Shown here one piece after another: positions 1-64,000 of a DNA stretch of 64,000 nucleotides; within the stretch, counting starts at the first letter, position 1, and each line of letters begins with the position of its first letter. The stretch spans positions 992,001-1,056,000 of the forward strand of contig JAMXDE010000022.1 of assembly GCA_026770025.1 (NCBI GenBank). Reading direction: 5' to 3'. This DNA is from Craspedostauros australis. Lineage: Eukaryota > Bacillariophyta > Bacillariophyceae > Mastogloiales > Achnanthaceae. A program made the translations under genes and the position numbers. The notes under the pieces are model-generated. The model had not been told where the DNA came from. It was given only the letters and a program-made list of their open reading frames with translations, and made no database searches.

Positions 1-1214
1 CCGGCCAGACGGTTGAATGTCTCCACCGTGTCGGTATGCCACGGTCCCAGGATTTGGAACTTGATGTCGAACGAGCGTTCATAGAACTGGGTGGCGGTCT
101 TCTTGCCGGCGGTGGCGTCGCCCAAGGCGTCGAGGACGCAACTAAGCAGGAGCTGGCAGCTGTGGCGGGTGGATGCTTCATGTTCCAGCAACCGCAATGC
201 TCGCTGCAGGGAGTCCTCGGCCTCTTCCTTGCAACCGCACTGGAGGCAGTACCGTCCCATCTCCAGGTAGGCCTTGGCGAGTGCCCTGGGTGAGGTCTCT
301 CGCTTGGAATCTGTGGCAGTACCGACCTTTGTTCCCCAGTATTGCAGCTGTCGATGCTGATGCCCCGTGAGGCTGGGTCCGTTGGCGTGCTCAGCTTCCG
401 TCAATGGCGGTGAGGCGACCGCTGAACCTTCCCACATCGAACTCAGCCTGTTGATGGACAACGCGGTGATGCCATGGGCGGCGTTGTACACATCACTTGC
501 GAAATTGTGGAGGGACACTGTTGTTGACGGTGATGTTGGTGTTGCTGCTGGTACTTCTGATGTTGCTCTTGCTGCGGAGCTGCTGGGATACGCATCAGCC
601 TCGTCTTGGGATGGCGACGAGAACAGGGATGACACGGCGACCGAATGAGACGCCCTGGAACCACGCTCGTGTCCGCTCTGCATCGTGTTGTCGGATGCCA
701 TCCATTCGGAGCTGTCGTAGGACGTGAAAGACGACGAGTGGGTCAAGCTCACGGTGCTCTCCGTGACTGTCCACGCTCTGGCCTTGAGGGTCTCTATGTC
801 TTCGTGGTTGCTGCTGTTGCTAGCAGTGCTGCCGTCGGTGACGACGCTGCTGACGGACGTTGCGACATCATCCAACGATCCGCTCATGAGGGACTTGCAG
901 CGGATGTCGAGGCCCATCGGAGTCACGCCGCCGGCGATCAATGACTTCGATCGGCGGACGCATAAGCCGCCTCGACGCGCATGGGGCTCTGGATCCTTGT
1001 GGCTGCATCGCGAATGTGATTGCGATTGTGGCTGTGACTGCTGTCGTTGCTCATGATGGCCATGCTCATGATGGCGATGATGCTGACGAGAACTCGTGTC
1101 ATGGTGACGGCGATGGCCATTGCCTTCGGATACCCACCTCATCACAAGAGGGGCGGAGAGACTCTTCCTTGCGATTGCGGCCGGCGGCCTTGGCAATGGC
1201 GCCCCGATCGCCAT
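1..1214 (-). CDS. TPR-repeat protein, N-terminal part (runs off the left edge)
   Basis: The minus strand is open from the left edge to a TGA near 1400, and the first in-frame ATG is at 1214, giving about 404 residues before the edge. The first ~290 residues are low-complexity: a His/Gln/Ser-rich tract, then Ser/Thr-rich acidic sequence, probably disordered. The last ~90 residues show tetratricopeptide-like helices: ALAKAYLEMGRYCLQCG, then EEAEDSLQRALRLLEHEAS, then FYERSFDIKFQILGPWHTDT. The last resembles kinesin-light-chain-type TPR spacing (LGPxHxDT). Such repeats are protein-interaction scaffolds; the partner cannot be told. The start could be wrong if a 5' intron exists, because the frame is also open for ~60 codons upstream of the ATG. 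Confidence 0.6.
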   Translation of the reverse strand, partial: MAIGAPLPRPPAAIARKSLSAPLVMRWVSEGNGHRRHHDTSSRQHHRHHEHGHHEQRQQSQPQSQSHSRCSHKDPEPHARRGGLCVRRSKSLIAGGVTPMGLDIRCKSLMSGSLDDVATSVSSVVTDGSTASNSSNHEDIETLKARAWTVTESTVSLTHSSSFTSYDSSEWMASDNTMQSGHERGSRASHSVAVSSLFSSPSQDEADAYPSSSAARATSEVPAATPTSPSTTVSLHNFASDVYNAAHGITALSINRLSSMWEGSAVASPPLTEAEHANGPSLTGHQHRQLQYWGTKVGTATDSKRETSPRALAKAYLEMGRYCLQCGCKEEAEDSLQRALRLLEHEASTRHSCQLLLSCVLDALGDATAGKKTATQFYERSFDIKFQILGPWHTDTVETFNRLA

Positions 1215-1405
1215 GGCTGCGTCAAGCGCCTGCTTGGGTGGGAACGGTGGTGGGTGATGGGTGATGCCGTGGATAGAAGGGTTTATGAGCGCTCCGATTT
1301 TGTGGGGATTGTGCGATGCTGGAGCAGGTAGCCCGTACGAGCGTGGAGTGTGGCCTGTTCTGAAACGTTGCAATTCTGAGCTCTCTGCTGTCCACAGAAG
1401 ATTTG

Positions 1406-1438
1406 GATGATGCTCAGATGATGCTCAGATGATGCTCG
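1406..1438. repeat. 11-bp tandem repeat, 3 copies
   Basis: The unit GATGATGCTCA occurs three times in succession; the third copy has one substitution, and a degenerate continuation runs to about 1450. It lies just upstream of the minus-strand TPR gene. Confidence 0.8.
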
Positions 1439-2727
1439 GGTGATGCTAAGATGAAGCAACGAAACGATGAACCAAGGAGCTGATGGATCTGGTGGTGTTG
1501 GTTTCTGAATTGGCGAAACGGAGGGTGTCAATGCATCACGCCGTCTCTGATCCGCACGCAGATCACTCTTGTGCTGCAGGTACCTATTATACTATCTATA
1601 CTATCTACACTTGGGATTTGTATGGTGATCGCACAGTTGGCAATTGTATGGCAAGTACAAGTATCATTGATAGCACCTGTTCAAGTGCTGTTGCCAGATT
1701 CCGTGCCGTGGAACACGCCTGCTGCCGCCGATGTTCGCAAACAAACGCACACGCACACGCAAAGAGCATAGCAATCGGCATCCCATTGTCGCTGCTACTG
1801 CTGGTTCCACCACACACGCTGCTGTTGCCAGCGATGTCTTCGTTGGGAAGATCATCACAGCATGTTGATGGGTGGATGGGGATTGTTGGATGGATGGATC
1901 TATTTTCCGTTCTGTTGTGATGTTGGCTTCTCGTTCTGTTCTGTCGAAAATCTGGGTTCAACAAGACTTGCCCGTTGATCTTTACGTTGCCTCCGACGTT
2001 TAACGCCCACCAACGTCTGTTCAATCGAACGGCTCTCACACGGTGTCACATTTTCAATTCGTTCGGCGACCATGTACATCATCACAATTTCACACTGACG
2101 AAAACCGTTGTCTCATCGGGACAAGGGCACTTCATTCGACGAAAGAACCTTGGGAAGAGCAAGGCGGAGTTCCAGCCTCTATCAACCCTGCCGTCTCCGT
2201 CCTTCCAATCTGCCATAAGCGTGCGTCATTGTTCCACATGATACGCACTTGATCGTCACGATTTGGGTTTGGAGCGGAATTGCGATTCGACGGCCATTGT
2301 GCCATTGTGGTACTATAATATTCGTATTCATGGCCCACTGACTCTTGGCATCATGTACTTTGCATCCATCTTTGGATGGAATAGAGAAACAAGCTGCTGC
2401 GAGTCCTCTTGGTGGTCGGGGTGTGCCTGCGCATGAGCATGTCTGTGACGTGCCTTGCTGCGCATACCCGTACGGTGATCCCTACGCGAGTCAACGTTTC
2501 AGATACTCGAGCACGTTCCTCCAACAAGAAAAGGAATGGAAAAAGGAGAGCAGAACGATTGGGCTACTTCTGTTGCGATACTCCAGTTTGGTAGAGTATA
2601 CTGTTATACGACGTGGTGCTGTCCAATTTCGCAAGATGGTCAATGATGCTGTTGCGGACGAGTTTGCTTTTCCAGTAGCGTGTCCCAATATCCATAATGA
2701 GGGTTTTCATGTCTGTGGAGACAAACT

Positions 2728-2814
2728 CTACGTAGCTTGTCTCCACAGGCAAATTGAAGTCTCAATTTGCCTCCACAGGCAAATCGACCCCCATTTGCCT
2801 GTGGAGACAAACTG
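2728..2814 (+). repeat. Left 87-bp arm of an inverted hairpin-repeat pair
   Basis: This arm contains three ~18-bp motifs of the type TTTGCCTGTGGAGACAAA in mixed orientation, about 30 bp apart. Another copy lies just outside at 2711-2726. The arm aligns without gaps to the reverse complement of 3324-3410, at roughly 80% identity by eye. A further perfect 13-bp inverted match (ATATCCATAATGA, 2688-2700 against 3429-3441) lies outside the arms. Together these suggest a ~750-bp foldback or MITE-like unit, though I found no convincing target-site duplication. Confidence 0.7.
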
Positions 2815-3323
2815 AAGGTCGCCGAAAATGGCAACGTACTACTTAAGTCCCACATTCCTCCACGATGTCCCGTGTTGCAGAAAAAAAAAACCGATTTCGC
2901 TCCGAAACCCGAAAGTGGGTTGTTTTTTTTCTGACTCCTTCGAGTAACTCATTTATTTGGCGATTTCAAAAAAAAAAACGTCGCGATGCAGCACGGCGTC
3001 ATTGGTCATGTCTCAGGGGTTCCTTTCCGTGCGCCTGTCTTGCTTTTCTGACGTCATGGGATCTAAGGTAATGAGATTTTACTTTTTGATTTCGATGTCA
3101 TCCACCACGCTCCTGACAACAACACCAAAATCCTGGCAACGGTGTAACACAACAAGGAGGGTGGAGCACGAATCATGATTATTGTTTGTTCAATTACCAC
3201 AACTGCAGCGATTATTATAGAACTAAGACATGAGTCATGTCGTGAGTCGAGATGGCCAGCGAAAAAGGGTTTGAAAAAAAAACGGCTTCTCGTAAAGCGT
3301 ATTTGGGCTAGTCCGTTGAGTCG

Positions 3324-3410
3324 CAGTTTGTCTGTGGAGACAAATGGACCCCAATTTGCCTGTGGAGACAAATTGCACCTCCAATTTGCCTGGGGAGACA
3401 AGCCACGTAG
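3324..3410 (-). repeat. Right 87-bp arm of the inverted hairpin-repeat pair
   Basis: This is the inverted partner of 2728-2814. It carries three motif copies at about 30-bp spacing. The copy at 3327-3344 is a perfect hairpin, with 7-bp arms TTTGTCT and AGACAAA around a GTGG loop. The ~510 bp between the two arms contains A/T homopolymer runs and no supported gene. Confidence 0.7.
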
Positions 3411-5066
3411 GCCAGTACCAGGCCGAAATCATTATGGATATCAGATACTGTCGCATCGAAACTGGCTTTCTGTTGCAAACATGTTTCGCGAGAGTTATTG
3501 TTCCGTCAAAACCAAACAAGATCACAAGTTGCCACCCAGGGTCGTTTTGTGCTCTTTAGGTGTTCTGATTGGAATGTGGCGCGTATCGGTGAATGATGTG
3601 GTGTGTTCCAGTTGTCGTAGTGCTTTGGGATTCTGCGGCCCTCCAATGTTTGCTTGTTCCTCATCCTGTTGTTGTTGTTGTGGCCACTGCGGCGTGTTTT
3701 GTTCTTCGTTCTTGTGGTCGCGGTCATTCCTTGCTTTGTGCGGCAGGCCCCATTCGATTCACCTTGACCTCATTTCCGCCGTCTGCACTCCAATAGTTCT
3801 TCATTCGCGACTTCTTTTTGCGTTGTTGCGGTCCGGAGATCAGAAGACTTTTTTTGCATCGATGCCACCAGCAACACTATTCGAGGCACGAGCATTCTGT
3901 GTTGTGATGTTGCTGATGGCTGCAGTAGTCGTACAGATTGGCAACAGCAACGTGACGATTACGATCTACGCAGAGCTGCCTCGACGTCATGGCCGTTGTT
4001 CCCGCTGTTTGAGGTCGGACAAGGGTTGGCTCGCGGGCGGCTTTCGGATCGAAAAGGGTACCCCTCCTTGCGCTATTACCATTCAAGCGAGGATGAAAGG
4101 AGGACCAGTAGTAGTCTGCATGTGCACTCCGTAATGTTCATTCTCTGTGAAGGCAGGATTTCACCAACGCATGGTAGAGATTCAACAGCATCAACAAAAA
4201 AACTCTTTGCTCCCATGCCCTACCTATGGTACGGCCTATTCGTAGTCGCCTGAATGCGGCTGTTCCTTGGTCCCACAAACCGATGCAACAGTCACGCACC
4301 CTTGATGGAGTCGAAGGGTGGTGTGGAAGGCCCCTTGGATGGGGGCGCCCGTCAATGAGGCTGTGCACTCCTCCAAACTGGCACATTATCCACGTCTCAT
4401 TGTTTGCTTCGGCGATGAGGATTCAAAATGACCGCCACCATTCCTTCTTTCGCGGAGGTTAGCAGGGGCCAACGACGCACTGCCTTGCTTCAAGGGACAG
4501 GGGGTGTCAACAACACTCTCCGCGCTTGAACAACATGACGCGAACATGTCTTCGTTGGAAGAGATCACGCTGGACACACGCAATCTCCATGTGATCCCAC
4601 ACACGGATCACACTCCACGACCAAAGGTAGGAAAAAGCGGAACAATAACACGAAGTGCATGGAGCAAATAGTTCTTAATGGGCAGAGGTGAAGCACGATC
4701 GCGCGAGGCCGCTTTGGGCGCACCAACGATGCCGCAACCTCGCAGCTGTCGCGAATTTGGATTGCATCGCATGAGGGGACCCAGAGTCACAATACTGTAC
4801 GAGTACCCTCAACAATCCCAGCGTGCAAGTGAGAATCGACATCATCTTTCCAGACATTCCAACCGCGCCCTCGATGCTCCCAATGTCCATCTCTTCAAGC
4901 AGCCAACCAACATCATTGCATAATTTGCAATCTCTCCTGTCGTGCAGCCACCATTGCACCGCACGATTGCACCGACGCTTTTACTTGCATCGTACAGCTC
5001 TGAGAGTTGATTCATCGTAACAGACCATCAGACCACCAGACCGTCAGACCGACAAATCAAAAGACT

Positions 5067-8000
5067 ATGGTCATCACCATGATGAACGATCCCGCGTTGT
5101 CAACCAAATCGTCGGCGTCAATGGATTCTGAACCAAATGGAACAGCCGAGACCGGCCGTACATCGGTATCGGAGTTGAAGCCTACCGTGACAGAGGAGTT
5201 GATGACTACGTCTGCAAACACATCGCCCTCGCCCTCGTCCTCACCTTCCCCCAAAGCATCCAAAGCATCCAAAGCATCCAAAGCAACCTCCTTCTTTGGA
5301 AGGGACGCGGAATTGCAACATCTGCGGAAGATCTGGCGTCGCATCAACAAGGGGAAGCCCGTCATTCCAGCCGCTCTGGTCTGGGGAACAAGCGGCACTG
5401 GAAAGTCGCAGCTGATCGATCACTTCTTGAACCAAGTGAACTGCAGCTGCGAAGGCGGCCATCAGACTGAGCAAGCAAACGCACAACGCCCCTGCAGCTG
5501 CCGCTACGTGCTGCGAGGCAAGTACGACGAGTACACGGGAAGCAAGGACCCATTCTCTGCCATCATCCAGGCGCTGGATGACTTCGCGACGCAGCTCAAA
5601 CAAGGGCCCTCCGAAGAGCTGCAACGCATCCAAGAGGCAATAGAAGACGTGTTCTCCGCAGGTGCGGACGCTGGCTTCTCTCTTCCAAACAAGGATGATG
5701 CTAACCGCAATGATGCTGCGAAGCAGAGCTACTCGGCCGTGTCTGCTTTGATCGCAGTGGTTCCATCGTTGGACATCTTATTCTCCACCTCTACGGGGGC
5801 ATCTTCAATCCCCCCGGTGGACATATCCAGCAGCAACCTGCACCAGCAGTCCGGAGATGCAGGCATGGACACTGCGTCCGTATCCACCTGCAGCGTACGT
5901 GATCATGGCAAGTCCGATTCGATGACAGACATTGGATACCACAACCGCCACACGAAGAAGAAGGAATCCCCGAGCAGCTCGAAGAGCGCATGGAACAGAC
6001 TTTGCTACATCTTCATCCAGTTCATCAAGGCCGTCTCCACTCCACAACGACCTGTCTTCCTCTTCCTTGATGATCTGCAATGGTCTTCTGCCGCTGGGCT
6101 GGAGCTTCTTGCATCGTTGCTCAATGACACCGACCTCCACAACTTCATGTTGCTCGGTGCGATCCGACAGGAGACCGATCCTCACAATCATCAAGCCATG
6201 GAGCTGTTGCCAGAGGCACCCCTGCAACGATCATTCCTGGATCGCTTGGTGAATCAGAGCAGCGCAGGTACCAACGCCAACATCAATGCCAATGGACAAA
6301 AAGGGAACGACGAGGGCAATGAGAGAACCCTGGAGCAGGTCACCATTGGTCCCTTACCGTTGCCAGACTGCACCTTATGGCTTTCTCGCCTTCTCCATCG
6401 ATCTTATGACGACGACGATCTCAAGGCCCTCGCATCCAAGATCCACAAGAAGACACACGGCAATGTCTACTTCACTCTCCAGGCCGTCGAGGAGCTCAAG
6501 AGAAGCAACATTATCATCTACAACAGCATCTCGGATCGATGGGAATGGGATCTGAGCCAATCCACCAATGGTGGTAGTGAGGAGCTTCCCATCGGCGACA
6601 ATATCGTGGCCATCATCGAAGTGCAACTCAGGAGCTTGCCCCATGATCTGCAGCGAGTTCTGTCAGTCGCGGCATACATCCGCTCGACGTTCGATCTGCA
6701 CGTTCTGCAGGTAGTGTTGCAGCACATCGATGATCATGGAGGCATTGAAATGGAGTCCGAAGAAGAAGGATCCGGCACCAAAGCAGCAGCGACGCCGCCA
6801 TTGCCATCGTCAGGGCCATTGCCGTGGACATCTGACCGACTGTGCGTCCTCCTGGACCAAGCTCTTCTGGGAGGCCTCGTCACCAACTCCATTGGCGAGA
6901 GCCGATACCACTTCGCCCATGACCGTGTGCAACAGGCAGCCTATGGATTGATTCCATTCGGTGAGATCCGTAGCAAGCTTCGTCTGCAGATCGGTCGCTG
7001 TCTACTCGACATGTATCGAATGTCCAAGGCAACACCTGCACAAGAAGATGACCAAGAAGAGCACAACCGCCAACAAGCACAACAGCAGCAGCAACGACAA
7101 AATGACCATTCAGTCAAGGACATCGACAGCCTGCTATTCGTTGCAGCTGACCATCTCAACAGCGTACGCACGAAGGACCACCTCTTCCTTGTCTCATTCA
7201 ACCTTGAGGTGGGGCAGAAGGCACTCCAGATGGCTGCTCTGGCGTCAGCATCATCGTACCTGCAGAAAGCATCCGATGCGCTGCAACGCGTACGCAACCC
7301 ATGGACCGAACACTACGAGACCTGCCTCACGCTGTTCCAATGCCGATCGGAGGTGGAACTCTCGTTGGGAAACTTCGAGCTTGGGCACTCCGCTGGGAAT
7401 GAGATCATCGAAAGAGCGCAGGAATTTGATGAGAAGCTCCCCACATACCACTCCATGGCGGTCGCGTTGGGACGGGAAGGCAAGGCCGCTGAATCTATGT
7501 CAATCAGCTTGTCGGTCGCCCAGAAATTGGGCGAGTCTCCGAAGCGGTTCTATCTCTACCACGTTGTGAATGACGTGATGCAAATCAAGGCATTCTTGAG
7601 AAACAACACCGACGAAGAAATCTTGAACCTTCCAGCGCAGGAGGACCACCAGAAGACGATGGCATTGAAATTCCTCGACGAACTCATTTATCGATCATTT
7701 TTCTCCGGCAACTGGCTCTCGTGGATGGTCCACAACCTGAAGCGGGTCCGAATGACGATGAAGTACGGAATCGATGACGAATCTCCCAGCGCATTTGCAA
7801 CGCTGAGCGTGTTCTGGGATGTCACGAATCAGGAAAGTGCGCTGATGCTGCGATGCGCAGGGATCGCCCACAAGCTGCTGGGGCGCGCCGGAGGGAAACG
7901 ACAAACCAGCGTGGTCTACGGGACCACCGCAGGCTGGGTGTACCCCCACACCGAACCATTCTCCAAGTGCATCAAGACTTTGGAGAAAGGTCATTCCCTT

Positions 8001-9257
8001 GCCATGGAGGTCGGCGATTTCGGACTGGGGCTGACTGACCTCCAGCTCAGCAACACGCTGGCATTCTACTTCGGGTACAAGCTGCAGCCGTTGGTCACAT
8101 CTCTCGAAAATGCGCTTCAACAGTACACAATCTACAATGTGTCATTCAGCAATGAGGTCACGATCGCATTGCTGATGATGTCAAAGCACTTCGCCGGTAT
8201 GGATCCGATCGAGTGGGAAGTCTTCGAACGCAATGTGGACCATGACCTCGCCCAGAATGTGGCGAACAAAGATGAAGCACATCGGCTGGCAGCGACCTAC
8301 TCAGGTCTGCCTTTTCTGGCGATGCTTTTTCGGCGACACGAACTCGCCCAGCGAATGCTCAAGCTGTATCGCAAAGTATCCGTCATCGCGAAAGGCTACG
8401 GCACTGAATCGGCAACCATGCTTGCACAAGGCCTCACATCAGCCGCCTTGTTCCGAACCACTGGCAGGGCCAAGCACAAGAACAGCCTGAAGCAGCAGAT
8501 CGGCCTCGCCCGAGAACTCGTCACAAAGAAGGGAAGCAACACTACGAGCCTCTTGCAGTTGCTCAAGGCCGAGCGACTTTCCCTGAAGCCGATCACGTCA
8601 AACTCCACCATCGTCGGCCGCACCGAGCAAGCATACGGCATAGCCATCGCGATGGCTGAGAAGGCCTCGTTGATCCACTATTGCGCCATCGCTTGCGAAC
8701 AGTTGGCCGAGTACCTGCTGCGAGCCAAGAAGATTCTCGCGCGCAACAAGGGTGGTCCAAACATCCAACCTATGCAGACAGCACTTCACGAATCTATCTG
8801 CAAGTACATGGCACAGGCTGCGCAGTTGTACGAAGACTGGGGCTGCACCATCAAGGTGGAAGACATCCGCAATCGAAGGTCGAAGTACCTGCAAGCTGAT
8901 GCTGACAATGGTGAAATCCAGCTCCGGCTGACAGGTGGTGGTGGCGGTGGTGGCGGTGGTGGCAGTAGGGTTGTGGATGTGGACATGCACAGCAAGATGA
9001 GCTCCACGGCAAATTCGGGCGTGCCAAGTGTCACAGGACGGACAGCACAAAGCGGCACAAGCACTGGAGATCGCGATGGCAAATGGCTTCAGAAATCCTT
9101 GAGACAAGGCACGAGCATCGTCGAGGGGGACGATGGGATGCTGTACGTTGCGGGTGACACAATCGACGACAAGAGCGCACCTGCACAAAGCAACAACGAC
9201 AACAATAACGACGATGCTGATGATGTCTCGGTGTTGACGGAAGGGTCAGAGAAGTGA
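5067..9257 (+). CDS. Large STAND/AAA_16-type ATPase with helical-repeat C-terminus
   Basis: Intronless, about 1396 aa from the ATG at 5067; a second ATG pair lies at 5079/5082. After a Ser/Thr-rich leader with tandem KASKAS repeats comes an AAA_16/NACHT-like module. It has the entry motif SFFGRDAELQHLRKIW, Walker A WGTSGTGKSQ at about residues 105-114, and Walker B VFLFLDDLQWS near 330. A winged-helix-like segment follows (FAHDRVQQAAYGLIP). About 600 residues of alpha-helical, TPR-like sequence come next, then a poly-Gly tract near residue 1290 and an acidic, Asn/Asp-rich tail. This arrangement matches the ATPase core of large signalling proteins that often carry an N-terminal kinase or C-terminal GAF/histidine-kinase/cyclase domains, but no such effector domain is visible here. 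The likely role is a nucleotide-dependent signalling switch or scaffold; the ligand is unknown. Confidence 0.85.
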   Translation: MVITMMNDPALSTKSSASMDSEPNGTAETGRTSVSELKPTVTEELMTTSANTSPSPSSSPSPKASKASKASKATSFFGRDAELQHLRKIWRRINKGKPVIPAALVWGTSGTGKSQLIDHFLNQVNCSCEGGHQTEQANAQRPCSCRYVLRGKYDEYTGSKDPFSAIIQALDDFATQLKQGPSEELQRIQEAIEDVFSAGADAGFSLPNKDDANRNDAAKQSYSAVSALIAVVPSLDILFSTSTGASSIPPVDISSSNLHQQSGDAGMDTASVSTCSVRDHGKSDSMTDIGYHNRHTKKKESPSSSKSAWNRLCYIFIQFIKAVSTPQRPVFLFLDDLQWSSAAGLELLASLLNDTDLHNFMLLGAIRQETDPHNHQAMELLPEAPLQRSFLDRLVNQSSAGTNANINANGQKGNDEGNERTLEQVTIGPLPLPDCTLWLSRLLHRSYDDDDLKALASKIHKKTHGNVYFTLQAVEELKRSNIIIYNSISDRWEWDLSQSTNGGSEELPIGDNIVAIIEVQLRSLPHDLQRVLSVAAYIRSTFDLHVLQVVLQHIDDHGGIEMESEEEGSGTKAAATPPLPSSGPLPWTSDRLCVLLDQALLGGLVTNSIGESRYHFAHDRVQQAAYGLIPFGEIRSKLRLQIGRCLLDMYRMSKATPAQEDDQEEHNRQQAQQQQQRQNDHSVKDIDSLLFVAADHLNSVRTKDHLFLVSFNLEVGQKALQMAALASASSYLQKASDALQRVRNPWTEHYETCLTLFQCRSEVELSLGNFELGHSAGNEIIERAQEFDEKLPTYHSMAVALGREGKAAESMSISLSVAQKLGESPKRFYLYHVVNDVMQIKAFLRNNTDEEILNLPAQEDHQKTMALKFLDELIYRSFFSGNWLSWMVHNLKRVRMTMKYGIDDESPSAFATLSVFWDVTNQESALMLRCAGIAHKLLGRAGGKRQTSVVYGTTAGWVYPHTEPFSKCIKTLEKGHSLAMEVGDFGLGLTDLQLSNTLAFYFGYKLQPLVTSLENALQQYTIYNVSFSNEVTIALLMMSKHFAGMDPIEWEVFERNVDHDLAQNVANKDEAHRLAATYSGLPFLAMLFRRHELAQRMLKLYRKVSVIAKGYGTESATMLAQGLTSAALFRTTGRAKHKNSLKQQIGLARELVTKKGSNTTSLLQLLKAERLSLKPITSNSTIVGRTEQAYGIAIAMAEKASLIHYCAIACEQLAEYLLRAKKILARNKGGPNIQPMQTALHESICKYMAQAAQLYEDWGCTIKVEDIRNRRSKYLQADADNGEIQLRLTGGGGGGGGGGSRVVDVDMHSKMSSTANSGVPSVTGRTAQSGTSTGDRDGKWLQKSLRQGTSIVEGDDGMLYVAGDTIDDKSAPAQSNNDNNNDDADDVSVLTEGSEK

Positions 9258-9430
9258 AGTGAAGTGAAATGAAATGAAGCAAGACACCAAGGAGGTGTGG
9301 AATGATAGAGTTGGTAAGACTGAGTGGGAAGCATACTCGTACTGTAATAATCTTCATCGTTTACTACTACTCTATTGGCATCTATTCGCAGCATCGAAGT
9401 TGTCTGCCATGACCCACCAACAGGCGCCAG

Positions 9431-9484
9431 TGTCACATTGTGACCAAAATGAGCGGAGCGTTAAATTCCGTTATTTTGGCGCCA
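9431..9484. promoter_or_regulatory. Cluster of palindromes directly upstream of the glycosyltransferase
   Basis: Three palindromic elements are packed into 54 bp ending 26 bp before the ATG. They are GTCACATTGTGAC (9431-9443), an imperfect 14-bp inverted repeat pairing 9444-9457 with 9466-9479, and TTGGCGCCAA ending at 9484-9485. The last resembles an E2F-type core (TTTSGCGC). Regulatory function is inference. Confidence 0.3.
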
Positions 9485-9510
9485 ATTGAAAGCAACACAA
9501 ACTCGAATGG

Positions 9511-11442
9511 ATGCGGAGATCGACACGGGACGAATGGGAACATCCACCACTTCGTGTTGGTGTCAACAACGAAAGCACCAACAACAGGAACAGCACAGTC
9601 ACCGAACCGCAATGCCATTTCAAAAGGCAACGCATAGAAGAGTCGTCCAGTAACGATGCGATGATAAACGCGGCTGCGAGAGGAAAAGTTGTTCTTAAAA
9701 GACGAACGCAGGCACAGCAAGATGATTTAGTCTCACGAGCGGAAGCTAGACATAACAATGCACCAGCGAGAGGAGCCATGGCTCCAGTCCGCAAGAGAGC
9801 CGCGCACTCCATCCTGCCGATGAGAAGATGGGCATTCAAGCTTGCTGTTGCGATCCTTGCTTCCATTGCTTTGGCCTCGATGATTCATTCCACCACCTTC
9901 TTCATGCTCTTTCTTCCATGGAACAGGAGCGACGGCATCGTGGGTGGGGCACGAGTAGATGTCACGAAGACTTCGCTTCGATCAATGACGACCACCACCC
10001 AGCCGCTGCACGTATCGATGCCATCCAGCCGCAATGCTTACGTGTTCCTCCTCACGAACTGTCACATTTCAGACGGAGAGCCAGACAACAACGCTGGATC
10101 CACCACAACGGCGCGACCATCATCACGACCGATCAGTGTGCCAAACTGCCGGCCGATGTTCTTCGGTATCGTGGCAGCAGCGTATCAATTGAAGCACTAT
10201 GACCCTCTCTCGACGCAGCACAATGCATCAAGGACGGTCAGCCAACCGCCGCCATCGCCATCGCAATCGTCATCAGTCCGACACACTTCGAATGCAGATA
10301 TTGTGGTGCTGGTGCAGATGGATCCATCTTCGGCGGCATCAGCGCGTGCTTCCGGCTCGCAGCACCTTCAGCGCAGACTCGCGACGGATGATGAAATGAT
10401 ACTGAAAAGGCTTGGAATTCACATCGTGTACTTGCCATCCGATGAAATGATTGCGGGAAACCACATGGCGTCTACGTCTTCTTCATCATCAATTGCGTTG
10501 CCATCGTCGTCATCGTCTGTGGCAACAGCAGCAGCCACGTCCCATTCGTTCTACGCGGCTATTCTGGCCAAGATGCATGCATTTCGATTGACGCAGTACG
10601 ATCGGATCATCTTTCTGGATGCCGATATCCTACCGCTCCGCAATCTGGACTATCTCTTCCAGCTGTCATTCGGCAACGGCCCCCAAGGCGGACCCACGCG
10701 CACAAGCGACAATCCTGCCGACTCCATCCTCTTGCACGCCATGTACGGCGACCCGGTCAACGCAGGGTTGTTCGTGATCACGCCGTCGCTACGTTCGTAC
10801 GATGAACTGCATCACATTGCCACAACCTACTCCTTCACCACGAGCGCAGGATGGATGCCCGGTCCTGCTGATGTAGGTATTCCACACACCCAATTCAATT
10901 CCACCACCAACGATTACATGCTGTGGGACGGGACGCGAGGGTCGGGTTGGGACTTTTATTGCGCCAACTCTGACCAGGGTCTGCTGCTGTATTGGGCAAA
11001 GTACGTCCAGCGAACGGTGACGCTGTCTATCATTGTTGGTGAGCAGGTTGAGGTCTGGAGCAAGGATCTGCACCGGACCATCGTGCCCAATACGATACCA
11101 ACGCGACGGACGAATTCCAAATGGTCCGCCAATGTGAATCCACGAGCGGCGCGGCTGCCATTCTATCAGGACTTCCATCACGCTGTCGGACTTTCCAAGT
11201 TTTGGAACCTTCCCCCTTCGAAGCTCCTTCTGGCTTGGGATCATTGGAACATCACCGACCTGCAACCGCGCGACGTGCTCGACTCCACCGATGAGTACTG
11301 GTGGTATCTGCTGTACCGTGCCATGAACGAGCTGGGGCTGCGGCGATGGATGCATCCGAACAGTACCTTGCAAGCGATCTACGAGGAATGCAAGGTGGGT
11401 CAATTGAGGGGGGACCTGTTCGCGAGTTTCAGAGGTAGTTAG
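9511..11442 (+). CDS. Type II membrane glycosyltransferase (GT8/glycogenin-like)
   Basis: 643 aa, intronless. A basic cytosolic N-terminus is followed by one membrane anchor at about residues 105-137 (KLAVAILASIALASMIHSTT), then a lumenal Ser-rich stem, the usual type II Golgi topology. The catalytic core has the conserved YDRIIFLDADILPLRNLDYL block with its DxD metal/nucleotide-sugar motif near residue 369. The block NAGLFVITPSLRSYDEL and a distal DQGLLLYWAKY motif follow. It is related to the minus-strand gene at 55086-56798, which shares all three blocks. It probably transfers a hexose from a nucleotide sugar to a glycan or protein; the acceptor is not predictable. The domain is split by Ser/Thr-rich low-complexity insertions. 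Confidence 0.85.
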   Translation: MRRSTRDEWEHPPLRVGVNNESTNNRNSTVTEPQCHFKRQRIEESSSNDAMINAAARGKVVLKRRTQAQQDDLVSRAEARHNNAPARGAMAPVRKRAAHSILPMRRWAFKLAVAILASIALASMIHSTTFFMLFLPWNRSDGIVGGARVDVTKTSLRSMTTTTQPLHVSMPSSRNAYVFLLTNCHISDGEPDNNAGSTTTARPSSRPISVPNCRPMFFGIVAAAYQLKHYDPLSTQHNASRTVSQPPPSPSQSSSVRHTSNADIVVLVQMDPSSAASARASGSQHLQRRLATDDEMILKRLGIHIVYLPSDEMIAGNHMASTSSSSSIALPSSSSSVATAAATSHSFYAAILAKMHAFRLTQYDRIIFLDADILPLRNLDYLFQLSFGNGPQGGPTRTSDNPADSILLHAMYGDPVNAGLFVITPSLRSYDELHHIATTYSFTTSAGWMPGPADVGIPHTQFNSTTNDYMLWDGTRGSGWDFYCANSDQGLLLYWAKYVQRTVTLSIIVGEQVEVWSKDLHRTIVPNTIPTRRTNSKWSANVNPRAARLPFYQDFHHAVGLSKFWNLPPSKLLLAWDHWNITDLQPRDVLDSTDEYWWYLLYRAMNELGLRRWMHPNSTLQAIYEECKVGQLRGDLFASFRGS

Positions 11443-11528
11443 AGTCGAGAAGGGCAAATGGTGATGATTCTACTCGAACACCTGGAGTATAAGTAGAAGT
11501 GCTGCCATACAGAATAGTGCCATTCAAT

Positions 11529-13724
11529 TCAAATCTCCACGAAATGATTAAGATTGTGGAAATCGAGCACCTGATTCGTCACCATGAAGATCCGCAAGAT
11601 TTGCTCCAGTTGAGACGTGTGCGCTGCCACGCAGGAGGCGCTACAGTACGTGGCATGTCGCGCAAATCGACATCGCTTTGTGGATTCGCGATTGCCGCAG
11701 TTGACGCATGGCAGCAAGAGGGATGTCGCGCTCTGTCGCGTCCATATCGTGACATGTGATGCGTCCGTGCCCCAGGCAAGACACGGCCAGCGTTGTGGGT
11801 GGCATACATAGTCCTGCAGCAGGAGTTGTTCGAATGCAGCATCGCCCGTCAATCCACCGAATTCGCCAACATGGATGACTGTGGATGGAGCATATTGTTT
11901 CAAGCAATCGTAGGCCATGGAGGATTGCGGTGGCGGATAGCACAGCAAGAGCGTCGCATTCCTCGGGATGGCATCATCCATGCGTTGATGCTTTGCTTTC
12001 TTTTTGGATCTGTGGCGCGGTGTACCAGAGCTGCCTTTCCGTACGAGGACGTAGGGCGGCGTGTCGCCATGATATTCGTTCCTCTGTTTGGCGCCGTTGG
12101 GATTTGTGTCTGTTGTATCCGATTCGGTTGGACAAACATCCCATGCGTCCACCTCCAGACCATGATCTCGCAGGAGCTTGGCAAAATACCCGGTGCCCGC
12201 TCCCATTTCCACGATTTTGTTCGATACCGCGCTGTGCTGCTGGATTGCGGAGACCAAGGATCGAACGGCGATCGGTGATAACGTGGCATAGCAGTACAGA
12301 TTGCAAAGAAAGTCACGACAGGAATCTCGCCAATCCATGAGAATTTGCGGAGCGCGAGTATCATGTCGATCGTTGGTGGAGGACTGTTGGAACTGTTGGA
12401 TGGTGCTCTTGTGCGAAATCCACCATGTTCCGAAGATCTCAACGGTTTCTAAATATCGAAGTCGATGCAGCATGGCCAACGGATGATCGTACTTGCTGGC
12501 ATCGGCATCTATGGACGATGACTTCTCGGCGTGTTCTTGTTGTTGCTGATGCAACAAACTGAGATTATCTCGGATGCAACGAAGAAAGGAGATGCCCATC
12601 GCATCGTTGCCATCGCTGCCATTCATGAATGCTAGACCGTTCTTGATGGTATTCTCGTTCAACTCCATCGTCAGCGCCGAACCAAAGTGTTGGATAGGAT
12701 GGGGGAGATGAAATCCACGCTTTGGTTGCTGCTGCTGCTGCATGAAATGGGATCGATCCGACACTTGGATATAGTAGAGCCGGTAGTACAATGCATCTGC
12801 TGCTATGATGGTGGAGACATTGGGTTCAAACAGGTGCCATCGGTTGTCCGGATGCGTGCCTTTCTTCTTCTTGGCTTTCGTTCGCAGCATGCGCTCCAGT
12901 GCTTGGGCCTTCAGCAAGAGCTTGTGGATCTTGCTGCCGATGATGTCATGTTCGTCCGACGGGATATGCCTGTGAACGTTAGGCGAAAAGGACTCCAAAC
13001 CCTTGACGCACATGTTGAGATGCAAAAGGATCCGACGCCGACTCGAATTTTGATGAGCGAGACACCATTTGGCGATGCATCGAATGTCGCGCAAAGTGCA
13101 GTACAAAGCGGCGATCCATCCGGAGCGATAGGGGTTTGGGACGAGCTGCTTGCTGGTTGATCTCGTGGAGAGACCTCGTGGTTGCAGGGAATGGTAGATA
13201 GCCGGTTGCTGGCAGACTGAGCATACTCCGGAGTGGACGCTGTGGTCTGCATCGTTGTCTGTATCGCTGTCTGTGTTTGGGTTTGGTTGGAAGGATTGAT
13301 TGCATGTTGCGTCCACGAAGGAGTACCCAAACTGAAACCATTCTGCACAATTTTCGGGAGTTACGGACATTCTCTTCTGCAGCATCTGTTGATACAGGGA
13401 GCTTGAACCATCACCATGGTTGCGCCGGTTGCGCTTTGTGATTGTGGTCTCTGGCTGCTGCCTTCGTTGGTCAGCAGATCGCCGTCCCTTGCGCTTTCTG
13501 TCCTGCCTGTGCGGAGGCTCGCTGTGTTCAGCGGAATCTTTGCTCTGGTTGGGGTTGTCGCCTGCGATCGTATGGATAGCTTCGTCATTTCCGGCTGCCT
13601 TGGCAAAGAGATCGGCCCATGGGTCTTGATCGTCGTCGTTGTTGGATGCACTTGACATGGTTGTGCCTTGAGTATTATTTGATTTGGTTGGACTTGTGTT
13701 GATTTGTGTTGATTTGTGTGTCAT
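11529..13724 (-). CDS. SAM-dependent methyltransferase with MYND-like zinc-finger tail
   Basis: 731 aa from the ATG at 13724; an alternative ATG at 13658 (MSSASNNDDDQDPW) would remove a low-complexity leader. The N-terminal ~150 residues are basic and acidic low-complexity sequence. The middle is alpha-helical and unrecognised. A Rossmann methyltransferase motif I, KIVEMGAGTGYFAKLLRDHG, lies near residue 505, followed by DAWDVCP (acidic end of beta-2) and TLLLCYPPP (motif IV region, NPPY-like). The C-terminal ~50 residues contain a Cys cluster CVNCGNRESTKRC then YCSASC and a His, resembling a degenerate MYND finger. It is likely a protein or small-molecule methyltransferase; the substrate is unknown. 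It is convergent with the upstream glycosyltransferase, with only 86 bp between stop codons. Confidence 0.8.
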   Translation of the reverse strand: MTHKSTQINTSPTKSNNTQGTTMSSASNNDDDQDPWADLFAKAAGNDEAIHTIAGDNPNQSKDSAEHSEPPHRQDRKRKGRRSADQRRQQPETTITKRNRRNHGDGSSSLYQQMLQKRMSVTPENCAEWFQFGYSFVDATCNQSFQPNPNTDSDTDNDADHSVHSGVCSVCQQPAIYHSLQPRGLSTRSTSKQLVPNPYRSGWIAALYCTLRDIRCIAKWCLAHQNSSRRRILLHLNMCVKGLESFSPNVHRHIPSDEHDIIGSKIHKLLLKAQALERMLRTKAKKKKGTHPDNRWHLFEPNVSTIIAADALYYRLYYIQVSDRSHFMQQQQQPKRGFHLPHPIQHFGSALTMELNENTIKNGLAFMNGSDGNDAMGISFLRCIRDNLSLLHQQQQEHAEKSSSIDADASKYDHPLAMLHRLRYLETVEIFGTWWISHKSTIQQFQQSSTNDRHDTRAPQILMDWRDSCRDFLCNLYCYATLSPIAVRSLVSAIQQHSAVSNKIVEMGAGTGYFAKLLRDHGLEVDAWDVCPTESDTTDTNPNGAKQRNEYHGDTPPYVLVRKGSSGTPRHRSKKKAKHQRMDDAIPRNATLLLCYPPPQSSMAYDCLKQYAPSTVIHVGEFGGLTGDAAFEQLLLQDYVCHPQRWPCLAWGTDASHVTIWTRQSATSLLLPCVNCGNRESTKRCRFARHATYCSASCVAAHTSQLEQILRIFMVTNQVLDFHNLNHFVEI

Positions 13725-14130
13725 TTCGTTTTGTGTGTGTTTTGTGAGCGTCGAGAACTTGTGTTTTGGTTTTCGTGGTTGGGGAAGTTAGGTCTACGTA
13801 AAATCAATATCTCCAATTTAGTTGGTTAATACAACCAAATTTTGAGAACAAAATGGTATTGTTCATATTTCATGTACCCTAACGTGCTTTCTTTGTCGTC
13901 TCTGACGCACGCACATGCCGTGTTTCTCGCAAACGTATTTGCATTCTTGTGATTACACAAGCTCAGCGATTGCATCGAATCATCATCGTCACCGTCATCA
14001 GGAGTGTTGCAGTTGCTTTGCCTTTCGAACATCTGCATGCAGTCGCAGTCGCAGTCACAGACAAACCACAAACCACGACACCATCACTGTAGAGCATAGT
14101 AATCTACTCTGTACCGACCTCACATCCAAG
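13725..14130. other. Divergent intergenic region (406 bp)
   Basis: This is the shared upstream region of the methyltransferase (minus) and the fibrillin gene (plus). It contains TTGATTTGTGT-type short direct repeats around 13680-13720 that run into the methyltransferase start. No gene is supported. Confidence 0.5.
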
Positions 14131-14946
14131 ATGAAGCTCGTTCTGATCAGCGGCCTGCTCTTGTGCGCTGGTCCATCCGGCAGCAACGCTCTGCAGAATC
14201 TCTTCTCATCATTTGGAAAGCCAACAGCAACAGCGAAGACAGGCGCAAGCTTCGGATCCAAGAACCAGCGGAATGCGGCCATCCAGATCGAGGATGATCT
14301 GCTTCAGGCAATCGACAACCTCGATGGACGGTTGGCCAATTCCGACCGCATCAACGAACTCGTCGCCCAACTGGAGCAGCAGGAGGGTGCCAGCATTCCG
14401 CAACCGGCCATCGCCGACCAGATCTACGGCCGTTGGCGATTGCTGCACACCAACAATGCCAACACGGCAAGTCCCATTCAGCGCAAGGCAGTCGACTCAT
14501 CCAAGTTCCCAATCTACCAGGACATCATCTTCAATGACCAAAACCAGCTCATCGTCTCGCAGGTCGTCCAATTCAATTCCGATTTCGAATTGCGCGTCGA
14601 CGCCCTGGCATCGACCTCGGCCTACCCGCTCGAGGAGCTGACGGCTCGCAAGGGCGACGGCAAGATTTTGGGACTCAACGTGCTGGGCGTCTCGCAGGTC
14701 GGCGAGGAAGCCGAGGCGGCGTCGCAGGATGCGCGCATCGATTTCGTGTTCGACGAAGGCAAGTTCGATTTCGGGGATCGATTCTCCATTCCGTATCCCG
14801 TGCCATTCCGCTTGCCCATCTTGCGCGATGCTGTGAAGGGGTGGATTGACATCACGTACCTGAGTGAGCGTGTGCGGATCAGTCGCGGCAACAAAGGCAC
14901 GACGTTTGTGTTGGCCAAAGAAGAGAACGGATCGCAGGAGAGTTGA
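14131..14946 (+). CDS. Plastid lipid-associated protein (PAP/fibrillin family)
   Basis: 271 aa from the ATG at 14131, chosen because it begins with a clean signal peptide (MKLVLISGLLLCAGPSGSNA). This is followed by LQNLFSSFGK, resembling a bipartite ER-signal plus transit peptide with a SNA|L cleavage context like the diatom ASAFAP motif. The body is a PAP_fibrillin domain. It opens with LLQAIDNLDGR and IYGRWRLLHTN, continues with IYQDIIFNDQNQLIVSQVV, and ends with the family's RFSIPYPVPFRLP, GWIDITYL and VRISRGNKGTTFVL strands. Fibrillins are lipocalin-like plastid proteins of thylakoids and plastoglobules that bind lipids or quinones and protect against light stress. An upstream open extension to 13915 is discounted. 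Confidence 0.9.
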   Translation: MKLVLISGLLLCAGPSGSNALQNLFSSFGKPTATAKTGASFGSKNQRNAAIQIEDDLLQAIDNLDGRLANSDRINELVAQLEQQEGASIPQPAIADQIYGRWRLLHTNNANTASPIQRKAVDSSKFPIYQDIIFNDQNQLIVSQVVQFNSDFELRVDALASTSAYPLEELTARKGDGKILGLNVLGVSQVGEEAEAASQDARIDFVFDEGKFDFGDRFSIPYPVPFRLPILRDAVKGWIDITYLSERVRISRGNKGTTFVLAKEENGSQES

Positions 14947-15567
14947 GCGGAGTACAGCGTGGTGGTGCAGTGTAGATAAGAGTGAGGGGTGGTTGCTGGT
15001 TGATTCGTCGGCATCATACGATGATACGGCATGTGATAGATCATCACATGGATGGTTGTGAACATGCAGCATAACGCCGATCACCCGTTCATGTGTGGGC
15101 ATGAGCAAGGTCATGAACATGGTCTTGAACACATTTAACAAGATCTCTTCAACCTGTTGGAACAACTCCGAAGAACTTGTTGCCGTTGCAACATTACTGT
15201 TTGGATCGCCGTCACCTTCGAACCTTGCTGTCCTTTGCTCATCGCGTGATAGGTCCGCTCTTCGCGTCGAGATGGTCTAATCGTACGCCGAGGTTCCAAA
15301 GACTGTCAAGATGGCGCGAATGGTCGAGTAGCCGTTGGAAGCCGTTATGTTTCGTGCAATCAAACCAATCCCTGTTCATGCCGACGACACCACCAAGGCC
15401 ACAACAGCCCTCCGTTCCATCCATCACCAGGCATTCTTTGTCTGTGACGCTCACAACATGGAACAAAGCGACAAGTCAAAGCACAGAAGAGCCAAGCTGT
15501 GCAGATAACACAACGCGAGATACAGGGATCAAGGCGAACACGACGACGAAAGAGAGGCAAACCACTC
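14947..15567. other. Intergenic region, no supported gene
   Basis: About 620 bp downstream of fibrillin. It contains a 53-codon ATG frame at 15347-15508 (begins MFRAIKPIPVHADD) that could be a small protein or an upstream exon of the next gene, but nothing else supports it. Confidence 0.4.
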
Positions 15568-16033
15568 ATGAAGACAGGAATGCACACTCGAGTTGCATGC
15601 ATTGGCGTGCAATTCCTTTTGGGGTGCCTCATCACAGCGCAGGGCATCGGCAATGAAACGTCTTTTGACGCAGTCGAAAATCAGGGGCCATCCTGCGCTC
15701 TTCATCCAGCGCAAGAACCATGCAGAAGCAGCGACGGCGGCAGCAGCAACATCGGTGATCTTCACAATGATCGTCAGGTCGAGGCGCTGGCCGACTTTGA
15801 ATCCATCGTCTTGAAAGAAACGACCTTTCGGTCAGCCTCCGAACGAACCCTGTGCCAAGTACGTATAGTATTGCTGATGTATCCAGTGTGTTGTGTTTCT
15901 CTATTCCTGACAGGAGGAAGGAACAGTGGACTTGTCATTCCTCTGCCATTTCTGCGAGTATGATCATGATGAAGCGACGAAGGAACATCTTCGCTCCTCT
16001 GCACATCTCGCCTGCATGTTGCTCTTTGAATGA
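15568..16033 (+). CDS. Possible small two-exon gene with a U1/zf-met-type zinc finger
   Basis: Tentative. Exon 1 is 15568-15858 and has a hydrophobic N-terminus (CIGVQFLLGCLITAQG). It ends at a GTACGT donor (15859). A 55-bp intron ends at CTGACAG (15913), and exon 2 is 15914-16033. The join keeps frame and gives 136 aa. Exon 2 encodes FLCHFCEYDHDEATKEHL then RSSAH, a C-x2-C-x10-H-x5-H pattern close to U1-type/zf-met RNA- or DNA-binding fingers. The stop codon (16031-16033) overlaps the first ATG of the CRAL-TRIO frame (16030). These exons may therefore instead be 5' exons of that gene with further splicing I cannot resolve. Confidence 0.35.
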
Positions 16034-17118
16034 CCATCCTCGCTCATCTTCAATTCTTCCTCTCGCTCCAAAATACTGTGCTCTATAAAAACAAGAACGT
16101 GGTGAATCGATTGACGGAGGAACAACGAGAGCAAGTAGCTCAGATATCGTACGCGTACTGGTATCTGTTCCATTCATCCAAACACCATGACTATCATGGA
16201 GCCAACACGAATAGACAGATTGGACGGCAGCACGCTGCAATGAAAGAAATTCAACGGCATGTGGTTGCATACGATCCCGACGCTTCCATGACAACAGCAG
16301 CAGCAGCAGCAACAACAACAACAAAAATCGAGGATGAGATCGTTGCACAAATTTCCAATGTTGTGGAAGTGCGTGCACGCCTGGACATTGCATCCGCACG
16401 GTCCTGCTTTGATGGCGCAGACTTTGAGGCAGAATCCCATTGCGCTGAATGGAGAGCGGACGTTGGCGATGATTTATCGAAGCAACTGATCGTGAACACG
16501 CAACCCGATGATGACCGCCCCGTCATAGTCTTCAAGTTCCCGCGTTCGGATCCATCACGCGAAACCAATCGCGAATCGTATTTGCGCACGCAGTACTACG
16601 CCATGGAACGCGCCATCGCGGCGATAGAGTACGCTGCGCGACATTCAAAGCAGCAAGACAAAGTGATTGCTATTCTGGACTATTCGGGTGGCAGTTCGCA
16701 GTCCCCGCCCTTGTCGTGGCAGCTGACTGCAATTCGCTCGCTGCAGACCCTGTATCCGGATCGGCTCGCAATGCTGGTGATCTGGGAGGCGCCGTTCATG
16801 ATGCGACAGATCTACAGAGCGCTGCGCCCGTTCCTGTCGGCTTCCATCCGCGAGATGGTGCACCTGCTGATCAGCGACGAAGACAGAGCAATCCTTGAGT
16901 CGGTTCCGACCTTGCAAGCCATGTTCCAGGCGTCGCAGGATGGAATCCAAAAGAAACCCGAGTTTCTGCCTCGTCAGAAATACTGCGTCGATTACTACAT
17001 CGACGAGGTACCATTTCACAAGCCGTATCCTGTGGAGATCGGGGATCATTGCTGTGGCCGTGACACCACTTCGAGTACTAGCACCAGCACTAGCACTAGC
17101 GCGAATAGGATACGTTAA
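16030..17118 (+). CDS. CRAL-TRIO (Sec14-like) lipid-binding domain protein
   Basis: 362 aa from the first in-frame ATG; the true start may be later or in an upstream exon. A TATA-like CTATAAAA lies at 16083-16090 inside the frame. The N-terminal part carries a charged helical region (RLTEEQREQVAQISYAYWYL), then an Ala/Thr microsatellite-encoded tract. The CRAL-TRIO core runs from about residue 155 (RPVIVFKFPR) through KVIAILDYSGG. It includes the family's LQTLYPDRLAMLVIWEAPFM (the YPERL-x-x-xxIINAP motif) and IYRALRPFLSASIREMVHLL. Sec14-like proteins bind and exchange phosphoinositides or other hydrophobic ligands at membranes. The C-terminus is a Ser/Thr tract. Confidence 0.75.
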   Translation: MTILAHLQFFLSLQNTVLYKNKNVVNRLTEEQREQVAQISYAYWYLFHSSKHHDYHGANTNRQIGRQHAAMKEIQRHVVAYDPDASMTTAAAAATTTTKIEDEIVAQISNVVEVRARLDIASARSCFDGADFEAESHCAEWRADVGDDLSKQLIVNTQPDDDRPVIVFKFPRSDPSRETNRESYLRTQYYAMERAIAAIEYAARHSKQQDKVIAILDYSGGSSQSPPLSWQLTAIRSLQTLYPDRLAMLVIWEAPFMMRQIYRALRPFLSASIREMVHLLISDEDRAILESVPTLQAMFQASQDGIQKKPEFLPRQKYCVDYYIDEVPFHKPYPVEIGDHCCGRDTTSSTSTSTSTSANRIR

Positions 17119-17661
17119 TCGACTTGTCTCGGCATCCATCTCCATCTATCTACGTACGCCGGAATGGTTGTTTCTTTTGGCTTCCTTCTCTATGACTGGT
17201 GTATTACGTACGCTTGGATGACGAAGTGCCGGCTCGTAAGCAGTATTCTAATATGAGTATGACTATTGAATTGAGAATAGAATTTCCGAGAAATACCATG
17301 ACTTGTAGCGTGCAGTCGCGAGCCGTGCTTGTCGTGATGATTCGAGGCCATCAACTTCAAAAAGAGGAACCAAACGAGAATGATTGCCACCAAGAAAACA
17401 AGAACAAACGAAGTTTCAAATTTCTTCTTTCTCCACAAAATCCCAAAGCGCCTAGTTCTTCTCTCTGAGGCGTCCATCCATTATTCACTACATATTATAG
17501 TCGCCAGCAAGAGAGAGAGAGAGAGAAAGGTCTTTGGCGTTCGACGTTTCAATAGACTGAGGGGATCCACTCCATTCAAACACTCGCTGCCTCCAATGGT
17601 CGTTGATCTCCATAGTTCATCTGCGTCTTGATCACTCTCTCCCTTTCCTTGCTGCTATAGA
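17119..17661. other. Intergenic region (543 bp) between tandem plus-strand genes
   Basis: It holds a (GA)n microsatellite at about 17511-17526 and pyrimidine-rich sequence before the BTB gene. No gene is supported. Confidence 0.5.
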
Positions 17662-19890
17662 ATGTCTCTCTTCGGATCTGCGCCATCCATGATGGGGTCT
17701 GCCGTATCGCCGTCTGCTTCCTCCCATGGCCCAGCCAGACCAGGCGCTGATCCTCCGCCAGCTGCTGCCAGTGACAGCGCGAGTTCCGACCCGCAGTCTC
17801 GGTCGTCAGAGGAAGTTCGAGACAAGGGGCAAGTCCAGCAAACGCAACCTGGAATCGGGAGCTTTGACAGACTGTCATGGAGAATGCTGCCTCCAGAAAG
17901 CTACAGTGATTGGACCATCCAAGTCGTTCGGCAGAGCCACGATCAGACAACAGTGTCAGCGACAGCAACAACAACGACGACGGTCACCGCTGTTGCTGGC
18001 AGCAATACGGCGGACGACGGCAATGGAAATCAACAGCAAGAGGAGACTGACATCAATCATCACAGCAATCGCGAGGCTATCTGTTCCATCGATACGTATC
18101 ACGTCCATCGCAGCGTCCTCGCAGTTGGTCCCAGACATTCCGAGTACTTCGCCGCGCAATTCCAGCTCTCGATGCAAGAGAATCAATCGCAGACGTCGCG
18201 CATCGCGCTGGAATCGGACTGCGCCGACGTCTTTCCGACGCTCCTTGACTTTGTCTACTCCACCGAAAATCCATTCCCTTGCACCCTCACGCCGCACACT
18301 GCCACGGCGTTGTACAGCCTCGCGCAGTACCTCGACATACCGAGGTTGCGGCAGATGGTGCATTCGTACTACAAGAAGCACGTCAGCATGGCCAGGATCT
18401 CACAGTTCCTGGATTGCGCGTATCATCATCGGGCCATCCCGCTCTTGCAAGTCGCCATGGATACCTGCGTGCATTATCTGCTGCAGCTGCAGCCGTCGAC
18501 GGCCAAGCACATGCATCCACACATTCTGTGGAAGATGCTGCAGATTAACGTGGGTCTGACCAACAGGATCGCGGACGATGATGATCATGATCACCATGAC
18601 AGATATGATACGAATGGGTCCGAAAGTCGTGGCGCTGAAGAGTTGCCCAATCTCACCGAAGAAAGTGCAGCTGCTGACGTTCCAGTTCGGAAGGATTCGA
18701 TGCGGCCACTTCGGCGGACATTTAGCTGGCATACCAGCCAACTTGTTGCGGCATGTGGGAGAGAGCAGCACCGGCGCTTGGTGAAGTCGATGTCCGAAGG
18801 TGTTCTTGACGCAACTCTCAATTTCCCTCATCAACAAACTGATGCGAAGACATCGGACATCGCCATTCCGCAAAACAGTGCTTCATCGGCGCCATCTCCA
18901 ACCAATCTTCATGAATCGTCCAGCGCCCACGATGGAGCTGAATGCACTGAGCTGCACACAGATACCGAGACGTGGAATCGAGAAATCTTTGATCGGTTGA
19001 CGCACGTCAGTCTTTTGCCGTACCTCGAGCCGTCATCGGCGGTCTACTTGCTTAGCCTCGACGCTGCGCTGAGGAACATGGACGACGATGGAAGCAGCAG
19101 CGGCATGAACAATCCCGGCCAACCCTATCCAGCTCCCCCCATCACCTGCCTTCAGCGACGTTGCATCCAAGCCATCAACAGCGAATGGAAGACGTTGCGT
19201 AAGTCCGGACAGTCCTGCGCTTCGTTTGCGCACGCCATGAACACGATCCCATCCCATGTTCTCCTCGAAGTGCTGTTCTATTCCACGAACGACGCAAACA
19301 TCGAGGTGCTGCGATGCATCTCCAAGACCGCGTCCGTGTCCAGCAAAGCCAACGCGACGACCACCATTTACAAGCACCAGGTGGAATCCAAGTTCGAACC
19401 ACCGCCGCGATGTTTGGTCCAGAATGCGGGTTGGTCTCAGGTGAACAGCGTGTATCTTAGGGATGGATTGTACCAGGGCGTCCCGATGTACACATCCATT
19501 TTGCCACCAAGATCCGATGAGAGCATGGACCATGGTGGGGTGATTTGCATCTTCCAATGCTTCGTGGGGAAAGTCCAGCGCGGAGATGATGACAGCCTTC
19601 CTGGAATCTCCTCGAACACGGTCACGGCAACTGGCAACAACAGCACTTCACGCAACTTTGGTGCGGGTTGGGCCTACCCGGACCTTCGGGGTGGCCTGGC
19701 TGCTGCGGACGGCAACCGAACGAGACGGTGGTTCATGTCGGTCATACCAAGGGATGGCCATGCAGGCAGCGGTAGGAACATCGATTTGTATTCGGCGGCC
19801 GTGAGCAACCATTGCGTCGTCTTTCCTCCGAGGGCTGGATGGACGGCGGTTCGAGAGAAGATGGACCCTGTACCTACAGTGCTATTCTGA
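17662..19890 (+). CDS. BTB/POZ-BACK domain protein
   Basis: 742 aa, intronless, ATG at 17662. After a Ser/Pro-rich and Thr-rich leader, a BTB/POZ domain occupies about residues 140-240: the family's entry YHVHRSVLAVGPRHSEYF, then FPTLLDFVYS and ALYSLAQYLDIPRLRQMV. A BACK-like helical segment follows (FLDCAYHHRAIPLL, then CVHYLLQLQPS). The C-terminal ~250 residues include SHVLLEVLFYSTNDANIEVL and a beta-rich end without a recognised domain. BTB-BACK proteins commonly dimerise and act as substrate adaptors for cullin-3 ubiquitin ligases. Whether this one does is inference. Confidence 0.85.
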   Translation: MSLFGSAPSMMGSAVSPSASSHGPARPGADPPPAAASDSASSDPQSRSSEEVRDKGQVQQTQPGIGSFDRLSWRMLPPESYSDWTIQVVRQSHDQTTVSATATTTTTVTAVAGSNTADDGNGNQQQEETDINHHSNREAICSIDTYHVHRSVLAVGPRHSEYFAAQFQLSMQENQSQTSRIALESDCADVFPTLLDFVYSTENPFPCTLTPHTATALYSLAQYLDIPRLRQMVHSYYKKHVSMARISQFLDCAYHHRAIPLLQVAMDTCVHYLLQLQPSTAKHMHPHILWKMLQINVGLTNRIADDDDHDHHDRYDTNGSESRGAEELPNLTEESAAADVPVRKDSMRPLRRTFSWHTSQLVAACGREQHRRLVKSMSEGVLDATLNFPHQQTDAKTSDIAIPQNSASSAPSPTNLHESSSAHDGAECTELHTDTETWNREIFDRLTHVSLLPYLEPSSAVYLLSLDAALRNMDDDGSSSGMNNPGQPYPAPPITCLQRRCIQAINSEWKTLRKSGQSCASFAHAMNTIPSHVLLEVLFYSTNDANIEVLRCISKTASVSSKANATTTIYKHQVESKFEPPPRCLVQNAGWSQVNSVYLRDGLYQGVPMYTSILPPRSDESMDHGGVICIFQCFVGKVQRGDDDSLPGISSNTVTATGNNSTSRNFGAGWAYPDLRGGLAAADGNRTRRWFMSVIPRDGHAGSGRNIDLYSAAVSNHCVVFPPRAGWTAVREKMDPVPTVLF

Positions 19891-20898
19891 AGTGGCTCCG
19901 CAATATGTACTCTACTCGTACTAGTGCTATTTAATGGTAGGTAAGTAGCAGTTACTTCTGTCCCAGCGAATGACTGTTGGTGCCTTCGACGATGACTTGC
20001 ATGTTCAGCGCTGGCTCGATCTCGTCGCACTGGGGACGAGAGAGAGCGCGCTTGCTTGTCGAGGTGTCCGCAACACGGCGCGTCTGGGTTCGATTCGGTG
20101 CACTCCACTGCGCAGCACTGCGCTGCACTGCAATGAGGGCATGATGTTGTCCTCGTGGTCAGCACAGAGAGGAGATGACCAACTAGATAAATGTGCATGA
20201 GACCATACGATACATCTGCATGTTTGTGCGTGAATTCGTGAGTCTGCATTCGGTCTCCACAAGCATCAGCGAGCATGCCTTGCGGATGGCATTTGGCCGT
20301 ATCTATTCGCGTGCATCAGATGAGCAATCGCGGCCTCACGATTTTCCAGATTGTGCATCGTTGGCGTTCGCTGGATGAGGAGACAAGCCAGTTGTCCTGC
20401 TGATTGCGACATGCGGTGCAGCGCTCTGTGGACCTGCGTCCCAGGCCTGGCATCCTGTTTTGGTGACTTTCGTGACGGAGGTGCGGAGCAGCAGCGATCG
20501 TGAATGGCCGGCCAGATGAATCAGCAACCGCCGAGTGATTTGGTTACATGGGAATCGATCGCTGGCAGACGATGCATTTGTGCCGATCGCGTCGGCGAAT
20601 TGAGTGCCCCCGCATACTCGTCCATATCAATGATTCTTTTGGTTTCCGTCTGCCGCGGCATGGGTTTTCGAGTGCAACGTTCCGCGTGTTTGTCGCGACC
20701 AAGAGTCAGATTCCAACGAGGCGTCGCCCCATGCTCTTGTCCCGCTGGGTGTCACCACAGGGCCATTGCATAGCCCCATTATCAGTGCGCCATGATCGGC
20801 CTCGCTCATGGATCAAATGGCGAGAAGGCTTGCCCGCAGGAATGAAGTCCACGCGGACTTTCTGTGTGCGATGAGAGTTGAAAAGACAACTATTCAGC
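19891..20898. other. Convergent intergenic region (1.0 kb)
   Basis: This lies between the 3' ends of the BTB gene (plus) and the membrane protein gene (minus). Open frames on both strands (for example 19674-20276 minus and 20548-20874 plus) overlap each other or the BTB gene and carry no recognisable motif. I see no supported gene. Confidence 0.5.
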
Positions 20899-22382
20899 TC
20901 ATATCAAGGTCGTTTTGGGTGGCCGTTGCGGTGACGGTCGGGCTGGTGTTCCCGGTACCGACAACGTGCCGACCGTCGATCCCATCATGGCAGAATCGAA
21001 CGAGCGCGATGTCTGGTCAATCATCTGGATCTCTCTTGCGGATCCATGCGAAAGCGGTGTCATGATCGATGTGGTGGTGCCAAGCGACTTGTCGTCTGGG
21101 ACTTGTTCATCCGGGGCCAAGACCGTTCCATTTCTCGTCGTGCGATGGTAGTGATATCGTCGCACCACCTGGGTGGAATTGGTGCTGGCCCCGGACACGG
21201 AGTAGTTGCTGCCTGCGACAGATGAAGGCATGCCTCCCGCTTCTCCGACGCTGCCAGGACCACCTCGTCGACTCTTGCTGCGATGCCGGCCATGTGTGAT
21301 GAGACATAACGAAAAGGTGGTCAAGAAGAGCAGCAGCGCTCCGCCGAGCAGCCAGGATCCCTTGGATTGCCGGCGCTTTGCGAGGTCCAACATGGCGATC
21401 GTACCCGTTGTGGCGCATCCCAGCAAATGGCCGTCACCTCCATCCGCAAATTGAATCGATACATCAGGTGTGAATTGAAGATCCTGATCGCGCAGAAATT
21501 GTGGAACTCGGAAGGTTGTGTAGAGCTGGTAGGAACCTGCCACCAGAGGGCAAGACGCTCCGTAGCGGTAAACGTTGACATCCGACGAATGGTCGCCAGC
21601 TTCGCTGTGGTACATGAGCGATCTAAAGTTGCAGAGGCTCGTCTTGGTGTGGATCCTCTTCGAGTATCCGTAGAAACTGGCCTGGAACGAAAGCAGAATG
21701 CCAGAATCGAAGCTGTTCTTTGGTAGCAACCGGACTGCGTTGTGCAAGCAACGCAATGCAATGGGTGTGAAGGGATGAATGGAGAGGGTGCAGTGTGAAT
21801 GAGAGAGGACAGCGCAGAAATCACTGTCGGATGAGACGAACACCAAGGCATCGGAGCGAGTCTCGTTGAGTCTAGTTGAGTCTATGCGGTCCACGAGTAG
21901 GTCGTATTGAGGAGGAGGAGGACCGCCCAGCCGAGCTCCCAGCCAAGCTCCCTGCCTGTCGTCACATGTCGACCCATTTCGACACATCTCGAGACCAACG
22001 CCAGCAGCAACTTACAATTGATTGCCAATTTCGCGTAATCTCCCGGCAGACAGACGATCGCATCCTTGTAGGGATCCTCGGCATCATCGTCCTGGCTGCT
22101 GCGGTTGTCATCTTCATTGTCATCCTCGTTGTTGCCGCTGTTTCGCTCCTCTCCCCATGCCTCTGGACTGTCGCAGACCAGCGCCACTTCGTCCACCACC
22201 AGCGGAGCGTTGCGAATGGCCGATGGGCACTGCAAAGAGATGACCTGCTTGCCCTTGCGATCATCCACGACGTCTGCCTGCGCCAGAGAAGCCTGCTCGA
22301 TCACGGTGCTCCAACACAGCAGCAATGACAGCAGACACATCCACGAATGCCATCTGCAGCATTGCCATCTCCTGAGAGCCAT
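20899..22382 (-). CDS. Single-pass type I membrane protein, unknown function (2 exons)
   Basis: Exon 1 is 22382-22016 and exon 2 is 21734-20899. The 281-bp intron has a GTAAGT donor and a CGCAG acceptor, in phase, giving about 400 aa. The ATG at 22382 was chosen because it opens a signal peptide (MCLLSLLLCWSTVIEQASLAQA). The lumenal part has an acidic Asn/Asp tract and several Cys residues (VCLPGDYAKLAIN, ASCPLVAGSYQLYTTFRVP). A single transmembrane helix, GSWLLGGALLLFLTTFSLCL, is followed by basic stop-transfer residues and a ~120-residue Ser/Thr-rich cytosolic tail with possible SH3-like Pro sites at the end (PARPSPQRPPK). The extracellular layout is receptor-like, but no family is recognised. 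Confidence 0.7.
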
Positions 22383-23033
22383 TGCAGCTGCGAAGCCCGT
22401 TCCTTCCTTTCCAACCTGCGCTCGATCGGCAATGTGGATTCCCAACGCCTTCCTTCCTTCCTTCTTCCTTCGGGATGCCTTTGGATCGAGTACTCTGCTC
22501 CGCCTTCTCTCTTTGCGTCTCTCGGCAACCTTCACAAATCGCACGATGCCTTTTCTCCACAAAACATCCGTACTATGGCGTGAGTCACCATGGTACAGTT
22601 GCGCGATGACGCGATTTTGAAATTGGGTGCGGACACGCTCGGTGGAGACCGTTTCCTCCGTTATCGCCAAAACCGTTCGATGTTCGTCAATAGCCTGCGT
22701 CTTTAATCTAGAGAGATTATCTCGTGGGGATGGATCGCAACATCGGTGCGCCACAGGCGATCAAGCCAAATCCACGACATGAGTGCAACTATCCTGAGTT
22801 GCGATAGCTCTCCTTCAGATCAGGATGTATCATTCTATTTATATTATACTCTCTAGAGATTGGTTGGGGGTCGCGCGGTACGTCCATCGATAGAATCAAT
22901 GAAGTCATGTGCTGTGGCATGTGACGGCACCTATCCTGCGACACGATGCATGCCTTTGCATTCACCTGTTCCGTTCTACATAATAGAATAATTCAGAGCA
23001 CTGCAGGGTCGGTTCAGAGGCATCACGGACCTC
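22383..23033. other. Upstream region of the membrane protein gene, no gene seen
   Basis: About 650 bp of putative promoter. It contains an A/T-rich TATA-like patch near 22836-22850 and ends at the left arm of the tRNA inverted repeat. Confidence 0.4.
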
Positions 23034-23196
23034 TGCCGCAAAAGAGAAATGAATTCAGAGCTGAATGATGGTGGAAGTGCTTGCAATCGACATGGAAGGT
23101 TGGTGATGGCAAGCACAGCAACAAGAAATGAGGACTCGGAGAAGCCTTGAAAATGTTGTGGGTTGTGTGCAAATGAGCGCGGTTGTTTGTCGCAAC

Positions 23197-23202
23197 AAAA
23201 AA
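23197..23202 (-). terminator. Pol III T6 terminator of tRNA-Gln
   Basis: A run of six T on the minus strand begins 2 nt after the tRNA 3' end. Confidence 0.75.
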
Positions 23203-23204
23203 TA

Positions 23205-23276
23205 TTCTCCTGCCCGGATTCGAACCGAGGATGCTTGATTCAAAGTCAAGAGTGATAACCACTTCACTACAGGAGA
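23205..23276 (-). tRNA. tRNA-Gln (anticodon TTG)
   Basis: 72 nt including the discriminator base A. The acceptor stem is TCTCCTG/CAGGAGA. The anticodon stem CTTGA/TCAAG encloses the loop CTTTGAA, giving anticodon TTG. The T-arm carries GGTTCGAATCC (B box). No intron and no encoded CCA. Confidence 0.95.
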
Positions 23277-23729
23277 ATCAATTTGGCATATGTGGCGAAA
23301 AACAACATCATATACTGTGATTTGTTGAAGTGTAGCACAAGCGACAGGCTACTTCTTGTTGTCGAGCGCAAATGCTGAAAGGACAGGGGAGTCGAGAATC
23401 ACACATCCCAATCTCAGATTCGTTCAATCTGTTTCGGATGGACAGAGAGTAGAGTAGATCACTGCCTTTTCCTTGGTGATGATTGTGCACACCTTCAGCA
23501 AAATCGTCAGGAAGACTTGTATGCCCATTGTTCCATATCGTTCATGAGGCGACACTTGCCATCCGTTCCCCTCTTTCTCTGTTGGCATTCATGATCGTTG
23601 CTGTTTCTAATGAACGCCGGAAGACCTCTTCCTTTGCACAATACATTTGGAGACACATGTGACCGCAGCATGCGCCGACGGCTGCCAGCTTTGGCGCACG
23701 AATGAAAACGCATTGGAAACAACGCAGAG

Positions 23730-24705
23730 TGCCTCAAAGAGCCGGACCCCAAAAATTGGTTACAATTGGTTACATTTGGTTACAATTGGTTACAGATTTT
23801 GGATCCAATTTTCCCGATCTCAGACTTAAAGTTATAGACACTCAATCGAATATCTCTTTACATCTACGTAAACTTAAGACTCAGGGCTATCCAGGAAAGC
23901 AATAACATTATCTTGTTGTTACTACCATCTTGTCGATCTTTATCTGTTTGTTGACCCCATTGGTGTGGTTTTGCCTTCGGACGACGGACAGACCGGGTTT
24001 TTTTTGGATCCCGTTGGTTACAGTTGGTTACACGTAGAATTCTACAGGAGTCCGGTAGGATCATGCCTCTGTTGTTCGAGAAATTCGACTCTCCATCTTT
24101 GAAGTCTCCGGACTTAGCGGTCTTTGGCTCAATCTGTACAATAGATATCATTTAAGAATCCTCTCTCTGAGGCGGTCACGAACATATGGTCTATATGTTG
24201 TTTGAGTGCGATGGTATGGTGGTATGCTTGCGTTTAGTGCTCCCCTGGAGGTCGGAATGATATTTGACCACTCGGATCCCCAATTTCGGTGGCAAGTTTG
24301 GAGAAATCTGGTTCCAACACCTGCGTCATCGTGACGTCAGCGATGGTTGGAACACTTCTTTGGACCAATCAGAATAAGAAAACATGGCAATCAGAAGCCA
24401 AAAACGTCCGTGAATGATGGGGGTGCTTGATGAATGGCATCAGTGCTCACCGAGCAAGAGAGCAACAGACACCAAACTTTAGTTTTGTATATATAAACGC
24501 CATATGATGCTACTATAGAGAGACGAGTACAGGATGGTCCATACGAGCTAAGTCCGGAGAGTTTAACTTTGGTTGATGCTGTTTTTGGCCTTTTTTGTTC
24601 GGGACTTACGTAGAACGTGTACCACGATCTACACGACATTATTCTTGTAACCAACTGTAACCAACTGTAACCAAAAAAATTGGTTACAGCCGGCTCTTTG
24701 AGGCA
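23730..24705. mobile_element. 976-bp non-autonomous TIR transposon (MITE-like)
   Basis: Perfect 16-bp terminal inverted repeats (TGCCTCAAAGAGCCGG) bound the element, with AGAG on both outer sides (23726-23729 and 24706-24709) as a probable 4-bp target duplication. Inside each terminus are subterminal repeats of a 10-bp unit (TTGGTTACA plus one base): four at 23754-23794, three in reverse plus one forward at about 24646-24688, and two near 24014-24033. No open frame inside looks like a transposase, so the element would need a trans-acting enzyme. It lies in the spacer of the tRNA inverted repeat. I cannot assign a superfamily from the termini. Confidence 0.75.
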
Positions 24706-24960
24706 AGAGCTTCCTCCCACGTCATAATCTGGCCAGCGAACACTGCCGAGGTTGCCCTGACAACCAAGATCATGGGACAGTCATCAGCTCGCACGCGAAC
24801 TGTGCGTCATTTATGGAATAATAGTTGGGAATATATGGTCCTCGACTCCCCTGTCCACCCAGTAGTTGCGCTTGACAACAAGGAATAGCCTCTCAATTTT
24901 TCTGCGCTTCCACAACACACATTATTTAGTATTCATTTTCACCACATATCCCAAATTGAT

Positions 24961-25032
24961 TCTCCTGTAGTGAAGTGGTTATCACTCTTGACTTTGAATC
25001 AAGCATCCTCGGTTCGAATCCGGGCAGGAGAA
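24961..25032 (+). tRNA. tRNA-Gln (anticodon TTG), second copy
   Basis: Identical in sequence to the copy at 23205-23276 but on the plus strand: same TCTCCTG acceptor stem, TTG anticodon and B box. Confidence 0.95.
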
Positions 25033-25034
25033 TA

Positions 25035-25040
25035 TTTTTT
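25035..25040 (+). terminator. Pol III T6 terminator of the second tRNA-Gln
   Basis: A run of six T begins 2 nt after the tRNA discriminator base. Confidence 0.75.
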
Positions 25041-25196
25041 GTTGCGACAAACAACCGCGCTCATTTGAACGCTACCGCAACATTTTCAGGCGTTCTCCGT
25101 GCTCTCATTTCTTCTTGTTGGACTATTTGTCATCATGTCGATTGCAAGCACTTCCACCATCATTCAGCTCTGAATTCCTTTCTCTTTTGCGGATGC

Positions 25197-26395
25197 TGAG
25201 GGTCTTGATACCTCTCACACAAGCGCCACACCGCCGGAAGAACGAATGGAGTACTTAACGGAATTGCAGTTGTCACTTGCGACACCGCGAATGTATTATA
25301 CCTGTACCCGGATCAGTCTCCCAAGACACTCATTCATCTCTGTCATTCTCTCTCGCTGGAGACACCGCAAAGGCACACATCGGCACACCTATTCTCTCGC
25401 TTGCCGACGCCACAACCAAGACGGTTTCATTTCGGACGCGCCACGTGTTCTGTCTCACACTCCCATCGCTGTCTTGCAGCTGTGGTCTTGGAAGTGGATG
25501 AAGCATCCGTTGCATCCGCTTTCCTCTCCTCCTTCTTGGTGCTTCTCGCAACATTGGCGTGGGTTCGGTTCCCTTTTCTTGGTGCTCTGATTGGTCGGGC
25601 GCTGGTGGGAGTTTTGAGAAGGTTGCTTGGCGCCAAGAATCGGTGGGAGTCTTCGACAAAATTAGCCAGAGAACGCTTTTCGCTGCTTTCGCCCACAAAA
25701 TGGCGCGAACAAGAATCTTGTCGGGCGGATCGCGTGGCTGTTCGATCGGATGCACACTGTGAATGGAATGCAGAGAGGGGCATCCCACGGATCTTGGCAA
25801 GATGATTGGCGAGGGACAAACTGTGCTGCCGATCTTGCTTGCTGCTTCTCTGCGGATCGGCAGCGTCGGTCTTGGGTCATAAATACTATCGTTCCACGAT
25901 CATGTGCCACGCAGACGCATCTACGGGACAGCGATTGTGTGGAATAAGTATCTTGCTGGGTGCAACTCGGACTTTGCGCCTTCCACTTGCGAAAGTGTTG
26001 TCGAAATCGCAGCACGAACCACACAGAAGCAGCGTACAGTGCATGCAACAGAGAGCCACAGCACAACAATACTCGTATGCAGAAGCACACACAATCTCGA
26101 TCACATCGCAAGCACAATCGGTGAGTGAGCTCTCCGCTGACGACGATGATGATGATGATGCGAGGCGACGTGACCTGGGTGCGCGGTTGTTGCTGCTTGT
26201 TGCCATGGAGGTGCGCGCCAATTTGGACTTTGAATGGAGGAGATCTCACTGCTGCATCTCATCTTCTTTCGTTTGATCGTTCTTCACTCCAACTCAATTC
26301 AATCCAGTTCAACTCAGCAACAGCAGACCATCACTTTGAGGGACGCACGAGCATCGCAGGAACTCATCCAAGCTTTGAGACTGCCATCTGCCATC
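25197..26395. other. Intergenic and probable 5' UTR region (1.2 kb)
   Basis: Frames of 130-195 codons occur on both strands here (25330-25800 minus, 25662-26249 minus, 25806-26276 plus) but are mutually overlapping and compositionally unremarkable. A CTTGGCGCCAAG palindrome lies at about 25627-25638. I support no gene. Confidence 0.45.
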
Positions 26396-29300
26396 ATGCC
26401 TCCCATGAAACGGAGAGGATCGTTACCCATTTCGCAAAAGGGCGCCAAACGCCAGAGATCCGACGGACAATACGGCGACGTGGAGGTGTCCGAGGAAGAT
26501 GCCATCCTGGTCCGTCTGGATGAGTTCACCGACCAGGATATCATCTGCGGCCGCTCCACCGACAAGAAGCTGAGGGGGAACCAGGCCTTCCGCGAGCTGA
26601 TCCACGCCAACCACGGCAGATACATCGCTGCCGCCTGCATGAAAGTGGCGAGGAAGAAGTCGGGCAAGAGGTCGAGCAAGAAGGCCATCACCGAGCGGCC
26701 CAACGAGATCACCAAGTACGACATCAACATGGAGATCGTGAACCGCGTGAAGGCGTCCGGTGGTCGGTTCCTCTGCAAGGACGGCGGGGACGACTGTTGG
26801 TACGTCATGTCAGACTGCCGCGCCGTGAAGAAGACAGCGCAGGGCTTCCGCGATGTCAAGAAGACGGAGCACACGAAGCGGCAGTGGAACACCCAGCTGG
26901 CCGATGTCATCTTTCCCGTCTTTCCTCTCGCGGGGAGTCTCGCGGTCTCTCCCATGCCGCCACCCAGGCTTCCACCGCAGTCTTCCGCCGCACTCGCGGA
27001 CACCCACAAGGTTCGTGCGACTGAGAGGAAGAGGAAGAACGCCGCTCAGCGCATCGGCAAGCTTGCCCGTCGCGCCAAACCCCGCAGACTCACGAAGCGT
27101 CTCGTTTCCCACTCGAACCGACGAGCGGCAGAGCCAACGCAGGACGGAGCTGTCGAACCTGCCTTCTTTGCGAACTCGCAGCTGCTCCACACCGACGTGA
27201 TCGTCTACTACAAGCCCAGCGCCGATCCAGAGCACTCCAGCGTCGAACCGCCCGACACGCACTGGCCCAAGCCCATCTACGGCTACCTCATCAAGCACTA
27301 CGCATCCCTGATCAAGCGCTGCAGCAAGACGCGCCAGCTCGAGCTCAGCATCTCCATCCTCCAAGAGCTGCGCCAGACCTTCGACGCTCGCTTCGTGGCG
27401 AACATCCCGCACCCATGGGACGGTCGTGACGCGCAGTCCACGCAGCAACGTCCGAAAGACACTTGGAGGGTGATGAGCGACTACGAGGCACGTCGCAAGA
27501 TCATCGACGCCCTTCTGCTGCCGCTGTCCATGGCGCAGTCCACCCACTGGGCTGTGCCTGACTTCGCAAGCTCTGTTCCTGCTCCTGTTCCTGTCCCTCC
27601 CCTGGTTTCCCGGGACCAGCTCAGCTCTTCCCACGCTCAGGACGCGCCCATGTTCAAGCCCATCGTGGACTACCACTGCCATGAGCTTCGTCTGTTCAAA
27701 TCGCGCTTTGAGCCGGAGCCCGCTTCGCCCGAACCGCGCTCGGACACGCCCGATGACGAGGATCCGCTCATGCCCGAGGGGGTTCTGCGAGGATGGTTCC
27801 AAGAGTTGCAGCTGACTGACGTCATCGTCTTCTACCACGAGATCCGCTACTCTGACGACAACCCGTCCAGCAGGGCAAGATCTCCGCCCCCAACATCACC
27901 GGGGACGAGAGTCATGCACGGCATCATCCAGTGGAATGCCCGGAAGCTGTCGAAGCTGAAGTCCTCCAGCCACGGCTCGAAGGCCGGCGAGCCTAGTCCC
28001 ACGAGTCAAGACTACCGCGAGGCGGCGCGCGGCATCGCCTTGTCCCTGCACAAGTGCAACGTAGGCTTCTACGCCTGCATCTTGGACCCCTCGCCGTCGC
28101 ATCACCTAGCAGCAGGCATCGTCTGCATGTCCCCCTACTCGTGGTACAAGATCAGCAAGGAGATGACCATCGACTGGCTGATGCTCCAGCTGGAGCAGGC
28201 CGTCGAAACGCCTGGCGAGCGAGGAGGCAACCTTCCGCTTCCGGACGAGTCCAGCTTCACCAGCATCTGCCAGTGGCTGTTGCCCTTCTCCAAGCTCCGC
28301 CCTCCCTCCCAACAGCCTCCTCACGCACAGGATGCTTCCTTGGCCTCCACGCTCTTGTCCATGGACCGCAATCGTCCGAGCAGCAACGGCATCGCTCCCA
28401 GCAACGCAACCTTCAACATCCCCACGGCGGACGAAGCCATGCCATCGACCTTCATCGACCAGAAGCAGCGACGGCACTCTGGCTACCTCGCATTCCGATG
28501 GATGCTCCACAACGCCTACCGCGAACGACAGTCGCCCAAGAACCCAGGAGGGTCTCAGAACCGCAAGGTTGCCATGAACCTCATCCAGCAGATCGAACGC
28601 ACCGGCGGCCTCTTCGTCGAGCGAAACGTGGCCTCTGCCCAACCTTGGGTTGCATTGTGTCCCACTCGACGCGATGCCGCCGTCAAGATGCGGTTCATCA
28701 AGACATTCGCCTACATCCGCAAGTCTCCCGCAACCTGGGAATTCGGTCTTGGCAGTCTGGACTTTCGCGATCTGTGCACCTGCGCCTCCGAAGGCTGGGA
28801 TGCGAGCCTTCCCTGGCCAAGCCGGTCGTCGTCGTCTTCGCCACTGTCATCTCTGTGGACGCAGGCAGGGCACAAGATCTTCGCCAGGATGCCGTACGAG
28901 ACCATCCGCAAGAAGAGGGCCATCGCATTCACCTTGCCTCCCTCCCCTCTGCGTGCTTCCGGCCACCCGAGATCCAAGTCCGGGCAATCGAATGGGAGAG
29001 GCTCGGCCAAGGGTGAGAGCGGTGCTTCGACTCCCGCCGCAACACAGCAAGGGTTCGTTGGCCGGAGAAGGTCGTTCGAAGTGCTCGACGACGCGACCAA
29101 CAGGATGGTTCTGGCGAACATCTTCGTTCCCGACAAGCCAGAGCTCGCTCGCGTCAAATCCAACTACTCAACGGATGATGCCGCGAGTCCTCTGAATGAA
29201 TGCATCAGGACTGCCGGCACCGCCTCCGACGTCTTGTCCACATCCATCGGCGTGAGCAAATCACCAGCGCGGGCTGCAGCTCGGCACTGCGGCTCGAAGC

Positions 29301-29953
29301 CGGACATGGTCCATGTCGTCCCACAAGACTCTCCCCAGAAGCACTGCGCACCGCCGCGTGGCAGCTTCTACGCCACAACGCCGTTGACAGAGGAGCTGAT
29401 GCGCTTGGACAGCCGGACCTTCGACACCCCCGAAGCTGAGCTGACCCGCGTAACGTCCCTGGGGATGCGGGTTTCATCCGAGGCGCCGAGCGGCCCGGAG
29501 CTGCTGCGACGCATGACATCGTGGTCGCCCAACATCGCGTACTTCCCCGCTGCGGCCTCTTCTGGTGCACTGGCGGAGCCAACCATCGAGCGCAGCAACA
29601 GCCGCGACGACTTCGCTGCCCCCAGTTGGAAATCCGCTGCTTCGATGCACCCCCGCGTTTCGATCCTCGATTCCAAGGACCTGAGCGCGCCGGTCGAGAT
29701 GACCCAGCTGCTGCGCCCTTCCTCCAGCCTCATCCTTCCCCAGGATGCCTCTTTGGAGGACGGCGGCTTCGGGAGCACCGTGGCGCTGCAGCGCTGGCAG
29801 ACATCCGAGAGCTTCTCCCACACGATGGGCTACGGTCCGGACTCCCAGACCTTTCCGAGTCTGCCTCAAGATCCTCCGCTGCTGACGCGCAGCATGAGCG
29901 GCTGCAGCCGTGGCAGCGTCCAGATCCTTGATGACAGCAGCTCGCAGGGTTGA
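26396..29953 (+). CDS. Multi-copy DUF6824-like protein
   Basis: 1185 aa from the ATG at 26396 (MPPMKRRGSLPIS); an in-frame ATG at 26234 is possible but encodes an unlikely leader. Residues ~45-150 match the DUF6824 pattern frequent in diatoms. Visible blocks are DQDIICGRSTDKKLRGNQAF with RELI, a basic RYIAAACMKVARKKSGKR stretch, IVNRVKASGGRFL, and WYVMSDCRAVKKTAQGFRD. Three more regions look like degenerate copies: ~267-375 (TDVIVYYKPS to WRVMSDYEARRKIIDALL), ~470-600 (TDVIVFYHEI to SWYKISKEMTIDWLMLQL) and ~694-771 (GYLAFRWMLHNAYRE to WVALCPTRRDAAVKMRFI). The C-terminal ~400 residues are Ser/Pro-rich. Function is unknown; the basic modules would fit nucleic-acid or chromatin binding, which is inference. 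Confidence 0.8.
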   Translation: MPPMKRRGSLPISQKGAKRQRSDGQYGDVEVSEEDAILVRLDEFTDQDIICGRSTDKKLRGNQAFRELIHANHGRYIAAACMKVARKKSGKRSSKKAITERPNEITKYDINMEIVNRVKASGGRFLCKDGGDDCWYVMSDCRAVKKTAQGFRDVKKTEHTKRQWNTQLADVIFPVFPLAGSLAVSPMPPPRLPPQSSAALADTHKVRATERKRKNAAQRIGKLARRAKPRRLTKRLVSHSNRRAAEPTQDGAVEPAFFANSQLLHTDVIVYYKPSADPEHSSVEPPDTHWPKPIYGYLIKHYASLIKRCSKTRQLELSISILQELRQTFDARFVANIPHPWDGRDAQSTQQRPKDTWRVMSDYEARRKIIDALLLPLSMAQSTHWAVPDFASSVPAPVPVPPLVSRDQLSSSHAQDAPMFKPIVDYHCHELRLFKSRFEPEPASPEPRSDTPDDEDPLMPEGVLRGWFQELQLTDVIVFYHEIRYSDDNPSSRARSPPPTSPGTRVMHGIIQWNARKLSKLKSSSHGSKAGEPSPTSQDYREAARGIALSLHKCNVGFYACILDPSPSHHLAAGIVCMSPYSWYKISKEMTIDWLMLQLEQAVETPGERGGNLPLPDESSFTSICQWLLPFSKLRPPSQQPPHAQDASLASTLLSMDRNRPSSNGIAPSNATFNIPTADEAMPSTFIDQKQRRHSGYLAFRWMLHNAYRERQSPKNPGGSQNRKVAMNLIQQIERTGGLFVERNVASAQPWVALCPTRRDAAVKMRFIKTFAYIRKSPATWEFGLGSLDFRDLCTCASEGWDASLPWPSRSSSSSPLSSLWTQAGHKIFARMPYETIRKKRAIAFTLPPSPLRASGHPRSKSGQSNGRGSAKGESGASTPAATQQGFVGRRRSFEVLDDATNRMVLANIFVPDKPELARVKSNYSTDDAASPLNECIRTAGTASDVLSTSIGVSKSPARAAARHCGSKPDMVHVVPQDSPQKHCAPPRGSFYATTPLTEELMRLDSRTFDTPEAELTRVTSLGMRVSSEAPSGPELLRRMTSWSPNIAYFPAAASSGALAEPTIERSNSRDDFAAPSWKSAASMHPRVSILDSKDLSAPVEMTQLLRPSSSLILPQDASLEDGGFGSTVALQRWQTSESFSHTMGYGPDSQTFPSLPQDPPLLTRSMSGCSRGSVQILDDSSSQG

Positions 29954-29990
29954 TTTGTTCGGAGGCAAGCCATCGATCGCTGCGAGGTTC

Positions 29991-30009
29991 GGGGGGGGGG
30001 GGGGGGGGG
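29991..30009 (+). repeat. Poly-G tract, 19 G
   Basis: An uninterrupted run of 19 guanines begins 38 bp after the stop codon of the DUF6824-like gene, probably in its 3' UTR. It could form a G-quadruplex, and its length may be affected by sequencing error. Confidence 0.85.
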
Positions 30010-30601
30010 AGACCAAGCGGTGCACGACCATGAATGGGAGTTCCGCCATCGGTGGTCAAATAGTATGATAACTCATACAAAGATCATAGAATATTATATT
30101 ACATTGTAACGCTCTGCATGTGCTCGTACTTGTACCCGCGCATGTGGTCGCACTCGTAGTTGCAGGTAAGCACGGTGATTCATGCTTGCGACAGATCGCT
30201 GTTGCGGTTGTGGTTGTTGGGTGTGGTCATCATTGTGGAACTCTTTGTGTTGGATGTTTGTGACGTTTGAACCCGGAGGTGACGCGAAATCAACGGACAA
30301 ATCCAATGTCCGAACGACACAATGGAGCGTTACATGAATTGTCACCCATTTGTGATGATGAATCTCCGAATGAATCTCTTTGATGTCAATCACGAAGCGC
30401 GGCGAATCTCCAAACATTTCCTCGTGTGATGACAGTCACGACGCATCTGTTGTCCACGTAATGGAAAAAGGAAGCGAAGCGAAAATCTCGCGCAGGGAAA
30501 TACCACACCGCATCACGCCACCCGCAACCACAAAAGGAAGCAAGCAAGCGCACAAAGAGCACAGCCAAGATTGGCAACTTCCTTGTGGGAACGAGCTCCT
30601 G

Positions 30602-30636
30602 AACCAACCAACCAACCAACCAACCAACCAACCAAC
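30602..30636. repeat. (AACC)n microsatellite
   Basis: 35 bp of perfect AACC repeats (8.75 units). Confidence 0.95.
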
Positions 30637-30795
30637 TTGTGGCGGCGATCTCAACCCATCACACTTTCACGACAGCAACACTATCAGCCAGGTGAGCAGC
30701 GGAAGTCAAGGCGACTGCCAAGGCACCGGCGAAGCAGCATAAGACACACAAGCAGGAAGAAGGAAACAGGACGCTCTCAGTACTACGCTCCCTGA

Positions 30796-30839
30796 AGATC
30801 ACAGCAGATCACAGCAGATCACAGCGGATCACAGCAGAT
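30796..30839. repeat. 10-bp tandem repeat AGATCACAGC, ~4.4 copies
   Basis: Units are identical except for one A-to-G change. It lies about 165-205 bp before the PP2C ATG. Confidence 0.9.
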
Positions 30840-31002
30840 TCCTCCGGATTCTGAGAAGGTTTGCTGCTCTGAATATTCAACTATCAGCCCCAGGTGAAGA
30901 CGTGAAGAACCCATCAGCAAACAAGCAGATACATACGTCTCAGCACACGTCTTAGCACACGTCTTAGCATACATCGTAGTACACTCTACCGTCCACAATA
31001 CC

Positions 31003-33615
31003 ATGGGATGCAACCAATCCACCGCAGCCGGCGTCGATGGCGAGGCCAAGCGGAACGTCCCCACATCCGTTGGCAGCTCCCACAGAACACCGCATTCACG
31101 CCAAGCACAAGTCTCCGGCATCGGTCAAACGGAACGCCTCAAGAGCGCACGGCTGCGCAGACTCAAGAACCCCTCGGCTACCTCCTCGCAGCGCGACACC
31201 ATCTCGACGGAAGATGACGAGGCCGTCGCCATGCTCCTGCAGGTGCCACCCAAGCTCAATGCGCAAGGCAATCTCATGCCAGAGGAAGTCGTGCGACGCA
31301 CAACGTCCAGTCTCACCAATTCGCGGTATCGAATCGGAAAGCCCAGCGATGCGCACGGTGTTATTCAGGTTCAAGTACGTATCCCTACATTCATTGCAGC
31401 AACAAGAGACGGTCGTCTTGTCGCAGAGCGGAACCATGCGATGCTCCATCATGCTCTACCGTGCTTTGCGTGGCTCCTTTGTTATCGTCGATCTTACGCC
31501 TTGTTTTCTCTCCCGCTTTGCTCCATTCCACTCTACTTTACTTCGCCTTACTTTACTGTTGTATTCTGTTCGATTTCTGCCTTCACAACAGTTTGCTCAT
31601 TGGAAACAGAGAGGCTATTATCCAGATGGTAAGAACATCGCAGCGGGTGAACGGAAGCAGCCACTCCGATGGTTGTGGTGTGTTCTCGAATTCATTTAGA
31701 TTCGTGTTCGCTTTGAATGGTTTGTTCCTTCCCTTCGGTGCGGATAGCTCTGCCATCGCAACCGGTATTGGCATGATGATGCGCATGTCATCGTCTTGTC
31801 AATGTGATGGAGCATAATACTATACCATCGCTCACACTTTGTGTTGCCGTCATCATTGATCTCTTTCCCAATCATCATAACAATCACCATCGTAACACTC
31901 GCCATTATCGCTACCTGCCATCCACAGAACCGCACAAAGAAAATCAAGATGATCTCTCCATCACATTGAAATTCGCCGGCGAGCAGGGCGACGCCATGTT
32001 CGCGGTCTACGACGGCCACGGCACGGATGGACACGTCTGCGCCAAGTACGCCAAGCAGAGATTGCCAAAATCCATAGCCAAGCACATTCGACAAAGGCGG
32101 GTGCAACGGTACCAAGCGGATCTCAAAGCCGCGGGGAAATCCACCAAGGGGTCATGGGATCCCAGCAGCTGGCCGATGCTCGACGTGGAGGATTATGAGG
32201 CATGCTGTCTCAAGAGTTACATCGAAGTCAACAAGGCAATGCATGACGATGATGCTGTAAGTACCGATGTCATGTTGCGTGTCAAGTTGCGGCGCTCCAT
32301 TCTCTGCCGCATCGTGCTTTGAATGATTTGCATGCTCTGAATGTGACAGCAGAATAATGTGGTCGAACATGTCTTTGTCACACCGTGTCATGTCCCGCCG
32401 TGTGGTTCCTTCGCATCTCATTCCCTCCTTTGCTTTGCTTTGCTCCGACTTCAATCTATTCTCCGACACTAACCACTTCGCTTCCCACTCCCACCCCCGT
32501 TCTCACGACCTCCGATGTCTAACCATCAACTGCTTCTGCAAAATACAACACCACACTGCTCATACGCACACTATGCAACCACCATCGCTCATCTCTGCCG
32601 AAACCCGCAGGTACCGGACAAGTTGAGCGGAACGACCGCGACTGCCGTAAGTTTTCACGGGGGCCGAATGACTGTTTGTAATGTTGGCGACAGCCGTGTC
32701 GTTGTGGGACATCGGTTGAAGCGAAAGCCCGATGAAGAAGAAAAGGTGGAAATTGACAACGAAGAAGAAGAAGAAAAGGTCGAGATCGACGGCGGATACG
32801 GCGCATCACATGCCTACCCAATGGGGATGCCGTCATTTGCAAAAAAGAGCGGAGGAGAACTCTTGGCCTTGCCATTGACGCGCGATCAAACGCCGTATCG
32901 AAAAGACGAACGTGAACGAGTCCGGAAATTGGGTGCCGAAATCAAATCGATCGATCAGATGGAGGACCGAGAACCGATGCATGACAATTGGGGTGATCTG
33001 GTCCTCGGCAAGGAAGTGGACATCCATGGCGACCCGCCTCGTGTTTGGGTCAAGGGCAACAACTATCCCGGCACCGCCTTCACGCGGTCGCTGGGTGATC
33101 GCCTCGCGGAAGACATCGGCGTCATTGCCAAACCAGAAATTATCACGCGGGAACTGACGGCCAACGATGAGTACCTCGTAGTGGCATCGGATGGCGTCTT
33201 CGAATTCCTCACCAACCAGCAGGTGATCGAAATGTGCGATCAGTGTGAAAATCCGTTGCAGGCATGCGAGCTGTTAGTCAAGGCGGCGTACGACAAGTGG
33301 TTGGTACACGAACGACGCACAGATGACATCACAGTCATCGTCCTGTTCTTGGAATCGAAGCACCGACCAAAGGGCGACGTCACGGGGACGACAGCCGATA
33401 TGGTGAAGAACCCCAACGCCATGTACGGGATGGATCAAGCTGCATCGTCCAAGCTCCTGACGAGCGAAGGTCGTGCGGGTGTGAGGGCAAGTGCTGCTGC
33501 TAGCAATGACACCAGCGACGATCCACTGGCGACGGAATCGGGTATCAAACCACAATCGCTGGACGAAATCCCCGAGACCAATCCCAATGTAATGTCCACG
33601 TCAAGCATAGAGTAG
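31003..33615 (+). CDS. PP2C-family protein phosphatase, N-acylated (4 exons)
   Basis: Exons are 31003-31374, 31592-31628 (37 nt), 31928-32256 and 32611-33615; all junctions are GT-AG and in phase, giving 580 aa. The N-terminus MGCNQS fits N-myristoylation at Gly2 with possible palmitoylation at Cys3, implying membrane attachment. The PPM/PP2C metal-binding motifs are present in order: YYPDEPHKENQDDLS, MFAVYDGHGTDGHV, GTTATAVSFHGGRMTVCNVG with DSRVVV, PGTAFTRSLGDRLAE, YLVVASDGVFEFLTNQQV and the final DDITVIVLFLE. These supply the Asp residues of the binuclear Mn/Mg centre, so the enzyme should be active as a Ser/Thr phosphatase. An acidic Glu/Lys insert follows the GDSRVVV block. The tiny second exon encodes FAHWKQRGYYPD and is needed for the family motif. 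Confidence 0.92.
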
Positions 33616-34040
33616 AGTATGTTATTCCAAACCACTTCCAAATAGAGTACTCGAGGTCGTGATGAAGTCAGCTGCCTTATCCCTGACTGTTCATCTTCGT
33701 TCATCCCAATGCGGCCTGCTCCATGCACCTCTATCTGGATGCGAAATGGCGCTTCCGAGTTGCCAGTTGCGAGATGCTGTGTCATGTTGTTCTTCATGTG
33801 CGAGTATGAATCTCTTCTCCGTTATCATCTATAATGTTACATATTCTAAAGCATCTTGCTCGTGGTTGAGGGTGGAAACATCCATCAATCTCTCCATTCA
33901 TTCTTAACGTGGACGATGGAATCATTGTCGTCGCTTGCCCTCCTGTTCCACTCCGCTCCTATTCCTTGCCTTGCTTGGCTCTTCTTCCTCCACCTTTCCC
34001 ATCCTGATCTCTAGCAATGCCTATCCGCCTATCCTTCACT
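33616..34040. other. Convergent intergenic region (425 bp)
   Basis: This lies between the stop codons of PP2C (plus) and the kinesin-like gene (minus). I see no further feature. Confidence 0.5.
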
Positions 34041-37000
34041 TCAGATTCCCAAGGTGGACAGACTCTGCCCACATGCGGGTGTGACCTCCAGGAATTCCGG
34101 ACGCTTCGGCTTTTCCACGCCTCTGGCTCGTTGCTCGTCGCACGACCACATGACGCACTTGCAGGTGCGCGCCCAGATGTGCAACGCCACGCCGCAGGAT
34201 GTCATCTTGGTGTTGGCAACTTTGTTGTTCTTCTTCCACTCCTGCAGAGCAGTCACGAGAGCTGAACCGTCGTTATCGTACATATCAACGAATTCGTTGG
34301 CCGTGGTGACGTCGAGGCTTTGCAGGAACTCGGCCTGCCACGGACGAAGAATGTTGCACAGGAGGAGAACTTCGTCCGCGGCGAGCTGCGGATCTGTGTC
34401 CTTCTTCTGCTCTCCACACGTGCAGGCGACGGCAAGGCGGGGCAAATAGAATTCGGCGGTCTCGCTCTTGCCGGTCATGAAGTTGGATTGGCACAGGCAT
34501 TGCTTCTTGTTCAGTCTCATCTGCTCCAGATTGCTGATCACGACCTTCGAGTTGCGATGGCTTTGCGTCAGCGACTCAACCATTTGGTTGTTGCTGGGCC
34601 TGTCTTCTTGCGGCGTATCGATGGCTGCAATACTTTTAGTTGCCTTGGGGGATTGCTGTTCCGTAACCGACATGACGTGGTCCTCTTCCGAAGTGTCGTT
34701 GCTACTGCTGTTGCTGAAAGATGCACTGCGCTTGCTGTTGATGGCATCGTCAGCCAATTGGAGCATCATCTCCGCGCGTCGTCGGATTTCCGAGCTCATA
34801 GTTGACATGCTCGGTTGCTTCCTCAGCACGCGCTCCACGCCTCTCGACTCTTCCGAGGACACTGATGATTCGTCAGCCTTTTGATCTTCGACACCTTCGA
34901 AGACATCTCCGGAATCATCATTGTCGAGGATTTCCAAGAATCCGCTCGGTGCTTCTTGTTTCGGTGACGTGGGCTTGTCGCTCGCCACCTTCTCCAGAAT
35001 CTCCACAATCTCCGAGGAGTTTTGGGCAAGGATCTGCATTCCCGAGTTTGTGTGGCTGTGGCTGCGGCTGTAAATGTTGGAGGAGTTGGAAGCTGGTGGA
35101 AGTGCGAGAGAGGGTTTGGCAATGTTGATGCGCTGCCGGAGGAACTCCTCCGAAATGTTGGTCGGGTTGTTGGTCAGCTGTGATGCGACTGCAAGCATCA
35201 GCGCGTTGTTCTCCATCGATCGGAGTCCGTACTGATTCTCGCAAAATGCTCGGAACTTCTCAACCTGATCCCTGAGCTTCTTCTCGCCAGCCAAGGCAAA
35301 GCGAAGATCTCGGACTTCCATCCGCAGTTCCTCCGCCGTCTGATCGGACTTCTTGACATCCGACTTGAGCTCCTCGATCTCTTGCTCCTGAATCTTGCAA
35401 CGCTTCTTCAGCGTGTCCCGGAGCTTGCTGAGTTTGTCGGTCATGGCAATTTCGTTGGACAACCGCTTCCTCGTCACCTTCAACTCTTTTTCGAGTCGGT
35501 CAGTGAATTCGACGCTCGTGCGGTCGTCGTCGCTGAAGCTGGTGGTGTCGTCACTGATGCTACTGGCGTTGCTACGTGGTGAGATCCGGTTCAAGCGAGA
35601 CACTCTGGTCTGTGGTACGGGGATCGTTCTTTTGGATTCCTTGCTCGTGGCACGCGTCGGGGGTTTCAAACGGCTGCCGGTGCCGGTGCTGATGCTGGAC
35701 TTGGTCTTGACGCTGCTGATGCTACGGCCGGAAGCAGCAGCGCTTCTGGAAGGAACGCGGACCTCTTGCACTTCTGGACGTGTGGCGGTCTCCGATTCGC
35801 CACCCCGGGTTGATGTGGTTGACTGGCCGTCAAACAGAACCCGCGCATGTTGGCTTGGGGGCTGGATGATGACGCCCTTGTTGCGATGAGCCTTGTTGGT
35901 GACTGTCATGGCCTTGCGCGCAATCTCCAAGGTCTCCATCGATCCCCCAATACCTTCATCAGACGGGGACACGCAGGCCAGCATGACGGTGTACGAGTTG
36001 CCTGTGGATTCAAGGATAGAATGGAATCGAAGAAAAAGGACCGCGGAATGTTGCGATGGAAGCAGAAACATACGTAACAACGACAATCGATTGATGAGCA
36101 CGTTTGGAGCAGTTGTAACATGACCATGGGTTCAGCGAACAATGCAGAATACTATTGTGCGTGCATAGTGTCATGCAGGCATGCATGCAAGTTGGCAGGC
36201 AGAGAAGTACGCTCGTGCTTGCTCACCTCCCAGAGCATCTTGAAGCAGTCGTGTGATAGTGGATGCCCCGTACGGGATATCATGCACTCCCTTTTCTTGA
36301 TGCAAGCAATCGATGACTTCCTCCAAGGCTTCCAAATCAGACGAGGCGAAGTCGTCCGCCGTCTCGAAGCCATCTTCATCGACCATCGTCTCATGTCCGA
36401 CTATGTTGACCATGGTAAGCTTTGCATGCCGTCCTGTCGACGCCGTCGCCGACGCGCGAGGATGGAACTGGACTTGGAATTCGCACACCAAGTGTCCCCG
36501 TTGGATGGGTTGACGGCTCCGCTTTTGAAAGGCCTTGGCCATGAGCTTCTTGACACCAGTCGCTGTGTGGACAATCTTGCGCGTCACGCCCTTCATCTGA
36601 ACGCCTGCCTCTGGCGTGTACTCGATGTCCAGATCCTGCGCTGCCCAGGTCTCCGACAGCAGATCGAAGCCATGATTGTCGATGATTTCGACAAAGGTCA
36701 TTTCGATGGTGACATCCCCGCGTTGGTGTCGCCGTTTGACTAAGAACATGTCATGGATGGCACGCGGGAGGATGCCATCTTCACGTGAGATGGCGAATTC
36801 TGTCTGCCGCAACGTGCTACTTCTGTTGCTGTGACCGCTGCCGTGGCCGTGCTTGCGATGACTGCTGCGTTCGTTGCGTTTCGTCTTCCACCCACCGCTC
36901 ATGGTGTACGATTTGCCGCTTTCATCCTGACCCATGGCGATGATGGTCGTGTTGTATCCCTTGGCGAGGTTCTGTCGCAGCGCCTTGCCGACGGATCGTT

Positions 37001-37754
37001 CATACGTCTCTCGTTGGTTGGTGTTGTCCTTGAGCACGGCGTGGAAGTTGAAGAGATGCTTGTTTTCATCCATGGCAATGAGGCTGCGCGATCCGGAAAT
37101 GCCGGCGTTGGAACTGCCGTGCGCTGGTCGGTCCGTGGCGGTCGTGTGATCAATCAGCATCGGCGTCTTGTGTGCGCCGCGGCTGCTGGGAGTGTTGCTC
37201 GCCAGCACGTTCTTGCCCCCCATCGGACTTCTGCTCGGCGTACCCGTGTGGTTCGTTATTCGGTTGACGGATTTCGGCAGCAGCGGATTCAGCGTCGTCA
37301 TGGTCGTCGCCGTCGTTGTGGTCGTGACGGAGGCCGACGATGATGGCACCAATCCTCCCGAAGGCGGTGGAAGCCTGGAAGCGTGCGCTCTCGAATTTGG
37401 CTGCGGGATGCCACTGCGAGGATATTCCGTGGACTTGTTCTTGTAGAATGTGTTGTCCCTGACTGGCTGGATGGCCGTGCGGCAGCCCCGTATCACTTCC
37501 TGCTGTCGCAGCGGTCGGATGCGCGCAACCACTCGGATAGGGCAGTCGAAGACATCGGTCGCATTGTCCGCGCGGGACTCTGTGGTAATATCCGTGGCCA
37601 CAGAGCATGCCGACGAGGATGGGTATCGCAGGCTGGAGCTGACGGACGAGGCAGTGGAAAAGGTTGATCGCATCACATGGGGCTCGCCGGAGACGAACTG
37701 AGGGATATTGCTCTGGCGGGCGCGAAGCCTTCTGCTGGTGGGGACGGAAGCCAT
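34041..37754 (-). CDS. Divergent kinesin-like protein (2 exons)
   Basis: Exon 1 is 37754-36227 and exon 2 is 36001-34041; the 225-bp intron (GTGAGC donor, CCACAG acceptor) is in phase, giving 1162 aa. Exon 1 holds a kinesin motor domain with beta-1 (IRVVARIRPLRQQE), a long Ser/Thr-rich insertion, then FNFHAVLKDN. The P-loop is GQDESGKSYTM (about residue 275), where kinesins usually have GQTGSGKTYTM. Later come IPYGASTITRLLQDALGG and, across the splice, NSYTVMLACVSPSDEG with METLEIARKA. Switch I (normally NxxSSRSH) and switch II (normally DLAGSE) are degraded: the latter reads VNIVGHE. After the neck come Ser-rich sequence, a coiled coil (about residues 630-740), and a Cys-containing C-terminus (VACTCGEQ, CKCVMWSCDEQ). 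It is probably a microtubule-associated kinesin relative with altered or lost ATPase cycling. Confidence 0.85.
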
Positions 37755-39486
37755 GATTCGTTATGAATGGATCGTTTTGCTATCGTGTCGAAGGTTGCCA
37801 GGCGATGGGATGGAATGCGATGCGGTGGAATGCGGTCGCTGGTTGTGTTGGATCTTCGAAATGATCAAGCACAGATGAGGTTGGCCTGTTGGTACGCTCT
37901 ACGCTGTCTTTCGCAGTGCTCTGGTCGACTCTGTGCTGTTGCACCGTGGTTTGCTTGTTCGTCCAGTTGGAGAGATGCAACTGATGGCATGAGAGGAAGC
38001 AAAATGGGACGTCCTCGAGAACCTGGTGTACTCGTACCAACGCTGAAAGTAGTGACTCTGTTGCCTGCTCTGACTGTGCGAGTATTGTGTGGATGGATTT
38101 GCAAAGAGAGTGAGAGGTGATAGAGTCCTCTGCTGAGTTTCTTTTTGTGGTGGAGATGACAAACGAATTGATCTTGTGGGAATGATAGAGGGATTGTCGT
38201 TGGTGGATTCTGAAAGAATGAGCGATGCTTGGCACTTTCGCAGGTTTGATTGAAAGTAACCGCAAGTTGCTGATGGGTGTTCTGTTTGAGGTTGTGGTGG
38301 CGATGAGTTCCAATAGAGTATTATAGCCGATTACTGTGCTCGGGTATGTGTGGTACTAGTTGCAGATCGTATTCCTCGCTCAAGAGAAAGAGATGATACT
38401 GGAAGGACACATATAACAGTAGAGTATAGTACGGTAGAGGACTGCCGAGTCTCTTACCAACTGACAGTTGATGGTCCAGTTTGGACTGACGCAATCATGG
38501 GTGTTTGCGCTCTGCCATTTGTTTCGGTTGTTTGGGGAGCAACACACGCATCTGAATGGAGTTGTGAATACGCGGACATGACAATAACGGTGAGAGCGCT
38601 GTGCCGTTGCGAATGCCGACGGACGCGGCAATTCGATTGGCAACAGTTTCCGCGATTTGTATGGTGAAATCCATCGCACATCCAATCGCCGTTACGGTTC
38701 ACTTTGTTGCGACATTGACCACACGACTCAATCGATGACAGTGGGCTGTCCCGCCAAATCCGAATTCGCTTTCAATTCTGTTGATGCCAAAGATACTTTC
38801 CAGTCGATTGATGTCATTATGACGTCACGAAGACATTAATAGAGTTCTCCAAACTGGATGTGTCATCCATGACGAGTCGTGTCAAAGCGGGGGCCGAATG
38901 ATCGTGGATGCGTTCACGAATTTTGTGAGAATGTGGCATGGAATAGACCGTGAAATAGATCGTAGCATTCCTCCATTCCGACCATCCACCACCACTGTTG
39001 CCACGCACAATCGCACTGGTAGCTCATAAGTACATACTCTTTCTAGTATTATACGTACCATCGAGCACCATACAGTCAATGACTACCTCCCTCCAACATA
39101 TTGTACGCTCGAACGAACGTACGAACGATGGGTGGATGGGTGGGCAATAGAAGACTATGCAACACCATGGTCATCCCATTTCCACGAAAGTAGAGATGAT
39201 GTGATGCAGTTGGTGCTCGATGATCTTTCCATCCGTCAATCTCTAAGTATTAGTACCATACCATGCATACGCACATGTGAGTGCCCCGCTGTTGGGAATG
39301 CGAAAAGAGGCGCGGCCTGTCGTGGATTACGATGAACGTCCACGGCTTCGCCCTGCACAGAAGTACCGTAGATGCGCATTCACAATCACATTCACATGTA
39401 CGCACGCCATGTCGGACTCCGCCATACACGTACCATGCATGCAAATGTGTATTTGTGTCGAGTACGTGATCATAGCACTGCACAGT
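37755..39486. other. Intergenic region (1.7 kb), no supported gene
   Basis: Short frames occur on both strands (for example 37780-38313 minus and 38350-38667 plus) but none has a domain or convincing composition. The right part is rich in short A/T patches and TACGTA/GTAC motifs. It must contain the kinesin promoter at its left end. Confidence 0.45.
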
Positions 39487-40380
39487 TTACACGATCGCCG
39501 TGCTGCGATCGTATTCTAGTGCAGTGTCGTCACCATCACCTCCCTGCTGCTGCTGTTGCTGCTGCTGTGCCTTGGTCGGATTGAGCACGCGGAAACACCA
39601 GATCAAAAGGAAGCAAAGCGACAGATCGAAGGCGGTTATGATGCCGATGGGCACCAATGCGATTGGGAATCCCAGCATCCAATCCATCTGCAGCCATGCC
39701 AGCAGATTCCCTACCACCGAGCCGACGAAGTAGTTGACGCCCATCATGTGTGCCAATCGCCGCAGGCTGGGAGGATCGTAGGACGTCAAGTCGAGTCGCG
39801 GATGCAGGGCGAGCAGGAGGAACCGCACGCCGACGTCGGTGATGGACAGAACGATCGCCGTCCAAATGCAGCCGTACATGACCAGATCGAGCCTGGAGGC
39901 GATCTGCAGCATCCAGTACTCCACGAACTTCGTGGACATCTTCTCCACGGGCGCCTCTTCGGTCGGAAAGGCCACCAGGAGTCGTCCGTACGCCAAGAGA
40001 CTGAGGACCTGCGTTGCAAATCCGATGAACAATCCGGCAATTCGGATGATTCGCGTGCGGGCCGAATGATCAATGGCCTCGACATCGAATCGCAGATCGG
40101 GTTCGTTGCCATCATCGTGGTCAACATGGTCATCGTCGTTGTCCAGATCAACCGTCTTGCTGCTGCTGCTGCTGCTACTACTGATGCTGCGATTTGGATC
40201 ACCATCACTGTCGCGGAGATGGTGATGCTTGTGGATGGTCTTCACATCGACGTTCTTTCTGCGTCGTGATCGACCGGCTTCCAGCAACGGAACGGCCATG
40301 GACTTGCTATCATCGATGACTTCCGCATACTCCAGTGGCATGGCAACGTGGACTTCCTTGCTTGTCATGGTGCTTGTCAT
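39487..40380 (-). CDS. Multi-pass membrane protein, unknown family
   Basis: 297 aa from the ATG at 40380. The N-terminal ~110 residues are soluble, with a basic stretch, a His/Asp-rich part and a poly-Ser run. About four hydrophobic helices follow: IIRIAGLFIGFATQVLSLLA, LDLVMYGCIWTAIVLSITDV, a region around VNYFVGSVVGNLLAWL, and FPIALVPIGIITAFDLSLCF running into LLIWCFRVL. The C-terminus carries a poly-Gln tract (CAG/CTG repeat, 8 Gln) and an acidic end. I do not recognise the family; a transporter subunit or membrane-shaping role cannot be distinguished. Confidence 0.7.
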   Translation of the reverse strand: MTSTMTSKEVHVAMPLEYAEVIDDSKSMAVPLLEAGRSRRRKNVDVKTIHKHHHLRDSDGDPNRSISSSSSSSSKTVDLDNDDDHVDHDDGNEPDLRFDVEAIDHSARTRIIRIAGLFIGFATQVLSLLAYGRLLVAFPTEEAPVEKMSTKFVEYWMLQIASRLDLVMYGCIWTAIVLSITDVGVRFLLLALHPRLDLTSYDPPSLRRLAHMMGVNYFVGSVVGNLLAWLQMDWMLGFPIALVPIGIITAFDLSLCFLLIWCFRVLNPTKAQQQQQQQQGGDGDDTALEYDRSTAIV

Positions 40381-41496
40381 GTTGCCTGTCACCGTGCTAG
40401 TGCTGGTATGTGCGAGTGGAGTGCGATGGTTGGAACAATGTGAATAACATTGTGTGGTGGAAGAGTCCCACCCAAGATCGTGTAATGGTCATGCAAACAA
40501 CATGGGAAAGAGGTCATCGTGGACACCCCATCATCCTCCGCCTACCTTCGCATCTTTCCCATTGCCACTGTTGTCACCACCAGCACCGCCACCGTTGTTT
40601 CCGTTCATGGCGTGGCGTGACAAGAACACAGCGTGGAGGTCCACAGTCCTCGCGGGATTTCAACTTTTTGGGCGTGGCTGACAAATTTTGGTGGGATTTT
40701 AACGTGGGAAAATGCAGATGAAGCGTGTCACAAACATGGATGTGTCGCCTAATTCAGCTAACGACAAACTCCAATTGCCGTTACAAGCGGGATGCAACCC
40801 AAATTTGACCTCCCGTTGGCCACAAAATCGAAGTCGCTTGTCCAAGGAGAAACAGCAACAGCAACAGCAACGAACTTTGCATCGGAGTAAGAGAGGACCT
40901 TGTGACCCCGACATCTCTTTGGTGGATACTCCACACGTGCTGCTTCGTGTGGAAGCCTCAGAGGATGCAACACACTCCATGGCCATCTCAGCGCGCAAGG
41001 CACCAGAAAGGTTGACGAGGTGCGGGACACGGGCGTGGATGGAGGCCATGGATCATCACTTCGAGCTGCGAGTATGTATAGTATGATGCTGGCAGAGCGA
41101 CACACCACTGCGCAAGTCTCTTGGAGCTGCCGAGAGCACTCCATGAAAGAGACTGCTCCACCTGGGGGGATTGGAATGTGATGCTCTTTCGCTGGGGTAT
41201 ATAATACATACGACTAGTCGTACTCAATACGAGCATAGTGACGCATGTGATCTTGCGCGTGACACAGAGACGCAGCAGGGCGGATGTCAAGGCATTCTCA
41301 AATCATACTGTGGCATCGCGCTGCCGACATCATGTGTATTCACTCTACTCTACTCCAGTCTAGTCTTCCATGGCACTTGTAGCATGATCCATAACAGATA
41401 AATAACACAATACGAAGTATTTCATAACAGAATGTATTAATACGAGTAGATATGCTCGTGCTCGTATGGACTGTCCTTGGCTTTGATGGGATGGGA
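40381..41496. other. Intergenic region (1.1 kb), no supported gene
   Basis: This lies between two minus-strand genes. The 124-codon plus frame at 40712-41086 and its antisense frames have no recognised domain. Confidence 0.45.
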
Positions 41497-43018
41497 TCAA
41501 CGAATAATGCAACCAGGCGGAGTTGGACAAATGGATGCTTCGCCTGCCGCAATCTTGAACACGTTGGCCTTGACAAAGTCTACTGCTCCCTTTGCATTGA
41601 CAGTATCTCCGTCCATGACAGCCATATTGAAACCAGCAATCTGAGCGCAGAGATTTGCCACTGTGGACGCTGGAGGCACATTTTGGAAGTGTTCACAGGC
41701 ACTGTCGAAGAACAGGTTCCCCTTCTTGTGACCGGCGTAGTATCCTTCCAGAATTGCACGGTACATGTCGAGTTCAAGGTCTTCCAATTCTATTTCCAAT
41801 GGCGACACAATGCCCCTTTCAGGAGCTGTCAGTGGCGGAATTGGGTCCACAACAGAGACCACATAGTCTCCGAACAGGGCGACGATGGCCTTCTGCATGT
41901 TGAATCTCTCCAGAGTGCCAACATAAAGGGAATGGTCAAAAAATCCATCCCCGATCATCATGGTCGCGGCAGGCAGTCGGATGAACTCTTGGGTCTGGTC
42001 CAAATTAATCAAAATCTCGCCGATGTTTCCCTCAGTGCTGAATCGTCCATATGGTTGCGCGACAGATGCGAGGATAGAATTGGAGAAATTGCCAGGGAGG
42101 AAGTTGGCGATCGCCCCTTGCAGGTTTGCGATGGCTTGATCATTGACGAGCGGCGAACTGCCGAAAAATGCTCTGATCACATCTGTGTTCTGATAGATCT
42201 GTCCCTTCACGGCTCTGAGTTCAACCAGCTGCAGCTGGGCCTCGGTGATGGCTGGATCTTGCACCCAGAAAGCTCGGAGCTCGTCGACAACGGCACATGC
42301 GGTTTCGGTGAACTCTCCGTTGGTCCCCATACCCGGGTTACCTTCCACACAGGCATCTGATCCAGCAAGAGCCGTGATGATGTAAGCCGGAGTGTCGTCA
42401 CGGCCACCAACTGGAACAACCCGAAATGTAGCGAGTTGTTGGGCGACCGGGATTGGGATTTGAGCAAGCTGGTCGTAGTACCACGTGTCGCTGGTGCGCC
42501 TCCAGGACTCGGTGTCGACTTGTGCATCATCTGATGTGGATTTTGCTTGCTTGGAACTCTTGGGTTGCTTGGTCTTGAGCGTGCGAGTTGAGCCCTTGAT
42601 GTTGTCATTCCTCTGAGCGACCGTCTTGGTTTCTGATGTGCAATTCATAATGAAAAGGAAGGAGCAAGCGTAGACATATCGGCAGAAGACAGGCGTGGGT
42701 GAGGTAAGCGAGATGAACCAAGCGGGTACAGGCGTTATGCGAGCGAATCATTCTGAATGGAGAGGTTGCAACTGGCGTCTCTGCATGGTGAAGATCTATC
42801 GCGGCGACTACTACTATTACTATTACTGTTGCTATTGCGCTTGTTCAACCCCTGGGACGTCATCACACGCAATCGGTAGATCACAGACGAATCAGCTGCC
42901 GATGGAGAGACTGATTGATTGGTTGTTTCTTGTTGTTGAACGTACCTTTGCCCGAAGTGCAGCCCATGAGCGCGCTCATGCACGAAAGTGCAAGTGCAGC
43001 TTTTCCAAACGAAACCAT
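41497..43018 (-). CDS. Secreted protein of unknown family, left member of a divergent paralog pair
   Basis: Exon 1 is 43018-42946 (73 nt, the signal peptide) and exon 2 is 42632-41497. The 313-bp intron has a GTACGT donor and CATCAG acceptor in phase 1, giving 402 aa. The N-terminus MVSFGKAALALSCMSALMG is a clear signal peptide, followed by a Lys/Ser-rich linker. The mature part (~340 aa) matches the gene at 51509-53094 along its length. Shared blocks are YYDQLAQIP, VVPVGGRDD, GSDACVEGNPGMG with GQFTE-like GEFTE, FLPGNFSN, and the C-terminal ICPTPPGC. Conserved Cys pairs suggest disulfides in an extracellular or lumenal protein. I do not recognise any catalytic motif. Confidence 0.8.
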
Positions 43019-43614
43019 GGTGAGATGATGATGATGGTGGTGGTGGTGAAGGGATGTGTGATATCGTGTGGGTATGCTATGTTTTGGCAGAGTGCGGTTG
43101 TCAAAACTTATGTGTGCCTCTTTTGTTTTTGTGAGCTGTTGACCGATCTATTCGTGTGAGCAACTCTGCGCACAATGTGGCTGCTTTGCTGTTGAAATGC
43201 AGGTGGCGACGAGAGATCTTGAAGATGGCTGCACATTCAAGATCGTGACACCCCTCCATGCTGACCATACTTGCGCAGCACGCCGGCTTGGTCTCCCAAT
43301 GTTACTCCCCATGAGCAGGATTTCCATTTTTGTGTTCCAGTCAACACCAGCGAACGCAGAATGGCAACAGCGAAGTGTCATTTCGCCCCGTCCTTTTCTC
43401 TCTGTCTCCTCGAAACTGCTCCACAAAAACGGATCGACATTTTCTGTTCCTTGTTTTCGTGGGCGTTGGATTGTTGGACTCGGCCCATTCCATTCCTCAA
43501 CGGAACAACGGTCGTGGCAAACGTGGTGGAGGAACCATGAATTCGTTGAGTCCGCGAATGATACTTGTGCGTTTACGGGAGCATGCACGGTGGCTGGGAC
43601 AAACAAGGGCGTAG
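43019..43614. other. Upstream region of the left secreted-protein gene, up to the copia insertion
   Basis: About 600 bp. A CAT/CAC trinucleotide run sits just before the ATG on the minus strand. Overlapping frames on both strands (43197-43625 plus, 43148-43720 minus) are not supported as genes; the latter runs into the LTR. Confidence 0.5.
43610..43614. repeat. Left target-site duplication (CGTAG)
   Basis: Matches the 5 bp directly after the 3' LTR (50925-50929). A 5-bp duplication is usual for copia integrases. Confidence 0.9.
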
Positions 43615-43857
43615 TGTTATCATGAATTAGTCCAGCTGATCGATACGACACCAAACCCGAACCAGCATGCCGCTGCGTCAGCAACGCCACGATTAGGAGC
43701 GCCCGCGACGCACGCAACATTTAGCGAACTTGACGCAAAGTCAAGACCACAGTAGAATAAGCTCACAATCCCATGGGACCTTCCATGGGCCCTCTCAATG
43801 GGCACAACTCAACTTTAGCACACACACACGCACTCACACACTTGCCCGTAGCAATTA
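43615..43857 (+). repeat. 5' LTR (243 bp)
   Basis: Begins TGTTATCATG and ends GCAATTA. It contains CCCATGGG-type palindromes (about 43771-43793) and a CA-rich microsatellite near its 3' end. Confidence 0.95.
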
Positions 43858-43879
43858 GGTTATGAGCCTGGACCGCAGG
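43858..43879 (+). promoter_or_regulatory. Primer binding site: half-tRNA(iMet) type
   Basis: The sequence directly after the LTR starts GGTTATGAGCCTGG. Its complement reads like the anticodon stem-loop of initiator tRNA-Met (loop CTCATAA with the CAT anticodon). Drosophila copia has the closely similar GGTTATGGGCCC at this place and primes from a cleaved tRNA(iMet) half, so the same priming is inferred. Confidence 0.75.
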
Positions 43880-43963
43880 CACTGCTTGTTCGTCACCTGC
43901 CGCACCACACGGTGCTAACTGCACCATGGCGAACGCGCTCCATCACAGCGATGCCGCGTGTGG

Positions 43964-46063
43964 ATGCACATTGCCGACAGCGACCAAAACACAAACAAAA
44001 CTCTCACCGTCGCAATCATCCAACACAAACAACAACACAACGCAAAGCTCATGGACACGCATCGTCAACAGACAACGAACGCAACCTCCTCCAGTGACAC
44101 AGACAACTCCGACCCGCCTTCGCTAGCAGAAGAGCCCGAAGTCGCACTCTCCGAGATCGCAGCCGACGACCCTGTCCCTCCTCTCGGACGACAACAACAA
44201 CAGGCAGAGACCGTAGCCGACGCACTCGTCCCTCCTCTCCAGCCACCTGAACAAGTCGAGACCGCAGCCGACATCACTGTCCCTCCTCTCGCACAGCAAC
44301 AACCTGAGACCGCAACACCTACCTCTCTTCATCAACAACCTGCAGCGACCGAGACTGCTCAAGCAACCTCTCCTCCTGCACCTCAAGAGACAGCACAGGA
44401 CCCAGGCGGACGCGCCTCTCCTTCTGTTTCAACAACAACAACACGAGCTGCACAGGACACCAGCACACAGGCAGCTGGCGTCTTCGCGCAGCAACCACAA
44501 CTTCCGCGTGACAGAACTCCTCTTCGGACAGAACCAGAACTTCTTCTGGCTGAAGGCGATATTCTGGACTTAACCTTGGACACTTTTGAATCCCAAGCCC
44601 TTGAGGAACTCCAGTCAGCCCTCGCAGATCCTGGCAACATTCGTCCTGGCATTTTTGCTGACACGAATCTCACTGTCAAAATTCCTGCTGATGTCACTGA
44701 CACAGTAACCGGTGAAACCGCCATTCCAACTGTTCGCGCGACCCACGTTTCGGCCTCATCCACGACTCGACCAAGGATGTCACGTTTCAGCGCGGATCCC
44801 GATGATGCGGCCACCCGAGCCAACAACCGTATCCTCATCACCAAGGAAGAACGCGCTGCACTCGAAGGCAAGGACCGCACCAAGGTCAGAGAACAAGCCG
44901 TTGAGCCTCTCGAGCCGCTCTTTGTGATGGTGAACCAAACCACTGCCATCAATGACAACAAGTTCCTCAAAAAGAACTATGACTTCGCCCGACTCAAGGA
45001 AAACCTCCGCAGCCGCCTCAAGATGTACTCAATGTACGAGCCATTCCAAATCATCCGATCCACTTGGAACGAGGCCGGGGATCTTGTCTTCGATCGAACC
45101 ACCGCAGACGATACCTTCATTGATCTGCTGGACAACGCGTTCACGCTCGACCAAGATGTTGTACTCCGTTCTACCGAGATCTACTCTCTCTTCGGTGGGA
45201 AAGTCAATCAGCAGAACCTCCAATGGTCGCTTGAGCTCATCCTTTCCTCTTGTGACGACTCTCTCATCGAAGCCATCGCTGCTCGCATGCAACAGATCCC
45301 AGAGGAGCTCCGCACAGGACCAATGGCCTACTACTTCATGGAATGCATCGCTGCAAGGACAACATCTGAAACTGCTCGAGCTATCACGAACAAGATCGCT
45401 CAGTTCAGGATGACCAACATCAAAAGTCAAAACATCGAAACATTCTGCCAGATCATGAGAGCAGCCATCCATCGAATCAAAGCCTCACTGCTTGGGATTC
45501 CAGCCGACATGAACGACATGCTCTTGAAGGTTATCAGAACCTGCACAAACAAGCCCTTTGTTGACTACTTCAACATGCGTGAAGCTGCCCTCGACGCAAC
45601 TGGCAACGACCCTTTCACTTGGGAACAAATCCTCGAAATGGCTCTGAAGAAGTACACCAGCCTCATCAATCAAGAGATATGGTTCGCTCCGACCAAATCC
45701 AAGAACACCCGATTCAGAGGCATCAGGAGCAAAGCCAACACCAACGTCAAGGACTCTTCAGGACGCAGCCGACCTTCCCCTGACCGCGGAGGTCAGCCCA
45801 TCGACTACACGCCTCCAAAGCAGGGCGAGGCACACGAGCGCACCACCCACGGCAAGACTGAATACTGGTGTGACCATGAAACCTGCAAACGATGGGGCAA
45901 CCATCCAACCGACGGACATGACGACTTCGTCTCTCGCCAACGCAACCGTCGCGGCCGAGGTAGAAAGGGATCCTCAAACAACTCCAACAAGCAAACGGAA
46001 CCAAAAGGGAACGACAACGAAACTCGCAAGCTTTTGAGATTCTCTGAACAAGAGGGTTTTTAA
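43964..46063 (+). CDS. gag: Copia gag (capsid/nucleocapsid polyprotein)
   Basis: 699 aa from the ATG at 43964; the next in-frame ATG at 44051 (MDTHRQQ) is also plausible. The first ~200 residues are Pro/Gln/Glu/Thr-rich and disordered. The middle is a helical capsid-like region (FLKKNYDFARLKENLRSRL, then IPEELRTGPMAYYFMECIA). Near the C-terminus is a Cys/His knuckle, YWCDHETCKRWGNHPTDGH (C-x4-C-x5-H-x4-H), followed by Arg/Gly-rich sequence, fitting nucleic-acid binding. It ends with TAA at 46061-46063, directly after the GGGTTTT heptamer. Confidence 0.9.
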   Translation: MHIADSDQNTNKTLTVAIIQHKQQHNAKLMDTHRQQTTNATSSSDTDNSDPPSLAEEPEVALSEIAADDPVPPLGRQQQQAETVADALVPPLQPPEQVETAADITVPPLAQQQPETATPTSLHQQPAATETAQATSPPAPQETAQDPGGRASPSVSTTTTRAAQDTSTQAAGVFAQQPQLPRDRTPLRTEPELLLAEGDILDLTLDTFESQALEELQSALADPGNIRPGIFADTNLTVKIPADVTDTVTGETAIPTVRATHVSASSTTRPRMSRFSADPDDAATRANNRILITKEERAALEGKDRTKVREQAVEPLEPLFVMVNQTTAINDNKFLKKNYDFARLKENLRSRLKMYSMYEPFQIIRSTWNEAGDLVFDRTTADDTFIDLLDNAFTLDQDVVLRSTEIYSLFGGKVNQQNLQWSLELILSSCDDSLIEAIAARMQQIPEELRTGPMAYYFMECIAARTTSETARAITNKIAQFRMTNIKSQNIETFCQIMRAAIHRIKASLLGIPADMNDMLLKVIRTCTNKPFVDYFNMREAALDATGNDPFTWEQILEMALKKYTSLINQEIWFAPTKSKNTRFRGIRSKANTNVKDSSGRSRPSPDRGGQPIDYTPPKQGEAHERTTHGKTEYWCDHETCKRWGNHPTDGHDDFVSRQRNRRGRGRKGSSNNSNKQTEPKGNDNETRKLLRFSEQEGF

Positions 46064-49000
46064 AGGCAGCTTTCATTGTCGTAAGTCCGATCCTGCTATT
46101 CCCATCTCTCCTCTGGCACCTGCTCGCATCCACATTCACAGCATACGTCCTGGCATTATCCGCCAACTGTCACCAAACCTTAAACCACGTCAACATCATG
46201 CGCGGACGCAAGAACCATCGAGTCTGTCGCTCCAAAGCACCACCGACCATATTTGCCTCAACGCAACGTATGAGGATGGGCTTCTGGAGTCGTCTCTTCC
46301 TTCTATCCGCTGTAATGATCCCATCGACGACACTATTCTTCCTTTCAACTCTCACTACCGATCGCTGGAAACACCCACAACGCTTTTACAACAAACACCA
46401 GCCTCTCGACTACGATCAACTGCTCTTTGGCGACGGATGGAACGACGAGCACACACGCAAGAACGACCCGCTGCCAGCTCACTTCCTTCATCTCTCCGGA
46501 TTCCATGATGAGTTTGACTCATTCATGATGAACCGACGCATTGCCGCAGATGCCCAACAACGCGCAATGTCTCTACCTCCGTCTCAACCAAAGCACTGCT
46601 TTTCGATCACTCCATCTTTCTTCACCCTTCAGTCAGATAAACTTCGAACACAGGTGCAAGCCGTCTCCTATCTGGCCTCCACTGCCTATGAAGCATCCAA
46701 AGCACCGAACTTCATGGACGTTCTCGTCTCCCGTCACTACCATACTCCCGGTCTCACCAACAAGCGCGCCATGTGTCCCATCATCCTCGACACTGGGTGC
46801 TCATTCTCCATGACATATCGAAAGGAGGACTTTATCACAGGACCACATCTCGGTAATTTCGGAGACATCCAAACAGCAAGCGGCAAACTTCAAATCTCTG
46901 GCATAGGCACCGTCCAATGGCAAGTGCTATCCCTGAACGGAAACATCGCACCTGTCCGAACCAGAGCACATTACGTGGAGGAAGCACACATCCGCCTCTT
47001 CTCTCCGCAAGCCTACGCTCAATACCACAGCATCAAGACCGATCGCCAACCATATTACGGAGACACGGAATCCTTCTCATTCGCGTTGGAGGATGGCAGC
47101 GTAATGAACTGTCCTATCCATCCATTCACGAATATTCCGACCGCATTGGCGCGCGATCCTCAACACCAACTTGCAGACAAACCGGATGCAATACCCTGCC
47201 GATGCAAGTCTCACACTTGTTTTGAATGCCAAATCACCCACGCTCTACCATCCGTCCTGTCACCCGCAAACGAGAACCTCACCGCAAATCAGAAACAACT
47301 GCTACTGGATCATCAACGCTTTGGACATCTCGGAATGGATCATGTGAAACAACTTTATCGACTCACACGCAGAGTAAGACGTCTCTCCGGACCTGCGCAA
47401 AGATGGATTGAGACCCCTTGCCTTCCAGGGCGAGGAAAGGGACCTGCCAACTGCATCAACCCACTCTGCCAAGCCTGCGCCATCGCAACGGCCAAGCGTC
47501 GACCAATACCCACGAGAACCTCACATCCATCCGAAGACCAACGCCCAATTGCTCCAAACGCAACCAAACCAGGTCACCTCGTCTCTGTGGATCACTACCA
47601 CGTTGCAGTGAAAGGACGCCTCGAACACACCAAAGGGCGTGAACCCGTATCCAGCAAATATGTTGGCGGAACCATCTTCTACGACAGCTACAGCGGGTTC
47701 ATCCATACCTTCCATCAGGTATCTCTCGGCGCACACGACACCATCCAAGCCAAGAACGACTTCGAGTACATTGCCAGCCAGAGCAACGTGTCCATCAAGA
47801 TGTACCATACGGACCAAGGCTCTCTCTCCTCTCGCGCCTTCCGCGAATCGTTGACTGCCAATCAGAGCATCCGGTTTGCGTCACAAGGAGCGCACCATCA
47901 AAATGGAGCTGCAGAGGTCGCTATCCGAGTCATCATGAACAGGGCAAGAGCAATGCTCATTCACGTCAGCCTCCACTGGCCCGATCAATTCGATGTCGAA
48001 CTTTGGCCGCTCGCAGTCACCTACGCCACCTGGACATACAACCACATTCCGCAGCGAAACTCTAACAGCTCTCCCATGGCAAAGTTCACGGGATCTGATG
48101 ACAGCTGTGTGATGCTCCAGCGATCGCGCGTATGGGGTTGCCCAGCATACGTCCTGCATAAGAATCTCCAAGACAAGAACAAGATTCCAAAATGGGAAGC
48201 AAGAGCTCGTATGGGCCAATTCCTTGGCTTCAACCGCGAGTTCTCCTCAACCGTCGCATCCATCCTCAATCCTCGTACCGGCCACATCAGCAGTCAATAT
48301 CACTGCGCCTTCGACGAACGCTTTTCTACCATCGCAACAACCGACGACGGAAAAGACGACATCGACCCCAACTGGCATGACATCATCCGTTTCGAAAGCG
48401 ATAACTACGCCGAAGACCACGATGAAGACATCGACGGACCTCTGCCTGACGCAGATCCCGAATTCATGACCGACGAAGAAAGAGAAGAATGGAATCGCCA
48501 GCATCGCCCCGAACCACGCATGCCTCCGCTCATTCATCCGCCGGTAACAATCATCAGAAACGACGACGACGACGGATTCGTCCCTCGCACATCACCCGAT
48601 ACAAGCATCCATGATCTGCCGCCTGGCACCGAAGTGGACAGCGGCGACGAGGACAACAACGCCGGCATACCGCTACCAGATCCTTCCCTTGACAATGAAA
48701 ACAACACTGGCATGCCACAGCCAGAGCCACCAACGGCCGAAGACAACTCTCCAGTCAGACGATCTCGATCCGGACGACGCATTCGCAGACCCGCTCGCTA
48801 CCGTCAGAACGAAGCAACCTCTCGCAACACCGTCTTTCATAGCATTCATGCTCTCTGCCGCGGGCGCGGACCTCGACCACAGACATCACCACTCTTCTTC
48901 CAAAACCTCAATTGGGACATCAACGACAACTTCGACATCCCAAGCCGCTACCAGATCCTACTGGAAGCATCTACCAGTCCAGCTCTCAACGAAATCTACG

Positions 49001-50658
49001 ATATGGACCCTCTCATCCTCCAAGCCAAAGCGCATGATGACGATCATCCATCTCTTGCCGACGTTCTGAACTGCCCTGACCTAAACGAACGAGCCACATG
49101 GCGAAAAGCAATGAACACTGAAATCGAACAGCTTCTCGACAAGAAGACATTCCGCGTGGTTCCTCGGTCAATGGCAATCAACCACGAAATCATCCCTTCA
49201 ACCTGGGTCTTTCGTCGCAAGAGATTCCCAGATGGATCCATTATGAAGCTCAAAGCTCGTCTCTGCGTACGAGGAGACCAACAGCAACGAACAGGGCGAG
49301 ACAGAAATGAAACGTTAGCTCCCGTTGTTGAATGGAGCTCCATCCGTCTGATATTCGCACTGATGATCGAACATGGACTGCACACTCAATCAATTGACTT
49401 CAAAAATGCATTTGTTCAATCTCATCTGCCTGCTCCAATCTACATGCTTCCTCCTCCTGGACCAATTCCTATCAACAACCCAAACATTCCAGAGAAGGAC
49501 CGCCCTATTCTACAAGTCAACAAGAGTCTTTACGGCGACCGAAGAGCACCACGCCTGTGGTACGAACATCTTCGCGACGCCCTCATCAGCGACAAATTCG
49601 GATTCAGAATGGCCGAGCAAGATCCCTGTCTGTTCCTCAAGAGCAACATCATCATTTGCGTCTACGTGGATGATGCAATCCTCTGTGGCACAACGATGGA
49701 AATCGTTCAATCGACTATCCAACAGCTACATCAAGAAGGTTTTGACCTCACATGCAAAGGAGATCTCTCTGCATACCTCGGTATAAAGATTGAGAAATCC
49801 AACGATGACCAAATCAAACTTTCTCAGCCTGGCCTCACAGCCAAAGTCATTGAATCCCTCGGACTGCAACAAGAATCCTCCCGCGTAATTCCAGCAGACG
49901 CCACTCTTGGTAAGAATCCAGACGCCGATCCCATTTCCAATCAATTCAACTACAGATCCGTATTGGGAATGATGATGTATCTTGGCACGAACACAAGACC
50001 AGACTGCGCATTTGCCATCAATCAGTGCGCTCGATTCAGCCATGATCCGAAACATCCTCATGAACTCGCACTCAAACGCATTGGACGCTACCTCCTTGGA
50101 ACGAAAGACCAAGGCATCCAAGTCAAGCGATCAGCAATCGGCTCCATGGACTGCTATGTCGACGCCGACTTTGCCGGAGTTTGGGGAAAGGAAGATCCTC
50201 AAGATCCCAACTCCGTCCGATCCCGCACTGGATTCATCATCACCCTTGGTAACATGCCCATCATTTGGAAATCGAAGATTCAGTCCAAAATCGCCATGTC
50301 AACACAAGAAGCAGAGTACATTGCACTCTCAACCGCAATGAGATCAGTCATACCTCTCAAGAACGCTCTCAAACAACTCATGCACGCCTTCCACATCAAA
50401 TCAACGGCAGAATCAGAACTGACCACCATCTTCGAGGATAACCAAGCTGCCATCACCTTAGCAACAACGAAGCCGCCGCGGATGACACCAAGATCAAAAC
50501 ACATCGCCATCAAATACCATTGGTTTCGATCTCACCTCAAGAAAGGATCCTTCGAAATCAAGTACATCGATTCAACTCTTCAGAAAGCCGACATCATGAC
50601 AAAGCCATTGGCGCGAGCCAAATTCGTGGCAGCCCGAAAGCTGATCATGGGTTGGTAA
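46048..50658 (+). CDS. pol: Copia pol: protease, integrase, reverse transcriptase, RNase H
   Basis: Open in the -1 frame relative to gag; the first ATG is at 46198 (1486 aa from there). Order: a hydrophobic N-terminal segment (WSRLFLLSAVMIPSTTLFFL); aspartic protease with ILDTGCSFSM (~46784); integrase zinc region HQRFGHLG and CINPLCQAC, then the D,D35E core (VSVDHYHV, MYHTDQGSLSS, HHQNGAAEVAIRV). Next come an acidic linker and reverse transcriptase with WVFRRKRFPDGS, QSIDFKNAFVQS, the active site VYVDDAILCG and the QEGFDLTCKGDLSAYLGIKI block. RNase H follows with CYVDADFAG, STQEAEYIALS, FEDNQAAITLA and RSKHIAIKYHWFR. All catalytic residues I can identify are intact. Confidence 0.95.
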   Translation, partial: TRGFLKAAFIVVSPILLFPSLLWHLLASTFTAYVLALSANCHQTLNHVNIMRGRKNHRVCRSKAPPTIFASTQRMRMGFWSRLFLLSAVMIPSTTLFFLSTLTTDRWKHPQRFYNKHQPLDYDQLLFGDGWNDEHTRKNDPLPAHFLHLSGFHDEFDSFMMNRRIAADAQQRAMSLPPSQPKHCFSITPSFFTLQSDKLRTQVQAVSYLASTAYEASKAPNFMDVLVSRHYHTPGLTNKRAMCPIILDTGCSFSMTYRKEDFITGPHLGNFGDIQTASGKLQISGIGTVQWQVLSLNGNIAPVRTRAHYVEEAHIRLFSPQAYAQYHSIKTDRQPYYGDTESFSFALEDGSVMNCPIHPFTNIPTALARDPQHQLADKPDAIPCRCKSHTCFECQITHALPSVLSPANENLTANQKQLLLDHQRFGHLGMDHVKQLYRLTRRVRRLSGPAQRWIETPCLPGRGKGPANCINPLCQACAIATAKRRPIPTRTSHPSEDQRPIAPNATKPGHLVSVDHYHVAVKGRLEHTKGREPVSSKYVGGTIFYDSYSGFIHTFHQVSLGAHDTIQAKNDFEYIASQSNVSIKMYHTDQGSLSSRAFRESLTANQSIRFASQGAHHQNGAAEVAIRVIMNRARAMLIHVSLHWPDQFDVELWPLAVTYATWTYNHIPQRNSNSSPMAKFTGSDDSCVMLQRSRVWGCPAYVLHKNLQDKNKIPKWEARARMGQFLGFNREFSSTVASILNPRTGHISSQYHCAFDERFSTIATTDDGKDDIDPNWHDIIRFESDNYAEDHDEDIDGPLPDADPEFMTDEEREEWNRQHRPEPRMPPLIHPPVTIIRNDDDDGFVPRTSPDTSIHDLPPGTEVDSGDEDNNAGIPLPDPSLDNENNTGMPQPEPPTAEDNSPVRRSRSGRRIRRPARYRQNEATSRNTVFHSIHALCRGRGPRPQTSPLFFQNLNWDINDNFDIPSRYQILLEASTSPALNEIYDMDPLILQAKAHDDDHPSLADVLNCPDLNERATWRKAMNTEIEQLLDKKTFRVVPRSMAINHEIIPSTWVFRRKRFPDGSIMKLKARLCVRGDQQQRTGRDRNETLAPVVEWSSIRLIFALMIEHGLHTQSIDFKNAFVQSHLPAPIYMLPPPGPIPINNPNIPEKDRPILQVNKSLYGDRRAPRLWYEHLRDALISDKFGFRMAEQDPCLFLKSNIIICVYVDDAILCGTTMEIVQSTIQQLHQEGFDLTCKGDLSAYLGIKIEKSNDDQIKLSQPGLTAKVIESLGLQQESSRVIPADATLGKNPDADPISNQFNYRSVLGMMMYLGTNTRPDCAFAINQCARFSHDPKHPHELALKRIGRYLLGTKDQGIQVKRSAIGSMDCYVDADFAGVWGKEDPQDPNSVRSRTGFIITLGNMPIIWKSKIQSKIAMSTQEAEYIALSTAMRSVIPLKNALKQLMHAFHIKSTAESELTTIFEDNQAAITLATTKPPRMTPRSKHIAIKYHWFRSHLKKGSFEIKYIDSTLQKADIMTKPLARAKFVAARKLIMGW
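46054..46060 (+). promoter_or_regulatory. Probable -1 ribosomal frameshift site GGGTTTT
   Basis: In the gag frame the heptamer reads G GGT TTT, the X XXY YYZ form of a -1 slippery site, and the next codon is the gag stop TAA. The -1 frame opens after a TGA at 46045-46047 and then runs without a stop through all of pol to 50658. The only window for a productive shift is therefore 46048-46063, which the heptamer occupies. Confidence 0.75.
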
Positions 50659-50671
50659 CGCATGCAACACC

Positions 50672-50681
50672 TGAGGGCGAG
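50672..50681 (+). promoter_or_regulatory. Purine-rich tract before the 3' LTR
   Basis: TGAGGGCGAG lies directly before the 3' LTR and is the expected plus-strand primer position. It is short and interrupted by one C. Confidence 0.55.
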
Positions 50682-50924
50682 TGTTATCATGAATTAGTCC
50701 AGCTGATCGATACGACACCAAACCCGAACCAGCATGCCGCTGCGTCAGCAACGCCACGATTAGGAGCGCCCGCGACGCACGCAACATTTAGCGAACTTGA
50801 CGCAAAGTCAAGACCACAGTAGAATAAGCTCACAATCCCATGGGACCTTCCATGGGCCCTCTCAATGGGCACAACTCAACTTTAGCACACACACACGCAC
50901 TCACACACTTGCCCGTAGCAATTA
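50682..50924 (+). repeat. 3' LTR (243 bp)
   Basis: Same length as the 5' LTR and no difference found by eye. Followed by the right target duplication CGTAG (50925-50929). Confidence 0.95.
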
Positions 50925-50929
50925 CGTAG
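50925..50929. repeat. Right target-site duplication (CGTAG)
   Basis: Pairs with 43610-43614. Confidence 0.9.
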
Positions 50930-51508
50930 GGTCACATTCACCTTGACAATAATCCATGGTTAGTGGCCAATGAAGTTGCGCTGTTGGATCCGGTGTCGAT
51001 GCGGAAAGAGTGGAGCGATCACGCTCGCGCACGACACTCAGCCGAGAGTGATCGGAGACGCTTCCTTCACTATCAATCCTCATGGTAGCGACCCGGGTGT
51101 GTGGACGAATACTCCATGACTCCACATGAACATCTGCGTGAAGTTGGGCACTGCAGTATGCTATGTGCACTCTGCATGATGAAAGGCTTTGAAGTGAACT
51201 CATGTCACCAATCCTGTATGGGCATGCATTGTATTGACCACCATGGGGTGCACCAACCAAAGTGACTCTTGAAGCTGACTCTCTTGTGTCGCTGTTGCCA
51301 AAGCAGCTGATCTGGAAACGCAAGGTCTTTCTCGTTGAGCAAAATACTCGCGAGGAAAGTGGTGCACGATCTGGTCTCATAAAACGGATTCGGCAGCAAC
51401 ACTCAAAACAGCAACACTCAAAACAACAACAGGGACGGAGACAAATCCACAAGACTCCACCAGAGAACATACAATTGGATCATCATCATCATCATCTTCA
51501 TCATCATC
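50930..51508. other. Upstream region of the right secreted-protein gene
   Basis: About 580 bp between the copia element and the ATG. It ends in a CAT/ATC trinucleotide run (about 51479-51510) and has ACTCAAAACAGCA short direct repeats near 51400-51430. No gene is supported. Confidence 0.5.
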
Positions 51509-53094
51509 ATGGTTTCATTTGGAAAAGCAGCGCTTGCGTTGTCCTTCATGAGCGCATTCATGGGCTTCACTTTGGGCGAAGGTACGCACAGCGCTTCAGG
51601 ATGTCCTGTTCGATGCTTGGCGGAAGGAGCACGAGCACACTATTGGGAGCATCTGCCAATCTGGAGAGAGAGAGAGAGAGAGAGGAGTATGCCACTGTCC
51701 TTCTCGCTATTCTCTCTGGCCACACACCTCTCGGTCTCGTGAATCCTGTACTCTATGAACATCTACTGCGTCGCTTGAAATTCGATGAGGCGAACATTCC
51801 TTGTCTGCATTCCACACCGCGCCCTCTAACGATGGTGACACTCACTCCTGGCAACCGGCTCTGCTGCTACGATGCACCAACCCTGTCACTTTCGCATATA
51901 CGTGCGCGTTCGCCGACACGGACGCTTCTACTTCCATTTGCCATTCAATCATTCTATCTCCACGCACGAACCATATCAGATACGGAAGTCGCGCTGGGAA
52001 AGACTCGTCGTCTCAAGGGATCCGGCGCTGGACCTACATCCAAGAGCTCCAAGGCAGGCGAGATAGAGATCGACACTGAATTCTGGAGGGTCAGCTCCAC
52101 CGCATCCTATTACGAGCAACTCGCTCAAATTCCAAACGATCAAGTCAAGCAGCAGCTCGCTCAATTCAATGTCATCCCGGTTGGTGGCGCCGGTGATGGG
52201 GCAGCGTTTGTGCTCACAGCCCTCGGTGGATCAAATGCTTGCATCCCAGGTAATCCGGGCGTTGGGAGCGACGGACAGTTCACCGAGGCGGTGTGCGACA
52301 GGCTTGAGAAGGTTCTGGCATTCTGGTCGTTGGATCCTGCTATCGATGAGGCTCAGTTGAGGAAGATCGAAATCAGAGGAGTGTCGGGACAAATCTACGA
52401 GAACACACCACTGCTGAATCAGGTGTTTGGTGTTTCGCCTTCCATTTCCCCAGAAGTCATCACTGGGCTCCAAAATGCTGTCAGAACCTTTCTTCCAGGC
52501 AACTTCTCCAACCCTCTGCTGTCGATGTCCACTTCGCAATACGGAGAACTGACAACAACAGGAACCGTCGGCTTCCCGTACCAATCCTTCGATGGGGCCC
52601 GCTTTTTCCAGCTTCTTCCTGTTCCTTTCATCCTACTTGGAGAAGGGATCCTCGACCTCTTGGAGAGATATCCCGAGGTAGCCAAGATTCGCATCGAAAA
52701 GGAGATTGTATCCCGCCTCAGTCAGTATCTGATCTCATTGGTTGAGCCCGTCGATGTTGCAACCGTTCCCGAGCTCACCGGAGTATCTGCAATCACACTG
52801 GACCTCATTCGAAAGAGAGCTAGCAACATCATTGATGCGTTGACAGGGTATTTCTATGCTCACACTATGGGCGACATGAATTCCAACAGCTTCTGTGAGT
52901 TGTTGGAGAACACACTCAGTTTCGAGTCGGCCGACGACGTCTGTGCACTAATTGTGGGGGCCAGGTTGGCTGCAATCGACGGCGACAACGTCGACGCAAC
53001 GAAGGCTTTCGAATACGCCAGTGCCAACTACCTCAAGATCTTGGCTGCCGATCCGGCCATCTGCCCAACCCCGCCAGGCTGTTTTGATGGTTGA
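51509..53094 (+). CDS. Secreted protein of unknown family, right member of the divergent pair
   Basis: Exon 1 is 51509-51581 (73 nt) and exon 2 is 51980-53094. The 398-bp intron (GTACGC donor, ATATCAG acceptor, phase 1) contains a (GA)n run; the protein is 395 aa. The signal peptide MVSFGKAALALSFMSAFMG differs from the left paralog at only 5 of the first 24 residues. The mature region starts with a basic linker and continues with YYEQLAQIPND, FNVIPVGGAGDG, GSNACIPGNPGVGSDGQFTE, FLPGNFSNPLLSM, a helical segment (IIDALTGYFYAHTMGD) and the final AICPTPPGC. Exon length, phase and position are conserved with the left copy, so the two arose by duplication after the intron was in place. Function is unknown. 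Confidence 0.82.
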
Positions 53095-53632
53095 TCGCTG
53101 CCGGCTCTCTACGAGCTGCAAATACGTACGGCTGCCAACACCGATGCCCCCGACTGATACGCTGCAGGAGAATAACAACAAATAATAAATCAACACTTAA
53201 TCATCCGTGTACTACGTACTTGTACGATCTATTACGTAATAATAATAGTAGTAATACCACACCGAGGTAGTGCCACCCAGTTGGCCGTCCATCGCACAGT
53301 ACCAGTGGGCAAGTGTTGCAAAGTGCAATCCTCTGCTCTCTCTCACTCTCTATGCTCGTTCCTATCTCGCAAAAAGGAGGAAACGACACACGCCAAACCA
53401 CAATACAATGCGATAAGACGTGATGCGAACCGGAGTCGTGCGCAGTTGTGTCGAATGCACACCACATCACGAATTCAACACTCAACAATCAACAACCAAG
53501 AAAGAGCAAACACGCGCATCACATGGAGCCATCATACGTACGAATACTATGCTGATAGAACATAAAGCAAGTATTCTATTATATTGTATAATATTGTTTG
53601 TGTGCAATAGACCAGAGCAATCTTTCACAGCC
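53095..53632. other. Intergenic region (538 bp)
   Basis: It contains TACGTA-rich and TAATAATAG-type A/T-rich sequence and a TATA-like stretch (about 53577-53592) before the hydrolase gene. An open frame extending the hydrolase upstream to 53420 lacks domain support. Confidence 0.45.
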
Positions 53633-54772
53633 ATGCCATCATCGCCACCAATTCCCGCAGCAGCAGCTGCAGCAGCATCAAGCGCACCGCAATTTCTGTA
53701 CAGCAACCTCGCATTCAGTGGCAGTAGCAGTGGCAGCGACAGCCTGCCAGGGCAATCGCCGACATCGGAAGGCGAATCTTTGGTAACATCCTGCGCAAGA
53801 TCAAAGGTCGAATGTCAAGACTCATCTGCGACGCTCAACGTGGAGTGGTTCTCAAAGGAGGAAGCAGCGTGGCCCCTTCTGGCTTACTGTCACGGGGTGT
53901 GCGAGTCGGCGGAAACGTGGACGGTGCAAAACTTGGCCCGAATGTGCCGCAAGAACCAATGGCGCCTGGCCGTCTTGGAGCTGGAAGGCCACGGGTTGTC
54001 TTCTGGAACGCGATCTTTGTGCAGCAGCTTCCCACGCGTCGTGAGCCACGTTGGCCTATTTTGCCATCACGTTGCCACATTGGCGCCAAAGCCAAAGGAT
54101 GATGGTCCCATTCCGCTCGTTCTCGCGGGATCTTCCATGGGAGGCGTGGCAGCTCTCTACGCCGCAGCCGCAATGGCCAAGTCCCTGTCGATCAACGATA
54201 ACGGGTCCGATGCGGCGTTGGCTGGATTCGCAGGATGCGCGTTGATCTGTCCGGCAGTCGGGGTGGCACCGGAGGTTGTGCCGCCGCCTCCCATCGTGAT
54301 GGCCTTGTCGGCATTGGCCTGGGTCGCACCGTCCGTCGGATTGATGACGCCTGTGGAAGATCCGTCCATCTACGCATGCCCGCACACGTCCACGCGCAAC
54401 TTTGTCGGCCAATGGCCTCTTGCGACGTCCAAGATGTTGCTGGATGTCACATCCAAAACTGTGCAACAGGATCTCGCGGCGTATGAGCAGGCCAAGGCCA
54501 AGGCCACCGATGGCAGCCAGCACAGATCGACTCCGCTGGATGGAATGGCGATGATACCATCGATGTTGGTTCTTGCTGGCGAGAAGGACCATGTGGTTCC
54601 GATGACATCTATTGAGGACGTGATCCAGAAGATTGACTTGCCGCAGGATCGCAAGATTCTGTGCACGATCAAGAAAGGCGATCATTACTTGTTGGTGAAG
54701 GGGAAGCCGATGGAGGAAGGGATTTCGCAGTTGGCCGCATGGTTGGAGGGTCGGTTTGCGCGTGAAAATTGA
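53633..54772 (+). CDS. Alpha/beta hydrolase, monoacylglycerol-lipase/serine aminopeptidase S33 type
   Basis: 379 aa from the ATG at 53633, intronless. After an Ala/Ser-rich leader comes an alpha/beta-hydrolase fold: PLLAYCHGVCESAETW (oxyanion HG), LAVLELEGHGLSSG (the family's GHGxS motif), and the nucleophile elbow LVLAGSSMGG at about residues 165-170. The acid residue is in MLVLAGEKDHVVP near 313, and the catalytic His is in IKKGDHYLL near 349. The fold and GHGxS/GxSMGG pair match Hydrolase_4 enzymes such as monoglyceride lipase and lysophospholipase. It probably hydrolyses acyl esters; the exact substrate is not predictable. No transmembrane segment is obvious. Confidence 0.85.
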   Translation: MPSSPPIPAAAAAAASSAPQFLYSNLAFSGSSSGSDSLPGQSPTSEGESLVTSCARSKVECQDSSATLNVEWFSKEEAAWPLLAYCHGVCESAETWTVQNLARMCRKNQWRLAVLELEGHGLSSGTRSLCSSFPRVVSHVGLFCHHVATLAPKPKDDGPIPLVLAGSSMGGVAALYAAAAMAKSLSINDNGSDAALAGFAGCALICPAVGVAPEVVPPPPIVMALSALAWVAPSVGLMTPVEDPSIYACPHTSTRNFVGQWPLATSKMLLDVTSKTVQQDLAAYEQAKAKATDGSQHRSTPLDGMAMIPSMLVLAGEKDHVVPMTSIEDVIQKIDLPQDRKILCTIKKGDHYLLVKGKPMEEGISQLAAWLEGRFAREN

Positions 54773-55085
54773 GCAGCAAGCACCAGATGCATATTGGATG
54801 ATCTCAACGCACTCTCCAGATCGTAGGCAGGTATGTATGAGATATGCACAACAACGGATGGCAATTCATAGCTTGTCGCGCATCGTGGGCGCTGCAAATA
54901 CTGCTGCCGCCTCCTCCTTAACGACGATTCGTCGTCTGCCTCCCCTTCTATGAGTACAACAAGTAGAATTAATGCATGAAATAATCTGCACTATTAGTAC
55001 ATGACCGTTTTGCGCTGATAGAAGGAGGCCCACAACAGACGAAGAGCAACAACGGCATCGAACTCGAGTTCCGTCGTGCTTTTCA
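54773..55085. other. Convergent intergenic region (313 bp)
   Basis: Between the hydrolase (plus) and glycosyltransferase (minus) stop codons. Nothing is seen except short A/T-rich sequence. Confidence 0.5.
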
Positions 55086-56798
55086 TCAGTTCATCGAGAG
55101 TCGGTCTTTGGAGTTCGCTTGAGCCATCGCCTTCGTCGCAAGGCGTTGCCTGGCTTTGGCCATCTTTTCCAAGGATCGGTACGTGGGATGCCCGCCCAGC
55201 GGTGCCCGTCCTGAGAGGCTCCAGTTGGACAAGTCGAACACGCTGTGAAGGCCGTCCTCCTCCACCAGCCTCCGCAGCATCATCCACCAGAACGCACCTG
55301 CCGAATCGCAAGAGTCTCGCGTGCTGCAGTACATCCGACCACCATCCTTTGTGGGTGACTTCCATTCGAAGGGCTTCGTTTTGCCCGTGAAGTGTCGAAA
55401 GTCTCGGTACGGCGCCAGATCGTGGAACTGCTTCTTGTTATTCCCCCATCGATACTGTCCGTCCGCCCCCTCCGGCAGACACGAACGCCCACGCAGCAGC
55501 TCATGGCCAGAATCTGTACTCTCCAATCGCGGTGAACGCCGATCCGTCGACGATGCTGGCGCCGCGGCCTTTCCCCAATGTTCCACCTTGCCCCCGTTCA
55601 CAATCGACACGTCTTGCTTCCAATATTTCGTCCAATAATACAGCAACCCCTGATCCGCAAACGCGCCATGCCACTTCCATGTGTGGTACTCGGGACCGTG
55701 AAGATTCCGGACGTAGTCTGGCCGCTCGATCTTGTGCCCAAATCCGATGGTTTCATCAAAGTAGGGATGCGGCAACGACAGCGCCTCAGCTTCGCGCCGC
55801 GCGATGATCTGCTGCAGGTCCTCGAAGTCCCCGGGCCGCGGAGTCAGCAGGAAGAAGCCACCGTTCGATGGCTCCGTGTCCGTTGTGAGCACCATGTTTT
55901 CCTTCAACAATGGTGCCTTTGATGACGATGGGTCCTCGGGATCGGAGAGTTGGAAGATGTAGTCCAGATTGCAAAATGGCAGAACATCGCTGTCCATGTA
56001 CAGTCTGAATCGTGGCGATGGTTGTCGGCGTGATGTGAAACAGCACGTCATAGTCGCACAGTACAACAAGCAAAGAAGCAAGAGTCGCAATTTGATGTGA
56101 TGGCATGTGATGAGATGAGATGGCACGAGATAACATTGCATCCACACGGGGTATTATCGACGCACAGGCACAACGCGGACTCACATTCTGGTGTAGTTGG
56201 TGAACTGAAGGATTCGGAACTTCTCCATCTGCGCCGCGTAGAAGCTCTGCCGTATGGGTGGAGGCAGGTAATGAATGTTGACGCCTGATGTGGCGAGCAC
56301 GCGTTCCTGTTCCGGTTCCAACCGTGTCGCATTGGTGAACTTGGAGAGCTGGACCATGAGGATGATGTCGGCGACGCTGCCCGATGTGCGCAGGATGTGA
56401 GCTGCAATGACGATGTTGGCAAGGAATCCTTGGAACTCGTGCAGCTTGGCAGGATCGATGCCGCTGAGGAGGAACGCGTAGGCCCAGCGCCTCGGAGGTT
56501 GGTCGTCAACCTTGCCAGGCGAAAGCGCGTCCACGGCACCGTCATTTCGAGCTGTCGCCGATGGTGCCGATGGCGCTGACCCAACTGGTTTCGCGCTCCC
56601 ATGCTTCGCAGGCGCGTTGGCTCCGCCATGTGATGCCTGTTTGAGATGCAGCAGCGAGAACTCGTCGATGACAGCGGAGCTCTGCAGCACGCGAGATGTG
56701 TCATGCAACTGGAACGTGAGACCGATGCAGGCAATGAGGAGGAGGTATCCGGCCATGCAAGGGATGAGCTTCCTCTTCTTCTTCGGCACCTTCCCCAT
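55086..56798 (-). CDS. Type II membrane glycosyltransferase (GT8-like), second paralog (2 exons)
   Basis: Exon 1 is 56798-56185 and exon 2 is 56004-55086. The 180-bp intron (GTGAGT donor, ATTCAG acceptor, phase 2) rebuilds the conserved YTRILYMDSDVLP block exactly at the join; the protein is about 510 aa. The start MGKVPKKKRK was chosen as the first ATG, since upstream frame is open only from GTG. A signal anchor (IPCMAGYLLLIACIGLTFQL) gives type II topology. The core has DSD as the DxD motif, LPFCNLDYIFQL, NGGFFLLTPRPGDFEDL and FADQGLLYYWTKYW, matching the gene at 9511-11442 block for block. It is a predicted Golgi/ER hexosyltransferase with unknown acceptor. Unlike its paralog it has an intron, placed inside the catalytic motif. 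Confidence 0.85.
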
Positions 56799-57480
56799 GG
56801 CTGTCTGTCTGTCTCTGCCCGCAGATTGTCGGATCGTTGTTTGAATGGCTGCTCCAAGTCCTGCTTCTTTCTTGCCAATGCCCTCTGGTGTTGTCACAGG
56901 AGTGGGTGTTGCGGTTGGTGCCCCTCAAGGTGTCACCGTCTCCGTGATCGTGCGATTTTGATGTCAATGGAACTCTCTCCTCTGCTGGAACACATCACGT
57001 AAGAATCGTGCACGGAGGTTCACTTTGTGTGCTTGTGTGCGATGGTGGAACGCGGGCGTTTTGTTCCTCCCCAACACAACACAACCCGGTGATGTCGGAC
57101 ACAATCTACGTAGCGTCAGTCTAGAGAGAGACTTTGTGATGACCTTTTCAGTCCGTGTTCGTGACAAAGGAGAGACGAAGAAAGAGCAGAAAGATTCGGA
57201 GAACGTGATGACGTGCAGCTTCTCCATTTTCGGATCGCAGGGACACCCGGCAAGTCCATTGAAACGTGCGTTTTTTGACTCATTTGACCAGAGAGATGAA
57301 TCGAGGCTGTTTAATCCAATTAGTCTTACCTCCACAATCTGTGTCGTTGCATTTGCAGAAAATGACCAGTACATGTCGTGTCGTTAAGTATCATATTTAA
57401 CGAGATCGTCTATTAGTGTCCAATGACCGCCGTTGTGACTGTAGTTGTTTAAGTCACGAATCAATCTGATGCACAACTGA

Positions 57481-57634
57481 AAGTGCATTTAATGCACTCC
57501 AAATGCATTTAATGCACTTCAATTGCATTTAATGCACTTCAAATGCATTTAATGCACTTCAACTGCATTTTTTGAACTCCAAGTGCATTTAATGCACTTC
57601 AAATGCATTTTTTGAACTCCAAGTGCATTTTTTG
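57481..57634 (+). repeat. 20-bp tandem array, 7.7 units
   Basis: Strict 20-bp periodicity. Units alternate between type A (TGCATTTAATGCACT, nearly palindromic) and type B (TGCATTTTTTGAACT); order is A A A A B A B B(partial). Confidence 0.92.
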
Positions 57635-59243
57635 ATGGAAGCACACAGGTCGCGGGACTTGCTTGAGCTGTTTGTGTGTGGGTTGGCGATTGGTGTGCAG
57701 GCCCCAAGAACAGGATTTTTTTGTGAAAAGATGGTGCGAAGTTCAAGAGCCGCGCTCGTTGCCGACACGAGCGCTTGAACTGCCGAATCAAGAACCTGAA
57801 GACCACGAGCGACACTGTTCGCCCTGGCCACCAATGCCATGTGCAACCATTCGAGGCTCTGTGTGTGATTCTCCAATACCAAATGGACAACAGACTCGAG
57901 TTGTTTGCTGTGTGGACCCAGCGTGAGCATAAGACCCATTCAGGATACGATTGTAACCTCGTTATTATGCAATGTTTTAGCACTGAATTCATCCTGTTGT
58001 GCTTTATTGGGTGTGTGTGAAGTTATAGACTCCTCAGCCGTATAGTTACAAAGTTATATTTTGCGGATTAGCCTTTGCCTAGAACCGTCAAGCGTGCGGA
58101 CGGTAGAGGGCAAATGGGTTCGGAATCGTCAGTCGTGTTTCGACATGCTGTCCAGTCGTGTCTATCATCGACACACTCACATTTCACGTGGGTGAGGCGG
58201 TTACTTGTAACGAAATGTTGAGGATTGCGTGGTGGCGGTGGGCATGCCGAGGCTGCTGCTTTGTCTGGGCTTTGGATCAATGGAATCCATGTGGAGAAGA
58301 ATACATATGGTGGTGAGCAGGTTGCAGGCTCCATGCTACCCAAGGATGGTACACCCCAATTCAACCTTTGCCCTCACCCTTAACTTGACCTGCATCATGC
58401 CTTGTTCTTGGTCTGCTGCTGTTCATGGTCCAGGACGTTCAGCTTCGTCCACATCTCAATCAGCACATGCTGCCTTCCCTCCATGTACCTACTCTATAGT
58501 ACAGCCTCGTCCTTGCTTCAGGTCTATTCCCTGCCTGTGTGTTTGGACCTACTCTCTGCTCGTCGTCGCCAATGGCCATCATTGGCTTTGAACCGTTGCT
58601 CATCTGCTCCACCTCTTTACTTCTTGTTTCAGTGGTATTGAATCCACAAGCACTTGAATCATGATGCAAGAAACAACAAGGATAACAACACTACTGTCAC
58701 CAGTCTCTTTCTGCACCATGTCAACAGCTCAGCAGATGATCATGGCATCCCATGTCCAAGGGGAACAAAGCAGGTTGCACAGGACTTTGTAGAATATTCA
58801 CAAACTAAGCCAAGTACTATTTAGTATTGTATTTTGTTGTGCATAGCAAAGGATAAGTCACTGCCCTCCATTACATTACATAATATTATGTTGTGTAGCA
58901 TTCACACGTGTGGCTGGTGTGGCCGACATGTAGGGATGGCACCACCAATGCTTTGCTGCTTGACACAAAACCGGCAGGAGGAAACACCCAAAGGAGCCAA
59001 ATCACCAACAGCGTGACACCGGACCTGTCACCGGACCTGTCACAACATCACCATCCACACCATTGAATACAATTTCGGTCTGTCATCGACCGTCAATGAC
59101 GTCACTCTTTTTGTCCGCGTTGAGGACAAGCCAGCCAGTATTGGTGTCGTAGACATATAGCTAAATATGTCTAACCCTAGTTGACAACACAGTACATCGC
59201 CATCTAAGAAAGTAGTGTTTTCCTATTATTCACCTTCAGGGAC

Positions 59244-59305
59244 ACATGATGGTACCCAGCATGGGGCTTACAGAAAACATGATGGTACCCAGCATGGGGC
59301 TTACA
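59244..59305. repeat. Direct duplication, 29 bp at 33-bp period
   Basis: The block beginning ACATGATGGTACCCAGC occurs twice without difference (59244-59272 and 59277-59305), separated by 4 bp. Confidence 0.9.
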
Positions 59306-59474
59306 AGAACCACTGAATTGGCAGCAGAAGAATTGTTCTTGCTCACTACGACCACCTTCCACTTGTGAAACAGTCGTCTGGCTCATGCAACCACCAGTTT
59401 TGCGCCCAGCGGTTGGATGTGGCGAGTTCACGCCAGGAGGATCCATTCACGAATTGTTGACAGCAAAACCGATG

Positions 59475-59550
59475 AAGTGCATTTAATGCACTTCAAATGC
59501 ATTTTTTGAACCCCAAATGCATTAAATGCACTCCAAGTGCATTAAATGCA
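59475..59550 (+). repeat. Second 20-bp array, 3.8 units, outer units inverted
   Basis: Same 20-bp family as 57481-57634. Units 1-2 are type A and B in the same orientation as the first array, while units 3-4 read TGCATTAAATGCA, the reverse-complement form. The two arrays could be the ends of a ~2.07 kb foldback element. Confidence 0.85.
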
Positions 59551-59802
59551 AAAGGAAGCAGGTTCGACGGGACTCGATGACACTTCAACCAAACGGAAGC
59601 AATGACTAAATTTGTCCGAGTAACACCGATTGATAAAGTGGTAATATCAATGAATCAAACGAAGACGTCGCTGCGACATCGCTTTGTCAACATCTCACAA
59701 ACAACGAAGAAACACAACAAATGACAAAAAGCACTTTGGGGTCGTACTAGTCGTAAACTGAAGTATTTGATGCACTTGCCGGGTATCCCAGCGGAGAGGT
59801 CA

Positions 59803-59871
59803 TCGTCGCCATCACCATCGACATCACCATCAGCATCAACATCACCATCAACATCACCATCGACATCACCA
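59803..59871 (+). repeat. CATCAC/CATCAA hexamer microsatellite
   Basis: Imperfect 6/12-bp repeats of CATCACCATCAA and variants over about 70 bp. Confidence 0.85.
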
Positions 59872-60116
59872 ACCCACAATCTGCAATCCACGATCCACGA
59901 TCCACGGCTCACAATACATACACTGATCATTCTCATCAGAGGATCATCAGCACAAGTCGTACACCAGTAAGAAGGAGATCGCTGCCATCCATACTAACGC
60001 AATACGAACGCAATACTCACGCAATAGTCTCTCTAGACTATTATTCTACATCATATTCTATTCTATTATATTCTATTATACAATACTTCGCACGACGAGA
60101 ACGAGCGTTGGTGGCC

Positions 60117-62750
60117 ATGGCAAAGTCCAGAGCAAAGAGAAAGGCGAAGAAGCCAAAAGCTGCAACAGCGCAGAATTCAAATGCGGATCAGCATGGCAGC
60201 ACGAACGACAATGGTGCGACTCGCAACCCACGCAGCCAAGAGCTTGAGGAGGAGGTGGCTGCACTGAAAATGCAGTTGGAACAGGCTCAACAGACGATTC
60301 GTGCGCTGCAAGGTTCGGGAGCGAATGGGATGGGGCCAGCCAACACAATCAGCAACGGCAGTACCAACGACGGCACCAACGGCAGTACCAACGACGGCAT
60401 CAACGACGACAACGATGAGACAGAGACGGATTGGTCGAACCATGTTGCGGTGGATCTAAGTGAGCAACCGATGGCGAACAGTCCATCGATGCTGACTTCC
60501 ATCTCACCGCCCGCCGTGTTTCATCGACCGCTCGGAAAGAAGGGCTACCTCTTCAAATGGCAGGACAGGAGCATTGGCTGGGGTGGCACCAAGTGGGCGC
60601 TCAGATTTGTGGCCCTGGAGGATGGAAAGGTGGCGTACTTTGGCTCCCACCACGATCCGCTCACATCGCCACCGCGGTACGTGCTCAATCTCAAGGGCTG
60701 CGCCGTGCGAGACGAGGGTTGGAAGAGGAATCGCCGTCACAAGAGCACCAGCCGCGGTCGCACGAATTCGGGTGATGGATCCGACGAACCTCCCTTGGAT
60801 GAAAGCGGAGCCTACTTCTTCGTCTTTTCGATCTACCTGCGTCAAGACCAAGACGTCTCGCAGCGCAACGCAGGGCGTGCTTTGCATCCAGGACAGGCAG
60901 GCAAGGGCAGTTCCATCCTGTCGCAGAGCAGCTCCGACAGCAGCAGCGCCAAGTCCACGACGGTCGCATTCGAAGATGTCGTGCCCTTGCTGCGCTTCTC
61001 GACGCCATCCTTGGCCGAGAAGCAACGATGGATCCAGCTCATTTCAGAAACGTGCGCCTATTGCGAGACGGAAGCGTACCTGCAGGATGAGGCCGATCGC
61101 TACGACGAATCGCGTTTCCGCCGCGAGCAGCAAATGAAGATGGCCCTGGCGATGCCCGAAGCCAAGACCGACGGCACCTTGCCACCGCTCTACTTCGCCC
61201 CGGCATCCACGCGCCGCTTTCCGAAACGCCATCCAAGCCACAGCAGGCTGCCATTGGATGCAAAGCTCTTTCGTTCCAAGACGGCAGACCCCAACGCGGA
61301 CAAGGTGGAATCCAGATCCATCAAGGGCTACCCACCCTCGAAGCCCATGCATCGCAGCGCAGCGCCGTCGTACCTCAGCCTGGAGGCGCCACCTCAGAAC
61401 TACCGCGGCTTGTTCAATTTGGGCATCATCATCTTGGTCGTCAGCAACTTCCGATTGATGCTCGGAACCGTGCGTCGACATGGATTCGTCATCACGAAAT
61501 TGCTGCGCCATCTCCAGGACTTCCCCACGGTGAGGTACAACCGTGAGGCCTGGCAAGAATTCCCAATCCTCTCCGCCCTCATGCTGCAGGTCTTGTTCGT
61601 CATCACAGCATTCGGTCTGGAACGCTTGCTCAGCCGGCGGCGGTTGCCCAATTCGTTCGGCATGATGCTGCACTACGCCAACGCGTACAGCGCCTTGCTC
61701 TTGCCCACGGTCATTGTGTGGAAGTTCATCGAGTCGCCACCCGTGGGTTCCGCCGTCCTCATGCATGCCACCATCACGTGGATGAAGCTGGTCTCGTACG
61801 CGCACGCCAACGACGACTATCGAGCATCCGCCCAGAGCATGGACAAGGACGCTGTCAACCCGCACAATGCTACGCTTGCGCTGATCGAGAATCTGGAGGA
61901 TGCCGACCTGGCGCTGTCGTACCCGCAGAACGTGACACTCAACAACCTGCTGTACTTCTGGTGCGCCCCGACACTGACGTACCAGATCGCGTTTCCCAAG
62001 TACCCCAAGATCCGCCTGTGGAAGATCTTGGCAATTCTATTGCGAATGGGAATAGTGACGGTCATGTTCACCTTCCTGGCAGCCCAGTTCGTGTCCCCGA
62101 CGTTGCAGAGCCTGGTGACCGAGCTGGACGCCACTCACGGACGGCTGACGATGAGTCTCATGGCGGAATACTGGCTTCGCCTTTCCATCGCCAACACCTA
62201 CCTTTGGCTGCTCATGTTCTACGCCTACTTCCATCTCTACCTCAACCTCATCGCGGAAGTGCTGCGATTTGGCGACCGCGTCTTCTACAAGGACTGGTGG
62301 AACTCCTCCGACGTCTCGTCGTACTGGAGGCTGTGGAACATGCCCGTCCACTTCTGGCTGATCCGCCACGTGTATTTCCCGTGCATCCGATGCAACATGC
62401 CCAAGGTCATGGCAACCTTCGTCGTCTTTCTGGTCTCCGCCGTGATGCACGAAGTGCTCGTGAGCGTCCCCTTCCACATGATTCGTCCGTGGAGCTTCTT
62501 GGGCATGATGATGCAGCTGCCGTTGGTGGCCGTCACCAAATTCTTGTGCAGCAAGTTTCCCGGCAGCTCGATTGGCAACCTGATCTTTTGGATCTCATTC
62601 TGCGTGGTGGGACAGCCGATGGCGATTCTGCTGTACACCGTCGACTATCAGTACGAGAAACAGTTCGCCAATGTTGTGGATGCGTGCAGTGCTGCCGCAG
62701 CTGGCGGCGGCGTGGATGGTGTGGTCGGTCGATCCTGTGTCGCATCGTGA
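60117..62750 (+). CDS. DGAT1: Diacylglycerol O-acyltransferase 1 with N-terminal PH domain
   Basis: 877 aa from the ATG at 60117 (MAKSRAKRKAKK). The leader has a coiled-coil-like segment (ELEEEVAALKMQLEQAQQTI) and an Asn/Gly/Thr repeat. A PH domain spans about residues 140-305 (KKGYLFKWQDR to LAEKQRWIQLISE), interrupted by Ser-rich insertions. From about residue 420 the sequence is a multi-pass MBOAT acyltransferase: FWCAPTLTYQIAFPKYPKIR, then FYKDWWNSSDVSSYWRLWNM containing the DGAT1 FYxDWWN motif (~722). The active-site His is in VSAVMHEVLVSVP (~778). The enzyme transfers acyl-CoA to diacylglycerol in the ER, the last step of triacylglycerol synthesis. The PH-DGAT1 arrangement is known from diatoms and may bind phosphoinositides or autoregulate; that role is inference. 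Confidence 0.95.
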   Translation: MAKSRAKRKAKKPKAATAQNSNADQHGSTNDNGATRNPRSQELEEEVAALKMQLEQAQQTIRALQGSGANGMGPANTISNGSTNDGTNGSTNDGINDDNDETETDWSNHVAVDLSEQPMANSPSMLTSISPPAVFHRPLGKKGYLFKWQDRSIGWGGTKWALRFVALEDGKVAYFGSHHDPLTSPPRYVLNLKGCAVRDEGWKRNRRHKSTSRGRTNSGDGSDEPPLDESGAYFFVFSIYLRQDQDVSQRNAGRALHPGQAGKGSSILSQSSSDSSSAKSTTVAFEDVVPLLRFSTPSLAEKQRWIQLISETCAYCETEAYLQDEADRYDESRFRREQQMKMALAMPEAKTDGTLPPLYFAPASTRRFPKRHPSHSRLPLDAKLFRSKTADPNADKVESRSIKGYPPSKPMHRSAAPSYLSLEAPPQNYRGLFNLGIIILVVSNFRLMLGTVRRHGFVITKLLRHLQDFPTVRYNREAWQEFPILSALMLQVLFVITAFGLERLLSRRRLPNSFGMMLHYANAYSALLLPTVIVWKFIESPPVGSAVLMHATITWMKLVSYAHANDDYRASAQSMDKDAVNPHNATLALIENLEDADLALSYPQNVTLNNLLYFWCAPTLTYQIAFPKYPKIRLWKILAILLRMGIVTVMFTFLAAQFVSPTLQSLVTELDATHGRLTMSLMAEYWLRLSIANTYLWLLMFYAYFHLYLNLIAEVLRFGDRVFYKDWWNSSDVSSYWRLWNMPVHFWLIRHVYFPCIRCNMPKVMATFVVFLVSAVMHEVLVSVPFHMIRPWSFLGMMMQLPLVAVTKFLCSKFPGSSIGNLIFWISFCVVGQPMAILLYTVDYQYEKQFANVVDACSAAAAGGGVDGVVGRSCVAS

Positions 62751-63200
62751 GGCAACCAAGTGTTGGCGTGGGCTCTTGCCGCAGAGTGGTGGAGTAACGT
62801 GCTGACTTGCATGGATAACGGCATACAATAGAGCAATAGTGCGACCTACTCATGCTGTGATGGGAATGCATACTCTCTAATATCATACAATACAATGCAA
62901 ACTGCGATCTGAACTATGATACCATTAGATCCCATACCATATCATACCATACAGTAGCACTGCACTGTCCTCCGCAGCGATACTCCTCTCTCGAGAGATC
63001 CAACAGTAGAGGTGATGAACATGGATGTATGCATACACTTATGCATGGATAGGTCGTAGACATGTAAAATATATTGGGGGTACAATTGAGCAGATGATGC
63101 TTTTGGTTATCAACTTAATGTCCTGTCTTGCGTCGCCATCGAGTTGACCATAGTACCATACTCTGCTCTACGACACTCTGCAGTAGAAGCCGCAGAAAAC
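62751..63200. other. Convergent intergenic region (450 bp)
   Basis: Between the stops of DGAT1 (plus) and the PheRS gene (minus). It holds ATACCATA-type short repeats near 62918-62955 and nothing else I can name. Confidence 0.5.
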
Positions 63201-64000
63201 TCACAGCAGGTGTTCCAGATCGAGCTCCATGACGGATGCGGGGTACTGGATGTCAAAGTTCTTGAGGACGTTGGGATGGAGGATGCCGAAGGTTCCCAGA
63301 CGAATCTTGGACTCGGTGCCTGGCTTTGTGAGAAGAATTGTGGCAGCCCGACCCGGGAAGTACATGCCGAATTCGTGCGATCCTTCCGGCAGCGGGTTGA
63401 TGGTGTACTCCCAGCCTTCCTTGCTGACTCGGTACTGCTCGTCCTCGGCCTGCGCCTTCTTTGCGGAGGTGGCGACGTAGGCCGCCTCGGGACCGACCTC
63501 CGTGAGCGTCATGATGCGATCGACGAGGCCGTGCAGAATCTCGAATCCGGAGGTGGGTCCCGCGTACACGGCGGCGACCTTGCGCGAGTTCTTGGCACCG
63601 ACACGAGTTTCGGTGGCGACGTGGTCCGCATCAGCCACGACGACGTCGCTGACTTCGAAGAGCTTGAATCCGTTGGTGAAGGAGGCCGACTTGTTGTGCT
63701 GCAGGGTTTTGAGAAGGCCTGGCAGCAGGGTGGTTCGGACGACCTGGTACTCTACGTTGGCAGGGTTGGAGAGGGAGACGGTGGTCTCCATCTTGATGGG
63801 GCATTGCAGGGCGGTGAAGTTGTCGTGGATGCTGCAGAGACCGTGGGTGAGGACCTCTGTGTATCCGGCGCGCGCAATTTCGTCGCGCAGGAGATCTCCG
63901 AGCTGGTTGAGGGGGAACTCACCGCCGACCGTGTGCGTTTGCGGCACCTTCTTGACGATGTTGTTGTATCCGAAGGCAATGCCGATGTCTTCGGCGATGT
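63201..64000 (-). CDS. Phenylalanyl-tRNA synthetase beta subunit, C-terminal part (runs off the right edge)
   Basis: 266 residues are visible; the frame is open to the window edge. The sequence begins IAEDIGIAFGYNNIVKKVPQ, the start of the beta-subunit core following the B5 domain. It continues with NQLGDLLRDEIARAGYTEVL, NPANVEYQVVRTTLLPGLLK and KLFEVSDVVV. It ends with GTFGILHPNVLKNFDIQYPA then SVMELDLEHLL, the usual end of eukaryotic/archaeal-type PheRS beta, without the extra anticodon-binding domain of bacterial PheT. It is therefore the cytosolic enzyme, which with the alpha subunit charges tRNA-Phe. The 5' part lies outside the window. Confidence 0.93.
   Translation of the reverse strand, partial: IAEDIGIAFGYNNIVKKVPQTHTVGGEFPLNQLGDLLRDEIARAGYTEVLTHGLCSIHDNFTALQCPIKMETTVSLSNPANVEYQVVRTTLLPGLLKTLQHNKSASFTNGFKLFEVSDVVVADADHVATETRVGAKNSRKVAAVYAGPTSGFEILHGLVDRIMTLTEVGPEAAYVATSAKKAQAEDEQYRVSKEGWEYTINPLPEGSHEFGMYFPGRAATILLTKPGTESKIRLGTFGILHPNVLKNFDIQYPASVMELDLEHLL

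What the first reader, a model, noticed from the sequence alone, without database searches (positions are those of the whole stretch)
46045..46066. Copia pol is reached by a GGGTTTT -1 frameshift directly before the gag stop
The gag frame ends G GGT TTT TAA. The -1 frame is closed by TGA at 46045-46047 and then open to 50658. Many Ty1/copia elements use one frame or splicing, and Ty1 uses +1. A -1 slippery heptamer abutting the stop would be an unusual expression strategy that sets the Gag:Pol ratio. Seen: frames, stops, heptamer. Inferred: that ribosomes shift here.
Basis: partly seen in the sequence, partly recalled or inferred. Interest (0 to 1): 0.7.

Follow-up and report, generated by a model that had tools for sequence, protein, structure and literature searches.

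The report
Conserved -1 frameshift site in copia retrotransposon
In an algal (probably diatom) jumping gene, the ribosome very probably slips back one base just before the end of the coat-protein gene to make a small share of coat-polymerase fusion, and the slip site has been kept while the genes around it changed greatly.

Summary
Gag ends GAG GGT TTT TAA (46052-46063); the -1 frame is closed by TGA at 46045-46047, then open to 50658; G_GGU_UUU is in phase against the stop. It is not a broken copy. Of 13 junctions read in this clade, 12 (nine of this family, three of a sister with RT 67% and Gag 33% identical) keep GGGTTTTTAAAGGC; the exception is decayed. That 14-mer occurs 12 times in the 74.8-Mb genome, always at these junctions. 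In both families variable sites switch from gag third positions to -1-frame third positions there (P about 6e-16 and 1e-14). The overlap is 16 nt with one canonical slip site. Programmed -1 frameshifting is strongly supported; a downstream structure is not. Other copia clades of the genome join gag and pol by one frame or an in-frame TGA, by eye at the corresponding place, so the linkage seems to have turned over. In 7 of 9 pol starts examined, a hydrophobic, membrane-helix-like stretch follows the junction, suggesting, without proof, that in recoded families only Gag-Pol carries a membrane anchor. New variant of a known kind; slippage itself is unmeasured.

The parts
43615..43857 (+). 5' LTR, 243 nt, identical to the 3' LTR; 5-bp target duplication CGTAG at 43610-43614 and 50925-50929
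43858..43868 (+). probable primer binding site GGTTATGAGCC (half initiator tRNA-Met type, as in Drosophila copia)
   Evidence: sequence; the tRNA match is recalled, not tested
43958..46063 (+). gag open frame (first ATG 43964; true start not tested), ending GAG GGT TTT TAA; no Pfam match; zinc-binding-like C/H motif at 45863-45928
   Evidence: its part from -1574 on under selection in this frame
46045..46047 (+). TGA closing the pol (-1) frame 9 nt before the heptamer
   Evidence: at -9 in 11 of 12 copies, at -177 in L081
46054..46060 (+). slippery heptamer G_GGU_UUU (X_XXY_YYZ) in gag phase
   Evidence: kept in 12 of 13 junctions read (missing in decayed L069)
46054..46067 (+). 14-nt core GGGTTTTTAAAGGC, identical between two families with 33% Gag identity; 12 occurrences in the genome, all gag/pol junctions
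46061..46063 (+). gag stop TAA directly after the heptamer
46082..46084 (+). second in-frame gag stop TAA (+28), inside GTAAGY, present in 12 of 12 copies checked
46048..50658 (+). pol open frame (-1 to gag), 1536 codons; PR DTG 46783-46803, IN Zn motif 47311-47478, RVT_2 49144-49896, RNase H motifs 50299-50454
   Evidence: short motifs named from recall
46057..46125 (+). hydrophobic stretch at the very start of Pol (holds the 19-residue Kyte-Doolittle maximum of the whole Pol, 2.09)
46279..46353 (+). second hydrophobic stretch of Pol (Kyte-Doolittle 1.77)
50682..50924 (+). 3' LTR

Best explanation
This is a young Ty1/copia LTR retrotransposon whose Pol is made by programmed -1 ribosomal frameshifting at G_GGU_UUU directly before the gag UAA. 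Most ribosomes read GGU UUU UAA and stop, giving Gag. A fraction slip back one base with tRNA-Gly and tRNA-Phe re-pairing on GGG UUU, then read UUA AAG GC.. into the 1536-codon pol frame, giving Gag-Pol. Shown: the two frames, the phase, the 16-nt overlap, conservation of the site across two strongly diverged families, and a switch of the selected frame at the site. Inferred: that ribosomes slip, the efficiency, and dual-tRNA slippage rather than a P-site UUU slip while UAA waits in the A site. What stimulates slippage is not shown; no structure next to the site beyond chance was found, so the adjacent stop, or a distant interaction, may matter.
For: Frames and phase. GGGTTTTTAAAGGC with split frames in 9 of 9 window-family copies and 3 of 4 sister-type copies, while Gag is 33% and the pol start 32% identical; ungapped nucleotide identity window against L070 is 22% in the 60 nt before, 35% in the 106 nt after, and 14 of 14 in the core. 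The 14-mer's 12 genome occurrences are these junctions. Variable columns in four window-family copies: 65 of 91 at gag third positions upstream, 54 of 77 at pol third positions downstream, switch P 6e-16; in three sister copies 40 of 57 and 63 of 86, P 1e-14. Rare codons at the site: TTA is 5 of 123 Leu in window pol and 1 of 114 in the sister, the latter being the site itself; TTA also holds the gag stop, so this is not independent of it. G_GGU_UUU is listed among the shiftiest -1 heptamers on mammalian ribosomes (PMC5009743, passage). In PEMV the BYDV sequence GGGUUUU gave 112% of wild type, and replacing the stop near the slip site with a sense codon cut shifting by 72% in vitro (PMC4737148, passages).
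Against: No stimulator next to the site: 120-nt fold z = 0.35 in the window element and -0.9 to -1.5 in the three sister copies; 40-nt folds z -0.7 to 0.4 in five copies. Sister 100-nt folds reach z -1.3 to -2.1 through a hairpin about 40 nt downstream, which the window element does not share (z +2.6). A simple H-type pseudoknot scan found none in 7 of 7 sequences, but its shuffles found none better or equal only trivially, so it has little power. One copy of the clade (L069) lacks the canonical heptamer (GTT TTT CAA) yet keeps the -1 relation; its pol looks broken, as the frame holding RT opens only about 2 kb after the junction. Four of the nine window-family copies (L003, L004, L005, L007) show no substitutions between them over the region compared, so there are six lineages, not nine. 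No RNA or protein data.
Confidence: 0.9

Rival explanations
1. Pol is translated on its own, by termination-reinitiation or internal entry at an ATG (first pol-frame ATG 46198), or from a spliced pol mRNA, without a Gag-Pol fusion.
For: An in-frame ATG exists 48 codons into the pol frame of the window element. Tca2, a copia element with a UGA between gag and pol, showed no readthrough in S. cerevisiae (PMC2194720, passages).
Against: The first pol-frame ATG is not at a shared place: codon 48 in the window, 94 in 3 of 3 sister copies, 56 in L069. No ATG lies from 40 nt before to 60 nt after the heptamer start in the window element; sister L070 has three just before it (-17, -10, -7), none in the pol frame. 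The stretch between heptamer and first ATG shows pol-frame third-position bias, 10 of 17 variable columns over both families, P 0.027 (weak, and 5 of 10 in the sister alone is not significant). It would not explain the 14-nt core.
Confidence: 0.04
2. Splicing (or RNA editing) joins gag and pol in one frame in some transcripts.
For: A donor-like GTAAGT (GTAAGC in the sister) sits at +27, the only GTRAG from -2000 (window) or -1400 (three sister copies) to +1200 around the site. Drosophila copia uses splicing for its Gag (PMC2194720 background passage).
Against: That donor lies after the gag stop, so using it cannot fuse the frames; it could at most make a gag-only RNA. Its conserved core is also the second gag-frame stop TAA, which gives another reason for its conservation. 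No GTRAG or GTATG lies upstream of the stop within those ranges in the window or the three sister copies; decayed L069 has one at -631. Other donor types and the 5' leader were not scanned.
Confidence: 0.03
3. Transcriptional slippage at the G3-T5-A3 run makes a minority of RNAs in the pol frame.
For: The run of five T followed by three A is conserved with the site.
Against: A run of five T is short, and reaching the -1 frame needs one added or two lost bases. The conserved part includes the GGG that tRNA-Gly re-pairing needs and the exact gag phase. None of this excludes it.
Confidence: 0.03
4. The split frame is a decayed or mis-assembled single-frame element.
For: Other copia clades of the same genome have fused frames (L082, L073, L074).
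Against: 12 of 13 junctions share the split and the site and the 13th keeps the split; the selected frame switches in both families; the LTRs are identical over 243 nt with a 5-bp target duplication.
Confidence: 0.005

Closest known systems
BYDV (Luteovirus) and umbravirus -1 frameshift sites: slippery heptamer just before the ORF1 stop
   Same: BYDV's slip sequence is GGGUUUU; in umbraviruses the slip site lies just before the stop, and that stop helps shifting in PEMV (PMC4737148, passages). That UAG directly follows GGGUUUU in BYDV is recalled.
   Different: An unrelated kind of element. BYDV, RCNMV and PEMV have a bulged hairpin with a 5-nt spacer and a long-distance pairing (same passages); no comparable local structure was found here.
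Ty1, Ty2 and Ty4 of S. cerevisiae (Ty1/copia)
   Same: Gag and Pol in different frames, with inefficient frameshifting giving excess Gag (PMC7175516, passage on Ty1-4).
   Different: The yeast elements shift +1; here the shift is -1 at a retrovirus-like heptamer.
Tca2/pCal of Candida albicans (Ty1/copia, gag-UGA-pol)
   Same: A Ty1/copia element with a stop between gag and pol (PMC2194720, passages); organised like the TGA clade L075-L079 of this genome.
   Different: In-frame stop rather than -1 shift; readthrough of Tca2 was not seen in S. cerevisiae.
CoDi Ty1/copia elements of diatoms (Maumus et al. 2009)
   Same: Diatom copia; [quoted passage not shown]
   Different: No slip site, direction or recoding test appears in the sections and passages I saw; the table is a supplementary image I could not read.
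-1 frameshift LTR elements (retroviruses and other LTR elements)
   Same: Same signal type: 28 of 51 surveyed animal LTR elements have pol in -1, many with classical heptamers (review PMC5009743, passage, citing a 2003 survey). Two S. [quoted passage not shown]
   Different: Neither passage names Ty1/copia elements among these; the held part of the review contains no 'copia'.

Membership tests
Programmed -1 ribosomal frameshift site | X_XXY_YYZ heptamer in 0-frame phase inside the ORF overlap | tested here: met
   G_GGU_UUU at 46054-46060, overlap 46048-46063
Programmed -1 ribosomal frameshift site | Downstream ORF in the -1 frame and under selection in that frame | tested here: met
   pol-third variable columns 54 of 77 (window family) and 63 of 86 (sister)
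Programmed -1 ribosomal frameshift site | Site conserved between diverged relatives | tested here: met
   12 of 13 junctions of the clade; core 14 of 14 against 22-35% flanking identity
Programmed -1 ribosomal frameshift site | Downstream stimulatory structure (common, not an absolute requirement) | tested here: inconclusive
   No stem next to the site beyond shuffles; the pseudoknot scan had little power; Rfam gave only two matches far under cut-off. Long-distance pairing not tested.
Programmed -1 ribosomal frameshift site | Measured frameshifting | not testable with these tools
   needs reporter or ribosome profiling
Ty1/copia (Pseudoviridae) | RVT_2-type RT and PR-IN-RT-RH order | tested here: met
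   RVT_2 E 2e-40, SH3_retrovirus before it; PR, IN, RT, RH motif order (motifs recalled)
Ty1/copia (Pseudoviridae) | LTRs, target duplication, tRNA primer site | tested here: met
   243-nt identical LTRs, 5-bp duplication; the tRNA identity of the primer site is recalled
CoDi (diatom copia groups) | Clustering with reference CoDi RTs | not tested
   no reference CoDi sequences available; host judged diatom-like only from neighbours
BYDV-type frameshift element | Slip site before stop plus bulged hairpin plus long-distance pairing | tested here: not met
   slip site and stop present; local hairpin not found; distant pairing not tested

The most novel reading that the evidence does not exclude
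In these elements recoding gates a membrane anchor as well as an enzyme. The first residues past the recoding site form a hydrophobic, helix-length segment, so Gag is soluble while each Gag-Pol is tethered to a membrane, which could seed particle assembly or enzyme packaging at a membrane. The anchor site stayed fixed while the linkage turned over among -1 slippage, a UGA codon and an open fusion.
Probability: 0.3. Interest if true: 0.7.

Novelty: new variant of a known kind. Interest (0 to 1): 0.52.

Why it matters
It gives a Ty1/copia clade in which Gag:Pol control by a -1 heptamer is supported by selection data rather than by a single sequence, so the strategy known from retroviruses and other LTR elements appears in this superfamily too. 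Because other clades in the same genome use a fused frame or an in-frame TGA at what looks like the corresponding place in the polyprotein, the genome is a natural comparison for asking how recoding modes replace one another and what Gag:Pol ratio each gives. The hydrophobic start of Pol suggests a testable membrane role for Gag-Pol.

Tried and rejected
Downstream structure: 120-nt folds, a home-made H-type pseudoknot and hairpin scan (it scored zero for all 7 sequences and shuffles did no worse, so it has little power), 40/60/100-nt folds with shuffles and Rfam gave no stimulator next to the site beyond chance. The sister copies have a hairpin about 40 nt downstream (100-nt z -1.3 to -2.1) that the window element lacks. 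A weak 5-6 bp stem (GGCRG with CTGCY) appears in several folds of window and sister copies, but it is no better than shuffles and one pair is lost in L008. Conserved splice donor at +27: considered as a copia-like gag mRNA signal; downgraded because its TAA is also the conserved second gag-frame stop. A second heptamer, T_TTA_AAG, overlaps the site but in pol phase; I take it as a by-product. The lack of variable columns from -8 to +38 in the window family is not significant (about 2.5 expected), and the sister family has two there. First phase test used all nine copies, including L008 (decayed 5' part) and indel-bearing L004 and L007; it was noisy (gag-third 156 of 367, pol-third 64 of 92). 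For one search I dropped L004, L005, L007 (no substitutions against L003) and L008, and L081 from the first test because it is shorter; the second test with L081 gives P 6e-9. L008 and L081 were included. Relatives elsewhere: two viral-contig scans gave none; one genome-contig scan gave one fused copia contig (L088). Gag identity: no Pfam or PDB sequence match (weak rows at E 0.06 to 0.5 taken as chance), so 'gag' rests on position and a C/H motif. L080 has an in-frame TGA, but a second stretch fetched to check it (L087) did not show the same junction, so it is left open. L073 was put in the hydropathy run, but its stretch holds only Gag, so it is not a test of a pol start.
Full report
WHAT IS THERE. 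The window lies in a 74.8-Mb, 90-contig eukaryotic genome. Neighbouring genes include a PAP_fibrillin protein, a kinesin, an MBOAT protein and a DUF6824 protein, which fits a photosynthetic stramenopile, probably a diatom; this host call is inference. At 43615-50924 lies an LTR retrotransposon with 243-nt identical LTRs and the 5-bp target duplication CGTAG. Its second frame carries RVT_2 and an SH3_retrovirus domain and the motif order protease, integrase, RT, RNase H (motif names recalled), so it is Ty1/copia. The first frame has no Pfam or PDB sequence match and is called gag from its position and a zinc-binding-like motif.

THE JUNCTION. Gag ends GAG GGT TTT TAA (46052-46063). The -1 frame is stopped by TGA at 46045-46047 and then open from 46048 to 50658. 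G_GGU_UUU at 46054-46060 is in the phase required for simultaneous -1 slippage, after which the ribosome reads UUA AAG GCA into pol. A -1 shift must fall within the 16-nt overlap 46048-46063. In-phase canonical heptamers are rare: 2 of 700 positions in gag and 2 of 462 in the sister gag, one of each directly before the stop. A second gag-frame TAA follows at +28.

CONSERVATION. A DNA search of the genome found nine copies of this family, a lower bound by the tool's own statement. An RT search listed four sister-type loci at 67-69% identity; I read all four junctions. All nine window-family copies and three of the four sister-type junctions have GGGTTTTTAAAGGC and the gag-frame TAA at +7 and again at +28; the pol-frame TGA lies at -9 in 11 of these 12 and at -177 in L081. 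Not all of the nine are intact in the stretches held: the gag frame upstream is interrupted in L004, L007 and L008, and pol in L004 and L007. The fourth sister-type locus, L069/L046, reads GTT TTT CAA; there gag runs on to the second stop while pol stays in the -1 frame, and its RT lies in a frame that opens only about 2 kb after the junction, so pol looks broken. Between the families Gag is 33% and the pol start 32% identical, and ungapped nucleotide identity (window against L070) is 22% in the 60 nt before and 35% in the 106 nt after the core, against 14 of 14 in the core. The 14-mer occurs 12 times in the genome, each at one of these junctions; the reversed control pattern occurs once. Of the nine window-family copies four show no substitutions between them over the compared region, so they represent six lineages.

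SELECTION SWITCHES FRAME AT THE SITE. In four distinct window-family copies, 65 of 91 variable columns upstream are at gag third positions and 54 of 77 downstream are at pol third positions (switch P 6e-16); in three sister copies 40 of 57 and 63 of 86 (P 1e-14). Both frames are therefore maintained as proteins and the change of frame is at or near the heptamer. An earlier run with all nine copies, including decayed ones, was noisier. Restricted to the stretch before the first pol ATG the pol-frame signal is weaker: 5 of 7 in the window family, 5 of 10 in the sister, together 10 of 17, P 0.027.

ALTERNATIVES. The first pol-frame ATG is at codon 48 in the window and 94 in the three sister copies, which speaks against internal initiation; L070 has three ATGs just before the heptamer, none in the pol frame. 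No GTRAG or GTATG lies from -2000 (window) or -1400 (three sister copies) up to the gag stop, though decayed L069 has one at -631; the one shared donor-like GTAAGY at +27 is downstream of the stop, where it cannot fuse the frames, and it contains the second stop. Other donor types and the leader were not scanned. Transcriptional slippage and editing cannot be excluded from DNA.

STIMULATOR. None found next to the site: z 0.35 for 120 nt downstream in the window element and -0.9 to -1.5 in the three sister copies; 40-nt folds z -0.7 to 0.4. The sister's 100-nt folds reach z -1.3 to -2.1 through a hairpin about 40 nt downstream, while the window element gives +2.6, so no shared structure is seen. 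A simple pseudoknot scan found nothing in 7 of 7 sequences but has little power. G_GGU_UUU is listed among the most shift-prone heptamers on mammalian ribosomes (PMC5009743, passage). In the umbravirus PEMV, changing the native slip site to the BYDV sequence GGGUUUU gave 112% of wild-type shifting, and replacing the stop just after the slip region with a sense codon reduced shifting by 72% in vitro (PMC4737148, passages). An adjacent stop may therefore be part of the signal here; that is inference.

OTHER LINKAGES IN THE SAME GENOME. Of ten further junction stretches fetched, one (L081) is a window-family copy. The other nine fall into one-frame elements (L073, L074, L082), elements with an in-frame TGA between gag and pol (L075-L079), and L080, which has an in-frame TGA but was not confirmed in a second copy. 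For one TGA family, 16 of 16 genome occurrences of the last 24 nt of gag are followed by TGA. On an RT tree of 15 rows the -1 rows, the fused C/D rows and the TGA rows (without L080) form separate supported groups (100/98, 100/99 and 100/97); the tool warned that some long branches meet. The junction lies at a comparable place in the -1, TGA (E/F) and fused (L082) families: a short acidic stretch ending in an aromatic residue, then a hydrophobic stretch (judged by eye).

HYDROPHOBIC START OF POL. In window pol the most hydrophobic 19-residue stretch of all 1536 residues is residues 4-22 (Kyte-Doolittle 2.09), with a second at 84-102 (1.77). Sister L070 has 2.64, L069 2.49, L077 2.25 and 1.93, L078 2.22 and 1.91, L079 1.56, fused L082 2.44: 7 of 9 pol starts examined. 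The other two, L075 and L080, have none above 1.0; L073 was run too, but its stretch is Gag only. The gag sequences of window, L070 and L077 peak at 1.02 or less. A copia contig filed in a Desulfobacterales MAG (L088, fused frame) has two such stretches (2.14, 2.08), placed near the gag/pol boundary only by distance from RT. No membrane predictor was available and structure prediction was off, so 'membrane anchor' is a hypothesis.

LITERATURE. In Maumus et al. 2009 (PMC2806351; [quoted passage not shown] the details are in an image I could not read. Tca2 has an in-frame UGA (PMC2194720, passages). Ty1-Ty4 have pol in +1 (PMC7175516, passage). S. [quoted passage not shown] Passages of PMC5445492, PMC3587641, PMC7017206 and PMC2774666 gave no slip site. 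A search for copia, frameshift, slippery, gag and retrotransposon together gave one paper, on a retroviral search tool (listing only). I found no described -1 slip site in a Ty1/copia element in these searches (mostly listings), but the key 2003 survey is not held, so priority is not claimed. For the hydrophobic start of Pol the searches were made; only their listings were seen.

VERDICT. Observation confirmed; interpretation supported; new variant of a known kind (a -1 heptamer abutting the stop, in Ty1/copia), with the turnover of linkage and the hydrophobic Pol start as the more novel leads.

Noticed in passing
L075-L079 (own genome C8, C14, C2, C62, C4): A separate copia clade of the same genome has an in-frame TGA between gag and pol; for one family 16 of 16 genome occurrences of the gag end are followed by TGA.
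   Followed up: partly
46057-46125 and 46279-46353; also L070, L069, L077, L078, L079, L082, L088: Hydrophobic, membrane-helix-like stretches at the start of Pol, just after the gag/pol junction, in several copia clades.
   Followed up: partly
46081-46086: GTAAGT (GTAAGC in the sister) at +27: donor-like, and it contains the second in-frame gag stop.
   Followed up: partly
own genome C8:2582016 and 2604732; C19:3373 and 26090: Two pairs of copies without substitutions between them and with the same spacing (about 22.7 kb), near a contig end and a contig start, suggesting a duplicated or haplotype stretch.
   Followed up: no
23204-23277 (-) and 24960-25033 (+): Two tRNA-Gln (TTG) genes of equal score on opposite strands, 1.7 kb apart.
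   Followed up: no
L088 (JAAXQD010000085.1): A copia element sits in a contig filed as a Desulfobacterales MAG, with the same peptide at both contig ends: probably a eukaryotic contaminant assembled as a circle.
   Followed up: no
L069 (C59): Decayed sister-type copy in which the first gag stop is lost and gag runs to the conserved second stop.
   Followed up: partly
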